Under the pieces are notes generated by a model. It was not told where the DNA came from. It was given only the letters and a program-made list of their open reading frames with translations, and did no database searches. Position numbers and translations under genes: made by a program. Positions 1 through 64,000 of a stretch of DNA of 64,000 bases are shown piece after piece (positions within the stretch are counted from its first letter, which is position 1; every line of letters begins with the position of its first letter). This DNA comes from Hyphomonas sp. (GTDB taxonomy: Bacteria > Pseudomonadota > Alphaproteobacteria > Caulobacterales > Hyphomonadaceae): the NCBI GenBank assembly GCA_016124495.1, contig WGNP01000001.1:62001-126000 (forward strand), in the 5' to 3' direction.

Positions 1-204
1 ACCGGTGAGCGAGCCTGACGGAAAGCGCCGTCCCTGGAGTACAGCGTAACGCCGCCTTGCTCTGCGGTGTCTGCCCAACGCCGCGTGACCTGTTCTTCCG
101 AGCCTGCATGCAGGCAGTCTGGTTCGAATTTTGGTGCAAGCTCCGGTGCGTGCCGGAAAACACACAACCGGCTCCGGGAAGGTCCGAACGTCAGCACGAT
201 GTCC

Positions 205-769
205 GGAGACGAAGCCACTGATGAATCTGCCTGCCCTCGCAATCTGCGGGCAACGCCCCGGATAAACGCAGCGGCGCGCGACCGCCGCGTTCGGCCAGGG
301 CCATGCCGGTCGTTCCTGACCTTAGCCCACACCGCCGGGCTGCGCGTTCCAGGCTGACCGCCGGAAGTCCTGCGCACCCGGCATTGATGGCCCGGGCGGC
401 GGCCCGGCAGGCTTTCGGCCCGGCCAGACATCCTCCACCCAGCCTTCATCCGTGGCTGGCCTGGATTCTGCCGTGACGACGGGTGCGTCCCGACGCTGGC
501 GGCCAGCACGCCGACGGATATCCCGAAGGCGGCCATCACCCGCATGATGGACGTATCGGAGGTCCACCACCGGCGCCCTGCCAGCGAGGCGAGGAACAGG
601 ACGCCCGCCCCTGCAGCACCAGCTCAAACCCGAGGTCAGAAGGGGAGGGAAAACACGCTGCCGCGCCGGCGCAAAGGGTGAAGGCGAGCATCAACGGACG
701 GACGTCTATACGCACGCGCGCGCCTGCGCCTTCGGGCATGCTCAGTCCGGGCAGCGCCACCCCTTGCAC
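205..769 (-). pseudogene. comEC: Decayed comEC (DNA-uptake channel) remnant, 5' portion
   Basis: No intact gene fits this stretch, but translating the minus strand gives three consecutive protein-like pieces in three different frames, together resembling the N-terminus of ComEC/Rec2. Frame one (about 769-605) has a hydrophobic start ending ...GFELVLQG. Frame two (about 610-480) continues GVLFLASLAGRRWW and AAFGISVGVLAASVGTH, like the second membrane segments. Frame three (about 480-322) has GWVEDVWPGRKP and MPGAQDFRRSAW, resembling the PG-x-DF-RRA-F segment of the ComEC N-terminal domain, and then hits a stop. A possible further piece (RLRGQADSSVAS) lies in frame two near 200. The breaks imply at least two frameshifts and a stop. 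comEC divergent from gltX is a familiar alphaproteobacterial arrangement. Identification is by eye from motifs; sequencing error at two sites is the alternative. Confidence 0.5.
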
Positions 770-840
770 TCTGGTTCATCCTCGTGTTTCTGCACCGCGT
801 CGGCGGCGGTCCCGCCGAGTCGCCGGAGATTGCCCCCATC

Positions 841-2310
841 ATGCGCGTCGTTACGCGGTTTGCCCCTTCCCCCACCGGGATGCTTCACATCGGAGGGGCA
901 CGCACCGCGCTTTTCAACTACCTTTTCGCGAAAAGGCATGGTGGCCGGTTCCTGCTGCGCATCGAAGATACCGACCACGAACGCTCTACACCGGAAGCGA
1001 CGGCGGCGATCCTCGATGCCATGAACTGGCTGGGCCTGACACCCGACGAGCCGCCGGTCATGCAATCCGAACGCATGGGCCGCCATGCCGCTGTGGCACA
1101 TGAGATGGTGGCGCGCGGCACGGCATTCCGCTGCTATGTCAGCGCCGAAGAGCTTCAGGCCCGGCGCGACCTCGGCGAAGAAAAGCGCGTTGCCGCGCGC
1201 CAGGAGGGCCTCGGCGAGAGCGAACGCAGCGCGCTGCTGGCCGAAGCGGGCGCCTTGCTGGCGCCGTTCCGCTCACCCTGGCGTGATGGCGGGGCGCCGC
1301 CTTCGGCGGACGCGCCCTATGTCGTGCGCTTACGCGCACCCGATGGCGGAGACCGCGTCGTCGAAGACGGCGTCCAGGGAACCGTGAGAGTCCACGCCGC
1401 CGAGATCGATGATCTCGTGCTTCTGCGCACTGACAATACGCCGACCTACATGCTGGCCGTCGTAGTCGATGATCACGACATGAACGTCACCCACGTCATT
1501 CGCGGCGACGACCATCTGCGCAACACGTTCCGGCAGATCCCGATTTACGAGGCCATGGGCTGGGACGTTCCCCGGTTTTCCCACCTGCCGATGATCCACG
1601 GCAATGACGGCGGCAAACTTTCAAAACGCCATGGCGCCCTGTCGACGACCGTCTACCGTGACCTCGGCTACCTGCCCGAAGGCATGAAGGCCTACCTGCT
1701 GCGGCTCGGCTGGAGCCATGGCGACCAGGAAATCTTCACCGAGGACGAAGCCATCCGGCTGTTCGGCCTCGACGGCATCAACAAGTCCCCGGCCCGGCTT
1801 GATCTGGAAAAGCTGGGGACCGTCAACGCCCACTTCATCCGCGAAGCTGGCAACGACCATCTGTTCGACCTTCTGACCCCTTTCCTGCGTGCCGAGGGCG
1901 ACCTGGACGCCGCCGCCGCTTCCCGTATCCGCAAAGCGCTGCCTCACATGAAAGATCGCGGCACGACACTCGTGGAGCTCGCGGCAGCATTTCGCTTTCT
2001 CCGTGTGGTGCGCCCCCTGGAGCTCGCCAGGAATGCAAAAAAGTCGCTGTCAGAAGAAGGTATCGACCGGTTAAGGAAACTTTCGCCTGAATTGCGTAAG
2101 CTTGCCCCTTGGACAACCGCTAGCATTTCGGAAACGATCACGACATATTGCACTGCAGCAGGCCTATCTATGGGGCAGATAGGCCCGCCATTGCGGGCGG
2201 CTTTGACGGGCGGACTTCCCGCTCCGGATCTGGCGCCGGTGATGGACTGGCTCGGGCGTGAGGAAACGCTCGGCCGGATAGACGACCAGATTCAGACGGG
2301 CGCTGGATGA
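841..2310 (+). CDS. gltX: Glutamate--tRNA ligase
   Basis: Class I aminoacyl-tRNA synthetase that charges tRNA-Glu (and possibly tRNA-Gln) with glutamate in the cytoplasm. The protein is 489 residues. The ATP-binding HIGH signature appears as HIGG at residues 16-19, right after FAPSPTG, and the KMSKS loop as KLSKR at about 259-263. The family length of 470-490 is matched if translation starts at the ATG at 841; the frame is open further upstream (to 784), but those codons add residues not found in the family. It is followed after 37 bases by gltA on the same strand, so the two are probably co-transcribed. The broken comEC lies divergently upstream. Confidence 0.96.
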   Translation: MRVVTRFAPSPTGMLHIGGARTALFNYLFAKRHGGRFLLRIEDTDHERSTPEATAAILDAMNWLGLTPDEPPVMQSERMGRHAAVAHEMVARGTAFRCYVSAEELQARRDLGEEKRVAARQEGLGESERSALLAEAGALLAPFRSPWRDGGAPPSADAPYVVRLRAPDGGDRVVEDGVQGTVRVHAAEIDDLVLLRTDNTPTYMLAVVVDDHDMNVTHVIRGDDHLRNTFRQIPIYEAMGWDVPRFSHLPMIHGNDGGKLSKRHGALSTTVYRDLGYLPEGMKAYLLRLGWSHGDQEIFTEDEAIRLFGLDGINKSPARLDLEKLGTVNAHFIREAGNDHLFDLLTPFLRAEGDLDAAAASRIRKALPHMKDRGTTLVELAAAFRFLRVVRPLELARNAKKSLSEEGIDRLRKLSPELRKLAPWTTASISETITTYCTAAGLSMGQIGPPLRAALTGGLPAPDLAPVMDWLGREETLGRIDDQIQTGAG

Positions 2311-2347
2311 GGCGTCTCTGCAGACAGATTGAACAGGGAAAGAGCTG

Positions 2348-3627
<1,280 letters not shown>

Positions 3628-3652
<25 letters not shown>

Positions 3653-4800
3653 GCGAGCTGCAGTTCAGCAAGGACCGCGTCCGCCGCAGTTTCTGCGGCG
3701 GGCTTGCCGTCACGCACCAGTGCTGACATCGCCGCGCTCTGACGCGCGCGCTGCGCTTCGCGTTCAACCGGATCCCGAAGCCATTCCAGCGCCTTGCCGG
3801 CGATAGAACCTGCTTTCAACCGGGTCTGCACGAACTCCGGCACGATCTGCCTGTCGCCATTCAGGATATTCAGCAGCGTGATATGAACTTTCCTGTAGAG
3901 CAGGCCGCGCGCAAGGGCCCAGGTGATCCAGCCGGTCTTATACCCGACGATCATCGGCGCCCCCTGCATGGCGACTTCGCTCGTCACCGTTCCGGAGCAG
4001 GCGAGTGCAACCGTCGCGGCGGCCATGGCGTCATACCGTTCATCCGGGTTGGTGACGATCCGGGCCCACTCTGCTGCATCGGGGAAGCGCCGGGCGAACT
4101 CGGATTGGACCGGGCCTGCGGGGAGCACCACGACTTTCACCGCCGGCAATCCGTGCCTGACCATCCGGGCGGCATCCATCAGCACGGGCGCAACACTGGC
4201 GACTTCGCTGCGCCGGCTTCCCGGCAAGACCAGCAGCATCGGTTCATCTGCGCCAATCTTATAGCGTGTACGGAAGGCTGCGCCGTCACCCCTGCCACTT
4301 CGCGTCAGGGCGGGATTGCCGATAACCGTGACCTTCAGACCGAACGGTTCGTAATAAGGCGCTTCAATCTCGTGCATGCAGAGGAGATGATCGACTGTCG
4401 CTGCGAGCGTGGCCGCGCGCCCCGGGCGGGTGGCCCAGACCTGAGGGCCGATCAGCTTGACCAGGCGGAGGAACGGATCCCGGGCGCGAACGCGCTGCGC
4501 CACGCGCAGCATGAAGCCCCAGGAATCGACCAGCACGACAACCTTGGGCCGGCGCCTGCAGATGTCCTCTGCCGCGGCATCGGCAAGCCGCACCACATCT
4601 GCATAAGCCCTGATGCCTTCGACGAATCCGAGAACCGAAAGCGGACTGATGTCGATCGGAGATGTGATGCCGGCGGCCGCCAGTTCAGCGCCGCCAATCC
4701 CGTTGATTTCAGTTCCCGGCGATTTGCGGCGCACCCATTCGGCCACCTCACGCGCCAGCAGGTCTCCGGACGCCTCGGCTGCGACAAGATACAGCGACAT
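3628..4800 (-). CDS. lpxB: Lipid-A-disaccharide synthase
   Basis: GT19 family glycosyltransferase that joins UDP-2,3-diacylglucosamine to lipid X, giving the lipid A disaccharide at the inner face of the cytoplasmic membrane. The protein is 390 residues, normal for the family. The N-terminus [12 protein letters not shown] carries the conserved (G/A)EASGD motif, and the C-terminal half shows the donor-site sequence [10 protein letters not shown] and later [20 protein letters not shown]. Its ATG overlaps the lpxI stop by one base, indicating translational coupling. It is the last gene of the envelope block. Confidence 0.95.
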
Positions 4801-5651
4801 CAGGCACTGACACCGAGAGCTGGAGAAAATCCGTACAGGAACAATCCAAGCGACGAGGCCTTCGCTTCCATGGCGGCGCGGTTGAGCATCAGGGCGCCCC
4901 CGGCTTCGACGCCGATGCCCGCGAGACCGGCAGCGGCGGCGAGTTCCACCGTCGAGACGCCCGTCGTCGGAAGGTCAATCCGCCGCTCCTGGACCGGCTT
5001 GGGACGCTTGACCAGAACACCCCGGCGGGCGAGCGGTGTGCCCCGGATTGTATCAGGCAACGCCGCGCATCTGCGCAGCATCTCGTCCGTGCCTTCCTGC
5101 GCTTCGACCGCAAGCACCAGACCGTCGCAGACGACACAGGCCTGACCGATATCCAGCGCACCACTGGCGGACGCCACCCGGGCCGCCACTTCAAGATCCG
5201 CAAGCAAGGCGACCGAAGGTTCCGGCCCGGCGATAAGTCCCGCCGGCGCCAGCAAGGCCGCGTGCGCCTGTTCGCTGCCGATCACGTTGAAGCCGCTTTT
5301 TTCGAACTCGCCCACGAGCACGCGAAGAAGCGCATCATCGCCCTTGCGCGCTTCGCTCAGGACTTTCGGCAGCAGCGCGGCGCCCCGCAGGTCCAGCTTC
5401 AGGTCCGAGAAGTTCGGACGGCTGACATTCCCGGCAAACACGAGATCGCGGCAGCCCGCATCGCGCAGACGCGTGATCACGGCGCCGACTTCGCCCAGCC
5501 CGACGACACTCCCCGGATAGCCCGCAAGACGCGGCTCCTCGTAACCTTTCAGCCGGAGGACATGGACCCCCTGCCCCATGGCCACGGCATTCTCTGCGAT
5601 CGCGACCGGCAGGTCGCCAAGTCCGGCAATCAGGCCAAGCGGTGCGGGCAT
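4800..5651 (-). CDS. lpxI: UDP-2,3-diacylglucosamine pyrophosphatase LpxI
   Basis: Hydrolyses UDP-2,3-diacylglucosamine to lipid X and UMP, the step done by LpxH in enterobacteria. LpxI (formerly DUF1009) is the alphaproteobacterial replacement. The 283-residue protein starts LGLIAGLGDLPVAIAENA, the family's N-terminal glycine-rich signature. Its C-terminal domain carries KRPKPVQERRIDLPTTGVST and later GIGVEAGGALML, both typical of the LpxI catalytic domain. It sits between lpxA (four-base gap) and lpxB (one-base overlap), as expected for its place in the Raetz pathway. Confidence 0.93.
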   Translation of the reverse strand: MPAPLGLIAGLGDLPVAIAENAVAMGQGVHVLRLKGYEEPRLAGYPGSVVGLGEVGAVITRLRDAGCRDLVFAGNVSRPNFSDLKLDLRGAALLPKVLSEARKGDDALLRVLVGEFEKSGFNVIGSEQAHAALLAPAGLIAGPEPSVALLADLEVAARVASASGALDIGQACVVCDGLVLAVEAQEGTDEMLRRCAALPDTIRGTPLARRGVLVKRPKPVQERRIDLPTTGVSTVELAAAAGLAGIGVEAGGALMLNRAAMEAKASSLGLFLYGFSPALGVSA

Positions 5652-5655
5652 GCGC

Positions 5656-6447
5656 TCAACCCGGCTTGCAGATGGGGCGGTCTGCGCCTTCGCGAATGAA
5701 GTTGATCAACTCCATCGCCAAAGGCTGACCGGCGAAGGTCGTGACGGCGGCTTCGAGACGATCCTTGAACAGGCCATTTCCTTCGAACACGGCCTTGTAG
5801 GCAGAGCGGATTTCGTGAAGGTCTGCCTTCGAGAAGCCCCGGCGTTTCAGGCCCACCATGTTGAGGCCGGCAAGCTTGGCATGGTTGCCGACGACGGACC
5901 CGAACGGGATGACATCCTCGACGACGATCGCGCCGCCGCCGATGAACGCGTTCCGGCCGATGCGGCTGAACTGGTGCACGGCGGACAGACCGCCAAACCA
6001 GACATTGTCGCCAACTTCGATATGCCCGGCGAGCGAGACATTGTTGGCCATCACGACATTGTTGCCGATCTGGCAATCATGCGCGATGTGCGCGCCGATC
6101 ATGATATAGCAGTTCGCGCCGACCTTCGTCAGCCCGCCGAACTTCGGAATACCGCTATGGGCGGTCGCGTACTCGCGGAACACGCAGCCATCATCGATTT
6201 CGAGACGTGAGGCCGGGTGAGCCGCGAGGCCGATAACCTGCGGAAGGCCGCCGAGCACGGCGTGCGGATGCAGCGTGCAGTTCCTGCCCACGCGCGTGTT
6301 GCCGATGACGCTCGCATGCGAAATCAGCTGGGTACCTGCGCCGATTTCGGCGTTGGCGCCGATATGACAGAAAGGACCGATGGTGACGCCGTCATGCAGC
6401 ACGGCGCCGTTTTCAATGACGGAAGAAGGATGAACGGAAGTAACCAT
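5656..6447 (-). CDS. lpxA: UDP-N-acetylglucosamine O-acyltransferase
   Basis: First enzyme of lipid A synthesis; transfers 3-hydroxyacyl from acyl carrier protein to UDP-GlcNAc. The 263-residue protein is a hexapeptide-repeat left-handed beta helix (VIENGAVLHDGVTIG, HIGANAEIGAGTQL and further repeats) followed by a helical C-terminal domain. The catalytic-histidine region is MIGAHIAHDCQIGNNV. It lies only 39 bases downstream of lpxD. In most proteobacteria fabZ separates lpxD and lpxA, and here it is missing. The gap contains only a small hairpin (6461-6477, CAGCCC/GGGCTG). Confidence 0.96.
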   Translation of the reverse strand: MVTSVHPSSVIENGAVLHDGVTIGPFCHIGANAEIGAGTQLISHASVIGNTRVGRNCTLHPHAVLGGLPQVIGLAAHPASRLEIDDGCVFREYATAHSGIPKFGGLTKVGANCYIMIGAHIAHDCQIGNNVVMANNVSLAGHIEVGDNVWFGGLSAVHQFSRIGRNAFIGGGAIVVEDVIPFGSVVGNHAKLAGLNMVGLKRRGFSKADLHEIRSAYKAVFEGNGLFKDRLEAAVTTFAGQPLAMELINFIREGADRPICKPG

Positions 6448-6486
6448 GGATGTCCGTTACCAGCCCGTCAGGGGCTGCGCCACTGT

Positions 6487-7503
6487 TCAATCACGCTTCC
6501 TGGCGCTCGTCTGCTTGGCCAGCCACGCCACTTCGCGCATCCACTGGCGGATCGGCTTGGCCGGCGTGCCGCCCCAGGTTTCCCCGTCGGCCACATCCCG
6601 GAAGAGCCCTGCCGAGCCTGCGAGGCTGACCCCGGCCCCGACCTTGACATGATCGGCAATGCCGACCCGGCCGCCCAGCATCGACCCGTCTCCTACGCGA
6701 ACCGACCCGGAAATGCCGCCAAACGCAGCCACGATGACCGACCGGCCCAGCACGACATTGTGGGCGATCTGGCAAAGGTTATCGATCTTGGTCCGCTCGC
6801 CCACGATGGTGTCCGCGAACACACCGCGATCAATGCAGGTATTGGCGCCGACAGTCACATGGTCCTGCAGGATCACCCGTCCGAAATGCGGGGCATCTTC
6901 CAGCCCGTTCGGCCCCGGCGTCACGCCAAAGCCTGTTTCGCCGATCCGCGCGCCTGCCAGCAGCGTCACATGGTCCCCAAGCAGCGCACAGTGCACGCTC
7001 GCGCCGGCTCCGATGAGCCCGTTCCGGCCAATCTGGACGCCCGGGCCAATGACGACATTGGGGCAAATCACGCTACCTTCGCCAATCGCCGCGCCGGCGC
7101 CGACGACAACGCCGGCACCGATATCGGCGCCCGGATGCACCTTCGCTTCCGGCGAGATGGCAACGCGTGTCTGGGCGAGCTGGTGGCGCGGCTTGAACAA
7201 GGCGCGGGCAATCACGTTGTGCGCGTGGCGCGGCTGTTTCACCACGAGGCAGGCTACCCCTCCGGGTACGCGTGACCGCGCCGCCTCACTCACGATCAGC
7301 ACGTTCAGATCGCGGCTAAGCGCCGGTTGCCCGGCGCCGTCGCCTTCAAGGAAAGCCAGTTCGCCCGCCCTGGCCTGATCTGCTGCCGCGATGCCGGTGA
7401 TCGGCGTTTCCGGATTACCGGCCAGCTCGGCCCCTGTCAGCGCTGCGGCCGATTCAAGTGTCAAAGCCCCCAATGACACATAGAACCGGGTATCGACTGT
7501 CAT
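6487..7503 (-). CDS. lpxD: UDP-3-O-(3-hydroxyacyl)glucosamine N-acyltransferase
   Basis: Third enzyme of lipid A synthesis; adds the N-linked 3-hydroxyacyl chain. At 338 residues it has the normal length. An N-terminal uridine-binding domain (about residues 1-100) is followed by hexapeptide repeats ([18 protein letters not shown]) and the active-site stretch [13 protein letters not shown], then a short basic C-terminal tail. The ATG at 7503 lies 15 bases downstream of the skp stop, consistent with the conserved bamA-skp-lpxD order. Confidence 0.95.
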
Positions 7504-7518
7504 GACGCGGTGTGAGCG

Positions 7519-8103
7519 CTACTGGGGCGCCGGAGCACGCTGACGAACCACGGTGATCGCCGGCGTCTTCTGGTCGAGCTTGGCAACGATGGAGGCCGTT
7601 GCGTCAACCGTCTCGGCCGTAAAAACTGCCTGGCTCTTGGAGAGCACTACCTGAGCATTCTTCTCTTTCACGACTTCAAGCATCACCGGCTCGAGGGCCG
7701 TGTTGAAGTCGATGAACGATTTCTGCTCAGTGGCTGCATACTCCTGCGACAGCGTTGTACGCATCTGCGCAAAGTCGTTCGCCTTTTTCTGGAAGTCCTC
7801 GATCTGCTTGACGAGCGCCGCATCCGCGACAATCGCCTCACGCGTCTTGCCGTCGAGCTTGGTGGCCAGTGCCTGACGCTCCGCTTCCAGCGCGTCGCGC
7901 GTCGGCTTCAGCTCAGCATTAATCTGGGTTTCGATGTTCTTCAGCTTGGTGAACATGTCCTTGCCGGCTTTGCTTTCACCGACAATACGGCCTTCGTCGA
8001 TCACCATGATCACGGTGCCCTGGGCGGCAGCCGAAGGGGCGATAACCATCAGTGTTGAGGCCGAAAGCATCAAAGCAGTCAGAAGGGTCTTGAACTTGGT
8101 CAT
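7519..8103 (-). CDS. skp: Periplasmic chaperone OmpH/Skp family
   Basis: Predicted periplasmic chaperone that holds unfolded outer-membrane proteins between Sec and BamA. The 194-residue product begins with a signal peptide (MTKFKTLLTALMLSASTLM..., probable cleavage after SAAA near residue 28). It then has a long charged helical coiled-coil region (TKLKNIETQINAELKPTRDA and following) typical of Skp tentacles. The frame is open further upstream into bamA, but the ATG at 8103 gives the signal peptide and has an appropriate purine-rich site (gaggaaat). It lies 28 bases after bamA and just before lpxD, the standard neighbourhood. The C-terminal RQRAPAPQ tail is species-specific. Confidence 0.9.
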   Translation of the reverse strand: MTKFKTLLTALMLSASTLMVIAPSAAAQGTVIMVIDEGRIVGESKAGKDMFTKLKNIETQINAELKPTRDALEAERQALATKLDGKTREAIVADAALVKQIEDFQKKANDFAQMRTTLSQEYAATEQKSFIDFNTALEPVMLEVVKEKNAQVVLSKSQAVFTAETVDATASIVAKLDQKTPAITVVRQRAPAPQ

Positions 8104-8131
8104 GGGGATTTCCTCGTTGGGGCTTGCGAGA

Positions 8132-10696
8132 TCAGAAGTTCGTTGATGTCGAGAAACGGAATGTCTCGGTACGGTCGTATTCTTCCTTGCGAAGGATCTG
8201 GGCGAAGTCGAACCGGATCGGGCCGAACGGCGAGTCCCAGAATACGCTGAGGCCTGCGGAGGCGCGCAGGGCAGCGGCATCCTTCGGAATGCGAACGGCC
8301 GACAGGCCCGGAAATCCAAGCTGCGAGGCATCGTCGATGAACAACGGCACGCCTTTGTCCACGTCATCGAGTACGCCGAGGGAGCCGACATCCACGAACA
8401 GGGCACTCTTGATGCCGTACTCTTCAGGCAGGAAATTCGGCACCGTAAGCTCGAACGTTCCCTGGTAGTAGGTGTTGCCGCCGAGAGCGTTCAGACGGCT
8501 GGTCTGAACCACTTCGCCGGTTTGCGGGTCGAACACGCGCACGATCTCGCGCGGCCCGAGACCGGCCACATCAAACCCGCGGAAGGTGCTGCCGCCCCGG
8601 AAGAACCGGTTATTGATGCGAACGCCCTGCTCATCGTCCAGCGGCACCACGAGACCCGCCGAGAATTTCGCGCTCGCAACCACATCCCGCCAGATCCCGC
8701 GATACAGCGAGGCGCCGGTTTCCGTCCGCACGTAACGCACGTCCCCGCCAAGCCCGGCCAGATCCTGGCTGAACCGGAAGTCGAAACCGCGCGTCGGCGT
8801 GATCGGATCGTTCGTCTGATCCCAGAAGAAGTTGTACCCGATGATGCTCGAGATATCATTGCGCTCGGAGCGGCAGATCGTGTCGCGCAGCGTGTAGAGC
8901 GGATCACAGAAATCGACCACCAGCTCGCCGGGCCCTGCATCACCTTCTTCCGGCAGCCTGTACTGGTCGTCAGAAAAATCGTCCGGGGTGCCCTGCCCGG
9001 CGGTTTGCACCGTTTCGCGCACCAGGTTGCCTGCCCCATCGATGATGATGTTGCGGTCGGTAATGTTCACATCGTCCGCCTGAAGACGATAACTCAGGCC
9101 AAGCTGCATACGGTCCGTCAGCGGGAACGCGGTCCGGATGCCGCCGCCCACGGTTTCGCTGGTGAACCCTGTGAACTCCTCGAAGTCCTGCCGGGTTGCG
9201 AAAAGATCGACACCTGCCGACAGGTTGCGATCGAGGAAACGAGGTTCGGTGAACCTGAGATCGACGATCTGCTGTCGGCTCGACAAGGAAGTCCGTGCGA
9301 CAACGGACTGGCCGCGGCCACGCAGGTTGCGCTGTGATGCACTGAGGTCGAAAAGGTAGGAATCCACCGAGGAGAAACCTGCCGCAAACGACAGCTCGCC
9401 GGTCGATTGCTCAGTCACGGTAACATCCACGATCGTGCGGTCCGGATCCTCTGCCGGCGACTCGACGATCTCGACTTCCTTGAAGAAACCGAGCGCCCGG
9501 ATACGGTTACGCGAGCGGTCAAGCAGGATGCGGTTGAAGGCGTCACCTTCGGCAATGCGCAGTTCGCGGCGGATCACGCGGTCCAGCGTCTGCGTGTTGC
9601 CGACAATGTTGATCCGGTCGATGTAGACGCGCGGGCCTTCATCGATCGCAAAGGTGATATCGATGCGCCCGGTCTCTTCGCTGACGCTGATCTGCGGGCG
9701 GATATCCACGAACGCATAGCCGGCAACCCCGGCCGCGTACGTCAGCGCGTCAATAGTGCTTTCGATCTGGTCGCCCCGGAACAGCTCGCCTTCCTGGATC
9801 GGCACAACGGCCTGCAGGATGGACGAGTCCAGTTTCTCGAGCGCGGTCTCGACCTTGATGACGCCGAAATCGTACTGGCGTCCCTCGTCGACCGTGAAGG
9901 TGACGTAGAAGTCTTTCTGGTCTGGCGTCAGTTCGGCGACTGCAGAGGTCACGCGGAAATCATAGTAGCCGTTGTTCTGGTAGAACTCGCGCAGCTGCTC
10001 GCGGTCGAATTCGAGACGGCCCGAGTCATAGTTGTCGTTGGAGCTGAAGAAGCGCCAGAGGCGTGACTGGCGCGTGACGATCTCGCTGCGCAGCCGCGAG
10101 TCCGAATATTCCTTGTTGCCGATGAAGTTGATCGCGCGAACACCGGTCACCGGGCCTTCGGTGATCTCGAAGATCAGGTCGACGCGGTTCTGTTCCAGCG
10201 GCTTGTATTGTGGCTCGACCTTCGCGGCGAAACGTCCCGACCGGCGATACATTTCCAGGACGCGCTGAACGTCGGCCTGCACGCGGGCCGCCGTGAACAC
10301 GCCGCGCGGCGAGGCCTGGATTTCTTCGCGCAGCTTGTCGTCCTTGAGAGCGCGGTTGCCTTCGAAGATCACGCGGTTGATGATCGGGTTTTCGACAACG
10401 CGCACAACCAGGTCATCTTCGCGCCGGTCAATCGACACGTCGGCGAACAGGTTGGTTGCAAACAGCGTTTTCAGGGACAGGTCGATCCGGTCCGGATCGA
10501 ATGCATCACCCGGTTCCAGAAGGAGGTAGGACTGGACGGTCCGCGCCTCAATACGTTTGTTGCCCTCAACGACAATGGAGCGGATCGTGCCGCCATACCG
10601 GGCATCTTCCTGGGCATGCGCTGTCGTCAGCTGGCCTGCTGATCCGAGCGCCAAGGCGCTGGTCGCGAGAACTGTTGCGGCAAGGAATTTACGCAT
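8132..10696 (-). CDS. bamA: Outer membrane protein assembly factor BamA
   Basis: Essential Omp85 protein that inserts beta-barrel proteins into the outer membrane. The 854-residue product has a signal peptide ending at about residue 28 (TTAHA/QED), then five POTRA repeats; the first begins at about residue 36 with IRSIVVEGNKRIEARTV and a later one has IDRINIVGNTQTLDR. A 16-strand barrel fills the C-terminal half. The conserved lid motif appears as RGFDVAGLGPRE, and the last residue is phenylalanine, as expected for a BAM substrate signal. It follows rseP after 36 bases and precedes skp. Confidence 0.96.
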   Translation of the reverse strand: MRKFLAATVLATSALALGSAGQLTTAHAQEDARYGGTIRSIVVEGNKRIEARTVQSYLLLEPGDAFDPDRIDLSLKTLFATNLFADVSIDRREDDLVVRVVENPIINRVIFEGNRALKDDKLREEIQASPRGVFTAARVQADVQRVLEMYRRSGRFAAKVEPQYKPLEQNRVDLIFEITEGPVTGVRAINFIGNKEYSDSRLRSEIVTRQSRLWRFFSSNDNYDSGRLEFDREQLREFYQNNGYYDFRVTSAVAELTPDQKDFYVTFTVDEGRQYDFGVIKVETALEKLDSSILQAVVPIQEGELFRGDQIESTIDALTYAAGVAGYAFVDIRPQISVSEETGRIDITFAIDEGPRVYIDRINIVGNTQTLDRVIRRELRIAEGDAFNRILLDRSRNRIRALGFFKEVEIVESPAEDPDRTIVDVTVTEQSTGELSFAAGFSSVDSYLFDLSASQRNLRGRGQSVVARTSLSSRQQIVDLRFTEPRFLDRNLSAGVDLFATRQDFEEFTGFTSETVGGGIRTAFPLTDRMQLGLSYRLQADDVNITDRNIIIDGAGNLVRETVQTAGQGTPDDFSDDQYRLPEEGDAGPGELVVDFCDPLYTLRDTICRSERNDISSIIGYNFFWDQTNDPITPTRGFDFRFSQDLAGLGGDVRYVRTETGASLYRGIWRDVVASAKFSAGLVVPLDDEQGVRINNRFFRGGSTFRGFDVAGLGPREIVRVFDPQTGEVVQTSRLNALGGNTYYQGTFELTVPNFLPEEYGIKSALFVDVGSLGVLDDVDKGVPLFIDDASQLGFPGLSAVRIPKDAAALRASAGLSVFWDSPFGPIRFDFAQILRKEEYDRTETFRFSTSTNF

Positions 10697-10732
10697 TCTC
10701 GAATACTCTTTCGTTCCTGGAGCTGAATTGCG

Positions 10733-11899
10733 TCAGCTGCTTGCCCGTCCGAAAACGCCGGTTTCGAGAATGTCCCCCCAAGTGATCACGATCACCATGG
10801 CCACCAAGACCAACACTCCCACACGTAGCGCCATCGCCTCAATCTGGCTTGGCATTTTTGAACCAATCAGTGCTTCGTATGCATGAAACACAACCCGCCC
10901 GCCATCCAGCACTGGCAGTGGCAACAGGTTGAAGAAACCGACGCCTACAGAGATCGCGGCGCAGAGGCTGAGCAGCACCCAGAACAGGTGTTCGAGCCGG
11001 TCAGACAGCGGCACCTGCGGGTTGTCCATGACCGTATTTACGATCCGCCGGGACACGTCCCCGACGCCGACCGGACCCGATAACGTGTGAAAAGACATGT
11101 TCCCGGTGACGATGCTCGCCAGCATGGTCACGGTGCGTTCGATGGCGACGCCGGTCTGCTTGACGCCGGCCACGACTGATTCGGCCGGGCCATAGTGGAT
11201 CCGGTCAAATGAATCCGGCGGGGCCATGCCGATCCCGATGGTACCCTGCGCCACCATCTGGCCAAATTCGTTCTCGCGGACGATCTCGACGGGCGTCACC
11301 GAAAGAACCTGCGCGTTACCCTCCCGGTCAACGACCACTTCAAGCGGCTTGTTGGGGCTGAGAAGGACAGCAACGGTGACATCCGAGGAGTTCCTGACCG
11401 GCTTGCCGTTGATCAGGACAATTTCATCACCGGCCAGTATTCCGGCGCGTTCGGCCGGCATATCCGGCAGCGTGGTCGCAACTTTTACAGTCTGGACAGC
11501 GACCCCGTGCACGCCGATGGACAGCGCGAAAATGAACGCGGCCAGCACGAAATTCGCGAACGGGCCGGCAAGGCTGATGACGATCTTCCGGAGCGGGCCG
11601 ACATCGTCAAAGGGCACCCCCTTTGGCGCGGCCTCATTGCCAGCCGCATCCTCTGCCGACTGTCTGTCAACGAACGCAACGAAGCCGCCGAGCGGTATCC
11701 AGTTGAGGCGCCAGCGGGTCCCGCGCTTGTCGCGTACCTCTACCATCGGTTTGCCGAAGCCTACCGCGAAGGACTCGACGGCAACATTGAACCACCGGCC
11801 CGCTAAGTAATGCCCCAGCTCATGCACCACGATCACGATGCCCATCAGGAACACCAGGCACGCGATGAACAATGGGCCCTGGCTGATTACCCCTTCCAA
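10733..11899 (-). CDS. rseP: Site-2 intramembrane metalloprotease RseP
   Basis: Membrane-embedded zinc protease of the S2P family; family members cleave anti-sigma factors or signal-peptide remnants. The 388-residue protein has the zinc site HELGH at residues 26-30 in the first membrane segment. A PDZ domain lies in the middle (AGILAGDEIVLINGKPVRN), and the C-terminal motif NLLPLPVLDGG supplies the third ligand. Its start overlaps the dxr stop by 13 bases. The dxr-rseP-bamA order is conserved in proteobacteria and links the protease to envelope stress control. Confidence 0.94.
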   Translation of the reverse strand: MEGVISQGPLFIACLVFLMGIVIVVHELGHYLAGRWFNVAVESFAVGFGKPMVEVRDKRGTRWRLNWIPLGGFVAFVDRQSAEDAAGNEAAPKGVPFDDVGPLRKIVISLAGPFANFVLAAFIFALSIGVHGVAVQTVKVATTLPDMPAERAGILAGDEIVLINGKPVRNSSDVTVAVLLSPNKPLEVVVDREGNAQVLSVTPVEIVRENEFGQMVAQGTIGIGMAPPDSFDRIHYGPAESVVAGVKQTGVAIERTVTMLASIVTGNMSFHTLSGPVGVGDVSRRIVNTVMDNPQVPLSDRLEHLFWVLLSLCAAISVGVGFFNLLPLPVLDGGRVVFHAYEALIGSKMPSQIEAMALRVGVLVLVAMVIVITWGDILETGVFGRASS

Positions 11900-13101
11900 G
11901 CTGCCATTCCTCCTGCCCGGCCCGGGGCCTGCTTCAACACGTCCCCGGCGAGCCTGCGCCCGCAGTTATCGAGGAACGCCACTTCGTCCAGCGTCGTGCA
12001 CTTGGTAGAGGCGAATTCCGAGGATGAAAAGCTATCGAGTGCGGCTTCCACGGCCCAGGCTATGTCCAGAAAGCCACACTCGCCCCCGACAAACGCCGAA
12101 ACCGCTGACTCATTTGCGGAATTTAATATCACCGGCCCCGCCGGACCAAGTGCAAACGCCCGCCGCGCGAGGTCGATGGAGCGGAACCGGCGGGCATCCA
12201 CGGGCGCGAAATCCAGTTGGCCGATCCGGGCCAGATCCAGCCTGTCGACCGTCGTCTCGATGCGTTCCGGCCAGCCGAGGGCGAGTGAGATCGGGGTTTT
12301 CATATCGGGCGAGCCGAGCTGAGCGATAACCGAACCGTCGGTAAAATGGGCCATACCGTGAACGATCGACTGGGGATGCACCAGGACGTCGATCCGCTCC
12401 GCCCCGACCTTGAACAGGATGGCGGCCTCGATCAGCTCCAGCGCCTTGTTCATCAGCGTTGCGCTGTCGATGGAGATCTTGAGGCCCATGCTCCACCTGG
12501 GATGCGCCGCCGCCTGGGCCGGCGTTGCCCGCGCCATGTCCTCCAGCGACGTCGTCCGGAAGGGCCCGCCCGACGCTGTCAGCGTCAGTTTGTCGAGCGA
12601 GCGTCCATCCCCTATGCACTGGAAGATCGCGCTATGCTCGGAATCCACCGGCAGGATCGAAATCCTGGCCCTGGCTGCGGCATCGATGAGGATGCTGCCA
12701 GCGCACACGATACTCTCCTTGTTGGCGAGGGCCAGGTGATTGCCTGCCTTGACCGCCGCCATGGTGGACTTCAATCCCGCTGCACCGACAATCGCCGCCA
12801 GAAACCGGTCGCAAGGCCTCTGGGCCGCTTCCACCATTGCAGATTCGCCAGCGGCCGCCTCAATCCCGCTTCCCGCCAGGCGCGCCCGAAGTTCCGGCAG
12901 CCTGGCCTCGTCTGCGATCACCGCGATTTGCGGGCGAATATCCAGCGCCTGCTCGGCAAGGGCCTGCGCGTTCTGACCGGACGCAATGGCCACGACCTCA
13001 AACCGCGGCGTATCCCGGTTCGCATGCCGGATGACCTCGATGGCGGATTTGCCAACGGAACCGGTAGATCCAAAAATGGAGACGCGCCGAATACCTGTCA
13101 T
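11887..13101 (-). CDS. dxr: 1-deoxy-D-xylulose 5-phosphate reductoisomerase
   Basis: Converts DXP to 2-C-methyl-D-erythritol 4-phosphate with NADPH, the committed step of the MEP isoprenoid pathway, which feeds the undecaprenyl phosphate made by the neighbouring UppS. The 404-residue protein shows the NADPH site GSTGSVGKS at residues 11-19, the metal-site motif DSEHSAIFQC and the substrate loop SGGPFR. The ATG at 13101 lies three bases after the cdsA stop. The 3' end runs 13 bases into rseP. Confidence 0.96.
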   Translation of the reverse strand: MTGIRRVSIFGSTGSVGKSAIEVIRHANRDTPRFEVVAIASGQNAQALAEQALDIRPQIAVIADEARLPELRARLAGSGIEAAAGESAMVEAAQRPCDRFLAAIVGAAGLKSTMAAVKAGNHLALANKESIVCAGSILIDAAARARISILPVDSEHSAIFQCIGDGRSLDKLTLTASGGPFRTTSLEDMARATPAQAAAHPRWSMGLKISIDSATLMNKALELIEAAILFKVGAERIDVLVHPQSIVHGMAHFTDGSVIAQLGSPDMKTPISLALGWPERIETTVDRLDLARIGQLDFAPVDARRFRSIDLARRAFALGPAGPVILNSANESAVSAFVGGECGFLDIAWAVEAALDSFSSSEFASTKCTTLDEVAFLDNCGRRLAGDVLKQAPGRAGGMAAWKG

Positions 13102-13104
13102 GGT

Positions 13105-13923
13105 TCAGAGACCTAGCAGGCGAGGAACGGCCGGAACACTCAGAAAAGTTAAACTTGCGAAGATGCTGACGGCCCCAAGCCCGTCGACCCGGTCGAGCAG
13201 GCCGCCATGGCCCGGCAGGATCGTGCCGGAATCCTTGACCTTGAACCGCCGTTTCAGACCGCTCTCAAACAGATCGCCCGCCTGGGCGCTCACGGAGAGC
13301 AGCATCCCGGCAATCATCCACGGCAGTATCTCGGCGCCCTGCCAGCCGGCCGCCACATACCCGCACAGCGCACAAACGAGCACCGCCGCGACAGCGCCGC
13401 TCCAGGTCTTGTTCGGGCTCTCCCTGGGCAGGAGCCGGGGCCCTCTTATCATCCGTCCGAAGAAGTAGGCCGCCGCGTCCGAGGCCCAGACGAACGACAT
13501 GAAGTACATCGCCGCGAGCCGGCCCTCCCAGGGCCCTTCCCGCAATGTGTAGAGGCCGTAGACCATTGCGAAGACGTAGACGACGCCAAACCCGCCCGCG
13601 ATCTTCGCCTCTGGTGTCTGCGCGGACGTCCATACGGCCAGTACCGAAGAAGCGACAAAAATGGAGAGAGAAACGATAAAACCGGGTAAAGCGAGGCTAA
13701 GGCCGAACAACGCCGCGAGAGCCGTGAGCGCCCATTCGCGGCGCGTTGCGCTCATTCTGCACCACTCGAACATCATCACGGCGCAAAACGCGCTGCATCC
13801 CAGTGCCAGCCACCAGGAGCCCATCCAGACTGCAAACAGTGCAAAAGGAATGAGAACGAGAGCGGTCAGCAGGCGTAATGGTAACTCGGAAAACCGCTTT
13901 TCCGGCGGTGTCCAATCGCCCAT
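13105..13923 (-). CDS. cdsA: Phosphatidate cytidylyltransferase
   Basis: Integral membrane enzyme making CDP-diacylglycerol, the precursor of the bacterium's phospholipids. I place the start at 13923 ([19 protein letters not shown]), where the ATG overlaps the uppS stop by one base; the frame is open 96 bases further upstream, inside uppS. The 272-residue protein has multiple membrane segments. Its C-terminal signature includes ESPNKTWSGAVAAVL, and the family consensus is completed by ESGLKRRFKVKDSGTILPGH followed by GGLLDRVDGL. Confidence 0.94.
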   Translation of the reverse strand: MGDWTPPEKRFSELPLRLLTALVLIPFALFAVWMGSWWLALGCSAFCAVMMFEWCRMSATRREWALTALAALFGLSLALPGFIVSLSIFVASSVLAVWTSAQTPEAKIAGGFGVVYVFAMVYGLYTLREGPWEGRLAAMYFMSFVWASDAAAYFFGRMIRGPRLLPRESPNKTWSGAVAAVLVCALCGYVAAGWQGAEILPWMIAGMLLSVSAQAGDLFESGLKRRFKVKDSGTILPGHGGLLDRVDGLGAVSIFASLTFLSVPAVPRLLGL

Positions 13924-14681
13924 CAGGTTGCTCCAGGCGTGAGCGCCCCGAACCGGCGTTCGCGCTCGTGGTAGCGCGAAATAGCGCTCTCCAGGTGAGA
14001 CTTGCTGAAGTCGGGCCACAGCACATCGACGAACAGCAGTTCCGCATAAGCGGCCTGCCAGAGCAGGAAGTTGCTGATCCGGTACTCGCCGCTGGTGCGG
14101 ATCACGAGGTCCGGGTCCGGAAGGTCCTTCGTATCAAGGTATTGCTCGAAACCGGCATCGGTGAGTTCGCCCGATACCTCGCCCGCCGCAATGGCGCGGG
14201 CATACGCCTGCGTGGCACGAAGGATCTCGTTCCGGGCCCCATAGTTGAACGCAATGGTCAGGTGGAACTTGCTGTTGGCCGCCGTTTCACGCTCCGCCCG
14301 GTCAACCAGCTCGGCGATGTCAGGCGGCAGGCCTTCGCGCTGCCCGATCACCCGCACGCGCACACCGTCCTGCTTCAGCCGCGACAGGTCACGCTGAACA
14401 TAGGCTTTCAGCAAACCAAACAGCGTATTGACCTCGGCAGCCGGCCGGCGCCAGTTTTCGGTCGAGAACGAGAATACCGTCAGGTAACGGATGCCCAGGT
14501 CACCCGCCGCCTCGACCGTGCGGCGCAGGGCTTCCACACCGCGCTCATGACCAGCGGTACGCGGAAGCCCCCGGGCTTTCGCCCAACGACCATTGCCGTC
14601 CATTATGATGGCGACGTGCTGAGGCGCAGGCGCGTCACCGCCAGCGTGGGAAGGTTCAGGGGATGTCCCGAGGCGGGCCAT
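13923..14681 (-). CDS. uppS: Undecaprenyl pyrophosphate synthase
   Basis: Cis-prenyltransferase that extends farnesyl diphosphate to C55, the carrier for peptidoglycan and O-antigen units. The 252-residue protein carries [20 protein letters not shown] with catalytic Asp28, and the C-terminal conserved blocks [20 protein letters not shown] and [14 protein letters not shown]. The first 20 residues form a variable proline/glycine-rich extension. The start codon overlaps the frr stop (TAATG) and the stop overlaps cdsA, so all three are coupled. Confidence 0.96.
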
Positions 14682-15235
14682 TACACCTGCATGATCTCCG
14701 CTTCTTTGGCTTTCACCATTTCGTCGACACGGGCGACGAAGGTGTCTGTCAGTTTCTGGACCTCGTCCGCCAGCGATCGCGCACGGTCTTCACCGATCTC
14801 GCCCGCCTTCTCCATTTTCTTCAATCCGTCCATCCCATCGCGGCGGACGTTGCGCACGGCGACCCGGGCCGCTTCCGCATACTTGCCGGCAATCTTGGTC
14901 AGCTCGCCCCGGCGCTCCTCGTTGAGCGGGGGTATCGGCAGACGGAGCGTCTGGCCGTCCATGATCGGGTTCAGGCCAAGACCGGATTCGCGGATCGCAC
15001 GGTCGACAGCGCCCACGACCGTCTTGTCCCAGACGTTGACCGACAGCATTCGCGTATCGGTGACCGTGACCGAGGCGACCTGGCTGAGCGGAGAGACGCC
15101 GCCATAGGCAGGCACCTTGATCGAATCGAGCAGGTTCACCGAAGCCCGGCCGGTTCGCAGGCCCGAGAATTCCGTGGCGAGCGAGGCGAGCGCGCCCTCC
15201 ATCCGCCGTTCGATATCCTGTTTGCTGTAGCTCAT
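14681..15235 (-). CDS. frr: Ribosome recycling factor
   Basis: Works with EF-G to split ribosomes after termination. The 184-residue length is typical (185). The N-terminal helix carries [20 protein letters not shown], and the central domain shows the conserved [13 protein letters not shown]. Helix residues [20 protein letters not shown] are also characteristic. It overlaps pyrH by four bases (ATGA) and uppS by one base, in the widely conserved order pyrH-frr-uppS-cdsA. Confidence 0.97.
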
Positions 15236-15987
15236 TCGGTCGATGCTCCCTTTTTGGAGATCGTCGTGGAAGTGCCCCGCCCATGCAAGACGTTAAGCAG
15301 TGAGCCTTCCTCCTTGAGAGAGAAGACGACGATCGGAATGTTGTTGTCGCGCATCAGGCTGACCGCCGAAGGGTCCATGACCCGGAGGTTCTTGATGAGC
15401 AGTTCGTCATACGCGACCTGATTGTAGCGCGTCGCCGTCGCATCCAGTTTCGGATCGGCCGTGTAGACGCCGTCTACTTGTGTGCCTTTCAGCAGCGCGT
15501 CACAGTTCATCTCGATCGAGCGAAGGGCGGCGCCAGTATCGGTGGTGAAGAACGGATTGCCGATACCGGCTGCGAAGATCACGACGCGGCCTTTCTCCAT
15601 GTGGCGCTGAGCCCGGCGGCGGATGTAGGGTTCGCACACGGCGTCCATGCTGAGCGCCGATTGCACGCGGGTGGGAACCCCTATGCCTTCCAGCACGCTC
15701 TGCATGGCGAGGGCGTTCATGACGGTTGCCAGCATTCCCATGGAGTCGGCCTGGGCGCGCTCCATGCCTTTGGCAGCGCCCGCAACCCCGCGGAAGATGT
15801 TGCCGCCGCCAATAACAAGGCAGATCTCGGCGCCTTCAGCACGCGCGGCAGCGATCGCCTCGGCGAAGGTGATACAGGTTGGAATGTCGATACCGAACTG
15901 GCCGGGGCCCATCAGGGCCTCACCAGAGAGTTTCAGAAGCACACGCCGGTATTTCAGCTGGCTCTTCTCGGGCTCATTCGCCGGCAT
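15232..15987 (-). CDS. pyrH: Uridylate kinase
   Basis: UMP kinase of the amino-acid-kinase fold (hexameric in bacteria), supplying UDP for nucleic acids and sugar nucleotides. The protein has 251 residues from the ATG at 15987. A GTG nine bases upstream (15996) is possible, but the ATG has a better placed purine-rich site (ggtgga). Motifs include [12 protein letters not shown] near the N-terminus, the glycine-rich [12 protein letters not shown] and the nucleotide site [14 protein letters not shown]. It starts a new transcript after the tsf terminator. Confidence 0.95.
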
Positions 15988-16017
15988 TCTGTCCACCGAT
16001 CAATTTCTAACACGAAC

Positions 16018-16056
16018 CAAAAAAATCCCGGCTGCGCGAAACCGCCAGCCGGGATT
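16018..16056 (-). terminator. Rho-independent terminator of rpsB-tsf
   Basis: The arms 16024-16034 (AATCCCGGCTG) and 16046-16056 (CAGCCGGGATT) are perfect 11-base complements around an 11-base loop. On the minus strand the stem is followed directly by seven T residues (16019-16025 on the plus strand are all A). It lies 36 bases after the tsf stop and separates rpsB-tsf from pyrH. Confidence 0.93.
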
Positions 16057-16092
16057 GTTCAAAGCCCCTCACGGGAAGAAACGCAAGCCTGA

Positions 16093-16998
16093 TCAGGAGC
16101 CTTTTGTCATCGATGCGACTTCGGCCGCGAAGTCGGTTTCTTCCTTTTCAACGCCTTCGCCGAGCTTGAAGTGCACGAATGCCTTCAGCGTCGCGCCCTG
16201 CGCCTTGAGGAACTCGCCGACGGTCTTGTCAGGGTCCATGATGAAGGGCTGCTCAAGAAGCACCACTTCCTTGTAGAATTTCTGCATCCGTCCAACGATC
16301 ATCTTCTCGATAACCGCATCCGCCTTGCCGCTTTCGCGAGCCTGCTCGGTCAGGATGCGTTTTTCCGATTCGATCAGCGCCGGATCCAGCTCAGCCGTCG
16401 TCGCAGCGGCCGGTGAGGTCGCCGCGATGTGCATCGCCACCTTGCGGCCTGCATCATCGAGATCGCCGGAGCCTTCGAGCGCGACCAGAACGCCGACCTT
16501 GCCCATGCCGGGCGCGGCTGCGTTGTGGATGTACGAAGCCACGCGACCGGAGGCCGTCAGCTTCGCCGAGCGGCGAGCCGTCATATTCTCGCCGATCGTT
16601 GAGATCATGCGCTTCACCATGTCGTCCACGGTGCCCTCGCCGTCCGGCGACCTGGCGCCGGAAACAGCCGCAATGGAGCCGTCCGTCGACAGGGCGACGC
16701 TGACGATGCCATCGAGCGCTTTCTGGAAGCCCTCGTTGCGGGACACAAAGTCCGTTTCGGAGTTCAGCTCTACGATGGCGCCCGACTTGCCGTCAGCCGC
16801 AACCTTCACGGCCACAAGCCCTTCAGCCGCAGCGCGGCCCGATTTCTTTGCCGCCTTCGACAGGCCTTTCGCGCGCAGCCATTCGATGGCGGCCGCTTCG
16901 TCGCCGTTGTTCTCAACGAGCGCCTTCTTGGCATCCATCATGCCTGCGCCGGTTTTCTCGCGCAGTTGCTTTACAAGTACTGCTGTAATCTCAGCCAT
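16093..16998 (-). CDS. tsf: Elongation factor Ts
   Basis: Guanine-nucleotide exchange factor for EF-Tu. The 301-residue protein starts with [20 protein letters not shown], the TDVGF/TGAGMMDCKKAL-type signature (here [12 protein letters not shown] at about residues 16-27). An N-terminal UBA-like domain is followed by the core dimerisation region, with [13 protein letters not shown] near residue 80. It follows rpsB after 42 bases, as in nearly all bacteria, and is closed by the terminator at 16018-16056. Confidence 0.97.
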
Positions 16999-17040
16999 AG
17001 CTTTGATCCTTCACTGGAATTGTCGCGCCGGAGCGCAGTT

Positions 17041-17829
17041 TCAGGCGTCGGAGGCCGCTTCGCCGGCAACCTTAACGTCTGCGTCAGCCATCGAACCGAC
17101 ATCCGACATGGCGCCGAGGTCAACGCCGAGGCCGGCGGTCGATTCGGCAAGACCGTCCAGAACGGCATCGGCAAACAGGTTGCAGTAGAGCGAGATCGCA
17201 CGTGCGGCATCATCGTTGCCGGGGAAACCGAAATCGGCGTCCGACGGATCGCAGTTGGTGTCGAGCACGGCGACGACCGGGATCCCCAGCTTGCGGGCTT
17301 CCTGGACAGCAATCGCTTCCTTGTTGGTGTCGATGACTATGATCGCCGCCGGCAGGCCGCCCATGTCAGCAATACCGCCGAGCGCGCGCTGCAGCTTATC
17401 GCGGCGGCGCTGCAGGTCGAGCAGCTCTTTCTTGGTCAGGCCCGAACCGCCGCCGGCATCAAACATCGTGTTCAGTTCACGAAGCTGCTTGATCGAGTTG
17501 GACACGGTGGTCCAGTTCGTCAGCGTGCCGCCGAGCCAGCGATGGTTCATGTAGTATTGTGCGCACCGTGCCGCGGCTTCAGCCACCGGGTCCTGAGCCT
17601 GGCGCTTCGTGCCGACAAACAGGATACGGCCGCCTTTGGCGACGGTATCGCGCACGAAGACGAGCGCCTGGTGCAGCGACGGCACCGTATGGGACAGGTC
17701 CATGATGTGGATGCCGGAGCGCTCGCCGTAGATAAACGGCTTCATACGCGGGTTCCAGCGGTGGGTCTGGTGACCGAAGTGAACGCCAGATTCAAGCAAC
17801 TGACGCATCGAAAAGTCAGGTAGGGCCAT
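17041..17829 (-). CDS. rpsB: Small ribosomal subunit protein uS2
   Basis: Structural protein of the 30S subunit. The start at 17829 gives [20 protein letters not shown], matching the family, and is preceded by a strong GGAGAAA site seven to eight bases away; the open frame upstream is not family-like. The product is 262 residues. Conserved blocks include [21 protein letters not shown] and the C-terminal [14 protein letters not shown]. The C-terminal tail beyond residue 230 is acidic and alanine-rich, as in other alphaproteobacteria. Confidence 0.97.
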
Positions 17830-17839
17830 AGATTTTCTC

Positions 17840-17895
17840 CATCCGGTTGGCCGTCGCAGGGTGGAACTACGGGTTTGACCCCGTCGCACCGGATG
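17840..17895 (-). promoter_or_regulatory. Candidate rpsB mRNA leader structure
   Basis: In the 5' leader of rpsB the sequence 17888-17895 (CATCCGGT on the minus strand) is the exact complement of 17840-17847 (ACCGGATG). The second arm abuts the ribosome-binding site GGAGAAA. A folded leader touching the Shine-Dalgarno region is what autoregulatory S2 leaders look like. This is an inference from one inverted repeat; no covariation was examined. Confidence 0.4.
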
Positions 17896-17923
17896 CACCC
17901 GCGACATGGTTTAAGTCAGCGCT

Positions 17924-17951
17924 CCTATACAGCTTCCGCCGTCCGGAGCAA
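17924..17951 (-). promoter_or_regulatory. Candidate sigma-70 promoter of rpsB-tsf
   Basis: On the minus strand TTGCTC (17951-17946) and TATAGG (17929-17924) are separated by 16 bases. That would start transcription near 17917 and give a leader of about 88 bases before rpsB. The position, between the dnaE stop and rpsB, is where this promoter must lie. Confidence 0.4.
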
Positions 17952-17975
17952 GCGCAAACCGCCGTCGTTACAGCC

Positions 17976-20900
17976 CTAGGCGGCCCGGCGGGGAATGACC
18001 CGCTCGACACCCGGGATTTCCTTCAAGGCGCGCTGGGCCCGGAGGCTGATCGTGTAGGTCTGCGGCAGCTTTACCGTCACGAGGCGGCCGTCTTCGAGGG
18101 GCATTTCGAGGAGGATCGAGCCGCGATCCGGGTCCGAAAGGCCCTGCAGGCGGTGCACGACCCCGGCCAGTTCCGCAGGATTGGCTCCGGCAGACAGGCG
18201 CACGACCAGCTGACCGGAGGGCCTCGACAGCCGCGCGGCCTCCAGTTCAAGCACCCTTTCGACGATCAGCCGTGTCTCATCCCCGTTCTGTTTGACCGAA
18301 ACGGTCAGGGCGATGGCCTTTCCGGGTTTGAGCAGGTCGCCGTACTGCATCAGCGCTTCGCTGTAGACGGTCACCTCGCGCTCGCCGGTTGGGTCGGAGA
18401 CGGTCAGGAAGGTGAATTTCGACCCGCTCTTGCTGGTCCGGTCGTTGCGGGCCCGCACGATGCCGATCATCTCGAGGGGCCGGCCCTCACCGGCGCGCTC
18501 GTCGATTTCCATCATCAAAGTGATCCGGTCCCGGTCGAGTGAGACGAGCACATCGTCGAGCGGGTGGCCCGAGAAGTAGAAGCCGATCGAGCGGAATTCC
18601 TCGTCGAGCTTCATCTGGGCCGTCCAGGGCCTCGGCGACGGGAGGGGTGGTCGCAGGGCAGGTTCGGCGTCGGCAAACAGCCCGCCCTGCCCGCCCTGCC
18701 GGTCTCCGGCGGAACTGTTGGCGTGCTGCGACAGGGCGCTGGCGGATTCGAGGACTTTCGAGCGGTTGGGCTCCAGCCCGTCGAGCGCGCCGGCGCGGGC
18801 GAGCGACTCGAAAGCCTTCTTATTCACCTGCCTGGGGTCGATCCGCTCGGCAAAATCATAAAGATCCCTGAACGCTCCCGCCTCGGCGCGTACGGCGGCC
18901 ACATGGCGCATGGCTTCAACGCCGACCCCTTTCAGGGCGCCGAGAGCGTAGACGATGGAACCGCCGCGGACGTCAAAGTCGGCGCCCGACGCGTTGATGT
19001 CAGGGGCCAGCACGGGAATACGCAGGCGCCTGGCTTCCTGGAAGAAGGCAGCGAGCTTGTCGGTGTTGCCGATATCGAGGCTCATCGAGGCGGCAAGGAA
19101 TTCGACCGGGAAATGGCACTTCAGATAGCCGGTCTGATAGCCGACCAGCGCGTAGGCGGCGGCGTGGGATTTGTTGAAGCCGTAGCCGGCAAACTTCTCC
19201 ATCGTGTCGAAGATTTCGTTGGCGAGGCTTTCGGCCATGCCCTTGGCCCGCGCTGCACCTTCAACAAAGCGCTTGCGCTGCGCCTCCATCTCTTCGCGCT
19301 TCTTCTTGCCCATGGCGCGCCGGAGCAGGTCCGCCTCGCCGAGCGAGTAGCCGGCGACTTCCTGCGCCATGCGCATGACCTGTTCCTGGTAGACGGGCAC
19401 GCCGTAAGTGGCCTCAAGGACGGGCCTCAGATCCGGGTGCTGGTAGCGCACGGAGCTCGGATCCTCCTTGCCCTGAACATAGACCGGGATGTTTTCCATC
19501 GGGCCCGGGCGATAGAGCGAGATGATGGCGATCACGTCTTCGATATTGTTCGGCCGGACGCGCCGGAGGGTGTCGCGCATGCCCGAGCCTTCGAGCTGGA
19601 ACACACCCAGCGTCTCGCCGCTCGCCAACAGGTCGTAGGTAGCCGCGTCATCGAGGCTGCGCCAGCCGGGGCCGACTTCCTTGCTGCCGGCCGCGATGAA
19701 CTTCATCACGCGGTCGATCACTGTCAACGTCTTGAGGCCGAGGAAGTCGAACTTCACGAGCCCGGCCATCTCGGCATATTTCATGTTGAACTGCGACGCC
19801 GGCAGTTCCGCTCGCGGATCATTGTAAAGCGGGACGAGGTTGACCAGCGGGCGGTCCGCGATCACCACGCCGGCCGCGTGGGTGCCTGCGTTACGGTAGA
19901 GCCCTTCCAGCGCGCGCGCGATTTCGATGAGCTCGCCGACGCGCGCGTCAGCCGCAATCTCGTCGTCGAATTTAGGTTCGCCCGCGATCGCCTCGTCGAG
20001 CGTCGGCGGCTTGGCTGGATTGAAGGGGATCAGCTTCGCGAGCCGGTCCACCTGATGGTAGGGCATCTGCATGACGCGGCCGACATCGCGTACGACGGCC
20101 TTCGCCTGAAGCGTACCAAACGTGATGATCATCGCGACGCTGTCGGCGCCGTACTTGTCGCGGACATAGCGGATCACTTCGCCGCGCCGCTCCTGGCAGA
20201 AGTCGACATCAAAATCCGGCATCGAGACGCGTTCGGGGTTCAGGAAGCGCTCGAACAGGAGGTCGAACCGGATCGGGTCGAGATCCGTGATCAGGAGCGA
20301 CCAGGCGACCAGTGACCCTGCGCCCGAGCCCCGGCCCGGCCCCACCGGAATGCCGTTGGACTTCGCCCATTTGATGAAGTCCGACACGATCAGGAAGTAA
20401 CCCGGAAAGCCCATCCGCTCGATGACACGCAACTCGAAATCGAGCCGCTCCAGATAGACGCTGCGGTCTGCATAAAGGCGATCGGCCTCGGCGAGGCGAA
20501 GTTCCAGGCCCTCCTGCGCCTGCAGCCGCAGCTCTTCCGGCTCCGAGCGCCCATCTTTCGAGAAGCCCGGCAGGATGGGATTGCGGGTTTCTGCGCGAAC
20601 CGCGCAGCGCCGGGCGATCTCCACTGTGGAGGCGATGGCTTCGGGCAAGTCCGCAAACAGTTCGCACATGGCCGCCGGCGATTTCAGGAACTGGCTTTTC
20701 TCGACGCGCCTGCGGTCATCCTGTCCGAGATACTCGCCGTTGGCGATGCACATCAGGGCGTCATGCGCGACGGAATCATCCGGCTTCATGAACCGGGCAT
20801 CATGCGTGCCTACGATGGGCAGGCCGAGTTCGTAGGCCAGTTCCAGCAATCCGGCTTCGCTCTTGAGCTCAGCCTGGGTCCCGTGCCGGGTGATCTCGAC

Positions 20901-21398
20901 ATAGCAACGGCCGGGATAGGCGGCGGCGAGCGTCGAGAGTTCCGTCCGGGCGTCTGCCATCCGGCCCTTCTGGATGTGCCGCGCAACCTCACCCTCCGCC
21001 CCGCCCGTCAGCAGGATCAGTCCGGCCGTATCTTCGAGCAGCAGGCTGCGGTGGAGTTTCGGCACGCCGTCGGGCGAATCGAGGAAGGCCCGCGAGGACA
21101 GGAACATGAGCCGCTGGTAGCCGGCGTCATTCTGGGCATAAAGCGACACCCGCGACGGCTCGGACCGCGGGGCGGCGTCGGTTACGTCAAAACAGCACGC
21201 CATGATCGGCTGGACGCCATACTCAGCGAGCTTGACCGACAGTTCAAGCGCACCAAACATGTTATTGCGGTCTGTGACGCCAGCCGCCGGTACGCCGTTG
21301 TTCTTGCACCAATTTGCGATGTCTGCAGGCGTAATCATGCTCTCGAGAAGCGAATAGCTCGAGCGGATCGCCAGCGGGATGAATAGCGGAGTGTCCAT
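17976..21398 (-). CDS. dnaE: DNA polymerase III subunit alpha
   Basis: Replicative polymerase of the C-family. I choose the ATG at 21398 because GGAGG lies eight bases upstream; a GTG at 21413 would add five residues. This gives 1140 residues. Domains in order: PHP (residues 1-270), palm with catalytic PDFDVDFCQER, fingers (YRPGPMENIP), tandem HhH region, OB fold and C-terminal tau-binding region. The PHP metal histidines seen in proofreading-active relatives are replaced (IRSSYSLLES, TDRNNMFG), so editing must come from a separate DnaQ. It is the last gene of the long nuo-to-dnaE run. Confidence 0.96.
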   Translation of the reverse strand: MDTPLFIPLAIRSSYSLLESMITPADIANWCKNNGVPAAGVTDRNNMFGALELSVKLAEYGVQPIMACCFDVTDAAPRSEPSRVSLYAQNDAGYQRLMFLSSRAFLDSPDGVPKLHRSLLLEDTAGLILLTGGAEGEVARHIQKGRMADARTELSTLAAAYPGRCYVEITRHGTQAELKSEAGLLELAYELGLPIVGTHDARFMKPDDSVAHDALMCIANGEYLGQDDRRRVEKSQFLKSPAAMCELFADLPEAIASTVEIARRCAVRAETRNPILPGFSKDGRSEPEELRLQAQEGLELRLAEADRLYADRSVYLERLDFELRVIERMGFPGYFLIVSDFIKWAKSNGIPVGPGRGSGAGSLVAWSLLITDLDPIRFDLLFERFLNPERVSMPDFDVDFCQERRGEVIRYVRDKYGADSVAMIITFGTLQAKAVVRDVGRVMQMPYHQVDRLAKLIPFNPAKPPTLDEAIAGEPKFDDEIAADARVGELIEIARALEGLYRNAGTHAAGVVIADRPLVNLVPLYNDPRAELPASQFNMKYAEMAGLVKFDFLGLKTLTVIDRVMKFIAAGSKEVGPGWRSLDDAATYDLLASGETLGVFQLEGSGMRDTLRRVRPNNIEDVIAIISLYRPGPMENIPVYVQGKEDPSSVRYQHPDLRPVLEATYGVPVYQEQVMRMAQEVAGYSLGEADLLRRAMGKKKREEMEAQRKRFVEGAARAKGMAESLANEIFDTMEKFAGYGFNKSHAAAYALVGYQTGYLKCHFPVEFLAASMSLDIGNTDKLAAFFQEARRLRIPVLAPDINASGADFDVRGGSIVYALGALKGVGVEAMRHVAAVRAEAGAFRDLYDFAERIDPRQVNKKAFESLARAGALDGLEPNRSKVLESASALSQHANSSAGDRQGGQGGLFADAEPALRPPLPSPRPWTAQMKLDEEFRSIGFYFSGHPLDDVLVSLDRDRITLMMEIDERAGEGRPLEMIGIVRARNDRTSKSGSKFTFLTVSDPTGEREVTVYSEALMQYGDLLKPGKAIALTVSVKQNGDETRLIVERVLELEAARLSRPSGQLVVRLSAGANPAELAGVVHRLQGLSDPDRGSILLEMPLEDGRLVTVKLPQTYTISLRAQRALKEIPGVERVIPRRAA

Positions 21399-21474
21399 GA
21401 TGCCTGCCTCCACGACGCCAGACTCTCACAGAATCGGCCGAAACGCCAAGGAACTTTGGAGCGCTTCCACAGGC

Positions 21475-22167
21475 TTAGCCTGTGTAGTCGACCAGTTTGC
21501 CGTCTTTCAGGGTCAGCACGCGGTCCATGTGACGCGTCAGGGCGAGGTTGTGGGTGGCCACCAGCACGCCCGCCCCCTCTTCCCGCACCATCTTGATAAG
21601 GGTGACGAATACGCGTTCGGTCGTGGCGGGGTCTAGGTTTCCGGTCGGCTCATCCGCGATCACGAGGCGGGGATCGTTGGCCAGTGCGCGGGCGATGGCC
21701 ACGCGCTGCTGCTCGCCGCCGGAAAGCTGCGCCGGCTGGTGATAGAGGCGTTCGGCCAGGCCCATCTCGTCCAGCAGCGAGGCGGCCTTACTGCGCGCTT
21801 CCTTGCGGCCTTTGCCGGCGATCATCAGCGGCATGGCGACATTGTCGACCGCGTTGAATTCCGGCAGCAGGTGGTGGAACTGGTAGACGAAGCCGATCTT
21901 CTTGCGCCGGATCGCCGTACGGCCGTCCTCATTGAGTTTCAGGCAGTCTGTCCCGTCGAGCAGCACGTCACCGGCCTCTGGGCGCTCCAGCAATCCGGCC
22001 GTGTGCAGCAACGTGGACTTTCCGGAACCCGAAGGGCCGACGAGACCCACAAGTTCGCCCGGCGCGATCCGCAGGTCCATACCGCGCAGCACGGGAAGAT
22101 CGCCCGCGCTCGTCTTGTACGTGCGGTCGATGGCCCTGAGTTCAAGGACGGGCGTCGCGGCTGTCAT
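21475..22167 (-). CDS. lolD: Lipoprotein-releasing system ATP-binding protein LolD
   Basis: ABC-transporter ATPase that powers extraction of lipoproteins from the inner membrane. The start at 22167 overlaps the lolC stop by four bases (ATGA) and gives 230 residues, the family size. Walker A is GPSGSGKST at residues 44-52, the ABC signature is LSGGEQQRVAIARAL, and Walker B is LVIADEPTGNLD. It belongs to the MacB/LolD subgroup. A 76-base gap separates it from dnaE. Confidence 0.95.
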   Translation of the reverse strand: MTAATPVLELRAIDRTYKTSAGDLPVLRGMDLRIAPGELVGLVGPSGSGKSTLLHTAGLLERPEAGDVLLDGTDCLKLNEDGRTAIRRKKIGFVYQFHHLLPEFNAVDNVAMPLMIAGKGRKEARSKAASLLDEMGLAERLYHQPAQLSGGEQQRVAIARALANDPRLVIADEPTGNLDPATTERVFVTLIKMVREEGAGVLVATHNLALTRHMDRVLTLKDGKLVDYTG

Positions 22168-23450
22168 TCGAACCTCAGGGCTTTGACGGGATCCTGAGAC
22201 GATGCCCAGATGGCCGGGATCATCGATACGAACATCGACATGAAGAGCGCGTAGGCGCCGGTGCTGAACACCTCGTTCCAATCGAGGATCGCCGGAAGGT
22301 GATCAAGGCCGTACTGCTCGGCGGGGAAGACTTCGCCGTCGATGGCCAGGTTGATCAGGGACTCGATAGGGCCGATGTTCAGGATGAACAGGATGCCAAC
22401 CGCCATGCCGAGGACGGCGCCGGCCGAACCAAGCGCTGTGCCCACCATCAGGAACACTCGCAGCACCCCTGCCCGGCTGAGGCCGATGGTGCGCAGGATG
22501 GCGATGTCGCGCGTCTTGTTCTTCACCAGCATGACGACGCCGACGATAATGTTAAGTGTCGCGATCATCATGATGATCGTGACCAGTAGCCGCACCATCA
22601 CGCGCTCTGTTCTGAGTGCACCGAGATAGGTCCGGTTCTTGGTTTTCCAGTCGCGCAGCAGCAGGCTGTAGCCGGTCGCGTCCGAGATCGCCTGCATGGC
22701 GCCTTCGGTGGCATCCGGATCCTTCACCCGGATATCCAGATACTGGTATCGTCCCTTGGACTGGAACAGGATCTGCGCCTGCTCCATCGGCATGAAGACG
22801 TAGACGTTGTCGAGCTGGGCGCTCCCTGTACGGAAGATGTCGCCGATGACGTAAGACTTGCTGACAGGCGTCTGGCCCACCGGGCCGGACCGCATCTGGG
22901 AGGTCACGACTTCGACCTTGTCGCCGACACCGAGGCCCAGATTGGCCGCAAGGTACTGGCCGATCATGATGATATTGCCGCCATTGCGGCCTTCACCGAA
23001 ACCGCCCGCAATCGCCGCTTCGCCGCCATCCTTGAAGATCGGCATCGTCGCGAGGTCTGCCGGCGGAATGGCGCGGACGACACCGCCAGTGCGCACGCCG
23101 TTCGCCGAAAGAAGAACGAACTGCTCGATATAGGGCGACACGCTCAGCACGTCCGGCGTCGCCCTGATGATGTTGGCGATCTCGGTCGCCTCTTCCTGGG
23201 GGTAGCCGTCAACAGCCGCCGCGATATGGGGCTCGCCGCCGAGGAGAGCGTCCAGCAGCGTCGCGCGGAAACCGCTCATGATCGACATCGTGATGATCAG
23301 GGCAGCCACAGCAAAGAAGATGCCGACAAAGGAAATGATGGCAATCAGGCTGGCGCCGCCATGCTCGCGGCGCGCAAGCAGGTAGCGCCAGGCAAGTGAA
23401 CGTTCGAGACGGCCGAACGGTACGGCCACCTTGGCGCCCCCATTGCTCAC
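22164..23450 (-). CDS. lolC: Lipoprotein-releasing system permease LolC/LolE type
   Basis: Inner-membrane permease partner of LolD. The 428-residue protein has one N-terminal membrane segment ([20 protein letters not shown]), a large periplasmic domain, and three C-terminal segments of the FtsX domain. The MacB-like start [18 protein letters not shown] is typical of LolC/E. A single permease gene is present, as in alphaproteobacteria that use one LolF-like homodimer. Translation starts at a GTG coupled to the proS stop (GTGA overlap). Confidence 0.92.
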
Positions 23451-24763
23451 CCGGTTATCCTCCGTACGGCTTCCTCGGCAGATACTTCGATTTTCTCACC
23501 GGTCTTTCGGCGCTTCAGTTCAACCAAGCCCTTTTCGAGCCCTTTGGGTCCGACGACGATCTGCCAGGGCAGGCCGATCAGATCCATGCGCGCAAATTTA
23601 GCGCCGGCCCGGTCGTCCGTATCGTCGTAAAGGGCTTCCATCCCGGCTTCCGCAAAACGGTCGCAGAGAGAAACGCAAGCCTCTTCGCAGGCCGCATCGC
23701 CGGCGCGCATGTTGATAATGCCCACCGGGAAAGGCGCTACGGCGTCTGGCCAGATGATGCCGTTGCCGTCATGGCTCGCTTCGATGATCCCGCCGACAAG
23801 GCGAGAGACGCCTATGCCGTAGCTGCCCATCTGCACAGGCACCATCTGACCGTCCGGCCCCTGAACAACGGCGTTCATCGGCGCGGAGTACTTGGTGCCG
23901 AAATAGAAGATGTGGCCCACTTCGATGCCGCGCGCGGAGACGCGCCGCTCTTCCGGCAGCGCGTCGAACGCGGCAGCATCGTGCATCTCTTCCGTGGCCG
24001 CATAGTAGCGCGTGCGTTGCTCGACCACCGGTACGAGATCGGAACTGAAATCAAGATCGAGACCCGGCGCACCGAGCGCCAGCAGTTCGCGGTCGCAGAA
24101 TACGGCGCTTTCGCCGGTGTCGGCGAGAATGATGAACTCGTGGCTCAGATCGCCGCCAATGGGGCCGGTGTCGGCACGCATCGGGATTGCGGTCAGGCCC
24201 ATGCGGTCAAACGCATTCAGGTAGGCGCAGAACATCTTCCGGTAGGCCGTGCGGGCGCCTTCCTCAGTCAGGTCGAACGAGTAGGCGTCCTTCATCAGGA
24301 ACTCGCGGCCCCGCATCACGCCGAAACGGGGGCGGACCTCGTCGCGGAACTTCCATTGCTGGTGATAGAGGTTCAGCGGCAGCTGCTTGTAGCTCTTCAC
24401 GTAGGCGCGGAAGACGTCCGTGATCAGCTCTTCGTTGGTGGGGCCGAACAGCATCTCGCGGTCATGCCGGTCCTTGATGCGCAGCATTTCCTTGCCGTAA
24501 GCCTCATACCTGCCCGACTCGCGCCAGAGGTCCGCCTGCTGCAGCGTCGGCATCAGCATTTCAATGGCGCCTGAACGGTCCATTTCCTCGCGCACGATCT
24601 GTTCAATCCGTTTCAGGACGCGCAGGCCGAGCGGCAGCCAGGAGTAGATACCGGCGCCGTTCTGGCGGATCATGCCGGTGCGCAGCATCAGCTGGTGCGA
24701 GACGATCGAAGCGTCCGCCGGCGCTTCCTTGGAAACGGGCAAAAAGTAGTTCGACAGACGCAT
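23447..24763 (-). CDS. proS: Proline--tRNA ligase, short form without editing domain
   Basis: Class II synthetase charging tRNA-Pro. At 438 residues it is the alphaproteobacterial short type lacking the roughly 180-residue INS editing domain of E. coli ProS. Features include [20 protein letters not shown] near the N-terminus (motif 1 region), [20 protein letters not shown] (motif 2) and [13 protein letters not shown] (motif 3), followed by the anticodon-binding domain. It is preceded by the DUF1467 gene after 52 bases, a gap containing a hairpin at 24791-24808. Confidence 0.95.
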
Positions 24764-24790
24764 TCAAAGGTCTCTTTCGGGCTGTTCTGA

Positions 24791-24808
24791 ACCGGCTCAC
24801 TAGCCGGT
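24791..24808. other. Inverted repeat between the DUF1467 gene and proS
   Basis: ACCGGCT and AGCCGGT are perfect seven-base arms around a four-base loop. No T-run follows on the minus strand, so this is more likely an mRNA processing or stability hairpin than a terminator. Confidence 0.4.
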
Positions 24809-24815
24809 CAGGGGC

Positions 24816-25049
24816 CTATTGCGCAAGCAGGAGGGGGATGAACAGGCCAGCCAGGGCCGTCACCACGACAGCGCCCCCGGTCGCCCAGATCACCTTCTTC
24901 ATCAGCATGGGATTCTTGGGAGCCGCCTCTTCCGTGCCGGGGATCGTAGAGCCGTCTTCCCACTGGCCTTTGACGCCGATAGGCAGGACCGCAAAAAAGC
25001 TGATCCACCAGGCGAGGACGAAAACGATGATTCCGCCTGTGAGGCTCAT
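24816..25049 (-). CDS. DUF1467 family small membrane protein
   Basis: A 77-residue protein with two predicted membrane segments (GGIIVFVLAWWISFFAVLPI at residues 5-24 and ATGGAVVVTALAGLFIPLLL near the C-terminus), joined by a short loop containing VKGQWEDGSTIPGTEEAAP. The sequence matches the DUF1467 family, of unknown function and common next to mce and proS in alphaproteobacteria. Its start overlaps the mce stop by one base. No function can be assigned. Confidence 0.85.
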   Translation of the reverse strand: MSLTGGIIVFVLAWWISFFAVLPIGVKGQWEDGSTIPGTEEAAPKNPMLMKKVIWATGGAVVVTALAGLFIPLLLAQ

Positions 25050-25477
25050 CAGTGGTGACCTTTGGGGGTTTCCATCAATTCCACCAGCACGCCGTTGGAA
25101 TTCCTGGGATGTACGAAAATGATCATCGTGCCGTGCGCCCCGATCCGGGGTTTGCCGAGCACGGTTGCACCGCGCTTTTCCATCTCGGTCACCGCCTGAT
25201 TTATGTCAGCCACCTCGAAACAGACATGATGCTGGCCGCCTGACGGATTTTTCTTGATAAAGTTGGCAATCGGGGACGCGTCGTTCAGCGGCTCGATCAA
25301 TTCGATCTGGCTGTTCGGCAGGTTTACAAAGCAGACCCTGACGCCCTGCTCCGGCATGTCGAACGGCGTCGTGATGTCGGTTGCGCCGTAGAGCGTGCGG
25401 TAGGTCTCGCACGCCTGCTCGATATTGGGGACGGCAACGCCGACATGGTTCAGCGGGCCAATCTTGAAATCACTCAT
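25049..25477 (-). CDS. mce: Methylmalonyl-CoA epimerase
   Basis: Interconverts (R)- and (S)-methylmalonyl-CoA in the propionate-to-succinate route. The 142-residue VOC-fold protein has the expected metal ligands: His12 in GPLNHVGVAV, His near residue 90 in GGQHHVCFEV, and a C-terminal Glu in GVLVELMETP. The mutase is not encoded in this window. It lies six bases after rnj and is coupled to the DUF1467 gene. Confidence 0.92.
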   Translation of the reverse strand: MSDFKIGPLNHVGVAVPNIEQACETYRTLYGATDITTPFDMPEQGVRVCFVNLPNSQIELIEPLNDASPIANFIKKNPSGGQHHVCFEVADINQAVTEMEKRGATVLGKPRIGAHGTMIIFVHPRNSNGVLVELMETPKGHH

Positions 25478-25483
25478 GTCGCT

Positions 25484-27169
25484 TCAGCTCCTCAGGACTA
25501 CCACTTCGATCAGGGGGCGGATGCCAAACTCCGCTTCGCACGCCTTGCGTAGCGCCCTGCCGACAATCTTCTCGACGATCTCGTCATCCAACCGGTCACG
25601 CTTCCTGATCCCGTCGAGGGCGCGCGCCGCGGCCATATCCAGGGGCTCAAGGCTTTCGTCCGCGATGCGGCCATCGGTTTCGGAAAGGCCTTTCACCGCG
25701 ATAACAGGACCATCGATGGGCTCGCCTGAACCATCAAGGCATACGGTCGCAAAGATCAGTCCGCTGACGGACAGGCGGCGGCGCTCGATAAGCCCTTCGG
25801 CGGCTTCGGGCACAAGGCGCGAGCCATCCAGCATGAGGCGCCCGGCAGGCACCTCGTCAATGATTTCCGGCTCGCCCGGCGCAAGCCGGATGAGGCTTCC
25901 GTTGCGAGGCGTCAGCGCAGACAGAACCTGAAGGGATTTCGCATAGGCTGCGTGCTCGACAATGTGCCGACGCTCCCCATGCACAGGGATCGAAACGCGC
26001 GGGCGAACCCACTGGTACATACGGCGCAATTCATCCCGGCACGGATGGCCAGATACGTGGATGGGTTCCTTTACCATGCGAGGCGTGATGATCCGGATCC
26101 CCTGCTCCGCCAGCATGTTCTGCATTGCGTAGACAGAGCTTTCGTTGCCCGGGATCAGGCGCGAAGAGAAGATGACGGTATCGTCCGGCCGCAGCGAGAC
26201 GTGGCGATGATCGCCGCGGGCAATGCGCGACAGCGCCGCATTCGCCTCGCCCTGGCTGCCGGTGCAGAGGTAGAGGATATTTTCAGGCGGCAGATAGCCC
26301 GCCTCCGACTCGTCAACGAATTCGAGGTCCGGGGGCAGGATGCCCACGGCTTTTGCCGCGCCCGTGATCTTGTGCATGCTCCGTCCGACCAGGCAGACAT
26401 CCCGGCCCGCCGCAGATGCAGCTTCGATGATCGATCTGACGCGGGCGACGTTCGACGCAAACGTCGTCACCGCAACCGCGCCCGTCTGCTGCGCGATCAG
26501 GTCGATGAGACCCTTGCGGACGGTGTCTTCCGATCCGGCCTCGCCAGCCTCGAACACGTTGGTGGAGTCGCACACCATTGCCAGCACGCCGCGGTCACCC
26601 AGCGCCGTGAGGCCTTCTATGTCTGTTCTTGCGCCGACGAGCGGCTCAGGATCGATCTTCCAGTCGCCGGTATGCAGGATCATCCCTGCCGGAGTCTCGA
26701 TGGCCAGCGCGTTGGGTTCGGGGATCGAATGGGTCAGGGTCATGTAGCGGACGGTAAATGGTCCGGCCGTAACCGAAGCTTCCAGCGAAATGGTTTTGAG
26801 CCGTTTCGTATCGACCCCGCGCTCCTGCATCTTTCCGCGCACCAGCTCGGCAGTGAACGGCGTCGCATAGATCGGCGCCTTGGTTCTGAGCAGTGGGTAA
26901 AGCAGGCCGATGGCGCCGATATGGTCTTCGTGCGCGTGGGTCAGGAACACCGCATCGATGTGCTCACCGACCAGATAGGCCGGGTCCGCGCAGATAAGGT
27001 CGATGCCGGGCGTCGCCGCGTTACCGAACGTTACGCCGACATCGACGATGATCCAGCGGCGCGAATGGGCCGGCCCGTAGCCATAGGCATTCAGGTTCAT
27101 GCCGATTTCGCCGCATCCACCGAGGGGCAGGAATACGAGTTCGTCTGTCGTCGCAGCGCTATCGGGCAT
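25484..27169 (-). CDS. rnj: Ribonuclease J
   Basis: Metallo-beta-lactamase/beta-CASP ribonuclease with 5' exonuclease and endonuclease activity in mRNA decay and rRNA processing. The 561-residue protein contains HAHEDH at residues 78-83 (the HxHxDH zinc motif). The beta-CASP region has VSGHPCRDELRRM, with the conserved His. A C-terminal domain follows (about 450-561). RNase J in a Gram-negative bacterium is typical of alphaproteobacteria. It is six bases downstream of coaX, an order conserved in the group. Confidence 0.94.
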   Translation of the reverse strand: MPDSAATTDELVFLPLGGCGEIGMNLNAYGYGPAHSRRWIIVDVGVTFGNAATPGIDLICADPAYLVGEHIDAVFLTHAHEDHIGAIGLLYPLLRTKAPIYATPFTAELVRGKMQERGVDTKRLKTISLEASVTAGPFTVRYMTLTHSIPEPNALAIETPAGMILHTGDWKIDPEPLVGARTDIEGLTALGDRGVLAMVCDSTNVFEAGEAGSEDTVRKGLIDLIAQQTGAVAVTTFASNVARVRSIIEAASAAGRDVCLVGRSMHKITGAAKAVGILPPDLEFVDESEAGYLPPENILYLCTGSQGEANAALSRIARGDHRHVSLRPDDTVIFSSRLIPGNESSVYAMQNMLAEQGIRIITPRMVKEPIHVSGHPCRDELRRMYQWVRPRVSIPVHGERRHIVEHAAYAKSLQVLSALTPRNGSLIRLAPGEPEIIDEVPAGRLMLDGSRLVPEAAEGLIERRRLSVSGLIFATVCLDGSGEPIDGPVIAVKGLSETDGRIADESLEPLDMAAARALDGIRKRDRLDDEIVEKIVGRALRKACEAEFGIRPLIEVVVLRS

Positions 27170-27175
27170 CAGGTC

Positions 27176-27943
27176 TCAACGGTTCCGTTTCCAGACTTCC
27201 AGCAATCCGCGGATCAGGACGTCCTGATCATAGTGATCGATGGTTTCGCTCGCGCCTTCGAAAAGGGAGGCTACCCCCCCTGTGGCGACGACGGTCATGG
27301 GTTGACCATACTCGGCTTTGACGCGCCGCACGAGCCCATCAATCAGTTCAATATATCCAAGAAAAACACCCGACTGCATGGCAGACACTGTATCCTTGCC
27401 AATCACCTGGGCAGGCTTCTGGATGGCAATCCGGGGAAGCTGAGCGGCCGCCTCATGCAGCGCACGCATCGAGAGATAGATGCCGGGCGAAATGATGCCA
27501 CCCTCGAACGCACCGTCGGCGGCCACCACATCCAGGGTGGTTGCCGTGCCGCTGTCGATCACGATCAGTGCGCCGGGATACTTCACATGCGCTCCGAGCG
27601 CCGAAGCAATCCGGTCCGCACCGACCTGCTCGGGGTGGCGAACGCGCAGCTCGACGCCGGTCTTCAGGCCGGGCTCTCCGATGAACATGGGTTCGACGTT
27701 CAGGTAACGGCGTGCCAGTGTACGGAAATTGAATTGTGCCTGCGGCACCACGGTGGAAATGACGCAGCCCCTGGTTTTGCTCAAATCCACGCCGGACATG
27801 TCGGCCAGCCGCCAAAGCCACGATGCATGGTCATCGGCCGTCTTGGTCGGATCGGTGGCGCTTCTCCAGCTGTGAACCCAGTCATCCCCGTCATGCAGGG
27901 CAAAAACGGTGTTGGTGTTTCCTACGTCAATGGCGAGCAACAT
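27176..27943 (-). CDS. coaX: Type III pantothenate kinase
   Basis: First enzyme of coenzyme A synthesis, phosphorylating pantothenate; the CoaX type needs a monovalent cation and is not inhibited by CoA. The 255-residue length is standard. Motifs: [17 protein letters not shown] with Asp6 (phosphate 1), [10 protein letters not shown], and [13 protein letters not shown] with the catalytic Asp. It follows birA after six bases, as in many bacteria where the two are neighbours. Confidence 0.95.
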
Positions 27944-27949
27944 GGCCCC

Positions 27950-28681
27950 TCAGCTCCTGCGTATGTCGACTTCGCCGGCCCTTATGGAGCGGCGTGTTCC
28001 GTCGGGCAATCGAAGCAGGAGGGCGCCGTCGTCCTCCAGGTCCTCGAATATGCCTTCGGCTATGGTGTCCCCGGTGCGGACATGAACCGCCTGGCCGAGG
28101 GCTTCGGCCCGTTCAAGCCAGTCCTTGCGAACCCCCCTGAAGCCTTCCCGGGCCTGCGTGAGGCGGCGCGCGAAAGCATGGCGCAGGCTGGAAAGCACTG
28201 CCTCCACGGGGGTTGCCGGCCTCATGCCGAGGTCAAGCAGGCTGGTGGCGGGCTGTGTCACGTATTCGGGAGGCGGTACGAGATTGATGCCAATGCCCGC
28301 GGCAACCCAGAAATCCGGTCCGCCGCCGCCTGTTTCCACCAGGATCCCCGACACCTTCCGGCGATCAATCCTGACATCGTTGGGCCACTTCACCCGCACA
28401 TCCGTCCCGGGCGCATGTTCAAGCACCACATCGGTCACCGCCAGAGCGGCCGCAAACGGCAGGCGGAGGGCCACAGGGAGCCCGCCGGGCTCGCGGAACA
28501 GGGCGGTCGCGTAGACGTTCCCAGCCGGGGAAACCCATTGCCTGTCCTGGCGGCCACGTCCTGCGCTCTGCTGGTCCGCGACGATCCACTGATCGTGGAA
28601 GCCGGTGGCCACCCGGCGCTTGGCTTCCGTGTTCGTGCTGTCGATGATGCCCATCCGGTGAACGGGCCAGGCCTCGCTCAA
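27950..28681 (-). CDS. birA: Biotin--[acetyl-CoA-carboxylase] ligase
   Basis: Attaches biotin to the biotin carboxyl carrier protein. Only the catalytic and C-terminal domains are present (about 243 residues); the N-terminal helix-turn-helix of bifunctional BirA is absent, so no repressor role is expected. The motifs are [10 protein letters not shown], the biotin/AMP loop [17 protein letters not shown] and [18 protein letters not shown] with the catalytic lysine. The start is uncertain: I use the TTG at 28681, whose TTGA overlaps the nuoN stop. An ATG at 28654 is the alternative but would cut closer to the conserved core. Confidence 0.88.
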
Positions 28682-30111
28682 TTCGCTAACCCCGCCGCAG
28701 CGAAGCTCGCCCAGCCGCCGGTGCCGAGTTCGCTGATGAACACCATGAACACCGCGCCCGCGACGACCGAGCAAAGCAAAACCGTGCCCATCACCGACAC
28801 GTCGACCCGCTCGAACCGCTCGGTCGGCTCATCGAACCACATGATCTTGATGAGCTTCAGGTAGTAGCCGAGCGAAATGACCGAGGAGATGACAACGAGG
28901 ATGGCGAGTGGAACGAGGCCTGCCCCGAGACCTGCGCGCAGAACTTCGAATTTTCCGAAGAAGCCGCCGAACGGGGGCAAGCCGGCAATCGAGAAGATCA
29001 ACACGGAGAGTGTAACTGCCAACACCGGGTTGTTGCGGGCCAGACCGCCCAGTTCCGATATGCCTTCGACCATGCCGCCGCGGCGGCGCATTGCCAGCAC
29101 AGCTGCGAACAGCCCGAGCGAAGTGACGGCGTAGATCGTCGAGAAGGTCAGCAGCGCGGCGGCGCCGAACTCCTGCCCGGCCGCGACCGCCACCAGTGCA
29201 TAACCGACATTGGCAATCGACGAGTAGCCCAGCAGGCGCTTGATATTGGTTTGCACCAGCGCGCCCAGCGAACCGATGATCATCGACAGGCCCGCGATGA
29301 TCGAAACGATGATCTGCCACTGGTCGATCGCCGATGCGAATACCGTGAACAGCACGTTCGCGACGACAACCGTTGAGGCCATCTTCGGCGCAGACGCGAA
29401 GAAGGCGACAACTGGCGTCGGCGCCCCTTCATATACATCCGGCGTCCAGACGTGCATCGGCGCAGCCGAAATCTTGAACGCGAGGCCGACGATCATCAGC
29501 ACCATGCCGAACAGTGCGCCGGTCGTGACGCCGGCTTCGGCAATTCCGGTAAACGATGTGGTGCCCGTGAAGCCGTAAACCAGTGACGCGCCATACAGCA
29601 GCATGCCGGAGGCCAGCGCGCCGAGGACAAAGTATTTCAGGCCAGCTTCTGACGAGCGTGCCGAGTCCCGGTGGAAGGCAGCAAGAACGTAGGACGAGAG
29701 GCTGAGTGTCTCAATGCCCATGTAGAGCGTCATCAGGTCGGCGGCCGACAGGGTGATGCCCATGCCGAGGCTCGCGAAGATGATCAGCAGCGAATACTCG
29801 TAGCGGGTGGTTTCATGCCGCTTGAGGAAGCCCTCGGAGATGATCAGCGCGACACCCGCAAGTACGAAGGTGATCACCTTGGCGAAGTTCACGAAGGTGT
29901 TCGTGCGCACGAGACCGCCGAAGGCTTCACCGCCGCCAAAGTGGACCGCGGCCAATGCCGCCGCTGCAAACAGCGACAGCGCACCGTACTTGAACGACAG
30001 CGAGTTGAAGCGCTCACCGAAGATGGCGCCGAGCAGCACGCCGATCAGGCCAGCCAGGGCAAGCCAGAGCTCCGGCGCGACCGTCATCAGGATGGAGGTG
30101 ATATCCAGCAT
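28678..30111 (-). CDS. nuoN: NADH-quinone oxidoreductase subunit N
   Basis: One of three antiporter-like proton-pumping subunits of complex I in the inner membrane. The 477-residue protein has about 14 membrane helices, with the conserved lysine-containing helices typical of the Mrp/ND2 family ([20 protein letters not shown], then the [16 protein letters not shown] signature). It lies three bases after nuoM and overlaps birA by four bases if the TTG start there is right. Confidence 0.95.
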
Positions 30112-30114
30112 GTC

Positions 30115-31617
30115 CTACTGGCCTCCGGCCATGAGCGACAGGATCCGCGTCGTGGAGCTGTCAGTAAGATTGAAAATCAGGTTGGGCGCGATACCGAACA
30201 GGATCGTGAGAGCTGCGAGCGGGGCAATGCAGATCCACTCGACCAGGTTCATGTCCTTGATGTCGCTGAGTTGCGGATTGGTGATCTCGCCGAATACTGT
30301 GCGCCGGTACAGCGTCAGCATGTAGACAGCCGAGAATATCACGCCGAGCGCGGCGCCAGCCGCAGCCCAGGTGGCCGCCTGGAAGCCACCGACCATGGTC
30401 AGGATCTCGCCGACGAAACCGCTGGTCCCCGGCAGGCCGACGTTGGCCATCGTGAAGAGCATGAAGAAGGAGGCATAGATCGGCATACGGCTGACGAGGC
30501 CGCCATAGGCAGCAATTTCGCGGGTATGCATGCGATCGTATACAACACCAACAATCAGGAAGAGCGCACCCGAGATCAGGCCGTGGCTGAGCATCTGGAA
30601 GATCGCGCCCTGTATGCCAATGTCATTGAACGCAAATATGCCGAGCGTCACGAAGCCCATGTGCGCGACGGAAGAGTAGGCGATCAGCTTCTTCATGTCC
30701 GTCTGCCGCCAGGCAACCAGCGAGGTATAGACGATCGCGATTACCGCCAGTGCAAACATGAACGGCTGGAACATCGCGCTCGCATCCGGGAACATCGGCA
30801 GCGAGAAGCGCAGCATGCCATAGCCGCCCATCTTCAGAAGCACGCCGGCGAGGATGACCGAACCGGCGGTCGGCGCCTGCACGTGCGCGTCCGGCAGCCA
30901 GGTGTGCACCGGCCACATGGGCAGCTTCACGGCGAAGGAGGCGATGAAGGCCAACCAGAGCCAGGTCTGGATTTCCGGCGCGAAGGCAAACTTCTCAAGT
31001 ACTTCAAAGTCTGCCGAACCTGCGGCGAGGATCATGTAGACCATCGCGATGAGCATCAGCAGCGAACCGATCAGCGTGTATAGAAAGAACTTGAACGCAG
31101 CGTAGACGCGGTCCTTGCCGCCCCAGATGCCGACGATCAGGAACATCGGGATGAGGCCGGCTTCGAAGAAAATGTAGAACAGCACCAGATCCAGCGCGAC
31201 GAAGACACCGATCATGAAGGTCTCGAGCACGAGGAAAGCGATCACATATTCGGTGACGCGCTTGTCGATCGAGTTCCAGCTCGCCAGCAGGCAGATCGGC
31301 GTCAGGAAAGTCGTCAGCATGACGAGGGAAAGCGACAGGCCGTCCACGCCCAACTTGTAGCTGATCGGCCCGTACCAGGCATATTGCTCGACAAGCTGAT
31401 AGCCTGTGGCCGAGCGGTCGAATGCAAAGAAGGCCGCGACAGACGCGGCAAACGTCGCCGCCGAGATGATAACCGCCGCCAGAAGAACAGCCCTGCGCGC
31501 CTGCGCACTCGTCTCGCCCCTGCTGCTGCCGGCCGTGGCTGCACGCACGAGCATGACGAGCAGCGCGCCTGCCAGCGGCAGGAACGTCATGACGGAAAGG
31601 ATCGGGAAACCGCCCAT
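30115..31617 (-). CDS. nuoM: NADH-quinone oxidoreductase subunit M
   Basis: Antiporter-like proton-pumping subunit (ND4 homologue) of complex I. The 500-residue protein has about 14 membrane helices. Conserved segments include [20 protein letters not shown] with the loop residues of the proton path, and [18 protein letters not shown]. The ATG at 31617 overlaps the nuoL stop by one base. Confidence 0.96.
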
Positions 31618-33815
31618 CAGCCTGCTCCTCCTGACCGCAGCCAGAGTATTGCACCGAAGAAGATGGCTGCTCCGATGATCACGAAGGCGTAGTGGTAGAG
31701 ATAGCCTGTATGCATCCGCGACAGGCCGCGCGAACTCATGCCAGCCAACTTGGCCAGGCCGTCAGGACCGATGCCGTCGATGATCTTCTTGTCTGCTTTC
31801 CAGAAGATGTTGCCAAGGAAGGCCGATCCGCGCACGAGCGTCGTGTTGTAGATCTCGTCGAAGTACCATTTGTTCGAGAACAGGGCGTGGAGCGGCCCTC
31901 CACTGGCCGCAACACGTGCACCGATACCCCGGTTGAAGAAGTAGGTGAAGGTCGCGATCAGGAAGCCGGCAAGGGTGACCGCCAACGGCGCCCAGAGCAC
32001 CCATTCCGGCACATTGTGACGGTCATGCAAAACGTGGTTCTCGCCAGCGCGGTAGATCGCACCCGCCCAGAAGGTCTCGTTCTTTGAGTCCACAAACGCA
32101 TCGTAGAAATAGACGCCTGCAAACATGGCCCCAAGACTGAGCAGCGCCAGCGGGATGAGCATCACCAGCGGGCTCTCGTGCGGCTTGTGATCGTGGCCGT
32201 GGCCATGATCGTCATGGGCATGATCGTCGTGCGCATGCGCATCGCCCCCGTGAGCATCATGGGCGTGAGCATCAAGGTCGTGCGCGTCATGACCATGCGC
32301 TTCATGCCGCGCCGGGCCATGAAACGTCATGTAGATCAGGCGCCAGGAATAGAAGCTGGTCAGGAAGGCCGCGAGCAGGCCGAACCAGAAGGCGAGCTGC
32401 GCAAACGATACGCTGGCCATGACACCGGCATAGCTGCTCTCGAGGATCGCGTCCTTCGAGAAGAAGCCGGAGAAGCCAAACTTCGTATGCGGAATACCAA
32501 GGCCAATGATGGCAATCGTGCCGATCAGCATCGCGGCATAGGTCAGCGGCATCAACTTCGCCAGCCCGCCCATGCGGCGCATGTCCTGCTCATGGTGCAT
32601 GCCGTGGATAACCGAACCGGCACCGAGGAACAGCAGCGCCTTGAAGAAGGCGTGGGTGAAGAGGTGGAACATCGCCGCCTCGTAGGCGCCGACCCCGGCC
32701 GCGAAGAACATGTAGCCGAGCTGCGAACAGGTCGAATAGGCGATCACGCGCTTGATATCGTTCTGTGCCATGCCGACGGTGGCGGCATAGAGCGCCGTGA
32801 CCGCACCGACGAGTGCAACCATTCCGGCGGCATAGAAGGTATATTCATAGATCGGCGACAGGAGGCAGACGAGATAGACACCCGCCGTCACCATCGTCGC
32901 CGCGTGGATCAGGGCCGACACGGGCGTCGGACCTTCCATGGCGTCCGGCAACCAGACATGCAGGAAGAACTGGGCCGATTTACCCATTGCGCCAATGAAG
33001 AGAAGGATGCCGATCAGCTCCAGCGCATAGACGCGTTCACCGAAAAACACGATCACGGACTCTCGCGCCGGCAAAGCTTCGGCAAAGGCATATGGCGTGA
33101 TGACCGCGTTGGTACGGATCGCGTCCAGCACCGGGGCGAACTCGACCGAGCGGAACATGAAGAATACCGCCATGATGCCGAGCGCCAGGCCAAAGTCGCC
33201 CACGCGGTTCGTCACGAACGCCTTGATGGACGCATCGTTCGGCGCCTTCTTCGTGTACCAGAAGCCGATGAGCAGGTAGGAGGCAAGGCCCACGCCTTCC
33301 CAGCCGAAGAACAGCTGGATGAAGTTGTCTGCGACCACGAGCATCAACATCATGAAGGTGAACAGCGACAGGTAAGCGAAGAAACGCGACTTGTGCGGGT
33401 CCTCACTCATGTAGCCCCAGGAATAGAGGTGCACGAGGCCGGAGACACCGGTGATCACCGCCATCATGACGATCGACAACGTATCTACACGGATAGCCCA
33501 GTTGGCCTGGAAATCCCCGATATTGATCCACGGCATCAGCGTGATGATGCGCTGCTTCAGCTCCACCGCCGCAACTTCCGCACCCGCTGTCAGGTACGCG
33601 TCATAGCCGGACGCATGGTGCACAGCTTCCGGTGCGCCGCCGAGACCGGCCACATAGGCGAAGAGCTGGTAGAGTGACAGCGCGCCGCAGGACAGCACGA
33701 CGCCCGTGGTGATTGCCATCACGGCACGGTCACCGATCCATTTGTGGAACAGCCCGGTCAGCGCGGCGAAGCCGGGCGCGAGGACGATATAGATGAGCAG
33801 GCTATCCGGAAGCAT
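31617..33815 (-). CDS. nuoL: NADH-quinone oxidoreductase subunit L, with histidine-rich loop
   Basis: Distal antiporter-like subunit (ND5 homologue) with the long lateral helix that couples the membrane arm. The 732-residue protein is longer than E. coli NuoL (613). Part of the excess is a loop at residues 504-546 holding 16 histidines interleaved with aspartate, alanine and glycine ([17 protein letters not shown] and on). Conserved pumping segments are intact: [20 protein letters not shown] and [17 protein letters not shown]. It lies eight bases after nuoK. Confidence 0.95.
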
Positions 33816-33822
33816 ACTGGGG

Positions 33823-34134
33823 TCAGCCTTTCATCAGATCGACATTCTCAACCGAGATGTCGCGGCGATTCCGGAAATAGACGACGAGGATCGCGAGCCC
33901 CACAGCCGCCTCGGCGGCCGCGACTGTCAGCACCAGCATCGCGAATATCTGGCCCTGGATCGTTCCGGTAAACACCGAGAATGCGACCAGATTAATGTTC
34001 ACGGACAGCAGGATCAGCTCCAGCGCCATCAGGATGACGATGACGTTCTTACGGTTCACGAAGATGCCGACCACGCCAATCGTGAACAGCGCTGCCGACA
34101 CGATCAGGAAATGCAGGATGCCGAGTTCGGTCAT
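33823..34134 (-). CDS. nuoK: NADH-quinone oxidoreductase subunit K
   Basis: Small membrane subunit (ND4L homologue), 103 residues, with three membrane helices. The helices carry conserved glutamates: [21 protein letters not shown] in the second and [19 protein letters not shown] in the third. These Glu residues lie in the proton-transfer chain. It follows nuoJ after one base. Confidence 0.96.
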
Positions 34135-34135
34135 G

Positions 34136-34729
34136 TCAGATCCCCTGCCCCGGTGCCGGGTCCTTCAGCTCGGTGGCGTCCGCGCGGCGCCGGCCGGTCT
34201 GGGCACTGACATTCTGACGCCTGACATTCGGCCGGTGGCGCAGCGTCAGCACGATGGCGCCGATCATCGCGACCAGAAGGATAAAACCGGCCAGCTGGAA
34301 CAGCAGCAGGTATTGCGTATACATTACGGCGCCAATGGCTTCGGTGTTTGTTTCTGCGCCCGGCGATGGATCGAACGCATCGAAGTTGAGCGAACCACTC
34401 GCGCTCCAGACGAGCGCAAGCTCGGCAACAAGGATAACGCCGATCAGGAGCGCAAAGGGCCAGTAGCCCAGACTTCCCTGCTTCAGTTCGACGAAATCAA
34501 CATCAAGCATCATCACGACAAACAGGAACAGCACCGCAACCGCGCCGACATAAACGACGATCAGCAGCATCGCGAGGAACTCGGCCCCGATCAGAACCAT
34601 CAGGCCGGCGGACGAGAAAAACGCGAGGATCAGCCACAGTACAGAGTGCACGGGATTGCGCGCCGCAATCACGAACAAGGCCGACAGGATCACGACAGCC
34701 GCGATCAATCCAAATGCGATCAGTGCCAC
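34136..34729 (-). CDS. nuoJ: NADH-quinone oxidoreductase subunit J
   Basis: ND6 homologue, 197 residues with five membrane helices, including the conserved [20 protein letters not shown] helix. The start is a GTG at 34729 preceded by GAGAAGG. A 69-base gap separates it from nuoI; nothing recognisable lies there. The C-terminal tail (RHRPNVRRQ to the end) is basic and species-specific. Confidence 0.94.
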
Positions 34730-34798
34730 AGCCTTCTCGCCCCTTTTCTGTTCCGGTGAAGCCCCTGCCCGCCGGTCTGCGTTACTGGTTTCGGCCCG

Positions 34799-35284
34799 CT
34801 ACCGGTACGGCGCGTCCAACTCAAGATTCTTGGCGATCAGCCGTTCCCAGCGGTCGCCGTTCGCGAGGAGACGTTCCTTGTCGTAGAACAGCTCTTCACG
34901 CGTTTCGGTTGCGAACTCGAAGTTCGGCCCTTCGACAATCGCGTCGACCGGGCAGGCTTCCTGGCAGAAGCCGCAATAGATGCACTTCACCATGTCGATG
35001 TCGTAGCGTGTCGTGCGGCGCGCGCCGTCTTCGCGCGGCTCGGCCTCGATCGTAATGGCTTGCGCCGGGCAAATCGCTTCGCACAGCTTGCAGGCAATGC
35101 AGCGCTCTTCGCCGCTCGGATACCGGCGCAGCGCGTGCTCACCCCGGAAACGGGGTGATAAAGGGTTCTTCTCGAACGGGTAATTCACGGTCGGCTTCCG
35201 GCGGAACATTTCCAGCGTGGCCACCCAGAAGGCGCCCAGGAAATCCGTCAGAAGGGCGCCGCGAAGCGTCTGCGCGAGGCTCAT
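34799..35284 (-). CDS. nuoI: NADH-quinone oxidoreductase subunit I
   Basis: Ferredoxin-like subunit carrying clusters N6a and N6b. Two CxxCxxCxxxCP motifs are intact: Cys62/65/68/72 ([12 protein letters not shown]) and Cys101/104/107/111 ([12 protein letters not shown]). The start at 35284 overlaps the nuoH stop by four bases and gives 161 residues; the open frame upstream lies inside nuoH. Confidence 0.96.
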
Positions 35285-36375
35285 GACTGAACTCCGAAAT
35301 AGGTCACATACCCAGCCACCACGAGCACGGCAGCGAGGGAAGTTGGCAGGAAAATCTTCCAGCCAAGGCGCATCAGCTGATCGTAGCGATACCGGGGCAC
35401 GATGGCCTTCACCATGGCGAACAGGAAGAACAGGAACAGGATCTTCAGCATGAACCAGAAGAGGCCCGCGAGGCTGAGCAGCAGCGGCGGCATCGATCCG
35501 GCGGCGTTCGCACCGATGGCCACCGGCCCATGCCAGCCACCGAGGAACAGGATGGTCATCATGGCGCACATCAGCACGATGTTGAGGTATTCACCCAGCA
35601 TGAAGAGAAGGTACGGCGTCGAGCCATACTCGACCTGGTAACCAGCCACGAGTTCGGATTCGGCTTCAGGAAGATCAAACGGCGGGCGGTTGGTTTCAGC
35701 CAGCGCCGAGATAAAGAAGATCACGAACATCGGGAACATCACAACGATCAGCGGGAAGTTCTGGAAGCTGAAAGCATGCCAGTTCTGCAGGCCGCCGGTC
35801 TGGTTGTTGACGATGTCGCTGAGGTTCATCGAGCCGACCATCAGGATGACCGTGATGATCACGAAGCCGATGGAGACCTCGTAGGATACCATCTGCGCAG
35901 CTGAGCGCAGCGCGCCGAGGAACGGATACTTCGAGTTCGACGCCCAGCCGCCCATGATGATGCCGTAGACACCCAGAGAGCTGATCGCGAAGAGATAGAG
36001 GACGCCGACATTCAGGTCCGAGATCACCCAGCTCGTACCGTCCTCGATACCCGGTGCAACCGGGATGGCCGCCCAGGCAGCGAAGGCCAGCGTACAGGTG
36101 AGGATCGGCGCAAAGATGAAGACGAACTTGTTGGCGCCGGCCGGGATGACGATTTCTTTCAGCAGGAATTTCCCGAAGTCCGCAAACGACTGGAGCAGGC
36201 CGAACGGGCCCACCACGTTCGGGCCTTTGCGCATCATCACGCCGGCCCAGATCTTGCGGTCCAGCAGCAGCAGGAATGCAATCGACAGCAGCAGGACGAG
36301 CGTAAACAGGCCGATCTGGCCGAGCACCAGAAGCGGCCCCCAGAGGCTCCCCAAAGACTCGATTGCATTGCTCAT
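35281..36375 (-). CDS. nuoH: NADH-quinone oxidoreductase subunit H
   Basis: ND1 homologue forming the quinone chamber at the junction of the two arms; 364 residues, eight to nine membrane helices. Conserved segments are [20 protein letters not shown] and [20 protein letters not shown] (the charged loop facing the quinone site). Nine bases separate it from nuoG. Confidence 0.96.
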
Positions 36376-36384
36376 GGTGCCGCC

Positions 36385-38475
36385 CTACTCCGCTGCCACT
36401 GCGGTGTCTAGGCTGGCCGCCAGCGCAGAACACTCAGCCATTGTGCGCGAAGCGCGGGCGATGGGATTGGTCAGGTAAAAGTCCGCAATCGCGCGGCCGA
36501 ACGGCGCGTTTCCGAGACCGCCGACTGCCTGCGGGGGCGCCGCAAGGAGCGCCGGGACGCCCTTGGTGCCAGGGGCGTATCCCCGACCGGAAAAGGCCGT
36601 GTTCTGCCCCGTCTTACCGCGCAGGAGCGTGCGCAGCTCATCAGCTGTGTCATACGCAAGCACCGTGCCGGTGACGCCCGAAAGCGCCCGGAAAATAGCC
36701 CAGCCTTCGCGGGCCTCACCCTTCGGCTGAACCGCCCGCGTGGTCATCTGCACCCGGCCTTCGGTGTTCACATAGGTCGCCGTGATTTCGCTGTACGCTG
36801 CGCAAGGCAGCACGATATCGGCCCGCGCCGCACCGGCATCGCCGTGCGAGCCGACATAGATCACCTGCGCCGAGCCGAGCTGCGACAGGTCCGCTTCATC
36901 AGCGCCCAGCAGCACGACGGTTTTCAGCGCGCCGCCGAGAATGTCCTTCGTCGCCTTGCCGCCTTCGGCCGGGATAAATCCGGCATCCAGCGCCCCGACC
37001 CGGCCAGCTGCCGTGTGCAGCATGCCGAACCCCGCCCAGCCGTCAGAAACAGCGCCGGTCTCCTGCGCCATCGAGAGGGCGGCTGCCAGGATCGCCGCGC
37101 CATCGCTGCGACAGGCAGCTGCTTCGCCAACCACGATCATCGGCCGCTTCGCGCCCCTGAAGAAATCGCGTACCGCGGCACCGGCCAGCGCGTCAGCCGA
37201 CGTGCCAAGATGCGTGTACGGATAGGTCAGCTCAGCCGCCTCGCCGATAACGGCAACTTTCAGATTGCCCCAAAGCCAGGATTTGCGGATGCGGGCATTC
37301 CAGACAGCCGCTTCGACGCGCGGATTGGCGCCGATCAGCAGCAGCGCATCCGATTCTTCGACGCCCATCAGGGTCGGGTTCAGAAGGTAATGTTCACGCA
37401 CGCCGCTGGTGCCATATTGTGCGCCCGCAGGTCGGCAGTCGGTATTCTTCACGCCGAGGCCCCGGAAGAAATCGAGCGCCGCTTTAGCCTGCTCCACTTC
37501 GATCAGGTCGCCGGCAACCACGCCGATCTGGTCCGCGCCGACAGACAGCGCGGCTTTAACCGCGTCCAGCGCTTCCGGCCATGTCACCGGAAGCAGCTTG
37601 CCATTCCGGCGCACATAAGGACGGTCGAGACGCTGGCGCGCGAGACCGTCCCATACGAACCGGGACTTGTCCGACAGCCATTCCTCATTGATCTCTTCAT
37701 TCGTCTCCGGAAGGATCCGCATCACTGCGTCCCCTTTCGCGTCAATCCGGATCGCCGCACCCATGGCATCCATTACGTCGATGGATGACGTCTTTCGCAG
37801 CTCCCAAGGCCGCGCATTGAAGGCGTAGGGCTTGGACGTCAGGGCGCCGACCGGACAAAGATCGATCACGTTGCCGGACAGTTCTGACGTCAGCGACTTT
37901 TCCAGATAGGTCGTGATCTCGGCGCTCTCGCCGCGCGAGATCATCCCGATCTCCTCGACACCCGCCACTTCGGCAGCGAACCGCACGCAGCGCGTGCACT
38001 GGATGCAGCGCGTCATGATCGTCTTGACCAGCGGGCCCATGTTCTTGTCTTCGACAGCGCGCTTGTTCTCTTCATACCGGCTGTCAGACCGGCCATAGGC
38101 CACCGCCTGGTCCTGCAGGTCACACTCGCCGCCCTGGTCGCAGATCGGGCAATCCAGCGGGTGGTTGATCAGCAGGAATTCCATGACACCGTTGCGCGCC
38201 TTCTCGACATAGGCGCCCTTGGTGCGGATCACCGGCGGCGAACCATCCCGGTTCGGACGAAGGTCGCCCACAATCTGCGCGCAGGAAGCCAGCGGCTTCG
38301 GCGCGCCTTCCCACTCGACAAGGCACATGCGGCAGTTGCCCGCCACCGACAGGCGCTCATGATAGCAGAAGCGCGGAATCTCTGCGCCCACTTCCTCGCA
38401 CGCCTGCATCAGCGTGTAGGCCTTCGGCACTTCGACTTCGACGCCGTCGATATTGAGCTTGTACTTGTCTGACAT
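36385..38475 (-). CDS. nuoG: NADH-quinone oxidoreductase subunit G
   Basis: Largest peripheral-arm subunit, 696 residues. The N-terminal region has the [2Fe-2S] ferredoxin fold (CYHERLSVAGNCRMC). Next is the His-Cys cluster segment (HPLDCPICDQGGECDLQ), and then the 4Fe-4S motif CIQCTRCVRF. The C-terminal half is the molybdopterin-oxidoreductase-like fold without cofactor. The ligand set looks complete. It sits between nuoF (four-base gap) and nuoH. Confidence 0.95.
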   Translation of the reverse strand: MSDKYKLNIDGVEVEVPKAYTLMQACEEVGAEIPRFCYHERLSVAGNCRMCLVEWEGAPKPLASCAQIVGDLRPNRDGSPPVIRTKGAYVEKARNGVMEFLLINHPLDCPICDQGGECDLQDQAVAYGRSDSRYEENKRAVEDKNMGPLVKTIMTRCIQCTRCVRFAAEVAGVEEIGMISRGESAEITTYLEKSLTSELSGNVIDLCPVGALTSKPYAFNARPWELRKTSSIDVMDAMGAAIRIDAKGDAVMRILPETNEEINEEWLSDKSRFVWDGLARQRLDRPYVRRNGKLLPVTWPEALDAVKAALSVGADQIGVVAGDLIEVEQAKAALDFFRGLGVKNTDCRPAGAQYGTSGVREHYLLNPTLMGVEESDALLLIGANPRVEAAVWNARIRKSWLWGNLKVAVIGEAAELTYPYTHLGTSADALAGAAVRDFFRGAKRPMIVVGEAAACRSDGAAILAAALSMAQETGAVSDGWAGFGMLHTAAGRVGALDAGFIPAEGGKATKDILGGALKTVVLLGADEADLSQLGSAQVIYVGSHGDAGAARADIVLPCAAYSEITATYVNTEGRVQMTTRAVQPKGEAREGWAIFRALSGVTGTVLAYDTADELRTLLRGKTGQNTAFSGRGYAPGTKGVPALLAAPPQAVGGLGNAPFGRAIADFYLTNPIARASRTMAECSALAASLDTAVAAE

Positions 38476-38479
38476 GGAC

Positions 38480-39784
38480 CTACTCCGCCGCGATCACAGC
38501 GCCTTGCACAAAGGCGCGCGGCTGCCGGTAGCGATTGATGCGTTCTTCGATCTCGTGGCGGAAGTGACGGATCAGACCCTGGATCGGCCAGGCTGCTGCG
38601 TCACCCAGCGCGCAGATCGTGTGGCCTTCGACCTGCCTGGTCACGTCCAGCAGCGTATCGATCTCGTCATGGGTAGCCTCGCCGCGCACCATCCGTTCCA
38701 TCACACGCCACATCCAGCCGGTGCCTTCGCGGCACGGCGTACACTGGCCACAGCTCTCGTGCTTGTAGAAGTACGCCAGCCTCGCGATTGCCTTGATCAG
38801 GTCGGTCTGCTTGTCCATCACGATGATCGCCGCCGTGCCGAGACCGGACTTCAGGTCGCGCAGGGTGTCGAAATCCATATGGGCGTCCATGATCTGCCCG
38901 GCCGGCACCATCGGCACAGACGAGCCGCCCGGGATAACGGCCTTCAGGTTTTCCCAGCCGCCGCGAATTCCGCCACAATGCGTATCGATCAGTTCACGGA
39001 ACGTGATCGACATCTCTTCTTCCACGTTGCACGGCTTGTTCACGTGCCCGGAGATGCAGAACAGCTTCGTGCCCGAATTGTTCGGGCGGCCAAAGCCCGC
39101 AAACCATTGCGCCCCCCGGCGCAGGATCGTCGGCACGACTGCGATCGACTCAACATTGTTCACCGTCGTCGGGCAGCCATAAAGGCCGGCATTCGCCGGA
39201 AATGGCGGCTTCAGGCGCGGCTGGCCCTTCTTGCCCTCAAGGCTCTCCAGCAGCGCGGTTTCCTCGCCGCAGATATAGGCGCCGGCGCCGTGGTGGACGT
39301 AGAGGTCAAAGTCCCAGCCGTTGAGATTGTTCGCCCCGATAAGGCGAGCCTCATAGGCTTCCTTCACCGCCTTCTCGAGCGCATGGCGCTCCGCGATGTA
39401 TTCGCCGCGAATGTAGACATAGCATTTGTGGGCGCGCATGGCGCGGCTCGCCACCATGCAGCCTTCGATCAGCAGGTGCGGATCATGCCTCATGATCTCG
39501 CGGTCCTTGCACGTACCGGGCTCGGACTCGTCGGCGTTGACGACGAGATAGTGCGGACGGTCGCGCACTTCTCTCGGCATGAACGTCCACTTCAGGCCGG
39601 TCGGGAACCCTGCGCCGCCGCGGCCGCGAAGGCCGGAGGCTTTGATCTGATCGCACAGCCAGTCCGGCCCGAGATCGAGCATTTCCTTTGTCAGGTGCCA
39701 CGCGCCGCGCTTCTTCGCGGCTTCGAGGTCCGGCGAATGAAGGCCGTAGAGGTTAGTGAAGATGCGGTCTTTGTCCTGCAGCAT
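38480..39784 (-). CDS. nuoF: NADH-quinone oxidoreductase subunit F
   Basis: NADH-binding flavoprotein subunit (51 kDa homologue), 434 residues. The FMN/NADH glycine-rich loop [16 protein letters not shown] is near residue 51, and [17 protein letters not shown] follows. The N3 cluster motif [12 protein letters not shown] is in the C-terminal third. Electrons enter complex I here. It is three bases after nuoE. Confidence 0.97.
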
Positions 39785-39787
39785 GGC

Positions 39788-40537
39788 TTAGCTCTTGATA
39801 TCCTTGCTGGCGGGTTCTTCCCGCTTCGTGATTGTCGGCGAGGCGGCTTGCGGTTGGACAGCCGCTTCAGGGGCTGGTTCCGGCGGTCTGGGCAGGTTGG
39901 GCAAAACCGGAACCCTGGTGCGGCTTCCATCGAACAGAGAGGCATCGGTCAGGACGCTCGTGCCACCTTCCGGCGCGCTGTTCACGCGGTCAATCTGGGG
40001 GCCCGGCGTGACTTCCGCGCCGTGGCGGAGGCGGGCGAGGATCGCCGACAGCGACTCCGGCGTCAGGTCCTCGAAGAAGTCATCATTGATCTGCACCATC
40101 GGCGCATTCACGCAGGCGCCGAGGCACTCGACCTCTTCCCACGACAGACGCTGGTCATCAGTGACGTACATCGCCTTGCCGATTTCCTTGGTGCAGACGT
40201 CTCTCAGGCTCTCTGCTCCGCGCAGCTGGCACGGCGTCGTACCACAAAGCTGGACATGGAATTTGCCGACCGGCTGAAGGCGGAACATCGTGTAGAACGT
40301 CGCCACTTCGTAGACGCGGATGTAGGGCATCTCGAGCCGGTTAGCGACTTCGCGCATCGCGGGCTCAGACAACCAGCCATTGTTGTCCTTCTGGGCGAGC
40401 CAGAGCAGCGGGATAACTGCCGAGCGCTGCTTGTCGGCAGGATACTTCCCGCGCCAGAAAGCAATCTTCTCTTCTGTCTCGGACTTGAAGGCAAAGCTGT
40501 CGCCGCCCGCTTCAAGATCAAACCGGCGCAAGGCCAT
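39788..40537 (-). CDS. nuoE: NADH-quinone oxidoreductase subunit E with C-terminal extension
   Basis: Thioredoxin-like 24 kDa homologue carrying cluster N1a. Ligands Cys98, Cys103, Cys138 and Cys142 are all present (CGTTPC and CLGAC). The core ends near residue 175; a further 70 or so residues rich in proline and alanine (PVLPNLPRPPEPAPEAAVQP) are predicted disordered. Extensions of this kind occur in alphaproteobacterial NuoE. The ATG follows the VOC-gene stop immediately (TAGATG). Confidence 0.95.
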   Translation of the reverse strand: MALRRFDLEAGGDSFAFKSETEEKIAFWRGKYPADKQRSAVIPLLWLAQKDNNGWLSEPAMREVANRLEMPYIRVYEVATFYTMFRLQPVGKFHVQLCGTTPCQLRGAESLRDVCTKEIGKAMYVTDDQRLSWEEVECLGACVNAPMVQINDDFFEDLTPESLSAILARLRHGAEVTPGPQIDRVNSAPEGGTSVLTDASLFDGSRTRVPVLPNLPRPPEPAPEAAVQPQAASPTITKREEPASKDIKS

Positions 40538-40990
40538 CTATCGCTCCTTTGGCGCGGGCACGGTCACGCGCCCCGCCTCGTCAATTGGCCAGAACGGATT
40601 GTAGGCGACTTCCCAGGCATTGCCTTCGGGGTCCGCAAAATAGCCGGAATATCCGCCCCAGTAGGTCTTGTGCGGCGCCTTCGGAATGCGCGCACCCGCC
40701 TTGCCGAGACGGTCGAAGATTGCGTCGACCTCCTCGACAGAGCGTGCGTTGAATGCAATCGCAAAGCCCTTGAACTGACCTTTACGGTCATCGGCGAGGC
40801 CCGCATCCTTCGCCAGCTTGGTCTCGTCCCAGAGACCCAGCGCCATGCCGCCTGCATTGAAGAACGCAACTTCGCCCTTCACGCCCCGGTCTTCAAACCC
40901 CAGAACGTCCGTATAGAAACGGACCATGCCGGCAAGGTCCCTGACCCCGACGGTGATGATCGAGACGCGTTGCTCCGGCAGGGCGGCCAT
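40538..40990 (-). CDS. VOC (glyoxalase-fold) family protein inside the nuo operon
   Basis: A 150-residue protein of the vicinal-oxygen-chelate fold. Two beta-alpha-beta modules are visible: VSIITVGVRDLAGMVRFYTD with the following VLGFE, and GFAIAFNARSVEEVDAIFDR with YFADPEGNAWEVAYNPFW. The C-terminal Glu of the metal site (WEVAYNP) is present, but the first-module position usually held by His is not obvious (ITVGVRD), so catalysis is doubtful. The substrate is unknown. It is co-linear with nuoE and with the NTF2-like gene (one-base overlap), so it is transcribed with complex I. Confidence 0.8.
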   Translation of the reverse strand: MAALPEQRVSIITVGVRDLAGMVRFYTDVLGFEDRGVKGEVAFFNAGGMALGLWDETKLAKDAGLADDRKGQFKGFAIAFNARSVEEVDAIFDRLGKAGARIPKAPHKTYWGGYSGYFADPEGNAWEVAYNPFWPIDEAGRVTVPAPKER

Positions 40991-41337
40991 CAGACAGCTC
41001 CTGCCCGGGCAAAGTCCACACGGACGATCTTGCCGCCCCTGAGCGTATAGATCGCCGCCACTTCAAACCTGTCACCACCCGGCGCCCGCTCAACCAGCTC
41101 ATGGTCAATCACGGTCGTACCGAGATCGATCCGATTGGCCAGCTTCGCGTGGTTCTTCGGGAAATCGTAGAACAGATCTTCATGACGCTTGCGGATGGCC
41201 GCAAGCCCGCGATGCGTGATCTCGCCGTTCAGCCCGGCCAGCACAGCGTCTTCGGCGTAGCAGGCGAGGAAGGCGTCGATATTCTGGCTGTTATAGGCGT
41301 CAAGCTGTTTCTGGACGAGTTCAGCGGAGGCACTCAC
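40990..41337 (-). CDS. NTF2-like / SnoaL-like small protein inside the nuo operon
   Basis: A 115-residue single-domain protein of the NTF2-like fold. It shows [20 protein letters not shown], then [10 protein letters not shown], an RHEDLF segment, and a C-terminal strand pair ending [17 protein letters not shown]. Such proteins are isomerases, cyclases or binding domains; nothing in the sequence fixes a substrate. The start overlaps the nuoD stop by four bases and the stop overlaps the VOC gene by one base. Confidence 0.75.
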
Positions 41338-42539
41338 CGGTCCACCTCCCCGAACACGATATCGAGCGAGCCGAGGATCGCCGAAACATCGGCCAGCATG
41401 TGGCCCTTCGAAAGGTGGTCCATCGCCTGCAGGTGCGGATAGCCTGGCGCGCGGATCTTGGCGCGGTAGGGGCGGTTCGTTCCGTCAGCCACGAGGTAGA
41501 CGCCAAACTCGCCCTTCGGCGCTTCGATGGCTGCGTAGCATTCGCCCGCCGGAACGTGGAAACCTTCCGTGTACAGTTTGAAGTGATGGATCAATGCTTC
41601 CATCGAGTTCTTCATCTCGGCGCGGCGCGGCGGCGACAGCTTGCTGCCCGCCAGCAGTACGGGGCCCGGACCTTCCTTCACCATCAGCGCAATGCACTGC
41701 TGGATGATCTTGGTCGACTCTTTCATCTCTTCCATGCGGCAGACATAGCGGTCGTAATTGTCGCCGTGCTTGCCGACCGGTACTTTGAAATCGAGTTCAG
41801 AATAGCACTCGTAAGGCTGCGAGCGGCGCAGGTCCCAGGCAAGGCCGGTGCCGCGCACCATGACGCCCGAGAAGCCCCAGTCCATGATCGTTCGCTGGTC
41901 CACGACGCCGATATCGACGTTGCGCTGCTTGAAGATGCGGTTCTCGGTGATCAGGTCCTCGATGCGGGCCATCTTTTCCGGGAACTGCTCGCACCAGGCG
42001 GCTATATCGTCGATCAGCCGTTGCGGCAGGTCCTGGTGGACGCCGCCAGGGCGGAAATAGGCCGCATGCATCCGGCTGCCGGAGGCGCGCTCATAGAACA
42101 CGCACAACTTCTCGCGCTCTTCGAAGCCCCATGTGATCGGCGTCAGCGCGCCGCAGTCCATCGCCTGCGTGGTCACGTTGAGAATGTGCGACATGATCCG
42201 GCCGATTTCGGAGAACATCACCCGGATAAGGCTGGCGCGGCGGGGAACCTCGACACCCAGCATCTTCTCGATCGCAAGGCACCAGGCATGCTCCTGGTTC
42301 ATCGGCGAGCAGTAATCGAGGCGGTCGAAATAGGGCAAACCCTGAAGGTAGGTCTTGTACTCCAGCAGCTTCTCGGTGCCGCGGTGCAGCAGGCCGATAT
42401 GGCTGTCGATGCGGGTCACCACTTCGCCGTCGAGGTCCATGATCATCCGCAGCACGCCGTGCGCAGCGGGGTGCTGGGGCCCGAAGTTCAGCGTGAACTT
42501 GCGGTCGTCTTCTTCGATCAGGTGGGCTGTGTCGGCCAT
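41334..42539 (-). CDS. nuoD: NADH-quinone oxidoreductase subunit D
   Basis: 49 kDa homologue that with NuoB forms the quinone-reduction site. The ATG at 42539 gives 401 residues starting [20 protein letters not shown]; a start 30 bases upstream would overlap nuoC. The key histidines of the N-terminal loop are present in [12 protein letters not shown], with the conserved EMLMRGTEK-like [16 protein letters not shown] shortly after. The C-terminal end shows the invariant DIVFGEVDR. Confidence 0.96.
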
Positions 42540-42543
42540 GGTC

Positions 42544-43164
42544 TCACGCGCCTCCGCCGGCTTTTTCATCGCCAGGGATTTCGGACGTCATGCCTTCCCA
42601 GGGCGAGAGGAAGTCGAAGTTCCGGTATTCCTGGACCAGCTTTACCGGTTCGTAGATCACGCGCTTCTCGAGGTCGTCATAGCGAACCTCGTAATGCCCG
42701 GTCAGCGGGAAATCCTTGCGCAGCGGAAAGCCTTCGAACCCGTAATCTGTCAGGATACGGCGCAGGTCCGGATGTTCCGAAAACTGGATGCCGTACATGT
42801 CGAATGCCTCACGCTCAAACCAGTTGGCCGCCGGCCAGATCGCCACGCTGCTGGCCACGGCGGTTTCTTCATCCGCGCGGATACGCACACGAACGCGGTG
42901 GTTCATCCGCATCGACAGGAGGTGGTAGACAACCTCGAACCGCTCGTTGCGCTCCGGATAGTCCACACCGCAGATGTCAATCAGTGTCTCGAAATTGCAT
43001 TGCTGGTCGTCGCGCAGGAAGCGCAGCAGCGGCAGGATATGCTCCCGCTCGGCAAGAACGGTCAGTTCGCCCACGATGATCTGCGTCGAGCGCACGGCGT
43101 CCGGCATCCGGGCTTCAATATGAGCCGCAAGGTCGACCAGGTTTTCGGTGTTCATGTTGGCCAT
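42544..43164 (-). CDS. nuoC: NADH-quinone oxidoreductase subunit C
   Basis: 30 kDa homologue of the hydrophilic arm; a separate gene here (fused to nuoD in E. coli). The start at 43164, just after the nuoB stop, gives 206 residues; the ATG nine bases downstream is the alternative. The signature [20 protein letters not shown] followed by [20 protein letters not shown] is intact. The last codons supply the GGAGG-type purine run used for nuoD. Confidence 0.95.
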
Positions 43165-43165
43165 C

Positions 43166-43738
43166 TCAGCGCTCGATCGAGCCTTCGCGGCGGATCTTCT
43201 TCTGTAGTTGCAGGAAGCCGTACACGAGCGCCTCAGCGGTGGGCGGGCAGCCGGGGATATAGATGTCGACCGGCACGATCCGGTCGCAGCCGCGCACGAC
43301 GCTGTAGCTGTAATGGTAATAGCCACCACCATTGGCGCACGAGCCCATGGAGATCACGTAGCGCGGCTCCGGCATCTGATCGTAGACCTTGCGCAGCGCG
43401 GGGGCCATCTTGTTGGTAAGCGTGCCGGCCACAATCATAACGTCCGACTGTCGCGGCGACCCGCGCGGAGCCATGCCGAAGCGTTCCAGATCGTAACGCG
43501 GGTTGCCCGCGTGCATCATTTCCACCGCGCAGCAGGCCAGGCCGAACGTCATCCACATCAGCGAGCCGGTGCGCGCCCAGGTGATCAGGTCGTCTGCAGC
43601 GGCCGTGAAGTAGCCCTTGTCGGCGAGTTCGTCCGACAGACCTTTATAGAAAGGATCGTCGCTGCCCGGCTTGTAGCCTTCAGCGCCCACCCGGGCGCCG
43701 CTCAGGGCGTAGGGTTTGTGCGAGGAGCCGGACATCAT
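43166..43738 (-). CDS. nuoB: NADH-quinone oxidoreductase subunit B
   Basis: PSST homologue holding cluster N2, which passes electrons to quinone. The cysteine ligands are visible: the tandem pair in [11 protein letters not shown], then [20 protein letters not shown], and [13 protein letters not shown]. The start at 43738 overlaps the nuoA stop (ATGA) and gives 190 residues, with a lineage-specific N-terminal stretch of about 40 residues before the conserved core. Confidence 0.95.
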
Positions 43739-44109
43739 TCCCACTCCAGCGCGCCGCGGCGCCACTCATAGATGAAACCGATCGTCAGAACGCCAAGGAA
43801 GCCGACCATCGACCAGAAGCCCAGGATGCCGATCTCGCCAAGGCTGACCGCCCAGGGGAACAGAAAGGCAACTTCAAGGTCGAAAATGATGAACAGGATG
43901 GCGACCAGGTAGAACCGCACATCGAACTTCATGCGCGCATCGTCGAACGCGTTGAACCCGCATTCGTAGGCCGAGTTCTTTTCCGGATCCGGTTTCGACG
44001 GGGCCAGCAGGGCTGAGCCCACGACGAACAGCCCGGAGATCACCGCACCGATCACAAGGAAAAAAATGACTGGCAGATAATCAAGGGCCAGACGCTCGAC
44101 TTCGGACAT
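43735..44109 (-). CDS. nuoA: NADH-quinone oxidoreductase subunit A
   Basis: ND3 homologue and first gene of the complex I operon. The ATG at 44109 has GGAGG eight bases upstream and gives 124 residues with three membrane helices. The hallmark loop with [20 protein letters not shown] contains the conserved cysteine near the quinone channel, followed by [13 protein letters not shown]. Start sites further upstream lack an equivalent ribosome-binding site. Confidence 0.96.
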
Positions 44110-44402
44110 GCTTGGTACCTCCTGGTACAGAGCCAACGGTCGCCCGATTAGGACGGTTTTCGCGTGCGCGCAACACGAACCGGCGCAGTGGCTCGGGACT
44201 TTCGCAGTATAGCTGCCCGCGCCACCGGTTCACGGGCGATCCCCTGCGGCGGTGCGTCACGGACAAGCACGTATTCCGGACGCAATAGGATATTTCCTGC
44301 CGCGGAAAAGCGTTCAAAGCCAAGGCGGTCTGCAACGGCGCCATCGGGGATGAGAACCCGTCGCAGCGCAGCCCGCGGGGACCACGCGTTTAAACTCCCG
44401 GT
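44110..44402. other. Intergenic region between glk and nuoA
   Basis: About 290 bases. On the minus strand the frame following the glk stop stays open for about 84 codons to a TAA at 44148-44150, and its translation is protein-like (RRVLIPDGAVADRLGF and so on), but there is no start codon with a ribosome-binding site. I see no known domain. A weak promoter candidate for the nuo operon is listed separately. Confidence 0.4.
44206..44233 (-). promoter_or_regulatory. Weak candidate promoter of the nuo operon
   Basis: On the minus strand GTGAAC (44233-44228) and TATACT (44211-44206) are separated by 16 bases, about 100 bases upstream of nuoA. Only the -10 box is good; the assignment is tentative. 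Confidence 0.25.
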
Positions 44403-45365
44403 TCAGCCTTTCCGGACCTGCGCGAAATGGGCCGCTGCGCCAATCAGCGGCGCGTCGGGTGCGCGCAGCAAACGCACCGGGCACTCTGCCAGATAGCCGC
44501 TCATCGGCCCGCGCACAGCGAATCGCTCGCGCGCGTCCGGCGTCTTCAGGAATTCCACGATCCGCTCCGAAACGCCCCCGGCCAGCACCACCCCGCCAAG
44601 CGCCCCGTTGGCCAGCGCGAGGTCTCCCACCGCCCCCATCACCGCCAGCGATCGCAACCGGATCAGGGCCAGATACATCTCGTCCCCGCCGTCCGCCTTT
44701 GCGCGCATGTCTTCAGGCGGCAATCCGGCATACCGCCGGCCATAAATCTCGCAGAAAGCGGCATGTACCTCTTCCAGGCCGCTACCGGAGGCGACGAGCT
44801 CATTCGAGACATAGCCATGATCGCGCGCCAGCAGGCTTGCCACCTTGCGCTCCAGGTCCGTGCGCGGCGCATAGGCCATGTGGCCGCCCTCGCCCGCCAG
44901 CACGGTCCAGCCGCCCGCAGCGGGAATCAGCGTCGAGACCCCGAACCCGGTTCCCGGCCCCGCCACAAGAACCGGGGCCTCAGGAACCGGCATGCCGGGC
45001 AACACGACACTGAACGCCTCCGGCTCCAGTTCGGGGACCGACCTCGCCATGGCAACGAAGTCATTGACCACCAGCACGTTCGCAATTGCGAACCGCTCGG
45101 ACACGTCCGTCTCGGAAATGCTCCAGTCCCGGTTCGTCAGCCGGGCCTTGCCGCCGCGCACGGGGCCCGCCACCGCAATGCACGCCGCCGCCGGGCGCAG
45201 GCCGGTCATGTCCAGATAGGTTCTCAGCGCCGCATTGAAATCAGGAAAGGCTTCACCCGCAAAGCGCTGGAACTGCTCGATCCCGATCCGGTCGCCGCGC
45301 CGGTAGGCCGCTGCGAACCTGGCGTTGGTGCCGCCCACGTCGCCGACAAGGACCGCCTCTTCCAT
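44403..45365 (-). CDS. glk: Glucokinase
   Basis: ATP-dependent glucokinase that makes glucose 6-phosphate for the neighbouring Zwf. The 320-residue length matches the bacterial Glk (non-ROK) family. The N-terminal phosphate loop is VGDVGGTNARFAAAY, and VVNDFVAMARSVPEL, with the catalytic Asp, follows near residue 100. VLVAGPGTGFGVSTLIPA is the second conserved block, and GEGGHMAYAPRTDLE completes the pattern. It is the last gene of the operon, two bases after edd. Confidence 0.95.
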   Translation of the reverse strand: MEEAVLVGDVGGTNARFAAAYRRGDRIGIEQFQRFAGEAFPDFNAALRTYLDMTGLRPAAACIAVAGPVRGGKARLTNRDWSISETDVSERFAIANVLVVNDFVAMARSVPELEPEAFSVVLPGMPVPEAPVLVAGPGTGFGVSTLIPAAGGWTVLAGEGGHMAYAPRTDLERKVASLLARDHGYVSNELVASGSGLEEVHAAFCEIYGRRYAGLPPEDMRAKADGGDEMYLALIRLRSLAVMGAVGDLALANGALGGVVLAGGVSERIVEFLKTPDARERFAVRGPMSGYLAECPVRLLRAPDAPLIGAAAHFAQVRKG

Positions 45366-45367
45366 GC

Positions 45368-47203
45368 TCAGCTCCGAGGGCCGAGGAAATTGAACGGACT
45401 GGCGCCCGTCGCCGCACTGCTGACATTCATACGAAACAGGTCAAACAGTTCGCGCCCCAGCCCCGCAGGCCCCCGGTTCGGACGAAACTCAGCTGGCGCC
45501 CGGGCATGAAACTCCGCCGGATCAACCAGGATATCCAGCCGCCCGGCTTCAGCATCCAACCGGATCACGTCGCCGTCCCACACCTTGGAAATCGGCCCGC
45601 CATGCGCCGCCTCCGGGCCGAGATGGATCGCCGAGGGGATCTTCCCGCTCGCGCCCGACATCCGCCCATCCGTTACCAGCGCCACCTTGTGCCCGCGGTC
45701 CTGCAACACGCCGAGCACCGGGGTCAGCCCATGCAGCTCCGGCATGCCATTCGCCGCCGCGCCCTGGAACCGCACGACCGCAACAAAGTCCCGGTCGAGC
45801 TTCCCGGCATCAAACGCCGCTTTCAGGGCCTCCTGCGACTCGAACACGATCGCGGGCGCTTCCACGAACCGGTGCGACGGCTTGACCGCCGATACCTTGC
45901 TGACGCCTTCGCCGAGCGTCCCGGTCAACAGGCGCAGACCGCCTTCTTCCGAGAACGGATTACCGGCGGGGCGGAGCACCTCAAGATCGCCGCTTTCTGC
46001 CGGCGCAGGACGCCAGATCAGTCTGCCGTCCGATAACACAGGTTCCTGCGTATAACCGGAGATGGGCCCCGCCACACCGAGCGCGTCACCGTGCAGCAGA
46101 CCCGCCTCGAGCAGTTGCGATATCAGGAAGCTCATGCCGCCCGCCGCATGGAAATGGTTCACGTCGGCAGGCCCGTTCGGATAGATGCGCGCCAGCAAGG
46201 GCGTGACGCCCGACAGCTCAGCAAAGTCTGCGAGCGTGACGCAAAGGCCTGCCGCGGCCGCAATCGCCGGAATGTGCAGGGCATGGTTGGTCGACCCGCC
46301 CGTCGCCATCAGCCCGACAATGCCGTTAACGACCGAGCGTGCGTCCACCATTTCGCCTGCCGGCCGGTAGTCCTTGCCCTGCGCCGTGATCGCAGCCGCC
46401 CGGTGCGTGGCAGCCCTGGTCAACGCAGCTCGCAGCTCAGTGCCGGGATTGGGAAACGCTGCGCCCGGCAGGTGCAGGCCCATTACCTCCATCAGCATCT
46501 GATTGGAGTTCGCCGTTCCATAGAAGGTGCAGGTCCCCTGGCTGTGATAGCTCTCGGCCTCAGCCTTCAGCAGCGCCTCGCGGCCGACCTTTCCTTCCGC
46601 AAACAACTGCCGCACCCGGACCTTCTCGGGGTTCGAAAGGCCCGAGGGCATCGGCCCCGCTGGCACGAAGATCGAGGGCAACCAGCCGAAGCGCAACGCG
46701 GCAATCACCAGCCCCGGCACAATCTTGTCGCACACGCCGAGATGCAGCGCCGCATCAAACGTATCATGGGAGAGGCCGACCGCCGAGGCCATCGCGATCA
46801 CGTCGCGCGAGAACAGAGACAGCTCCATGCCTTCCTGGCCTTGCGTGACGCCGTCGCACATGGCCGGCACGCCGCCCGCCACCTGCGCGACGGCGTGCAC
46901 TTCGCGCGCGGCCTCGCGGATCAGCTGGGGATAGGATTCGAACGGCGCATGCGCAGACAGCATGTCGTTGTAAGCCGTGATGATTCCGATCACGGGCCAC
47001 CCAGCGCCGAGGATCTGCGCCTTCTCGATCACGGCGCAACCGGCGGACTGGTGCGCGAGGTTGCCTTCCGTCAGACGCGAACGCGCGTAGGTCGACGGGC
47101 GCCGTGCACGTATCATTTCAATATAGGCTGCGCGCGGGCCCCGCGAGCGCTCTTCGATACGCGCCGTGACCGCTTCTACGACCGGATTGAGTCTGCCAAC
47201 CAT
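45368..47203 (-). CDS. edd: Phosphogluconate dehydratase
   Basis: Iron-sulfur dehydratase of the Entner-Doudoroff pathway that turns 6-phosphogluconate into KDPG. The start at 47203 overlaps the pgl stop by one base and gives 611 residues, the normal length. Signature segments are [20 protein letters not shown] and [11 protein letters not shown], with the cluster cysteines, and [19 protein letters not shown] near the C-terminus. The aldolase (eda) that must follow is not in this window. Confidence 0.96.
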
Positions 47204-47910
47204 CAGGGAGCCCAGAAAACTGAAAGGCGATCGCCCAAGCCATCTACCGCGAAACGGACCGGGCAATTCATAGGGTCCGCGTCGGCCATTCGTTCCAGTA
47301 TGCTGCGCTTTTCCGCGCCAAATACAAGCAGCAGCGCCCGGTTTGCGCGGATCACGGCCGAGCCGGTCAACGTTATGCGCAAGGGAACGCGCGCCTGCGG
47401 CGCATCAACGGCCGCCACGCAGTGCGCGCCGTCCGCGCAGAGGATTTCCGCGAGGTTTGCCGCGCCCGGAAACCAGCTTGCCGTATGTCCATCGGTTCCC
47501 ATACCGAGCAGCAGGAAGCTGACCGAGGTGCAATGCCGCGCATAGGCCGCGTTCCGGTCCGCAACCGCCTGTGACGGCAAGGCGTGCCCGGTCTTCATGG
47601 GCAGGAATGGCGCGCGTTCCGCCGCATTGTTCAGCAGCCTGGTGCGCACCAGCCGTTCGTTCGAATCCGGATGATCCGGCGCCACCCAGCGCTCATCGAC
47701 CAGCCCGACCGTTACCTTTGCCCAGTCGAGCCTTTCCGAAGACAGAAGCTCGAACATCCGCACGGGCGAAGACCCACCCGACAACATCAGGCTCGCCGCA
47801 GCGCGGCGCGAAATCTCCGCGCTCAGGGTATCGCCCGCGAGGCGGGCGGCCGCCACGGATGCCTCCTCCCGGTCCCGGAAGGCTGTAAGGTGCAGCGCTG
47901 CGGCGTTCAC
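47203..47910 (-). CDS. pgl: 6-phosphogluconolactonase
   Basis: Hydrolyses 6-phosphogluconolactone between Zwf and Edd. About 235 residues of the NagB/DevB-type fold: [39 protein letters not shown] and [18 protein letters not shown] are the three diagnostic blocks. Start choice: the GTG at 47910 overlaps the zwf stop (GTGA) and has a purine-rich run in front. A GTG at 47922 in the same frame would add four residues. Confidence 0.92.
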
Positions 47911-49376
47911 GCCTCTTTCCACCAGTTGCGGCCGTCGCGGTCCATCATCATCGCGGCAGACAGCGGACCATCGGTTCCCGCCGGATAAGGCTCCGGCTGG
48001 TAATGGCCGGCCTCCCAGGTGTCGATCAGGCTGTCGACCCAGCGCCAGGCTGCCTCGACCTCGTCGCGCCGCATGAACAGCGAGAGATTGCCGCGGACGA
48101 TATCCATCAGCAGGCGTTCGTAGGCGTCCGGATAACGCAGCGTGAAACTCGCGGCATAGGACAGGTTCAGCGGCAGGGATTTGACGCGCAGGCCGCCCGG
48201 GCCAGGCTCCTTGATCTGCACGAACAGACGTACCGCTTCATCCGGCTGCAGACGGATGACGAGGCGGTTCACACTGTCCACCCCCTGCCCGAAAATGTTG
48301 TGCGGCGCAGGCTTGAACTGGATCACGATGTCGGAGTGACGCGCCGACATCCGTTTACCGGTACGAAGGTAGAACGGAACACCCGCCCAGCGCCAGTTCT
48401 TCACTTCCGCTTTCACGGCCACGAAGGTTTCCGTCGTGCTGCCCGTCGCTGAATCCAGCTCCTCAAGATAGCCCTTGGCGGGCTTTCCGTCCGGCAGGCC
48501 GGACGTGTACTGTCCGCGCACGGTCTGTTTCCTGACCTGGTCAGCAGCGATCGGGCCAAGCGCGTTGAGCACCTTGATCTTCTCCGTCCGAATGTCGTCG
48601 TCGCCCATATTATTGGGCGGCTCCATCGCGGTCAGGCAAAGCAGCTGCAACAGGTGGTTCTGTACCATGTCGCGCAGCGCGCCGGATCGGTCGTAATAGT
48701 CCGCACGGCCCTCGAGCCCGAGATTTTCCGCCACGGTGATCTGAACATGGTCGATGTAATTGTGCGACCAGAGCGGCTCGAACAGTGTGTTGGCAAAGCG
48801 CAGGACCATCAGGTTCTGGACCGTCTCCTTGCCGAGATAATGATCGATCCGGAACACTTGCCGCTCGGTGAACACTTCGCCGACGCCGTCATTGATCGCC
48901 CGCGCCGATTCAAGGTCCGTCCCGATCGGCTTCTCGAGCACTACACGCGCCGGCTCGCCCGCCAGACCGGCAAGGCCGACTGACCGGCAGATATCGACAT
49001 AGAGATGCGGCGAGGTGGCCAGATAGAAGACCCGTGGCCGTTTCACGTCAAGCGTCAGCAGCGCACTCAGGCCCGGCCAGTCGTCATCCGGCCGGGTTGC
49101 ATCGATGGTGACATACTGGATGAGCTTCTCGAACTCCAGCCACTCCGCCGCGTCCCAGCTTTCACCGGATGCCGCCTCGCAGGCCTCGCGCGCCACCTTG
49201 CGGTAGGCGGCCGTCTCCATCACGGAACGCGCGGTGCCGATAATCGCGCTGGTCGGCGGGATCTGGCCGTCCAGCCAGCGGTGATAAAGCGCCGGCAACA
49301 GCTTACGCCGGGAGAGGTCTCCTGTACCGCCGAAGATCACGATGTCGAACGGTTCGACCGGGACAAACTTGGCCAT
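47907..49376 (-). CDS. zwf: Glucose-6-phosphate 1-dehydrogenase
   Basis: First oxidative step from glucose 6-phosphate, making NADPH or NADH. The start at 49376 gives 489 residues, the usual size; the frame is open 45 bases further upstream. The coenzyme loop is IVIFGGTGDLSRRKLLPALY near the N-terminus, and the active-site signature RIDHYLGKETVQNLM is intact. It is the first gene of the ED operon. The 232-base gap to the divergent regulator gene holds the candidate operators. Confidence 0.96.
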   Translation of the reverse strand: MAKFVPVEPFDIVIFGGTGDLSRRKLLPALYHRWLDGQIPPTSAIIGTARSVMETAAYRKVAREACEAASGESWDAAEWLEFEKLIQYVTIDATRPDDDWPGLSALLTLDVKRPRVFYLATSPHLYVDICRSVGLAGLAGEPARVVLEKPIGTDLESARAINDGVGEVFTERQVFRIDHYLGKETVQNLMVLRFANTLFEPLWSHNYIDHVQITVAENLGLEGRADYYDRSGALRDMVQNHLLQLLCLTAMEPPNNMGDDDIRTEKIKVLNALGPIAADQVRKQTVRGQYTSGLPDGKPAKGYLEELDSATGSTTETFVAVKAEVKNWRWAGVPFYLRTGKRMSARHSDIVIQFKPAPHNIFGQGVDSVNRLVIRLQPDEAVRLFVQIKEPGPGGLRVKSLPLNLSYAASFTLRYPDAYERLLMDIVRGNLSLFMRRDEVEAAWRWVDSLIDTWEAGHYQPEPYPAGTDGPLSAAMMMDRDGRNWWKEA

Positions 49377-49504
49377 CTCAGCAGGATCCCTGACCCAGAT
49401 TGCAGCCCGGGCGGGCAACAATCGACACGCGCCGTCTTCGCAACTTAGCTAATTGCATGTTTTCATGTTGTTTTCCGGGGTGCTGACACATGACCCCTAT
49501 CTGC

Positions 49505-49519
49505 GCAAATACGTTTTGC
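49505..49519. promoter_or_regulatory. Candidate operator 1 between zwf and the LacI-type gene
   Basis: GCAAA and TTTGC form perfect five-base arms around a five-base centre containing ACG. Size and layout resemble sites of LacI/GalR repressors. It lies about 130 bases upstream of zwf and overlaps the -35 region expected for the regulator gene. Confidence 0.35.
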
Positions 49520-49535
49520 AAAAAATTACACCGGC

Positions 49536-49541
49536 TATAAT
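49536..49541 (+). promoter_or_regulatory. Perfect -10 box for the LacI-type regulator gene
   Basis: TATAAT, matching the sigma-70 consensus. No good -35 box lies at the ideal distance; GTTTTG at 49513-49518 would give a 17-base spacer. It implies a transcript start near 49548 and a leader that includes the palindrome at 49573. Confidence 0.4.
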
Positions 49542-49572
49542 GACCCAGCGCTCCCGGACAGGACAGCGAATG

Positions 49573-49582
49573 ACAACGTTGT
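49573..49582. promoter_or_regulatory. Candidate LacI-family operator 2
   Basis: ACAACGTTGT is a perfect ten-base palindrome with the central CG step characteristic of LacI/GalR-family operators. It lies 27 bases in front of the regulator's ATG, just downstream of its -10 box, a position suited to autorepression. Confidence 0.5.
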
Positions 49583-49608
49583 TATGAATATGTGGGAGTT
49601 TGCCGGAA

Positions 49609-50622
49609 ATGTCCAGCCGAACGCGCCTTGAGGACCTCGCCTCCATCGCGGGCGTCTCGATCGCGACGGTGTCGCGCGCGCTCAACAACAGCCCCGCTGT
49701 CAATGATGAAACCAAGCGCCGCGTCTGGAAGATTGCGCGCGAGCAGAACTATCATTTCCGGCCGTCGATGCCCGCCCTTCTGTCTGGTGCGTCGGCGACG
49801 ATTGCCGTCGTCATCCCCAATCCGCACGCCCGCCAGAGCGAAGCGTTGCATCCCTTCGTGCAGGACTTCATCGGCGGCATTACCGAGGCAGCGCGCGTTT
49901 CGGGTTGCGACCTGTTGATCTCCCATCTTGCGCCCGGGAATGTGGATGACCTTTCCGAACTGATGACTTCCAGCCATGCGGACGGCATCATCTTTCTCGG
50001 CCAGAGATTGCTGCACGACCGGCTGAACGCGCTGGCGCAGGGCGAGAGCCGGTTCATCGTCTGGGGTGCTGACCTGCCCGGCCAGAAGTATTGCTCGGTC
50101 GGCTCCGACAACCTGCGCGGCGGGGCGCGGGCGACATCGCACCTCATCAATCTCGGCCGGCGCCGGATTGCCTTTCTGGGTGACACCGCCGCGCCGGAAG
50201 TGCAGCATCGGTATGAAGGCTATGTCGAGGCGCACCGGCGCGCCAACCTGGCCGTTGATCCCGCCCTGATTGTGCCGGCGCAGTTCGAGATCAGCTATGC
50301 CGAAGCGGCGGCCGATGGTCTGCTGGCGCGCCGTGCCGCGTTCGACGGGATCTTCGCGGCGAGTGACCTGATCGCCCTCGGCGCCTTGCGCAGCCTGCAG
50401 AAGGCGGGCCGCTCGGTGCCGCAGGAAGTAGCCATTGTCGGCTATGACAATATTCAGGTGGCCGCCTATACGCAGCCCGCGCTGACGACGATCGACCAGG
50501 ACATGAGCAAAGCCGGGCGCCTGATGGTGTCGAAATTGCTCGCGGCAACCGAGAAGGCGCCGCTGCGGTCCGAACGTCTGCCAGCGGACCTGATCGTGCG
50601 GGAATCCTGCGGGCTGGGCTAG
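49609..50622 (+). CDS. LacI/GalR-family transcriptional regulator
   Basis: DNA-binding repressor with a sugar-responsive domain. The protein is 337 residues from the ATG at 49609 (a TTG nine bases upstream is less likely). The N-terminal helix-turn-helix is TRLEDLASIAGVSIATVSRA followed by LNNSPAVNDETKRRV, the LacI signature. The hinge is short, and residues from about 60 form the periplasmic-binding-protein-like domain (FDGIFAASDLIALGALRSLQ, VAIVGYDNIQVAAYTQPALT). It is divergent from zwf-pgl-edd-glk and convergent with the alpha-glucosidase gene, so both are plausible targets. The inducer cannot be read from the sequence. Confidence 0.92.
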   Translation: MSSRTRLEDLASIAGVSIATVSRALNNSPAVNDETKRRVWKIAREQNYHFRPSMPALLSGASATIAVVIPNPHARQSEALHPFVQDFIGGITEAARVSGCDLLISHLAPGNVDDLSELMTSSHADGIIFLGQRLLHDRLNALAQGESRFIVWGADLPGQKYCSVGSDNLRGGARATSHLINLGRRRIAFLGDTAAPEVQHRYEGYVEAHRRANLAVDPALIVPAQFEISYAEAAADGLLARRAAFDGIFAASDLIALGALRSLQKAGRSVPQEVAIVGYDNIQVAAYTQPALTTIDQDMSKAGRLMVSKLLAATEKAPLRSERLPADLIVRESCGLG

Positions 50623-52229
50623 AGCCGCCCGATCCAGACGCCGTGCCGCGGAAGGGTCTTGACGACCGGTGCACTCGAAATCAGCGGTTTCGCCCCGGCG
50701 GTCAGGTCCTGGGGAACGGCTACATCCTCCGTACCTAGATTGAAGAGGCAGAGGACCGTTTCGCCGCCCAGTGTTCGCCGAAGGGCGAGCAATGGGTCCG
50801 GTATCTCCGGAAAATCCACTTCGCCTAAGCGCAGGGCGGCAGACCCGGCGCGCAATTTCACCATAGCGCGGGTGAAATTCAAAACGGAGCCCGGATCACT
50901 TTCCTGCTCCGCCGCTGCAAGCTCAGCATGCCCCTGCCCGACCGGGAGCCAGGGTTTGGATTCTGAGAAACCTGCGAAGGTATTACCCTTCGTCCAGGGC
51001 ATCGGTGTGCGGGCGCCGTCGCGGCCAAGGGTGCGCGGCCAGTTGGCGATGGCTTCGGGATCCTGCAGGTCTTCGAAGGCCACTCGTGCTTGCGGCAGGC
51101 CAAGCTCCTCGCCCTGATAAAGGATCGGATTGCCGCGCAGGCAGAGCAGCAGCGCGTTCGTCAGCTTGGCAAACTGCGCCAGGTCAGCGCCCGGCGGGCA
51201 CCAGCGGCTGACGCAGCGCGGGGCGTCATGGTTCGAGAAGGCCCAGGAAGGCCAGCCTTCGCTGAAGGGGCCCGCCCAGTTCATCTGCGAGGCTTTCACG
51301 CGGCGCGGCGAGAGTCTGTTCGCATACAGAAAGTCGAAACTGTAGGCCGAGCTGAGGCGATTGTCCCCGGCCGTAAAGGCACGCATCTCCGGCAGCGGAT
51401 CAGGCCCAGGCACTTCGGCGACCGTGAAGATCGCTCCATAGCCGTTCGCCAGTTCGCGAATGCGTTCCATGAAGACCGGGATGTCCGGGTGGGACTGGTT
51501 GTGGATATGGTGCTGCAGGTCAAAGGGCCGGGTGATCGTGCGACTGCCTGCCGGCCAGGGCGGATTGTCCCGGAAGTCCGGATCGAACATCGCGAAGTTG
51601 ATCGCGTCGAGGCGGAAGCCATCAACGCCCTTGTCGAGCCAGAACTTCGCGGCAGCCACCAGCGCGTCCTGAACCTGCCGGTTGTGGACGTTCAGCTGTG
51701 GCTGGGTCGAGAGGAAATTGTGCATGTAGTATTGCTGGCGGCGCGCATCCCAGGTCCAGGCAGGGCCGCCGAAGACGGACTGCCAGTTGTTCGGCGGGGT
51801 ACCATCAGGCTTCGGGTCTCTCCAGACATACCAGTCAGCATACGGATTATCCCGCGACCCGCGGCTCTGGGCGAACCAGTCATGCGCGTCGGAGGTGTGG
51901 GCATAGACCTGATCAATGATGACCTTCAGGCCGAGGCGATGGGCCTCTGCCAGCAAGGCGTCAAAGTCCCCCAGCGTGCCGAAGATCGGATCAACATCGC
52001 AATAGTCCGATACGTCGTAGCCGAAATCGCTCATCGGCGACTTGAAGAAGGGGGATATCCAGACCGCTTCCACGCCGAGGGCGGCGACATAGGGAAGCTT
52101 CCGGGTGATCCCCGGCAGATCGCCGATCCCGTCCCCGTTGGTGTCGAGATAGGAGCGCGGGTAGATCTGGTAAATCACGGCGCCGCGCCACCAGGGCTGG
52201 CAGACTTCGGGAGAAGACGGGTTTTCCAG
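50619..52229 (-). CDS. GH13 alpha-glucosidase, probable CTG start
   Basis: Alpha-amylase-family hydrolase releasing glucose from alpha-glucosides such as isomaltose or maltose. GH13 regions: YAHTSDAHDWF (region I), GVDGFRLDAINFAM (region II, nucleophile Asp), VAEVPG (region III, acid Glu) and FSNHDAPR (region IV). No canonical start lies upstream of the conserved PWWRGAVIYQIYPRS. A GTG at 52178 would remove PWWRGA, whereas a CTG at 52229 has AGGAG exactly eight bases upstream and keeps it (536 residues). The next codon upstream but one is a stop. No secretion signal is seen, so it is probably cytoplasmic. Its stop shares CTAG with the regulator's stop. Confidence 0.9.
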   Translation of the reverse strand: MENPSSPEVCQPWWRGAVIYQIYPRSYLDTNGDGIGDLPGITRKLPYVAALGVEAVWISPFFKSPMSDFGYDVSDYCDVDPIFGTLGDFDALLAEAHRLGLKVIIDQVYAHTSDAHDWFAQSRGSRDNPYADWYVWRDPKPDGTPPNNWQSVFGGPAWTWDARRQQYYMHNFLSTQPQLNVHNRQVQDALVAAAKFWLDKGVDGFRLDAINFAMFDPDFRDNPPWPAGSRTITRPFDLQHHIHNQSHPDIPVFMERIRELANGYGAIFTVAEVPGPDPLPEMRAFTAGDNRLSSAYSFDFLYANRLSPRRVKASQMNWAGPFSEGWPSWAFSNHDAPRCVSRWCPPGADLAQFAKLTNALLLCLRGNPILYQGEELGLPQARVAFEDLQDPEAIANWPRTLGRDGARTPMPWTKGNTFAGFSESKPWLPVGQGHAELAAAEQESDPGSVLNFTRAMVKLRAGSAALRLGEVDFPEIPDPLLALRRTLGGETVLCLFNLGTEDVAVPQDLTAGAKPLISSAPVVKTLPRHGVWIGRL

Positions 52230-52273
52230 CGGTCACGCTCCTGAGCAGGCGGGTTCGCCGGATTTGTCTGGCC

Positions 52274-52349
52274 TGGCAGGGGCAGAGGGACTCGAACCCA
52301 CGACCTGCGGTTTTGGAGACCGCCACTCTACCAACTGAGCTATACCCCT
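52274..52349 (-). tRNA. trnW: tRNA-Trp (CCA anticodon)
   Basis: A 76-base cloverleaf with a 7-bp acceptor stem (AGGGGTA with TGCCCCT, one G-U pair). The anticodon stem GCGGT/ACCGC encloses loop CTCCAAA with anticodon CCA, and the T-loop is GGTTCGAGTCC. The 3' CCA is encoded. In many proteobacteria tRNA-Trp precedes secE-nusG; here the alpha-glucosidase gene follows instead. Confidence 0.96.
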
Positions 52350-52726
52350 TCAGGCCTGACCGGGGTTTGCCTCAACTCCCGCCTGGCTGCAAGACCGGGG
52401 GTGAAAAGACTTTGGCCCGGGCAGTTCGACCGGCCGGAGGCGCCTTTGGGGCGGCCGGTCTTTCGGCACCGGCGCGGCCGTTCTGAAGGGAGCGTCCGGG
52501 GGCGAAAGGGACATTTTACCCGATCCGGGCGCCTGCCTTCGCAGGCTCCATCGGGGCGGGTGTTGATTGGCCAGGCCCTCACCTCCTACCGCCTTTGGCG
52601 GCGGGCCAGCTCGGGGCGATTGCAGCCCCTCCCGGACGGAGACGGTTTAAGGGAGGGCTCTCCAGCTGCTCGCCCATGATAGGGGAAGCAAGGGGTTTGA
52701 GGTTTGGAACTTTGTTGTGTGATCAT

Positions 52727-52777
52727 GCCCGGCACATACCTCCGTGGGCGGAGGTGTAGCAGAAGAACTGGCCGGGC
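52727..52777. other. Nested inverted repeat, possible structured RNA
   Basis: Outer arms GCCCGGC (52727-52733) and GCCGGGC (52771-52777) enclose a strong inner hairpin, ACCTCCG (52738-52744) and CGGAGGT (52749-52755) with a four-base loop. Two concentric helices of seven pairs each are unlikely by chance in 51 bases. No match to SRP RNA, tmRNA or RNase P RNA core motifs was seen. Confidence 0.35.
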
Positions 52778-52876
52778 AACTTAAAACGGCCTGAGGGTGC
52801 TTTAATCAGGTTTTCGGGCGGGGTGTTTCGCAGGCGCAGTTGCGTGCACCACCCTGCCCTGACACTTGAAATCCTG

Positions 52877-52893
52877 ATGCAGGCAGCCTGCAT
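52877..52893. repeat. Palindrome ATGCAGGC-a-GCCTGCAT
   Basis: Perfect eight-base arms around one central base. A related palindrome, GCCTGCATGCAGGC, lies at 102-115, and the GCCTGC/GCAGGC arm pair also forms the hairpin at 52531-52546. It could be a binding site or a scattered repeat. Confidence 0.4.
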
Positions 52894-52983
52894 GTAATGC
52901 CGAATACCTCTCAGACATTCTCATTCATTCTCGTTTTTGACACCTGGTGCCGGCTTATCATCGACCTGTATCGCCCCTCGGCG

Positions 52984-54186
52984 TCAGACGATTCCACTGG
53001 CGCGGAGCTTGTCGACCTGCTCCGGCGTCAGGTTCAGGAGTTCGGTGAGGACTTCTTCCGTGTGCGAACCAATCTGCGTAGGACCCGCCCAGCGGATGTT
53101 GCCGGGGGTGGCGGAGAGTTTGGGGAAGACGTTCTGCTGTTTCAGCCCCGGCCATGTTTCGCTCGGCACTTCGGTGAGGGACTCGCGGGCGATGTAGTGC
53201 GGGTCGCTCAGCATATCGGCGGCGCGGTAGACTTTGCCGACGGGCACGCCGTTTGCGATCATCGTGCGTTCGATCTCGTCGATGCTGCGAGAGGCCGTCC
53301 AGAGCTGGATCAGGTCGTCGAGGGCTTTCTGGTTCATGCCGCGCGCGACATGGGTCTTGTAGGCGGGATCATCTTTCAGGGCGGGCTGGCCTATGGCGTC
53401 GCAGAGGCGGGCAAAGACAGTGTCCTGATTGGCGGCGATGATCACCATGCCGTCCGAGCCGGTATAGATGTTCGACGGCGCGATGTTCGGCAGGATCGAG
53501 CCGGAGCGTTCGCGGGTATAGCCCTCGAACTGGTATTCCGGGACGAGGGCTTCCATCACCGAGAGCACAGACTCATAGATGGTTGCGTCGATCATCTGGC
53601 CTTCGCCGGTCTTTTCGCGGTGGTGCAGCGCGGCGAGCGCGCCGAGGGCTGCGTAGAGGCCGGCGAGGCTGTCACCCAGTGAGATGCCCGCCCGGGAGGG
53701 CACGCGGTCGGCTTCGCCCATGACATAGCGCAGGCCGCCCATAGCTTCGCCGACAGAAGCGTAGCCGGCACGCGTGGCATAGGGGCCGGTCTGCCCGTAT
53801 CCGGAGACGCGGATCATGATCAGGCGCGGATTGATTTTTTTCAGGGCGTTGTAGCCGAGGCCCCATTTTTCCAGTGTGCCAGGGCGGAAATTCTCGAGCA
53901 GGAAATCGGCCTGCGCAACGAGCTGGCGGACGATGTCCTGCCCTTCGGCCTCGCGCAGGTTTGCAGTTATGCATCGCTTGCCGCGGGCAACCACCGACCA
54001 CCAGAGCGGAAAGCCGTCGCGGCCCCACTCGCGCAACGGGTCGCCCTGTCCGGGTGGCTCGACCTTTATGACGTCGGCGCCCATGTCGGCGAAGATCTGG
54101 CCACAGAAAGGACCTGCGATAAGCTGGCCGAGTTCGATGACGCGCAGGTCCGTCAGCGGACCTGTGCGGGGGGGCGGCGGGACCAT
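52984..54186 (-). CDS. Class III (CaiB/BaiF-type) CoA-transferase
   Basis: Transfers CoA between carboxylic acids; family members include formyl-CoA, carnitine and succinyl-CoA-dependent transferases. The ATG at 54186, with AGGAAG eight bases upstream, gives 400 residues. Start region: LTDLRVIELGQLIAGPFCGQ and MGADVIKVEPPGQGDPLREW. The catalytic Asp is probably that in ISLGDSLAGLYAALGALAAL. The C-terminal part has GVPVGKVYRAADMLSDPHYI, as in the family. Specificity cannot be deduced; a link with the acyl-CoA synthetase gene 4 kb away is only positional. Confidence 0.9.
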   Translation of the reverse strand: MVPPPPRTGPLTDLRVIELGQLIAGPFCGQIFADMGADVIKVEPPGQGDPLREWGRDGFPLWWSVVARGKRCITANLREAEGQDIVRQLVAQADFLLENFRPGTLEKWGLGYNALKKINPRLIMIRVSGYGQTGPYATRAGYASVGEAMGGLRYVMGEADRVPSRAGISLGDSLAGLYAALGALAALHHREKTGEGQMIDATIYESVLSVMEALVPEYQFEGYTRERSGSILPNIAPSNIYTGSDGMVIIAANQDTVFARLCDAIGQPALKDDPAYKTHVARGMNQKALDDLIQLWTASRSIDEIERTMIANGVPVGKVYRAADMLSDPHYIARESLTEVPSETWPGLKQQNVFPKLSATPGNIRWAGPTQIGSHTEEVLTELLNLTPEQVDKLRASGIV

Positions 54187-54259
54187 GAGCGTCTTCCTGT
54201 CTGGGTCCGACCGTCCAAACAGGGAATCGTGACGGCCGCAAGGGCGCGGATCGGCGCGC

Positions 54260-55147
54260 TTAAAGCCGGCGGGCGTGGCGCCGCGTCCGGGACGCCTGTT
54301 CGAGCGAGATGGTGCGAATACCGTCCGCGGCGTCATCATACGCCGGAACCTGGTTTTTCAGCACCCGCTGGCGCTTCTTGAAATCGACAGTTTCCTGAAC
54401 CTCGGCATGGACATAATCGCCCATTTCGACGCGGTTGCGGCCGAGGCGCTTGGCCTCATAGAGCGCGCGGTCGGCGGCCTCTATGGCCGAACTGATGTCC
54501 GCACCGGCGCCGACCATGCTGAAACCGAAGCTGGCAGTGATGCGGACCTGGTGCTTGCCGGTCTCGATCAGCGCTGTCTCGATACGGCTGCGCAGGCGGT
54601 CGCAAAAGCTGCGGGCGTCTTCTGGTGTAACATCACTGAGCAGGACGACAAATTCCTCGCCGCCCCAGCGGCCAAGCTTGTCAAACGGGCTGCGCAGTTC
54701 GGACTGGGCAATCTGCGCCACGGTTTTCAGCACGCGGTCCCCGGCCGCGTGGCCGAAAAGGTCGTTCACTTCCTTGAAGAGGTCGAGGTCGATGATGGCC
54801 ACGGCGGCCGTCTGCGGCTTACCGAGCATGCGGTGGCACTCTTCATGCGCGCCGCGCAGGAAGAACCGGCGGTTGAGCAGTCCCGTGAGTTCGTCGGTCC
54901 ATGCGAGCGCCTCAAGGCGCCTCTGGTAGGATCGGGTTTCGAAAGCATGCAGCGCGGCGATGATCGCCGTCGGCAGGGCGACGCACCCGGTCACGAACAG
55001 GTTCAGGCGCACATAGTCGGCCGCCTTAACCGGAATGCCGAGCTGGTAGACGAGGATGGAGGCAATGAAAGAGATGCTGAGCGCCGACAGGCTCACCAGC
55101 GCCAGGAAGTTCATCGAAAACATCAGGTCGCGAAGATTTGAGCCCAT
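54260..55147 (-). CDS. Membrane-anchored diguanylate cyclase (GGDEF)
   Basis: Makes cyclic di-GMP from two GTP. The 295-residue protein has two predicted membrane helices (about residues 13-36 and 48-67), a short linker, and a complete GGDEF domain from about residue 85 (TDELTGLLNRRFF, DLDLFKEVNDLFGHAAGD). The active loop is RWGGEEFVVLLSD. The product-inhibition I-site (RxxD five residues before the loop) is not present: the region reads RSPFDKLG. It therefore appears catalytically competent without I-site feedback. A basic tail of about 45 residues follows the domain. There is no sensory domain beyond the membrane anchor. Confidence 0.92.
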   Translation of the reverse strand: MGSNLRDLMFSMNFLALVSLSALSISFIASILVYQLGIPVKAADYVRLNLFVTGCVALPTAIIAALHAFETRSYQRRLEALAWTDELTGLLNRRFFLRGAHEECHRMLGKPQTAAVAIIDLDLFKEVNDLFGHAAGDRVLKTVAQIAQSELRSPFDKLGRWGGEEFVVLLSDVTPEDARSFCDRLRSRIETALIETGKHQVRITASFGFSMVGAGADISSAIEAADRALYEAKRLGRNRVEMGDYVHAEVQETVDFKKRQRVLKNQVPAYDDAADGIRTISLEQASRTRRHARRL

Positions 55148-55670
55148 CCGGAATCCCCTTTTCTGGCCGGAACGCTAGCCCACGCAGGTTTAAGCGGGGC
55201 TCATTTCGGCCTTCAGTATGATGCATGGGCAGCAACATCCGTTTAACCATCGCCGCTCGATTCAGACCCCGTCAGCGAGCGGCAGAGCGCAGCTTTACGG
55301 GGCAGGCTCGACCGGAGCAGGCCGGGCGGGCCGGACAGATGACCGCCTCGATCTTGCCGCGCCAGTGATCCGGGAAGGCCTGCCGGAGGCGGCGCAGACC
55401 GTCTGCCAGACAAAGTTCTGCAGCCAGCCCCCGGCGCTGAGCCATGTGTTAAAGAACTTCCGCCGTGATACGCCCTGCCCCGTGGATCCGGGCGAGAAAT
55501 TCGCGGTCAACCGTCAAGCCCGTCTCATGCAGGCGTCCTTTCCGGAGTGGCACGGACAGGGACGGGATGATGCGGGAAATTTTAAATATCATAGATTCAA
55601 TGTTCTAGAAGCTTACGTGCGACGTGCTGCCAAACCCGCCCCGATTTCAAAAATCTTCACCGTGAGACTG
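55148..55670. other. Region without a recognisable gene upstream of groES
   Basis: About 520 bases. Open frames exist on both strands but none has a recognisable domain or a good ribosome-binding site; the longest plus-strand frame runs into CIRCE. A patch at about 55573-55615 is strikingly AT-rich compared with its surroundings and includes TTCTAGAA. Confidence 0.4.
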
Positions 55671-55699
55671 TTGACGCAGCCCGGGCGACTGACTATCTC
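55671..55699 (+). promoter_or_regulatory. Promoter of groES-groEL
   Basis: TTGACG (55671-55676) and TATCTC (55694-55699) are separated by 17 bases, a good vegetative sigma arrangement. Transcription would begin close to 55706, immediately in front of CIRCE. Confidence 0.6.
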
Positions 55700-55709
55700 C
55701 CGCCCATCG

Positions 55710-55736
55710 TTAGCAGTCCACTCGGGTGAGTGCTAA
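55710..55736 (+). promoter_or_regulatory. CIRCE element (HrcA operator)
   Basis: TTAGCAGTC, nine bases, GAGTGCTAA. It matches the CIRCE consensus TTAGCACTC-N9-GAGTGCTAA with one mismatch in the left arm. Its place at the predicted transcript start of groES-groEL indicates repression by HrcA, released on heat shock. hrcA itself is not in this window. Confidence 0.93.
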
Positions 55737-55816
55737 ACGTGGGCGCTCTCCCTGTTGCTGGCGACCAACTTCAACCCAAAGACCCGATGTAAGTTATGAT
55801 CGAAGAGGCAGAAAAA

Positions 55817-56107
55817 ATGAAACTTCGTCCCCTGCATGACCGCGTCGTAGTGCGCCGCGTCAAGGAAGAAGAAAAGTCCAAGGGCGGGATCATCATCCCC
55901 GACACTGCGAAAGAGAAGCCCCAGGAGGGCATCGTGGTGGCCGTCGGTAAAGGTGCCCGCGGCGACGACAACGAAATCGTCCCCATGGACGTCAAGCCGA
56001 AAGACCGCGTGCTGTTTGGCAAATGGTCCGGCACCGAAGTCACGATCGACGGCGAAGAGCTGCTGATCATGAAGGAAAGCGACATCATGGGCGTTCTGGA
56101 GAAGTAA
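55817..56107 (+). CDS. groES: Co-chaperonin GroES
   Basis: Heptameric lid of the GroEL folding chamber. I start at 55817 ([14 protein letters not shown]), where AGAGG lies eight bases upstream; an in-frame ATG at 55796 would add seven residues not usual in the family. The 96-residue protein has the mobile-loop region [20 protein letters not shown] and the C-terminal [15 protein letters not shown]. It is 51 bases upstream of groEL and under CIRCE control. Confidence 0.97.
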
Positions 56108-56152
56108 GTTCTCCGCCCCGTTTTTCTTCCCCCAAACCAATCCAAGAGGTAA

Positions 56153-57802
<1,650 letters not shown>

Positions 57803-57832
57803 GTCCACCCCTTCCCCTACCCACAGAACGAG

Positions 57833-57868
57833 CGGCCCTCCGGATCAGTCCGGGGGGCCGTTTGCGTT
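57833..57868 (+). terminator. Terminator after groEL
   Basis: A 12-base-pair stem, 57833-57844 with 57849-57860 (one T-G pair), and a TCAG loop, followed by TTTGCGTT. The stem is very GC-rich; the T-tract is imperfect but the position, 30 bases past the groEL stop, fits. Confidence 0.75.
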
Positions 57869-57952
57869 GGGGCAAGGATTGCCCCTGCCCGGCCGCGCCC
57901 ATACCATCTTTTTCAAATACACAATCGCCAGATGGCGAAGGGGAGAACGCGG

Positions 57953-59557
57953 ATGGACTGGAACTTTGGTGACATGCTGGACGCCGTCGGCGCTGCGCTT
58001 GGCGCGGACGACCTGGCCCTGGCGCATGGCGATCGGAAGATCTACTGGCCGGAGTTCACCGCCCGCACCAACCGGATGGCCCGCGCGCTCATCGCGCAGG
58101 GTGCCAAGGCGGGCGACAAGGCTGGCTTCTACATGCGCAACCAGTCGGAATACATGGAAGCCATGGCGGGCTGTTTCAAAGCGGGCCTGTCACCGGTCAA
58201 CGTGAATTACCGCTATCTCGATGACGAGCTGGTCTACATCATCGACAATTCGGATTCGACGATCGTATTCTTCGATGCGGAGTTCATGGCCGAGGTTGAG
58301 CGCGTGCGTCAGCGCCTGCCCCGCGTGGTGGCCTGGGTTCAGATTGGCGGCGACAAGGTCGCGCCGTTCGCCAAGGGCTATGAAATCCTGGCAACGACGG
58401 GCGACCCCTCCCCGATCGCCGGCAAGCGCTCCGGCGACGACATCTTCCTGCTGTATACCGGCGGCACGACCGGCTTACCGAAGGGCGTGATGTGGACGCA
58501 CAACATCTGGCGCGAAGCCAGCATGGAAGGCGTGCGCAAGATGGGCTTGCCGGTGCCGGAGACAATGGACGAGCATGTCCAGAACGCACTGACGGTCGGG
58601 CGCTTCTCGCGCCAGCTGCCCGCCTGCCCGCTGATGCATGGCACCGGCTGGTTCACGGCGATGGGCGCGATGCTGAATGGCGGCGCGGTGGTTACCCTGT
58701 CCGAGAAGACCAGGTTCAGCCCGGTGAACCTGTGGGACACGGTGCAGGCCCATGGCGTGACGGCAATGGCCATCGTGGGCGACGCGTTCGCCAAGCCGAT
58801 GCTTCAGACGCTGGAAGAAAACCCCGGCCGCTGGAACCTGTCGAGCGTGCTCAACATCGTCTCCTCCGGTGTGATGTGGAGCGCGGAGGTGAAGCAGGGC
58901 TTGCTTAAGCACATCCGGCAGACCGCGCTGACCGACAGTTTCGGCGCATCCGAAGCGGTGGGCTTCGGCTCCTCCATCACGACGGCAGATGGCAGCACGC
59001 AGACCTCCAGGTTCGAGATCGGCGTCAGCTGCAAGGTATTCACCGAGGATGACCGCGAAGTGCTTCCCGGCAGCGGCGAGCCGGGTTTCATTGCGCGCGG
59101 CGGCGCGGTACCGCTGGGCTATTACAAGGATCCCGAAAAAACTGCGAAGACCTACAAGACCATCGGCGGGATGCGCTACGCCATTCCGGGCGACTGGTGC
59201 ACGGTTGAACCGGACGGCTCGATCACGCTGCTCGGACGCGGCTCGAACTGCATCAATACGGCAGGCGAGAAAGTGTATCCGGAGGAAGTCGAGGAAACGC
59301 TGAAAGCCCACCCGGCGGTGCGCGATGCGCTGGTCGTCGGTGTGCCGGATGACAAGTGGGGACAGGCGGTGACAGCGGTCGTGTCGCTGGAGCGGGATGT
59401 GTCAGAAGATGAATTGCGCGCCTTCGTTCAGGGCAAGCTGGCGCGCTATAAGGCGCCTAAGCGCGTGCTGTTCAAGGACAATCTCGGCCGCGCACCGAAC
59501 GGCAAGGCGGACTACAAGTCGATCAGGGAATTCGCGCTGGCGGAACTCGGGCTCTGA
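57953..59557 (+). CDS. Acyl-CoA synthetase (AMP-forming, class I adenylate-forming)
   Basis: Activates a carboxylic acid, probably a fatty acid, to its CoA thioester. The start at 57953 has GGGGAG seven to eight bases upstream (an in-frame ATG at 57932 is the alternative); this gives 534 residues. The P-loop is LLYTGGTTGLPKGVMWTHN, the adenine site lies near DSFGASEAVGFGSS, and the C-terminal hinge and domain include GRGSNCINTAGEKVYPEEVE and the catalytic lysine in NGKADYKSIRE. It resembles long- or medium-chain FadD-like and cholate-type ligases; the substrate is not determinable here. It stands alone after the groEL terminator, convergent with the thioesterase gene. Confidence 0.9.
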   Translation: MDWNFGDMLDAVGAALGADDLALAHGDRKIYWPEFTARTNRMARALIAQGAKAGDKAGFYMRNQSEYMEAMAGCFKAGLSPVNVNYRYLDDELVYIIDNSDSTIVFFDAEFMAEVERVRQRLPRVVAWVQIGGDKVAPFAKGYEILATTGDPSPIAGKRSGDDIFLLYTGGTTGLPKGVMWTHNIWREASMEGVRKMGLPVPETMDEHVQNALTVGRFSRQLPACPLMHGTGWFTAMGAMLNGGAVVTLSEKTRFSPVNLWDTVQAHGVTAMAIVGDAFAKPMLQTLEENPGRWNLSSVLNIVSSGVMWSAEVKQGLLKHIRQTALTDSFGASEAVGFGSSITTADGSTQTSRFEIGVSCKVFTEDDREVLPGSGEPGFIARGGAVPLGYYKDPEKTAKTYKTIGGMRYAIPGDWCTVEPDGSITLLGRGSNCINTAGEKVYPEEVEETLKAHPAVRDALVVGVPDDKWGQAVTAVVSLERDVSEDELRAFVQGKLARYKAPKRVLFKDNLGRAPNGKADYKSIREFALAELGL

Positions 59558-59560
59558 GCC

Positions 59561-59992
59561 TCAGACCTTGCGGCGCACGGTGCGGAAGATCGCATCGGCG
59601 CGGGCGGCGAGCGCGCCGTCTTCCTTGACGATGCGGGCGGTGACGTTGACGAACTCGCCGTCGACGGCGGAGACCATCGGATGCGCTTCGATCCACTCGC
59701 CTTCGCGGGCGATTTCCATGAACTCAACGGTCAGCTTGATGGTGACGGACATCTTGCCGGTGGCGGTCCAGACGGCCCAGGCCAGTGCGCTGTCGGCAAA
59801 GGCGCAGGCCATGCCGCCATGCAGGAAGCCCATGCCGTTGCAATGCCGGTCGAGCACCCAGAGGCCGGTGCGCATGTCGCCTTCGGCGGTCGCCCGGTAG
59901 CTCGGCCCGTTATGGATGGTGAACTTGCCGCGAGAAGGCGAGGCGGCAAATCCCGGCCGGGGTTCGCGCGCCGGCGAGGCGGGCTCAGCCAC
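59561..59992 (-). CDS. PaaI-type hotdog-fold thioesterase
   Basis: Small acyl-CoA thioesterase of about 143 residues. The catalytic region CNGMGFLHGGMACAFADSAL contains the HGG motif of the PaaI family, followed by the strand SVTIKLTVEFMEIAREGEWI. The start I use is a GTG at 59992 that overlaps the stop of the DUF192 gene by eight bases; an internal ATG would cut into the first strand. Together with the convergent acyl-CoA synthetase it may take part in acyl-CoA turnover, but that is only inferred from position. Confidence 0.85.
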   Translation of the reverse strand: MAEPASPAREPRPGFAASPSRGKFTIHNGPSYRATAEGDMRTGLWVLDRHCNGMGFLHGGMACAFADSALAWAVWTATGKMSVTIKLTVEFMEIAREGEWIEAHPMVSAVDGEFVNVTARIVKEDGALAARADAIFRTVRRKV

Positions 59993-60440
59993 GCGTTTTG
60001 TTGAAGATCGGATGTTCGACGATGTCGCCCGGGGTGATGCCGAGTTCCCTGGCACGGCCGCCCGGAATTTCGAGCACCGCACGCACGGGAACGCCCGGGC
60101 CGAGGGAGCGGAGCGAGCCAGGCACGGCGTTGCGGGCGATAGCGATGATCTGGCCGGCATCGTCCATGTACAGCATGTCGAGCGGGATCAGCGTGTTCTT
60201 CATCCACATGCTGGCGGTGCGGACTTCACCGAAATCAAACAGCATGCCGGCATCCGGCGCGAGGCTTGCCCGGTTCATCAGACCCTGGCGGATGGCGTCC
60301 GGCGTATCGGCGATCTCGACCGTGAAGGCGTGCGAGGCCTCATCGGTTTTAACGGTCAGCGGGGTTACCGCCAGCTGGGCGAAGGCAAGCTGGGCGAAAA
60401 GAGCCAGCACGACGGCAGAGGCAAACAGGAAACGGGTCAT
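59985..60440 (-). CDS. DUF192 family secreted protein
   Basis: A 151-residue protein with a signal peptide (MTRFLFASAVVLALFAQLAF, cleavage near residue 22) and one DUF192 domain: ADTPDAIRQGLMNRASLAPD, then MLFDFGEVRTASMWMKNTLI and a PLDMLYMD segment, ending GGRARELGITPGDIVEH. DUF192 proteins are small beta-barrels of unknown function, often periplasmic. The start at 60440 gives the best signal peptide; an ATG at 60497 would add 19 residues. Neighbouring csp lies upstream on the same strand. Confidence 0.88.
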   Translation of the reverse strand: MTRFLFASAVVLALFAQLAFAQLAVTPLTVKTDEASHAFTVEIADTPDAIRQGLMNRASLAPDAGMLFDFGEVRTASMWMKNTLIPLDMLYMDDAGQIIAIARNAVPGSLRSLGPGVPVRAVLEIPGGRARELGITPGDIVEHPIFNKTRG

Positions 60441-60509
60441 GCAGGCAGGAATAATCACCGGAATCGAAAGCGGCAAGCGCCGGACGCTGTAAGTCATTGG
60501 TTTGTCCCG

Positions 60510-60535
60510 GCGCCGGCCCAAAAACCGGGCGGCGC
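60510..60535 (-). terminator. Possible terminator hairpin after the cold-shock gene
   Basis: GCGCCG (60510-60515) pairs with CGGCGC (60530-60535), with inner CCC/GGG pairs and an A-rich loop. It lies 17 bases past the csp stop. No T-run follows on the minus strand, so it may be a processing or Rho-dependent site. Confidence 0.3.
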
Positions 60536-60551
60536 TTTCCGGAACGCCGCT

Positions 60552-61079
60552 CTAGCGCTTCGGACGCACCGACAGGACGTGGTCGCCCTTAGCGCCGGAC
60601 TCAATGATCACCTCGATCAGGGTGCCGGGTTCAACCTCGTCATAGCCGGCTTTGCGCAGGGCGACGGCGTGCACGAAAATGTCGATCTCGTCAGTGGCGC
60701 GGCGGACGAAGCCGTAGCCGCGGGCCTTGTTGAACCATTTGAGGCTGACGGTTTCATAGTCCGGCTGTTCGCCCCGCTCCCTGGCAATGGCGGCGCGGGG
60801 GCGCTCCATCTCGATAATGTGGACGCTCTGCCAGCCGCGCGGACGCAGAGCCGCGTCGCAGACGATCTTGGCGCCTTCGTCGGCGATCGTTTCACCATAG
60901 TCGCGAAGGCAGGAGATGTGGATCATCACGTCGCCGGTCAGCGAAGCGTCCGACGCCGATTCCGCGACGATGAAGCCATAACCCTTGACGGTGTCAAACC
61001 ACTTCACATGGCCGATCACCCGGACCACCGGTTCGGCAGCAGGCGGGTCTGATTCGCTTCTGGCCACACTATTTGTCAT
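60552..61079 (-). CDS. Cold-shock protein with two CSD domains
   Basis: Single-stranded nucleic-acid-binding protein of 175 residues from the ATG at 61079. The first cold-shock domain (about residues 20-90) shows GHVKWFDTVKGYGFIVAE and the RNP2-like DVMIHIS; the second (about 110-175) shows VSLKWFNKARGYGFVRR and DIFVHAV. Such tandem proteins (CspC/CspD type) are found in Caulobacter and relatives. The first 17 residues are polar and variable. A tRNA-Glu gene lies 126 bases upstream on the same strand. Confidence 0.9.
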   Translation of the reverse strand: MTNSVARSESDPPAAEPVVRVIGHVKWFDTVKGYGFIVAESASDASLTGDVMIHISCLRDYGETIADEGAKIVCDAALRPRGWQSVHIIEMERPRAAIARERGEQPDYETVSLKWFNKARGYGFVRRATDEIDIFVHAVALRKAGYDEVEPGTLIEVIIESGAKGDHVLSVRPKR

Positions 61080-61204
61080 CAACCACCTACCCCAGACGCG
61101 AAAACTAGTGTGCGAAAACGCGCTTGTCACGCGATGTTCACAAGCCCTGAGTGATTCGCCACCTCATTCGAGGGAAGATGAGGCAAAATTAAGGGCGGAG
61201 AAGC

Positions 61205-61279
61205 TGGCAGTCCCTAGGGGAGTCGAACCCCTCTTTTCAGGTTGAAAACCTGACGTCCTAACCGATAGACGAAGGGACC
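61205..61279 (-). tRNA. trnE: tRNA-Glu (TTC anticodon)
   Basis: A 75-base cloverleaf: acceptor GGTCCCT/AGGGACT (first pair G-U), anticodon stem TCAGG/CCTGA with loop TTTTCAA and anticodon TTC, T-arm with GGTTCGACTCC, and encoded 3' CCA. It lies between recJ and csp. Confidence 0.96.
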
Positions 61280-61356
61280 GCACGGCTTTGAGAGGCGCGA
61301 TATAGCGGCTGATTCAGGACAGGGCAACCCACCTCGCCGCGTTTGAGACAGTTTGT

Positions 61357-63165
61357 TCAGACGCGGCTGACGTCCAGGGTTTCAAGCTGCACGCGCTCGC
61401 GTCCGTTCCAGGTATCGGTCTTCAGTCGGCCGGCAAGGCTGAGCCGCCCGCCCTGCCGAAGCGCGTCGCTCATCGGCGTGCCTTCGGCGCGCCAGGCGAT
61501 GGACTCGAGACGGCCGGAGGCGTCTTCGACGGTAAAGCGCAGGTGCTGCGTGCCGACGCGCCGGACGCCGGTGACGTTGACATCCTTAAGCAGGAAGACG
61601 GGTTCCGGCGCGCCGACACCGAAGGGCCCGATGGAGGCGATGGCGGTGACGAGCTGCGGCGTAGCGGCGCCGGGGGCGAGCACAGCGTCGATGTCCATAT
61701 CGAGCGCGGCGTCGCGTTCGGCAGCGAAGGAGGACATGTGATCGAGCATCCAGGCGTCGAAAGCGGGCAGCTGGTCCGGGTCCATGCTGAGGCCGCCCGC
61801 CATGGCGTGGCCGCCGCCGGACAGGATGACGCCTTGCCGCGCCGCTTCAGAGATTGCGGCGCCGAGGTTGACACCTTTGACCGAGCGGCCGGAGCCCTTG
61901 GCGACCGGGCCCAGGCCGTCGCCCCAGCCGATGACGATGCTGGGCAGGTGGAAACGGTCCTTAAGGCGGCCGGCGACGATGCCGATGACGCCGGGGTGCC
62001 ATCCTTCGCCGGCGGCGATGAGTACGCCGCGCGCGGGGTTTTCAGCGAGGGCACGTTCGGCCTGCGCGGTGGCGGCATCGAGGATGGCGGCTTCCAGCGC
62101 TTTGCGTTCGTCATTGAGGCCGTGAAGGCGTTCGGCGAGTTCGATAGCTTCGGCGCGGTCGTCGGTGGCGAGGAGTTTGGCAGCCAGCCAGGGATCGCCG
62201 ACGCGGCCGCCGGCGTTGAGGCGCGGGCCGAGCAGGAATGTCGCGTGGTAGACGGTTTCGACCTTGCCGATGCCTGAGACATCCGCGAGCGCGCGAAGGC
62301 CGGGGTTCTGGTCGCGCGCCATCATGCTGAGGCCCTGGCGGACGAAGGCGCGGTTGACGCCGTGCAGCGGAGCCATGTCGCAGAGGGTGCCAAGGGCACA
62401 GAGATCGAGCAGCGGCATGATGTCCGGCAGTCCGCCGGGCGGAGCGATGGCGCGCTCGCGGGCGAGACGGTTCAGCGCGGCGACGAAGACGAAGACAACG
62501 CCGGCGGCGGCGAGGTGGCCCTGCCCCGAATTGCAGTCCGGTCGGTTGGGGTTGACCAGCGCGGCGGTGTGCGGGACGGCGCCGGACATCAGGTGGTGGT
62601 CAATCACGACAATGGGCAGGTCGATCGCGACGGCCTCGTCGAGGGCGCGGATCGCGGCGGCGCCGCAATCGACGGTGATGACAAGTTCGGCGCCCCGGGC
62701 CTTGAGGTACCGGAAGGCTTCCGGCGAGGGGCCGTAGCCCTCTTCCAGGCGGTCGGGCACGTAGAGGCCAAGGTCGCGGCCCCAGGCACGGAAGTAGCGG
62801 GCGAGGATGGCGGAGGAGGTTCCGCCGTCGACGTCATAGTCGGCGAAGACGACGACCTTGCGGCCATCGAGGATGGCGTCGAGGATGACACCGGCGGCCT
62901 TGTCCATGTCGGCAAAGCTGCTCGGGTCCGGAAAGAATTCGCGCAAGGTGGGCGCGAGGTAGCCTGCGGCGCCGGCTGCCTCGACGCCGCGCACGGCCAG
63001 GAGGCGGGCCAGCAGGTCTGATCCGCCGACGGCCGGCAAGAGGCTTTGAACGGTGCGCGGCTCGGCCTCAAGCACACGCCAGCGGCGCCCGCCCACCGAC
63101 AGGGCGACAGCTTCCGGGGCGCCGGGCACGGATTTCCTGGCAGGCTTCGTCATTTGCGGGGCCAT
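61357..63165 (-). CDS. recJ: Single-stranded-DNA-specific exonuclease RecJ
   Basis: 5'-to-3' exonuclease of recombination and mismatch repair. The 602-residue protein has the DHH phosphoesterase motifs: DYDVDG at residues 109-114, ITVDCGAA near 163-170, and DHH at 189-191. The DHHA1 domain follows at about 370-480 (LSGGGHAMAGGLSM), then an OB fold to the C-terminus. The length is typical (560-600). It is divergent from purB and upstream of tRNA-Glu. Confidence 0.95.
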   Translation of the reverse strand: MAPQMTKPARKSVPGAPEAVALSVGGRRWRVLEAEPRTVQSLLPAVGGSDLLARLLAVRGVEAAGAAGYLAPTLREFFPDPSSFADMDKAAGVILDAILDGRKVVVFADYDVDGGTSSAILARYFRAWGRDLGLYVPDRLEEGYGPSPEAFRYLKARGAELVITVDCGAAAIRALDEAVAIDLPIVVIDHHLMSGAVPHTAALVNPNRPDCNSGQGHLAAAGVVFVFVAALNRLARERAIAPPGGLPDIMPLLDLCALGTLCDMAPLHGVNRAFVRQGLSMMARDQNPGLRALADVSGIGKVETVYHATFLLGPRLNAGGRVGDPWLAAKLLATDDRAEAIELAERLHGLNDERKALEAAILDAATAQAERALAENPARGVLIAAGEGWHPGVIGIVAGRLKDRFHLPSIVIGWGDGLGPVAKGSGRSVKGVNLGAAISEAARQGVILSGGGHAMAGGLSMDPDQLPAFDAWMLDHMSSFAAERDAALDMDIDAVLAPGAATPQLVTAIASIGPFGVGAPEPVFLLKDVNVTGVRRVGTQHLRFTVEDASGRLESIAWRAEGTPMSDALRQGGRLSLAGRLKTDTWNGRERVQLETLDVSRV

Positions 63166-63308
63166 TGCGAATCGAGGCTGAGCTTAGCGCGTGCTGGCGC
63201 CGAATAGAAACCCTGCGCCGCACGGGCACGCCGCCCGGGCCCGGCTCAAGACTGGCCTAACGGCGCCGAAGCCCTTATGGGCAGGGCAGACGCAACGGAG
63301 ACGCTCCC

Positions 63309-64000
63309 ATGATCCCTCGCTACACCCGGCCCGAAATGGCAGCGATCTGGACGCCGGAGAGCCGTTTCGGCATCTGGCTGGAGATTGAAACACTCGCCGC
63401 CGAAGCCATGGAAGAGATGGGGACGATCCCGAAAGGCGTTTCGGGCGCGGTGCGCGAGCGGGCCGCCTTTGAAGTCGACCGGATCGACGAGATCGAACGC
63501 GAAGTGAAGCATGACGTGATCGCGTTCCTGACCAACGTGGCAGAGCATGTAGGCGACGAAGCGCGGTTCCTGCACCTCGGCATGACGTCCTCCGACGTGC
63601 TCGACACCTGCCTCAATGTGCAGCTTGTGCGCGCGGCGGACCTTATGCTCGGCGGGATTGACCGGGTGCTGGCGGCGCTGAAGAAGCGGGCTTACGAGTT
63701 CAGGCATACGCCCACCATCGGCCGTAGCCATGGCATCCATGCCGAGCCGACGACGTTTGGCGTAAAACTGGCCGGTTTCCATGCGGAGTTCCAGCGGGCA
63801 CGCCAGCGCTTGCTGATCGCGCGCGAGGAAGTGGCGACCTGCGCGATTTCCGGCGCAGTGGGCACGTTTGCGAACATTGATCCGCGCGTGGAAGAACATG
63901 TTGCGGCGAAGCTCGGCCTGCGGATCGAGCCGGTGTCGACGCAGGTTATCCCGCGGGACCGGCATGCGATGTACTTTGCCGTTCTGGGCGTGATTGCGTC
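63309..64000 (+). CDS. purB: Adenylosuccinate lyase, 5' portion (continues past window)
   Basis: Fumarase/aspartase-superfamily lyase acting twice in purine synthesis. The first 230 codons are in the window. MIPRYTRPEMAAIWTPESRF is the family start, HLGMTSSDVLDTC holds the conserved TSSD substrate loop, and GRSHGIHAEPTTFGVKLAGF matches the second signature with its catalytic His. The ATG at 63309 follows a GGAG about nine bases upstream. The frame is open to the last base of the window. Confidence 0.95.
   Translation, partial: MIPRYTRPEMAAIWTPESRFGIWLEIETLAAEAMEEMGTIPKGVSGAVRERAAFEVDRIDEIEREVKHDVIAFLTNVAEHVGDEARFLHLGMTSSDVLDTCLNVQLVRAADLMLGGIDRVLAALKKRAYEFRHTPTIGRSHGIHAEPTTFGVKLAGFHAEFQRARQRLLIAREEVATCAISGAVGTFANIDPRVEEHVAAKLGLRIEPVSTQVIPRDRHAMYFAVLGVIA

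Follow-up and report, generated by a model that had tools for sequence, protein, structure and literature searches.

A probable CTG start codon, shared with sister genomes, in the GH13 alpha-glucosidase gene of a Hyphomonas species

Introduction

Where does translation of a gene begin when no canonical start codon precedes the first conserved residues of its product? The question is raised by an alpha-glucosidase gene of Hyphomonas sp., located within a window of 64,000 nucleotides (the whole stretch of DNA that was analyzed). In the initial annotation it was pointed out that the PWWRGA segment is encoded upstream of the first in-frame GTG (52178) and that no ATG, GTG or TTG lies between this segment and the upstream stop, which was confirmed when the codons were read one by one. 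A CTG codon at 52229 had been proposed as the start, with a one-base deletion behind an upstream GTG as the alternative. The relevant features, all on the minus strand, are:

50619..52229, minus strand: coding sequence of the GH13 alpha-glucosidase as read from the CTG (536 amino acids, first residue fMet, stop codon within the coordinates)
52176..52178, minus strand: first in-frame canonical codon, a GTG within the conserved first strand
52227..52229, minus strand: putative CTG start codon, with no other near-cognate codon from the in-frame TGA up to the second W of PWWRGA
52233..52235, minus strand: in-frame TGA, which shuts the frame one codon before the CTG
52234..52236, minus strand: out-of-frame GTG, 1 nt from the AGGAG and implausible as a start
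52238..52242, minus strand: Shine-Dalgarno (SD) sequence AGGAG, exactly 8 nt upstream of the CTG
52230..52273, minus strand: spacer between tRNA-Trp and CTG, 44 nt, containing the SD
52274..52349, minus strand: tRNA-Trp (CCA), found by ARAGORN and as Rfam RF00005, its end separated from the CTG by 44 nt

The protein and its putative start site

The frame runs from stop to stop between 52232 and 50619 on the minus strand. The encoded protein matched PF00128 with an E-value of 1.2e-117 and 394.4 bits, the Pfam cut-off being 22. The nearest solved structure is that of the alpha-glucosidase QsGH13 (PDB 7voh, E 9.7e-215), which could be aligned from PWW to residue 505 of the 537 of the query, and both 7voh and 6aav start to align at PWW. 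The protein contains the stretches GFRLDAINF, FTVAEVPG and FSNHDAPR, aligned to closely similar stretches of 7voh, and these we take to be the conserved regions around the catalytic residues of GH13 alpha-glucosidases. We identified the protein as an alpha-glucosidase considering that its nearest relatives of solved structure are alpha-glucosidases. None of the best 25 of the 35 NCBIfam matches reached the equivalog cut-off, the highest score being that of NF051899 (690.7 bits vs 900).

On the minus strand the codons from the upstream stop onwards read TGA CCG CTG GAA AAC CCG TCT TCT CCC GAA GTC TGC CAG CCC TGG TGG CGC GGC GCC GTG. ATG, GTG and TTG are all missing in frame from the TGA to the second W of PWWRGA, and CTG 52229 is the single codon in this interval that is one mismatch away from ATG. 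The AGGAG at 52242-52238 precedes it by exactly 8 bases, as had been stated before, and the 16S 3' tail that carries the anti-SD, GGATCACCTCCTTT, occurs once in this genome. To obtain a background, internal in-frame CTGs were collected from 36 long, non-overlapping ORFs of the window, which were selected on length and not verified as genes. AGGAG was found 5-10 nt before 2 of these 702 codons and 8 nt before none; when every CTG trinucleotide of either strand of the window was counted (2641), it preceded three of them by 8 nt, the candidate included. Judged by these counts, the AGGAG-8 nt-CTG arrangement is taken to be more than chance.

We consider it very likely that the gene encodes an intact GH13 alpha-glucosidase translated from CTG 52229. 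The AGGAG would then pair with the anti-SD of the 16S rRNA and the 8-nt spacing would place the 30S subunit at the CTG, where the CUG would be read by the initiator fMet-tRNA despite the mismatch at the first position. The resulting N-terminus would be fMet-Glu-Asn-Pro, with (M)ENPSSPEVCQPWWR as the predicted start peptide. We infer initiation at the CUG, as well as its efficiency, from the arrangement of these elements. All 64 codons have reportedly been studied as start codons by Hecht et al.

Start codons within the genus

The gene was present in 40 of the 42 genomes of the window's genus that were searched. Each genome entered the comparison of 5' ends with its best match, so that a 60% paralogue (G016) and the weak second matches of G021 and G027 were set aside; these ends showed a nearby in-frame ATG in 32 genomes, TTG in three and CTG in five. 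In the ATG genomes an in-frame ATG lies at most 60 nt upstream of the second W of PWW. The TTG was found at -54 from that residue (G001, G010 and G022) and the CTG at -39 (this genome, G011, G024, G062 and G014). All eight CTG and TTG genomes have a GGAG-type SD 8 nt before this codon; the five with CTG have AGGAG, G001 and G010 have GGGAG, and G022 has CGGAG. In a DNA alignment of 14 chosen rows the CTG and the TTG share one column; the CTG thus occupies the position of the TTG of the sisters and would represent an ordinary start site whose first base is C instead of T. The preference for CTG in the initial annotation is thereby strengthened, by four further genomes with AGGAG-8 nt-CTG and by three in which an SD precedes a TTG that falls into this column. 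What had been named as evidence against it, an in-frame ATG or GTG at the same point in sisters together with an indel, is absent from all seven closest genomes. More distant Hyphomonas have ATG starts, mostly nearer to PWW, and in G021 an in-frame ATG is aligned to the CTG/TTG column, which fits a start site at this position and not an indel. Four ATG-using rows (L007, L009, L010 and L012) have a TTG in this column as well; the one in L007 was checked and lies out of the frame of the gene, so that part of the T/C-T-G column may predate its role as a start.

The in-frame TGA upstream of the CTG is common to this genome, G011, G024 and G062, and in all four the stretch from the TGA to the second W is free of canonical codons. 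The CTG is the only near-cognate codon before the second W in G024 too, and G011 and G062 have one more, a second CTG. The start assignments for G014 (CTG) and G022 (TTG) were made by judgement. G014 lacks the TGA and its frame is open further upstream, with a GTG at -99 (no SD seen) and one at -186 (inside tRNA-Trp), and it may conceivably use an upstream canonical start instead of the CTG. G022 has an ATG at -129 and a GTG at -99 further upstream.

A scan for relatives with one genome per species recovered 136, of which 80 were kept. The two nearest, at 92% and 90% identity, are metagenome-assembled genomes (MAGs) titled as other phyla; among the 22 that follow, with 82% to 66% identity, 18 are titled Hyphomonas or Hyphomonadaceae, and many of the remoter ones are Mesorhizobium. 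Three records titled Acidobacteria bacterium or Candidatus Sulfopaludibacter, namely L041 (LNFC01000014.1), L042 (CAMDAC010000004.1) and L046 (CAMEDD010000022.1), contain the Hyphomonas gene at 81-92% identity and are probably mislabelled MAG records.

Other explanations for the missing canonical start

The GTG at 52178 is the earliest canonical codon in frame, and the protein could start there without PWWRGA. We regard this as very unlikely, given that in the four other CTG genomes the equivalent codon is GTC or GTT. The next canonical codons of these sisters are located 39 or 52 codons beyond the second W, and starts at those positions would mean the loss of PWWRGA and the first strand. Moreover, GTG 52178 sits in the conserved strand GAVIYQIYPRSY, which is aligned from PWW in both 7voh and 6aav, and 32 of the 40 gene-carrying genomes have their in-frame ATG upstream of PWW.

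Recoding in front of the CTG is highly improbable. A programmed +1 frameshift could be imagined from the upstream GTG, or from a TTG in G014, as both lie 7 nt before the CTG and create a short overlapping frame. Both codons are nevertheless only 1 nt from the SD, which is too close; no shared slippery run was seen, and a start codon at the 7-nt offset is missing from all three TTG sisters. Read-through of the in-frame TGA would require translation of most of tRNA-Trp, since the sole upstream canonical codons lie within it, and G014 has no such TGA.

The absence of a canonical start could also indicate that the start codon was lost and that the gene is becoming a pseudogene. The chance of this is very slim considering that dN/dS is about 0.1 and that the frame has stayed intact over a dS of up to about 1 in the five CTG genomes (for G011 a fragment of 236 codons).

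Least probable, to the point of being negligible, is an assembly error in which an indel after the out-of-frame GTG, 7 nt upstream of the CTG, conceals a normal GTG start: this GTG, which begins at 52236 and not at 52237 as initially annotated, is only 1 nt from the SD, and the stretch from AGGAG through CTG GAA AAC is identical in this assembly, G011, G024 and G062, four separate assemblies, which argues against a read error. The same stretch is found in the public records L041 (probably identical to G062) and L042 (likely not independent of G024). The proposed one-base deletion was therefore rejected, all the more because with the 7-nt offset the frame would become intact on removing one base or adding two: a single base missing from the assembly does not explain this, and one extra or two missing bases would fit.

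Selection and history of the start site

Purifying selection acts on the gene body, with pairwise dN/dS values of 0.06-0.14 among nine genomes (G011 as the 236-codon fragment). Between this genome and G014 dS amounts to 1.00, and the gene body is free of frameshifts and stops among the CTG genomes. Among the four close genomes 0-1 differences were counted in the SD-bearing 44-nt spacer, 1-9 in the 33 bases following the CTG and 17-38 in a 300-base stretch that starts at the second W. In the 11 codons between the CTG and the first W of PWW, this genome and G011 differ at 6 of the 33 bases and 4 of the 11 residues, and the protein sequence of this tail shows no sign of purifying selection. The near-invariance of the spacer and the variability of the tail indicate that the ribosome-binding stretch is conserved, whereas the short N-terminal tail can vary freely and lends no support at the codon level.

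A species tree was made from three genes and 19 genomes; these genes were not found in the G011 assembly and only part of them is available for G001. The tree recovered the CTG group at 100/100 (SH-aLRT/bootstrap), the TTG group likewise at 100/100, and joined both with G014 at 99.9/100; the position of G014 outside the two had a value of only 79.4/82. The gene trees placed G011 with this genome (92/81 for protein, 100/97 for DNA) and left the place of G014 unresolved. If G014 does fall outside the CTG and TTG groups, this faintly hints at CTG as the older state, from which TTG would be derived.

Upstream region and a possible role of a weak start

Scans of 52100-52990 for promoters (of the sigma-70 type only) and for terminators gave no hits, and considering this the alpha-glucosidase mRNA may arise by read-through from tRNA-Trp transcription. 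A tRNA-Trp near the glucosidase gene was seen at 19 of the 38 scanned loci besides the window, where some loci stop too early to tell. At 17 of the 19 it lies within about 0.25 kb upstream; at L007 and L038 it is about 1.3 kb away, with an ORF on the opposite strand in between.

Predicted RNA folding places the CTG in a stem both here and in the three nearest sisters, with a mean unpaired probability of 0.01-0.05 against 0.40-0.46 for the SD. In G014 the values are 0.43 for the CTG and 0.02 for the SD, which is paired, and in the three TTG genomes they are 0.43-0.84 for the start and 0.21-0.38 for the SD. The predicted pairing, of the CTG in four of the five CTG genomes and of the SD in the fifth, speaks against the reading of CTG as the start.

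With the CTG as start, it is conceivable, if rather unlikely, that CTG is the older state of the start site in the clade and was kept across species as a brake, combining a weak CUG or UUG, a strong SD and an mRNA that is read through from the tRNA. A weak start behind a strong SD on a strong and constant read-through mRNA would then yield a low and steady enzyme level.

Relation to known CTG starts

In Caulobacter crescentus, CTG accounts for 0.7% of the mapped starts according to the available part of Schrader et al. 2014 (PMC4117421), which agrees with the earlier remark that starts other than AUG, GUG and UUG are rare. The genes concerned are likewise alphaproteobacterial protein genes started at CTG. 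Ribosome profiling and LC-MS were used to map these starts, each taken as the most upstream footprinted candidate codon, whereas the putative CTG start of Hyphomonas was recognized by sequence comparison and has a strong SD. An SD was present at just 24.6% of the Caulobacter starts in the same source, and is thus unnecessary for starts in this group. The accessible text of Belinky et al. 2017 (PMC5622118) gives one switch from UUG to CUG for 2,468 ancestral UUG starts in closely related genomes. The codon pair is the same as that of the Hyphomonas TTG and CTG sisters; unlike that switch, the CTG here is found in the genomes of five species and may be the older state. What was available of PMC11497404 and PMC7566282 had no effect on the reading of the CTG start, and within the portions of the literature covered by the search there was no report of this gene or of a Hyphomonas CTG start. 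CTG starts were thus already known, as a rarity, from related bacteria, to which the comparison of genomes adds the Hyphomonas gene as a further, well-supported and conserved case.

Gene callers that are limited to ATG, GTG and TTG would shorten or miss the alpha-glucosidase gene, and alignment of SD and spacing across a genus offers a cheap route to likely CTG starts. The natural series of ATG, TTG and CTG at a single gene may further serve to gauge the drift of start codons and to see if weak ones are retained purposely.

Additional observations

A special initiator tRNA for the CTG was also considered; the patterns used on 10 genomes showed nothing CTG-specific. The pattern G-N-G / C-N-C around CTCATAA had no match in any of the 10. 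A second pattern recovered one identical initiator-like stretch, with A-T instead of G-C at the outer pair of the anticodon stem, in three of the 10 (L179, L180 and L181, from G016 and G061 with ATG starts and G010 with a TTG start). It was not found in the seven other genomes of this search, including four CTG genomes, and our guess is that an assembly gap accounts for this.

Finally, the contig breaks off within some 0.15-1 kb upstream of the gene in 13 genomes out of the 40 (L003, L004, L006, L009, L010, L011, L022, L024, L030, L034, L035, L036 and L178), a pattern that would fit a repeat close by.
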